8,859 bases of DNA, taken from positions 1 through 8,859 of the forward strand of contig JASLXW010000144.1 in the NCBI GenBank assembly GCA_030740135.1, written 5' to 3'. The DNA is from Nitrospinota bacterium (GTDB lineage: Bacteria > UBA8248 > JACPRG01). This document shows positions 1-8,859 of the stretch, piece after piece (position 1 is the first letter of the stretch; the number at the start of each line of letters is the position of its first letter). The notes below the pieces were generated by a model that had not been told where the DNA came from, did no database searches, and was given only the letters and a program-made list of their open reading frames with translations. A program made the position numbers and the translations under genes.

Positions 1-2634
1 GGCGGCTGTTGCGGGACCACGCCCGCCCACATCGCCGCGCTGGACGAGATGCTCCGCAAACGCGCCCGGGGCCGCCGGCCCGCGCCGGTTCGGCGATCGG
101 TGCACTGGGTTCCCTCCCTCGCGTCGCTTTACCAGCAGGTCCCCCTGCGGCAGGAGAACGCCTTCCTGTCCATCGGGGAGCGGTGCAACGCCAACGGATC
201 GAGGAAATTCCGGCGGTTCCAGGAGCAGGAAGACTGGGACGGCGCGGTGGGCATGGGACGGGAGCAGGAAAAAGAAGGCTCCCACGCCCTGGACGTGTGC
301 ACCGCGTTCGTCGGCCGGGACGAGGCGTCCGACATGACCGAGGTGATCTCCCGCATGCGCGGCGCCGTCACCGTCCCGTTGGTCCTCGACTCGACCGAAC
401 TGCCGGTCCTCGAAGCCGCGCTGAAGCTCTACGGCGGCAAGGCGGCGATCAACTCGATCAACTTCGAGGACGGAGAGGGGCCCGCCGCGGCGCGGCTGGA
501 GCTGGCGAAGAAGTTCGGCGCGGCGGTCATCGCCCTGACCATCGACGAGGCGGGCATGGCCAAGACCGTCGAGGACAAGATGCGCATCGCCCGCCGGCTC
601 CACGATTTCGCCTGCAACCGCCACGGGTTGCCCCCTTCCGATCTGTTATTCGACCCGCTGACGTTCACCATCTGCACCGGCAACGAGGACGACCGCAAGC
701 TCGGGCTCTGGACCCTGGAGGCCATCGAGCGGCTCCAGGACGAGCTTCCCGAATGCCAGATCATCCTGGGGCTCTCGAACACCTCCTTCGGCCTCAAGCC
801 GGCGTCCCGGCACGTCCTCAACTCGGTCTACCTGGACCACGCCCTGAAGCGGGGGCTGACGGGCGCCATCCTGCACGCCAGCAAGATCATTCCCCTGCAC
901 CGGATTCCGCCGGACGAGCTGAAGTCCGCCGAAGACCTCATCTTCGACTGGCGAAGCGAGGGCTACGACCCGCTCCAGTCCTTCATCGCCCATTTCGAGG
1001 ACCGGACCACCGCGAAGGAGACGGTGAAGGAGCGGCCCGCGGAGGTCGAGGAGAGGCTGAAGCAGCGGATCATCGACGGCGACCGCCAGGGTCTCGAAGC
1101 GGACCTGGACGAGGCCCTCCAAAAGCACCCGCCCCTCGACATCGTCAACATCCACCTTCTCGGCGGGATGAAGGTGGTCGGGGACCTTTTCGGGTCGGGC
1201 CAGATGCAACTCCCCTTCGTCCTCCAATCGGCCGAGACGATGAAGGCGGCGGTCGCCCACCTCGAACCGCACATGGAGCGGGCCGAGGGCCGGGCCAAGG
1301 GCACCATCGTCCTGGCCACGGTGAAGGGGGACGTGCACGACATCGGCAAGAACCTGGTCGACATCATCCTGACCAACAACGGCTACCGGGTCATCAACCT
1401 CGGGACCAAGCAGTCCATCGCCTCGATCCTCGAAGCGGCCCGGGCGCACGGGGCCGACGCCATCGGGATGTCCGGTCTTCTGGTGAAATCGACGGTCATC
1501 ATGCGGGAAAACCTGGAGGAGATGGCCCGGCAGGGGATCGCGCCGCCCGTGTTTCTGGGCGGGGCCGCGCTGACGCGCAAGTACGTCGAAGAAGACTGCG
1601 CGCGCGCCTATGAATCGGGGGGGGTGGCTTACGCCCCGGACGCCTTCGGCGGCCTGGACCTGATGGCCAAGGTGGCGGAGGGCACGTTCGACGCCCACAT
1701 CGAGGCGGCCCGGCAAAGGCGCGCCCGCCGCCCGGCCCCGAAGAAACCGGACCCCGGGGAAACCGCCCGCGAAGACGTCCGCCGCCCCGTCGCGCTCGAG
1801 GAGATCCGATTGAGGCGGGCCGATCTGGCCGACGCCGTGGACGTTCCCGAGCCCCCATTTTGGGGACCGCGCGTCGTCGAGCGGATCTCCCTCAAGTCAC
1901 TGGTCCCCTACCTGAACGAGACCATGCTTTTCCACTTCCAGTGGGGGTTCAAAAAAGGCGGGCGCTCCGCGCCGGAACTCAAATCCTGGATCGGCCGGGA
2001 GATCCGCCCGATTCTCAACCGGATGGTCCGGACGGTCATCGAAGAGAAGACCTTCGCCCCCCAGGCGGCGTATGGATACTGGAAAGCGGCGTCCGAGGGC
2101 GACGACGTGGTCCTGTTCGACGAGACCGGCGAGCGGGAGGCCGCCCGTTTCCACCTGCCGCGCCAAACCCGGAAGGACGGGCTCTGCATCGCCGACTTCT
2201 TCCGGGACATCGGAACGGGCGAGCGGGACGTCATCGCGCTCCAGGTGGTGACCATCGGCCAGCGGGCCTCGGACACCGCCCGGGAGTGGTTCGCCGACAA
2301 CCGCTACCAGGATTACCTCTACCTGCACGGCCTCGGCGTCGAGACGGCCGAGGCGTTGGCCGAGTACGTCCACAAACGAATCCGGGCGGAGCTCGGCTTC
2401 GGACACCTGGACGAGCGGGACATACACAGGATGCTCAAGCAGGGCTACCGGGGGTCGCGCTATTCCTTCGGCTACCCGGCCTGTCCGAACCTGGCGGACC
2501 AGCGCAAGCTTCTGGATCTTCTGGGCGCGGAGCGGATCGGGATCGAGATGAGCGAAGAGGACCAGCTCCACCCCGAGCAGAGCACCTCGGCCATCGTCCT
2601 CCATCACCCGCAGGCGAAATATTTCTCGGTCTGA
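1..2634 (+). CDS. metH: Methionine synthase MetH, cobalamin-dependent, C-terminal 877 residues (5' end outside window)
   Basis: The enzyme transfers the methyl group of 5-methyltetrahydrofolate through cobalamin to homocysteine, making methionine in the cytoplasm. The frame is open from base 1. Numbering from there, residues 1-6 read GGCCGT, the last two zinc-binding cysteines of the homocysteine domain, so about a quarter of the protein (family about 1200 residues) is missing. The pterin-binding domain begins near residue 53 (LSIGERCNANGSRKF) and runs to about 305. The B12 cap spans about 340-425. The B12-binding domain at about 433-560 has the DxHxxG motif (D444, H446, G449); H446 should be the lower cobalt ligand. 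After a basic, proline-rich linker (about 565-620), the reactivation domain carries GYPACP (824-829) and ends in HHPQAKYFSV, so the C-terminus is complete at TGA. An ATG at base 49 is internal and not the start. Its converging neighbour is the AhpD-like gene. Family and domain order are secure; the missing N-terminus is inferred. Confidence 0.97.
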   Translation, partial: GGCCGTTPAHIAALDEMLRKRARGRRPAPVRRSVHWVPSLASLYQQVPLRQENAFLSIGERCNANGSRKFRRFQEQEDWDGAVGMGREQEKEGSHALDVCTAFVGRDEASDMTEVISRMRGAVTVPLVLDSTELPVLEAALKLYGGKAAINSINFEDGEGPAAARLELAKKFGAAVIALTIDEAGMAKTVEDKMRIARRLHDFACNRHGLPPSDLLFDPLTFTICTGNEDDRKLGLWTLEAIERLQDELPECQIILGLSNTSFGLKPASRHVLNSVYLDHALKRGLTGAILHASKIIPLHRIPPDELKSAEDLIFDWRSEGYDPLQSFIAHFEDRTTAKETVKERPAEVEERLKQRIIDGDRQGLEADLDEALQKHPPLDIVNIHLLGGMKVVGDLFGSGQMQLPFVLQSAETMKAAVAHLEPHMERAEGRAKGTIVLATVKGDVHDIGKNLVDIILTNNGYRVINLGTKQSIASILEAARAHGADAIGMSGLLVKSTVIMRENLEEMARQGIAPPVFLGGAALTRKYVEEDCARAYESGGVAYAPDAFGGLDLMAKVAEGTFDAHIEAARQRRARRPAPKKPDPGETAREDVRRPVALEEIRLRRADLADAVDVPEPPFWGPRVVERISLKSLVPYLNETMLFHFQWGFKKGGRSAPELKSWIGREIRPILNRMVRTVIEEKTFAPQAAYGYWKAASEGDDVVLFDETGEREAARFHLPRQTRKDGLCIADFFRDIGTGERDVIALQVVTIGQRASDTAREWFADNRYQDYLYLHGLGVETAEALAEYVHKRIRAELGFGHLDERDIHRMLKQGYRGSRYSFGYPACPNLADQRKLLDLLGAERIGIEMSEEDQLHPEQSTSAIVLHHPQAKYFSV

Positions 2635-2654
2635 TCCGGGCGATGAGCGCGCAA

Positions 2655-2677
2655 CGGCGGACCGAACCCCTCCGCCG
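2655..2677. terminator. Candidate terminator hairpin between converging metH and AhpD-like genes
   Basis: A perfect 7-bp GC-rich inverted repeat, CGGCGGA (2655-2661) and TCCGCCG (2671-2677), encloses a 9-nt loop. It starts 21 bases after the metH stop and is followed by ATTTGAG, not a clear T-run. It could end transcription from metH or, on the other strand, from the AhpD-like gene. The absence of a real U-tract keeps confidence moderate. Confidence 0.4.
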
Positions 2678-2740
2678 ATTTGAGAAGGGCCGAAACCCGG
2701 CCGCGTCCGGCCCCCGGCGCCTCCATCGCCGCAGTCGGCC

Positions 2741-3274
2741 TTACGCGTCCAGGTCCACCCCCAAACCGTTCGCCCGGCGGTTGGTGTAGTTGAAGTAACC
2801 GACGATCTGCACCACGTCGAAGATGTCTTCGTCGGTCATCCCTTCCTCCCGCATGGGCGTCAGGTCCGCTTCCGACACCTCTTTGGGGTGCAGGGTCAGC
2901 TTCTCGGAATACTCCAGCATCCTCATCGTCCGGGCGTCGATATCCGCTTTCCTGAAATCCTCCATGATCTGCCGGGTGAGCGCATCGTCGCCGGTTTCTT
3001 TACGGAGAGACCCTCCGTGATTGTCCACTCAGTACTCGCACCCGTTGACGGCGGAGACGACGATGGCCACCATTTCTCTCTGCGCCCGGGACAGGCCCGA
3101 TGGTCCGTAGAACACGGCCTCGTAGAGCGCGCTGAGCCCGAACAGCACGCTGGGCCTCAGGCTGGACAACTTGAAGATGCCCCGGACGCACCCGTCTCTT
3201 TCGATGAGCTTGTCGTAGAACTCCTTGATCTCGCCGGTCGCTTCAGCGGGCTCGATCTGCCGAACATACGCCAT
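2741..3274 (-). CDS. AhpD-like peroxidase-related selenoprotein, in-frame UGA read as selenocysteine
   Basis: This is a member of the carboxymuconolactone decarboxylase/AhpD superfamily, closest to the 'uncharacterized peroxidase-related enzyme' group, thiol-dependent peroxidases of the cytoplasm. The start chosen is ATG at 3274, with AGGAG six bases upstream. A TTG seven codons earlier overlaps that site and is less likely. Residues 1-81 run to NGCEY, then comes TGA (3029-3031), then 95 further residues in the same frame beginning VDNHGG and ending RANGLGVDLDA. Read through, the product is 177 residues, normal for this group. Spacing matches the AhpD active site of Mycobacterium tuberculosis (E118, C130, C133, H137): E67, C79, position 82, H86. 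The UGA therefore replaces the peroxidatic cysteine, giving CxxU. A SECIS-type hairpin follows at once. UGA ends other genes here, so the code is not reassigned. The GTG at 3028 is a false start for the distal half. A nonsense mutation is the alternative but fits the hairpin poorly. Confidence 0.9.
3002..3018 (-). promoter_or_regulatory. Bacterial SECIS element for selenocysteine insertion
   Basis: In the mRNA, ten bases after the UGA, the six-base stem ACGGAG (3018-3013) pairs perfectly with CUCCGU (3007-3002) around the loop GGUCU (3012-3008). The SelB-binding loop of Escherichia coli fdhF SECIS also contains GGUCU. There the conserved guanines lie about 18 bases after the UGA; here the first loop G is 17 bases after it. 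The element lies inside codons H86-R91, so these bases both encode protein and form the RNA signal. The match is by eye; SelB itself is not in this window. Confidence 0.85.
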
Positions 3275-3406
3275 CTTCCACTCCTCCCTCCTCAACCCGG
3301 GTTGTCAGCGTCGGCGACATGGCGGACCGGATAGCCCTTTTCCACGTCCCCCTTGCCGACTGAATCACCTCGCCCTCTCCAAACGAGAAAAAGACACGGC
3401 GCTCGT

Positions 3407-3436
3407 AGTATATTCCGGGATGCGTCTTGTTCTCCA
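3407..3436 (-). promoter_or_regulatory. Weak sigma70-like promoter candidate for the AhpD-like gene
   Basis: On the minus strand, TATACT (3412-3407) resembles a -10 box (5 of 6). TGGAGA (3436-3431) gives a 4 of 6 match to a -35 box at 18 bp. It would leave a leader of about 130 bases before the AhpD-like start. The rest of the 226-base gap between this gene and the divergent MBL gene shows no convincing ORF or RNA. Confidence 0.25.
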
Positions 3437-3521
3437 TCGGAAGCCGTCCGGCGTGGAGCAAGGATTGAACTTCATGTCCTGATCACTGCCGCGCAAACAT
3501 GAGACAGAGAGGAGGGCCGTC

Positions 3522-4409
3522 ATGGACAAGTGGCGTTTGGGGGATTTCACGATTGAGCGGGTGATAGAGTTCGAGAAGCCGGTGCTGGACCCTTACGTGC
3601 TTTACCCCGACGCGACCGAGGAAGCGATCGATGTCCACCGGCACTGGCTGGAGCCCGGCCTGCTCGACCCCGAAACCGGGCTGCTCATCCTCGCCTTTCA
3701 CTCCTTCGTCATCCGAACCCCGCGTCACATCATCCTGGTCGACACTTGCGGGGGCAACGACAAGAACCGGCCGGATCGGGCCCGCTACCACATGAACCGG
3801 TGGCCCTATCTGGAGAACCTCTCGGCGAGCGGGCTCCGGCCCGAGGACGTGGACTTTGTCCTGTGCACCCACCTGCACGTCGACCACGTCGGCTGGAACA
3901 CCCGCCTGTTGGACGGCCGGTGGACGCCGACCTTTCCGAACGCCCGGTATCTCTTCGGCCGTATGGAATGGGAGTTCTGGCAGGCGGAATTCAAAGACCC
4001 CGGCTCAAGCGAGGCTCCGCACTACGAGGACAGCATCCTCCCGGTGGTCGAAGCCGGCCAGGCCGTGTTTGTAGAAAACGATCACGCCATCGAGGACGGG
4101 CTCTGGCTCTCACCGGCGCCGGGGCACACGCCGGGGCAGGTCTGCCTTCACTTGTCGTCCGGCGGCCGCGAGGCGGTCATGACCGGCGACCTGATGCACC
4201 ATGCCATCCAGTGCGCCGAACCCGATTGGAGCACCTGTTTCTGCTCCGACCCGGCGCTGTCGCGGCGGACGCGGCGGTCCTTCCTGGACCGCTACGCCGA
4301 GACGGATACGCTGGTTCTGCCCGCCCACTTCCCGACGCCCTCGGCCGGCCGGATCGTCCGCGGCGGCGACGCCTGGAGGTTCGCCTTCGAAGGGGGCGCT
4401 GAAGTGTGA
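3522..4409 (+). CDS. MBL-fold metallo-hydrolase
   Basis: This 295-residue protein is a metallo-beta-lactamase-fold hydrolase, expected to bind two metal ions and to be cytoplasmic (no signal peptide visible). Start ATG has AGGAGG six bases upstream. Metal-ligand motifs are complete: HLHVDH (H117, H119, D121, H122), GHTPG (H202), TGD (D223) and PAHF (H269). The N-terminal 75 residues form the usual beta-strand opening ending in IILVDTCGG. Sequence style and length resemble the group that includes quorum-quenching lactonases and many uncharacterised hydrolases of environmental bacteria. The substrate cannot be told from sequence, and lactonase activity is only one possibility. It stands alone, diverging from the AhpD-like gene and converging with the aldo/keto reductase. 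Two cysteines close together (C239, C241) between the D223 and H269 ligands are a minor oddity. Confidence 0.9.
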   Translation: MDKWRLGDFTIERVIEFEKPVLDPYVLYPDATEEAIDVHRHWLEPGLLDPETGLLILAFHSFVIRTPRHIILVDTCGGNDKNRPDRARYHMNRWPYLENLSASGLRPEDVDFVLCTHLHVDHVGWNTRLLDGRWTPTFPNARYLFGRMEWEFWQAEFKDPGSSEAPHYEDSILPVVEAGQAVFVENDHAIEDGLWLSPAPGHTPGQVCLHLSSGGREAVMTGDLMHHAIQCAEPDWSTCFCSDPALSRRTRRSFLDRYAETDTLVLPAHFPTPSAGRIVRGGDAWRFAFEGGAEV

Positions 4410-4422
4410 CGGGCCGGGATCC

Positions 4423-4473
4423 CCAATAGATTCATTCGGGGGCGGGCCTAGACCGGCGCCTACATCCAATAGA
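4423..4473. repeat. Short direct repeat in the GC-rich gap between converging genes
   Basis: CCAATAGA occurs at 4423-4430 and again at 4466-4473. Between them lie C/G-rich segments around CCTAGACC that can form imperfect hairpins. The gap (4410-4533) has no gene. Without copies elsewhere I cannot say whether it is part of a dispersed intergenic repeat or merely a terminator region. No clean terminator was found. Confidence 0.25.
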
Positions 4474-4533
4474 CCCCGGCCGCCCGCAGGAGCGGTCCTA
4501 CCGTTTCGATCTTCGGTGGGTGGGATATCCGGG

Positions 4534-5373
4534 TCAACGCCACAGGCGCGAGAGGTCGTCTTTGTCGAGGCGCAGCCGCTCGGCGGCGACATTCTCCCGG
4601 AGGTGGTCAATCGATCCGGTTCCGGGGATCGGGAGGATCACCTTGGAGCGGTGGAGCAGGCCGGCCAGCATCACCTGCGCGACCGTCGCGCCGTGCTTGC
4701 CGGCGACTTGCCGCATCCCGGCGTCGTTCAGGGGGAGCCGCCCGTCCGCCAGAGGCCTCCAGGGGATGTACGCGATCCCCTTTTCCTCGCAAAATTCCAG
4801 CACGTCATGGCCGTCCCGGGAGGTGACGTTAAAGAGGTTTTGGACCGAGACGACGCTCACTTCCCGGCGGGCTTCCGTGAGCTGGTCGAGGTTGACGTTC
4901 GATACGCCGATATACCGGATCTTTCCCTCTTGTTGAAAATCCCTGAGCGCGCCGATGGACTCCGAAAACGGGACCCGGGAGTCAGGCGTATGAAACTGGT
5001 AGAGGTCGATCCGGTCCACCTGAAGACGCTTCAGGCTCCCCTCCAGGGCGTTGCGTAGATGCTCCGGTCTTCCATCCGGCGTCCAGGCGCCCTCGGTGGG
5101 ATGCCGGAACCCGCCCTTCGTGGCGATGACCAGGCCCCGGTAGGGGTGCAGCGCTTCGCGCACCGCGTTCTCGGCGTGCTCCGGCCCGTATGAGTCGGCC
5201 GTGTCGATGAAGTTCACCCCCAGGCGGACGGCCTCGTTCAGGAGTTCCCCGGCCCCGGGAAGGGGCGGCCCGAAGCCTCTGCCGGTCGTGACAAAGAGGG
5301 TTCCGAACCCCATCCGCCGGATTTTCAGGTCCCCGCCCAGGTTGAACGTTTCCACAAACGTCTCGTTCGTCAT
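4534..5373 (-). CDS. Aldo/keto reductase
   Basis: This 279-residue protein is an NADPH-dependent aldo/keto reductase with a TIM-barrel fold, reducing aldehydes or ketones in the cytoplasm. The catalytic tetrad is complete: D57 (FIDTAD), Y62 (SYG), K86 (IATKGG) and H128 (YQFHTP). Downstream are the usual IGVSN segment (155-159) and the C-terminal cofactor region IPIPGTGSIDHLREN (about 247-261). The length is typical. Start is ATG at 5373, with GGAG about ten bases upstream, a rather distant site. It begins 48 bases after the stop of the PPOX-fold gene on the same strand, so the two are probably cotranscribed. The substrate is unknown; this YQFHTPDSRVP-type sequence is common among uncharacterised bacterial reductases. 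It ends in an ordinary TGA with no SECIS-like hairpin noticed behind it. Confidence 0.93.
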   Translation of the reverse strand: MTNETFVETFNLGGDLKIRRMGFGTLFVTTGRGFGPPLPGAGELLNEAVRLGVNFIDTADSYGPEHAENAVREALHPYRGLVIATKGGFRHPTEGAWTPDGRPEHLRNALEGSLKRLQVDRIDLYQFHTPDSRVPFSESIGALRDFQQEGKIRYIGVSNVNLDQLTEARREVSVVSVQNLFNVTSRDGHDVLEFCEEKGIAYIPWRPLADGRLPLNDAGMRQVAGKHGATVAQVMLAGLLHRSKVILPIPGTGSIDHLRENVAAERLRLDKDDLSRLWR

Positions 5374-5421
5374 GATGGCTTTGCTCCGGCCTCCGATCTC
5401 ATTCCCGGATGGATGACGGGG

Positions 5422-5847
5422 CTATTCACGCACCTGACCGTACACCCGATCGGGACGCACCAGAACGACCACGCCCTCCTGGGCCCGCATCGCCCGGTCG
5501 TACTCCTCCCAGTCCGGATGATCCTTGTCCCCGCAGGCCCGATAAACCTCGCGGAGCAACTTCCGGACCTCTTCGGCGTCCGTATTGTCATAATCGAACA
5601 ATCGCGCCTCGCCCTCGACGGTCACCCAGCTATGCCAGGTTTTCGAGACCGCCAATACGCTGCAACGCGGGTCGCGGCGCAGATTTCTGACCTTGGCCGA
5701 TTTGCCGTGCACGGCCACGAACGCGGCCTGCCCCTGGTGCGCCCCGCAGACGACGATGCTCGAATGCGCCGCGCCGTTGGCCTGATGGGTCGTTACGACG
5801 CTCCAGTGATGACGCTCGAAAAACGGCCGGGCCTCTTCGAAGTTCAT
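5422..5847 (-). CDS. PPOX-fold flavin or F420-binding protein (pyridoxamine 5'-phosphate oxidase family)
   Basis: This 141-residue protein has the split-barrel layout of small PPOX-family proteins. An N-terminal helix (MNFEEARPFFERHHW) leads into strands with VVTTHQANG and HSSIVV. Next come a central K-x-x-N-L-R-R-D-P-R segment (about 52-60) and the SKTWHSWVTVEGEARLFD strand pair. The C-terminus ends VLVRPDRVYGQVRE. The K-NLRRDPR pattern is usual in PPOX-class F420-dependent reductases and related flavin proteins. The cofactor (FMN, F420 or haem) cannot be settled by eye. Start is ATG at 5847 with GTGAGAG just upstream. It is the first gene of a likely two-gene transcript with the aldo/keto reductase. 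A promoter candidate and a perfect hairpin lie in its leader. Confidence 0.85.
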   Translation of the reverse strand: MNFEEARPFFERHHWSVVTTHQANGAAHSSIVVCGAHQGQAAFVAVHGKSAKVRNLRRDPRCSVLAVSKTWHSWVTVEGEARLFDYDNTDAEEVRKLLREVYRACGDKDHPDWEEYDRAMRAQEGVVVLVRPDRVYGQVRE

Positions 5848-5870
5848 ATCGCTCTCACCCTTAACGAAAC

Positions 5871-5886
5871 GACCCGGACTCGGGTC
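5871..5886. promoter_or_regulatory. Perfect inverted repeat in the PPOX gene leader
   Basis: GACCCG (5871-5876) and CGGGTC (5881-5886) are exact reverse complements around a four-base loop. The element lies 23 bases before the PPOX start and downstream of the candidate promoter. It would therefore be in the mRNA leader, or could serve as an operator. It may be a repressor site, an RNA stability hairpin, or chance. Confidence 0.4.
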
Positions 5887-5915
5887 AGGTCCTCGTCCAC
5901 CGCCTTCTCCCCCCC

Positions 5916-5944
5916 GTTATATAAGAGGGGCCTTCCCACGCAAA
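5916..5944 (-). promoter_or_regulatory. Candidate sigma70 promoter for the PPOX/aldo-keto reductase pair
   Basis: On the minus strand, TATAAC (5921-5916) matches a -10 box in 5 of 6 positions. TTTGCG (5944-5939) is a weaker -35 box at the ideal 17-bp spacing. The AT-rich TTATATAA stands out in GC-rich surroundings. Transcription would start about 60 bases before the PPOX ATG. Confidence 0.4.
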
Positions 5945-6063
5945 GGACAATTTGGGCGCATTGGCGGGGTGCTGAGACAATCCACCGATGGCGATTCATT
6001 CGAAGCGCGAACCCCAAGATCATCGCTTGGCAAGAAATCCGGGCTGATCCAATCATTCAAGAC

Positions 6064-6093
6064 TTGACTCCATCGCGTATCCGATCACATATT
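6064..6093 (+). promoter_or_regulatory. Candidate sigma70 promoter for the methyltransferase gene
   Basis: TTGACT (6064-6069) matches the -35 box in 5 of 6 positions. CATATT (6088-6093), 18 bases later, matches the -10 box in 4 of 6. The leader would be about 105 bases and would include the inverted repeat at 6097-6117. Confidence 0.35.
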
Positions 6094-6096
6094 TCT

Positions 6097-6117
6097 CGGG
6101 GGTGTGATTCACGCCCG
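6097..6117. promoter_or_regulatory. Inverted repeat overlapping the expected transcription start of the methyltransferase gene
   Basis: CGGGGGTG (6097-6104) and CACGCCCG (6110-6117) form an 8-bp dyad with one mismatch around TGATT. It sits immediately after the candidate -10 box, where a bound repressor would block initiation. A role as operator is inference from position only. Confidence 0.3.
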
Positions 6118-6206
6118 ACCCGGCAATCCGATTCAGGTGAGAAATCCGCTCAAGCCCGAAAAAGACTTTCTCAACAACTTGCCGGTGGTCATTCCAGGAG
6201 AAGTTG

Positions 6207-6857
6207 ATGGAAAATGTCGTTGGCGCCCAGCATGAATTCCACGACGATCAGTACGCTCATGAATGGTCCAACCGCTTTGTTCCAACCCCTGAACGTCTCC
6301 AACTGTTTGACGCCATCATCGACCGAATCACCGGAACTTCTTTGCCTTCACGTCACATTGTCGAGTTGGGCATCGGCCCGGGCTATCTTGCCGCGCGACT
6401 ATTGGAAGCAATTCCCGAGGTCACTTATGAAGGGATCGACTTCTCCCGCTCGATGCTTGAGCTGGCGGCCGCTCGTCTTGCTTCCCATGCTTCCCGGGTT
6501 CAGTTCACGCAGGCGGATCTGACAACGGAAGATTGGGGGGAAAGGATTTCACGTCCCGTCGGGGCCATTGTTTCGACCTGGGCTTTGCACGATCTCGGGA
6601 GCGAGATGAACGCCCGGAATGTCTATCGAGCCTGTCGTCGGCTCCTTCCGGAAGGCGGAATGTTGCTGAATGGAGATTTCGTGAAACCGGACGGGGCCAA
6701 GCAAGAATATGAACCGGGACGGTTCCTGATATCACGCCATCTTGAGATTCTTCAGGAAGTCGGATTTCAAGAGGCCCAATGCTTGATCATGCTTGAAGAA
6801 GAATTGGAGAATCCAACGGCCGCCACCAATTATGCTTGTCTTCAGGCGGCTGCATAA
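6207..6857 (+). CDS. Class I SAM-dependent methyltransferase
   Basis: This 216-residue protein has the Rossmann-type methyltransferase core. Motif I is VELGIGPGYLA (52-62), followed by the acidic strand end GIDFSRSMLELA (76-87), QADL (102-105), and the motif IV region STWALHDL (123-130). LLPEGGMLLNGDF (146-158) precedes the final strands. It transfers a methyl group from S-adenosylmethionine to an unknown acceptor, and no substrate-specific domain is visible. Start is ATG at 6207 with AGGAG six bases upstream; a TTG directly before it is in frame but too close to that site. Of the first 34 codons only 17 end in G or C, against 27 of the first 34 in the MBL gene. This suggests a different origin from its neighbours. 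It stands alone, between a divergent PPOX gene and a converging amidohydrolase. Confidence 0.88.
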   Translation: MENVVGAQHEFHDDQYAHEWSNRFVPTPERLQLFDAIIDRITGTSLPSRHIVELGIGPGYLAARLLEAIPEVTYEGIDFSRSMLELAAARLASHASRVQFTQADLTTEDWGERISRPVGAIVSTWALHDLGSEMNARNVYRACRRLLPEGGMLLNGDFVKPDGAKQEYEPGRFLISRHLEILQEVGFQEAQCLIMLEEELENPTAATNYACLQAAA

Positions 6858-6868
6858 GAGATGTCAAC

Positions 6869-6890
6869 GGGGTCAGACTCAATTTTCGAC
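6869..6890. repeat. Sequence resembling REP/IS-associated intergenic repeat
   Basis: Twelve bases after the methyltransferase stop is GGGGTCAGACTCAATTTTC followed by GAC. From memory, closely similar GGGGTCAGAC-type sequences recur beside REP-associated (Y1/IS200-like) transposases in many bacterial genomes. No transposase is present here, and a second copy was not found in this window. If real it is a remnant. Confidence 0.35.
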
Positions 6891-6937
6891 AGACGCACCT
6901 CTTTATGAATCAATAAGTTATGGTCGAGACAGAAGAA

Positions 6938-6979
6938 GCGGGAGGGCGCAGGGCCAACCGACCCTCGGCCCTCCCCCGC
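6938..6979 (-). terminator. Strong hairpin, likely terminator of the hydantoinase B/amidohydrolase transcript
   Basis: GCGGG-AGGGC (6938-6947) pairs with GCCCT-CC-CCCGC (6968-6979), with a two-base bulge. An inner AGGG/CCCT helix extends it, and the loop is about eight bases. On the minus strand it is followed by TTCTTCT, a pyrimidine run, about 100 bases beyond the amidohydrolase stop. On the plus strand no T-run follows, so it probably acts on the minus-strand transcript. Confidence 0.55.
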
Positions 6980-7079
6980 GAAGAGAACCACCGAGATCGG
7001 ATTACATCCGAATCAGCGCGACAGTCCTACCCAAACCGGTTTTCAGCACCCCGCCATCGCTCGATGCCGTAACGAAGCA

Positions 7080-8363
7080 CTACCCTGAAGAAGGAAACTC
7101 TTCCAACCCAAGGGGCTCCAACCCGCCGGAGCGCATGACTTGCCGTTCCGAGCGGGACTTCGCCGTGATCCGCCCGCCTTTGATGACGTACAGGCAATCC
7201 GGTCTCAGGCGGAAGGCGTTCCAAACGCTTTGCGTGTCGAGAACAACCATGTCCGCCCGATTCCCGACTTCGATTCCAAGGTCATCGACACCCATCGCGC
7301 GGGCCGCGTTGACCGTGATCATGTCATAGACCGTTTCGAGCTCCGCCGACGAGGTCAGATGGGCGGCGTGGGCCATGAACAACCCGACCTCCAACTGATC
7401 CATTTTCCCGAAGTTGTAGAACGGGTCCATCACGTCGTCCTGACCGCAGGAAACCGGGACGCCCGCTTCCAAAAGCTCTTTGACGCGGGTGAGCCCTCTC
7501 AGAATCGGCTGGGCGTTCAAACGGCCGCGCCCGCTCAGGCTGATGTGCGGATTGGAAACGATATGGATCCCCGCCTCGCGAATCATGCGAATCACCCTTG
7601 TGGCGTGAACGTCGTCGTAGACGCAAAGGGCCTCGACGTGACCCGCCGTGACCCGGCCGTCGAAACCGTCCCGGATGACCTTGTCCGCCAGAAATTCGAT
7701 GCTCCGCGACGTCGGGTCGTTGTTGTTGTCGATGAGCATGTGAATGTCCCGCCGGAACCGGTTGGCGATGTCGAATACGATGTCGATGTGCTTTCGCATG
7801 CTCTCGTCGGACCACTCGATCCACGGCAATCCGCCCACGTCGTCGGCGCCCATCTCCATCGCCCGAACCAGGAGGTCTTCGGTTCCCGGATCGCGGAGAA
7901 TCGCCTCCTGTGGAAAAGCGCACACCCGGATGTTCATGACCTCCGCGTATTTTTTCTTGACTTCGAGCGCCGCCTCGACCGGCCGGAGCCCCGCGATGGT
8001 GTCCACGTCGACAAACGCCCGGAGACAGGTGTGTCCGAAGGAGGCCGCCATCTCCACGATCCGGCTTCCGGATTCCATCAACTGCTCCGGCGTGTACTCC
8101 CGTTTGAGGGGAACGGTCTCGTCCAGCGCGTCATCCCACAAGCGCGGACGCGACCGGTCCATTTTTTCGGCGAGAAACGCCTTGTCCACATGGATGTGCG
8201 GATTCGCGAACGAGGCGGTGACGAGCCGGCCGGCCGCGTCGACCTCCTGCTCTCCCTTCTCCGCCGCCGTCTTTTCGATGGCCGCAATTCGTCCGCCGCG
8301 GACGCCGATATCATGAAGACCGTCGCGCCCGCGGAGGCGCGCGTTGCGAATGACCAGATCCAT
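7080..8363 (-). CDS. Cytosine-deaminase-like amidohydrolase (CodA/AtzC-related)
   Basis: This metal-dependent amidohydrolase has 427 residues from ATG 8363, or 429 from a GTG two codons earlier; GAGG lies five bases before the ATG, and the GTG overlaps that site. It should deaminate or hydrolyse a cyclic nitrogen compound in the cytoplasm. Numbered from the GTG, metal ligands are H58 and H60 (NPHIHVD), H210 (DIH), H244 (AGHVEAL) and D311/D312. The latter lie in GQDDVMDPFYNFG, which closely follows the cytosine deaminase segment GHDDVFDPWYPLG. The segment DIHMLIDNNNDPTSRSIE replaces the CodA-type HCDE, so the catalytic glutamate is absent at its usual place and D214 is the nearest acidic residue. 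Cytosine itself may therefore not be the substrate. The gene follows hydantoinase B on the same strand after 117 bases, suggesting joint use in degrading cyclic ureides or amides. Family assignment is firm; the substrate is unknown. Confidence 0.9.
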   Translation of the reverse strand: MDLVIRNARLRGRDGLHDIGVRGGRIAAIEKTAAEKGEQEVDAAGRLVTASFANPHIHVDKAFLAEKMDRSRPRLWDDALDETVPLKREYTPEQLMESGSRIVEMAASFGHTCLRAFVDVDTIAGLRPVEAALEVKKKYAEVMNIRVCAFPQEAILRDPGTEDLLVRAMEMGADDVGGLPWIEWSDESMRKHIDIVFDIANRFRRDIHMLIDNNNDPTSRSIEFLADKVIRDGFDGRVTAGHVEALCVYDDVHATRVIRMIREAGIHIVSNPHISLSGRGRLNAQPILRGLTRVKELLEAGVPVSCGQDDVMDPFYNFGKMDQLEVGLFMAHAAHLTSSAELETVYDMITVNAARAMGVDDLGIEVGNRADMVVLDTQSVWNAFRLRPDCLYVIKGGRITAKSRSERQVMRSGGLEPLGLEEFPSSG

Positions 8364-8422
8364 TTCCACCTCAGCGCTGTTGGAGCCCCGCGTGACTTGA
8401 CGCTCCCCGATTCCACCCGATG

Positions 8423-8451
8423 ATCATAATCCCGCATCGGGCGGATAAGAA
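8423..8451 (-). promoter_or_regulatory. Possible internal promoter before the amidohydrolase gene
   Basis: On the minus strand, TATGAT (8428-8423) matches a -10 box in 5 of 6 positions. TTCTTA (8451-8446) is a poor -35 box (3 of 6) at 17 bp. It lies in the 117-base gap after hydantoinase B and would give a leader of about 50 bases. The same gap holds a weak dyad, CGAAC/GTTCG (8459-8474), followed on the minus strand by TTCTTCTT. Partial termination and restart between the two genes is possible. Confidence 0.25.
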
Positions 8452-8480
8452 GAACGCCCGAACCCGGACGTTCGCCCGGC

Positions 8481-8859
8481 CTACTCCCCTCCCGATCCCG
8501 TTCCCGGGGACCGAAGCTCCCGCGTGGCCCGGACATCGGCTTCCAGTGTCTTCGGATCGACGACCACGCCATATTCTTCCCGGGCCGCCTCGATGGAGAG
8601 CAGCTCGTTCAGCACGTCCTCCCGCACCGCCTCGACGGATCTTTCGAAGGGGTCGCCGACGCCGCCCCCGCCGCTGGTCTTTCCGACGACGACGTCCCCC
8701 TTCTGATACTGGACCTGGGACATCGTCCGGAAATGGATCTGCTCCCCGTTCCTGCGGAAGTGAAGGTCGTGGTAGATCCCCTCCTTGCCGCCGTCCTGGC
8801 CGAAGGGTTTGAACTTCTGCCCGGAGCAGGTTCCCGTGTTGATGTAAACGCGGCCGCCT
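8481..8859 (-). CDS. Hydantoinase B / oxoprolinase family protein, C-terminal fragment (5' end outside window)
   Basis: The frame is open to the right edge, giving the last 125 residues of a protein usually 500-600 long. The visible part reads GGRVYINTGTCSGQKF, then a segment ending HFRTMSQVQYQKGDVVV. The family hallmark glycine stretch TSGGGGVGDPFERS follows. The end, VREDVLNELLSIEAAREEYGVVVDPKTLEADVRATRELR, carries the typical hydantoinase B finish (only parts diagnostic: EAAREEYGVV). With a HyuA partner such proteins carry out ATP-dependent hydrolysis of N-methylhydantoin, 5-oxoproline or acetone-type substrates; the partner would lie beyond the edge. An ATG at 8723 is internal. It is upstream of, and probably cotranscribed with, the amidohydrolase. 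Confidence 0.92.
   Translation of the reverse strand, partial: GGRVYINTGTCSGQKFKPFGQDGGKEGIYHDLHFRRNGEQIHFRTMSQVQYQKGDVVVGKTSGGGGVGDPFERSVEAVREDVLNELLSIEAAREEYGVVVDPKTLEADVRATRELRSPGTGSGGE

What the first reader, a model, noticed from the sequence alone, without database searches (positions are those of the whole stretch)
2741..3274. AhpD-like selenoprotein hidden behind an in-frame UGA at the active site
Seen: two adjacent minus-strand ORFs share one frame and are separated by a single TGA. Joined, they give a 177-residue protein of normal family length. Known: AhpD uses a CxxC pair plus Glu and His (E118, C130, C133, H137 in M. tuberculosis), and AhpD-like selenoproteins have been described from genome surveys. 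Here E67, C79, position 82 and H86 reproduce that spacing exactly, with UGA at the peroxidatic position. Inference: UGA encodes selenocysteine, giving a CxxU peroxidase. Routine annotation would report two fragments or a pseudogene.
Basis: partly seen in the sequence, partly recalled or inferred. Interest (0 to 1): 0.9.

Follow-up and report, generated by a model that had tools for sequence, protein, structure and literature searches.

The report
Selenium version of AhpD-like enzyme
Two adjacent gene fragments are almost certainly one redox enzyme in which an apparent stop codon is read as selenocysteine at the active site; this is another example of an already catalogued kind of bacterial selenium protein.

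Summary
On the minus strand, 3274..2741 is one frame interrupted by a single TGA (3031..3029). Read through, it is a 177-residue protein of NCBIfam TIGR01926 (peroxidase-related enzyme, AhpD/CMD fold), with E67, C79, UGA82 and H86 in AhpD spacing. The break is not a local accident: of 24 half-length relatives of the N-terminal half, 23 end exactly at the C-x-Y before residue 82, down to 44% identity. Full-length relatives carry mostly Cys there (9 of 11; Trp in 2), and stop and Cys forms are interleaved on a tree. A hairpin 16 nt after the UGA, with a GGUCU loop, fits the published bacterial SECIS model, but this is weak evidence statistically. TGA is an ordinary stop in three other genes here. 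The best reading is a CxxU selenoprotein. No genome is held, so selB and tRNA-Sec could not be tested. Novelty is low: a 2026 review already lists 'AhpD-like protein, TIGR01926, CxxU' as a selenoprotein family. This is a new member of a known kind, possibly from a Tectomicrobia-like bacterium (weak inference). Peroxidase activity is inferred, not shown.

The parts
2741..3274 (-). AhpD-like (TIGR01926) selenoprotein gene, 177 residues with UGA read as Sec, TAA stop
   Evidence: AlphaFold model (Cys in place of Sec) mean pLDDT 93.7
3029..3031 (-). in-frame UGA, residue 82, second redox position of CxxU
3038..3040 (-). TGC codon of Cys79, the partner in CxxU
3002..3018 (-). candidate bacterial SECIS hairpin: 6 bp ACGGAG/CUCCGU, loop GGUCU, loop 16 nt after UGA, -7.7 kcal/mol alone
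   Evidence: model limits from the Fig. 2 legend of PMC13188914 (passage)
3281..3288 (-). Shine-Dalgarno-like GGGAGGAG before the ATG at 3274
   Evidence: read from the sequence by eye; not scored by any tool

Best explanation
The two ORFs are one gene. The UGA at 3031..3029 is decoded as selenocysteine by the SelB/tRNA-Sec system, directed by a bacterial SECIS hairpin just downstream. The product is a 177-residue all-helical AhpD/CMD-fold thiol oxidoreductase of the TIGR01926 family with a C79-E-Y-U82 redox motif at the start of a helix. By analogy with AhpD (recalled), the selenolate at 82, activated through E67 and H86, would attack a peroxide or similar oxidant, form a selenenyl-sulfide with C79 and be reset by a cellular thiol donor. 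Shown: one frame, family, shared stop position, Cys in relatives, predicted fold. Inferred: Sec insertion, SECIS function, catalytic cycle, substrate.
For: Joined protein: TIGR01926 at 157.6 bits, Pfam CMD. Short relatives of the N-half: 23 of 24 end at C-x-Y directly before the stop. C-half: 6 of 7 hits begin at residue 83 (sequences). Some N and C halves share source and contig length, e.g. 16768 and 1101 bases, and are similarly conserved (80/74%, 84/81%). Of 11 full-length relatives 9 have Cys and 2 Trp at 82; E67, C79 and H86 are invariant in all 12 rows. Tree of 35 rows: the stop label needs 5 changes, at least 3 forced by supported branches, e.g. P0029 (stop) pairs with P0002 (Cys). The hairpin fits the bSECIS model; 565 of 20000 synonymous recodings reach its energy, 151 of 20000 also with a GG/GU loop. 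TGA ends three other window genes, so it is not Trp throughout. PMC13188914 lists 'AhpD-like protein, TIGR01926, CxxU' among prokaryotic selenoproteins (passage).
Against: No genome is held, so selA, selB, selD and tRNA-Sec are untested; none was seen in the window (tRNA scan; Pfam on the seven other genes). No Rfam match at gathering score in the window, nor at E up to 10 around the UGA. The SECIS scan also passes at 189 of 2188 codons of other window genes, the hairpin passes the energy limit only narrowly (-7.7 against -7.5), and an 81-nt fold is no more stable than shuffles (z 1.27) with another minimum structure. The codon behind the relatives' stops was not seen, only proteins. Two relatives have Trp at 82, and P0026, 97% identical over 79% of the N-half, is frameshifted.
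Confidence: 0.93

Rival explanations
1. A decaying pseudogene or a sequencing error: the TGA is a chance nonsense mutation of an ordinary Cys codon.
For: One base from TGC/TGT; P0026, a very close relative, is frameshifted in the same gene.
Against: The same break recurs in 23 of 24 short relatives at 99-44% identity, from several data sources; the C-half is conserved (74-96% identity in 7 C-half hits), with no other stop in this frame before the TAA.
Confidence: 0.03
2. Two separate polypeptides: translation stops at UGA and restarts at the GTG next to it (TGAGTG).
For: GTG directly follows the UGA; gene callers report the C-half as its own protein.
Against: The break would cut the CxxC/U motif and a helix predicted at residues 80-94; by eye no GGAGG-like motif precedes the GTG; single-chain relatives mostly have Cys there.
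Confidence: 0.02
3. UGA read as another amino acid, e.g. Trp, by recoding or a variant code.
For: P0004 and P0008 have Trp at position 82 in the database.
Against: TGA ends the metH-like, MBL-fold and aldo/keto reductase genes in the window; Trp cannot take the Cys role; those Trp may themselves be UGA translated under another table (not testable here).
Confidence: 0.02

Closest known systems
AhpD-like selenoprotein family, TIGR01926 / COG2128, CxxU (PMC1088965; listed in PMC9312934 and PMC13188914)
   Same: Same NCBIfam family, same CxxU motif, single Sec, Cys homologues (passages)
   Different: No functional difference known; the listed example MCB9421940.1 was not compared
NF041238 AhpD_rel_CFYUT, alkylhydroperoxidase-related (seleno)protein
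   Same: Related by sequence; 50.1 bits over residues 58-176; listed with CxxU
   Different: Far below its cut-off of 175 bits, so not a member
M. tuberculosis AhpD (1lw1)
   Different: 10% identity, Foldseek E 0.036; TIGR00777 30 bits against a cut-off of 191.95
Solved relatives 6k40, 3c1l, 2pfx, 2prr, 2oyo (named AhpD, putative antioxidant defence protein or peroxidase-related protein by depositors)
   Same: 32-35% identity over nearly the whole length, TM 0.87-0.92 to the model
   Different: Cys at the Sec place in the three whose alignments were shown (3c1l, 6k40, 2pfx)

Membership tests
TIGR01926 peroxidase-related enzyme | score above curated cut-off 81.8 bits | tested here: met
   157.6 bits, residues 3-173, with C in place of U
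TIGR01926 peroxidase-related enzyme | E, CxxC/U and H active-site residues (roles recalled from AhpD) | tested here: met
   E67, C79, H86 invariant in 12 of 12 rows; position 82 is UGA
Bacterial selenoprotein | in-frame UGA aligned with Cys of homologues | tested here: met
   Cys in 9 of 11 full-length relatives, Trp in 2
Bacterial selenoprotein | bSECIS hairpin: stem 4-16 bp, loop 3-9 with G in first two places, 16-37 nt from UGA, MFE <= -7.5 | tested here: met
   6 bp, loop GGUCU, 16 nt, -7.7 (limits); weakly discriminating, 189 of 2188 control codons also pass
Bacterial selenoprotein | selA, selB, selD and tRNA-Sec in the genome | not testable with these tools
   no genome held for the window
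Bacterial selenoprotein | selenium in the protein | not testable with these tools
   needs 75Se labelling or mass spectrometry
AhpD sensu stricto (TIGR00777) | score above 191.95 bits | tested here: not met
   30 bits
NF041238 AhpD-related (seleno)protein | score above 175 bits | tested here: not met
   50.1 bits

The most novel reading that the evidence does not exclude
The selenoenzyme is not mainly a peroxidase but a reductive selenolate enzyme on another substrate, for instance dehalogenation as in the debrominase Bmp8, whose fold it shares (TM 0.82-0.84, 11-12% identity).
Probability: 0.06. Interest if true: 0.5.

Novelty: new member of a known kind. Interest (0 to 1): 0.22.

Why it matters
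It adds a well-supported member, and a set of metagenomic relatives, to a selenoprotein family that gene callers split into fragments: 23 of the 24 short N-half hits are database entries cut exactly at the UGA place. It also points to repeated Cys/stop switching within one subfamily. It changes annotation rather than biology; the enzyme's real substrate remains unknown.

Tried and rejected
Pseudogene, split protein and Trp-recoding readings were considered and rejected (see rivals). Rfam gave nothing. The genome-contig scan with P0001 (Cys at position 82) gave 36 pattern matches and one relative, a distant one in a Hyphobacterium MAG; the scan was then spent, so DNA of close relatives, and hence SECIS covariation and the identity of their stop codons, could not be examined. 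Samples of Pseudomonadota: 60 of 150 genomes matched at E <= 0.001 and 97 of 398 at E <= 1e-10 (the two samples overlap). In one search no listed match had an internal TGA and one had a TAG; the codon at position 82 was not read in those matches. In one search five matches with E of 2e-11 or weaker had one internal stop: two TGA and three TAG. The two TGA regions were fetched and the three TAG ones were not. One TGA region (L014) has TGA at the CxxU place. In the other (L015) the family-like frame reads CSFC, and the TGA lies 52 codons upstream, before a likely start. A viral-contig pattern gave 0 matches. Plasmid records gave 525 matches, all under 60% identity; stops were not examined. Literature searches.

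Full report
What is there. On the minus strand, 3274..2741 is one reading frame of 178 codons broken once by TGA at 3031..3029 and ended by TAA. With the TGA read as one residue it gives 177 residues. It lies convergent to a cobalamin-dependent methionine-synthase-like gene and divergent from an MBL-fold hydrolase, so it looks like a single-gene unit, with a Shine-Dalgarno-like GGGAGGAG before ATG 3274 (by eye).

Family. NCBIfam TIGR01926 matches at 157.6 bits (cut-off 81.8) over residues 3-173, across the UGA; the named AhpD (TIGR00777) and CFYUT selenoprotein (NF041238) models are far below cut-off. Pfam gives CMD. An AlphaFold model, with Cys at 82, on a 12-row alignment (mean pLDDT 93.7, pTM 0.89) matches 6k40, 3c1l, 2pfx, 2prr and 2oyo at TM 0.87-0.92 and 32-35% identity. 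E67, C79 and H86 are invariant in 12 of 12 rows. Residue 82 lies near the start of a helix, 80-94.

Is the UGA chance? The full protein search gave 17 hits, 11 of them full length. At position 82, 9 of the 11 have Cys and 2 Trp. The other six are halves that end before or begin after the UGA place. A search with the N-half gave 24 hits: 23 end exactly in C-x-Y, the 24th (P0026) is frameshifted. A search with the C-half gave 7 hits, 6 beginning at residue 83 and one further in. Starting at 83 partly reflects that a start-like codon happens to stand there. Several N/C pairs share a source and contig length (for example 16768 and 1101 bases), consistent with two halves of one gene; that pairing is inferred. 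On a tree of the N-half (35 rows: window, 23 stop fragments, 9 Cys, 2 Trp; P0026 dropped) the stop label needs 5 changes, at least 3 forced by supported branches, against a mean of 9.7 in shuffles, so it is clustered but not one clade; P0029 (stop) pairs with P0002 (Cys). Repeated Cys/stop switching at a redox residue is what is expected of Sec and hard to explain by decay. The stop codon itself was not seen in these relatives.

The SECIS. Downstream of the UGA lies ACGGAG-GGUCU-CUCCGU, loop 16 nt from the UGA, -7.7 kcal/mol alone. It satisfies the bSECIS limits given in the Fig. 2 legend of PMC13188914 (passage), the energy limit of -7.5 only narrowly. Its weight is modest: 565 of 20000 synonymous recodings of the same 25-residue peptide reach the energy, 151 also with a GG/GU loop, and the scan passes at 189 of 2188 codons of other genes in the window. 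Folds of the first 30 to 60 nt after the UGA contain the hairpin, but a fold of the 81 nt from 3040 has z 1.27 and a different minimum, with a five-pair part of the hairpin in its centroid. Rfam finds nothing.

Code. The metH-like, MBL and aldo/keto reductase genes end in TGA, and none of the seven other genes examined has an internal stop, so UGA is not generally sense here.

Machinery. No genome is held, and the window has no tRNA. The organism is unknown. One 68%-identical fragment (P0029) is labelled 'Candidatus Tectomicrobia bacterium'. [quoted passage not shown] These are leads, not tests. As a side observation, one Pseudomonadota genome (G140) carries a distant AhpD-like gene with TGA at the same place (CPF-UGA, L014), a hairpin fitting the same model, and a tRNA-Sec at 71.2 bits with UCA anticodon. 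The family's cut-off alone does not separate: 4 of the 8 genomes given to (a hand-picked part of those searched), and 5 of its 14 controls, pass it. The other 7 genomes score at most 48.3 bits against a cut-off of 47, and the one of these hits that I checked (L022) is a tRNA-Ser. This shows the pattern in another branch of the superfamily but says nothing about the window's genome.

Known or new. PMC13188914 (2026 review; passages) lists 'AhpD-like protein, TIGR01926, CxxU' with example MCB9421940.1; PMC9312934 (passages) lists the same example under COG2128; PMC1088965 (passages) reported 27 AhpD-like CXXU sequences in Sargasso Sea data, and PMC2398784 (passages) 299 'AhpD-like 1' (COG2128, CxxU) in ocean samples. 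The finding is therefore a new member of a catalogued selenoprotein family.

Function. By homology this is a thiol/selenol oxidoreductase. The roles of E67, H86, C79 and U82 are carried over from AhpD from memory. Related folds include a debrominase (6ohi/6ohj), so the substrate is open.

Noticed in passing
L014 (G140:C1:4443400-4444250): A distant AhpD-like gene in a Pseudomonadota genome with in-frame TGA at the CxxU position (GCPF-UGA), a hairpin fitting the bSECIS model, and a tRNA-Sec elsewhere in the genome (L021).
   Followed up: partly
P0004 and P0008, residue aligned to 82: Two relatives show Trp at the Sec/Cys place (CHYW). It may be UGA translated with another table, or a real TGA-to-TGG change; DNA not available here.
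   Followed up: no
P0026 (relative on a 34,099-base contig): A close relative of the window's N-half (97% identical over 79%) is frameshifted around residue 64: strain-level decay or an assembly error.
   Followed up: no
window 6000-7000: G+C drops to about 0.55 against 0.58-0.70 elsewhere, over a SAM methyltransferase gene with GC3 0.56; perhaps acquired DNA.
   Followed up: no
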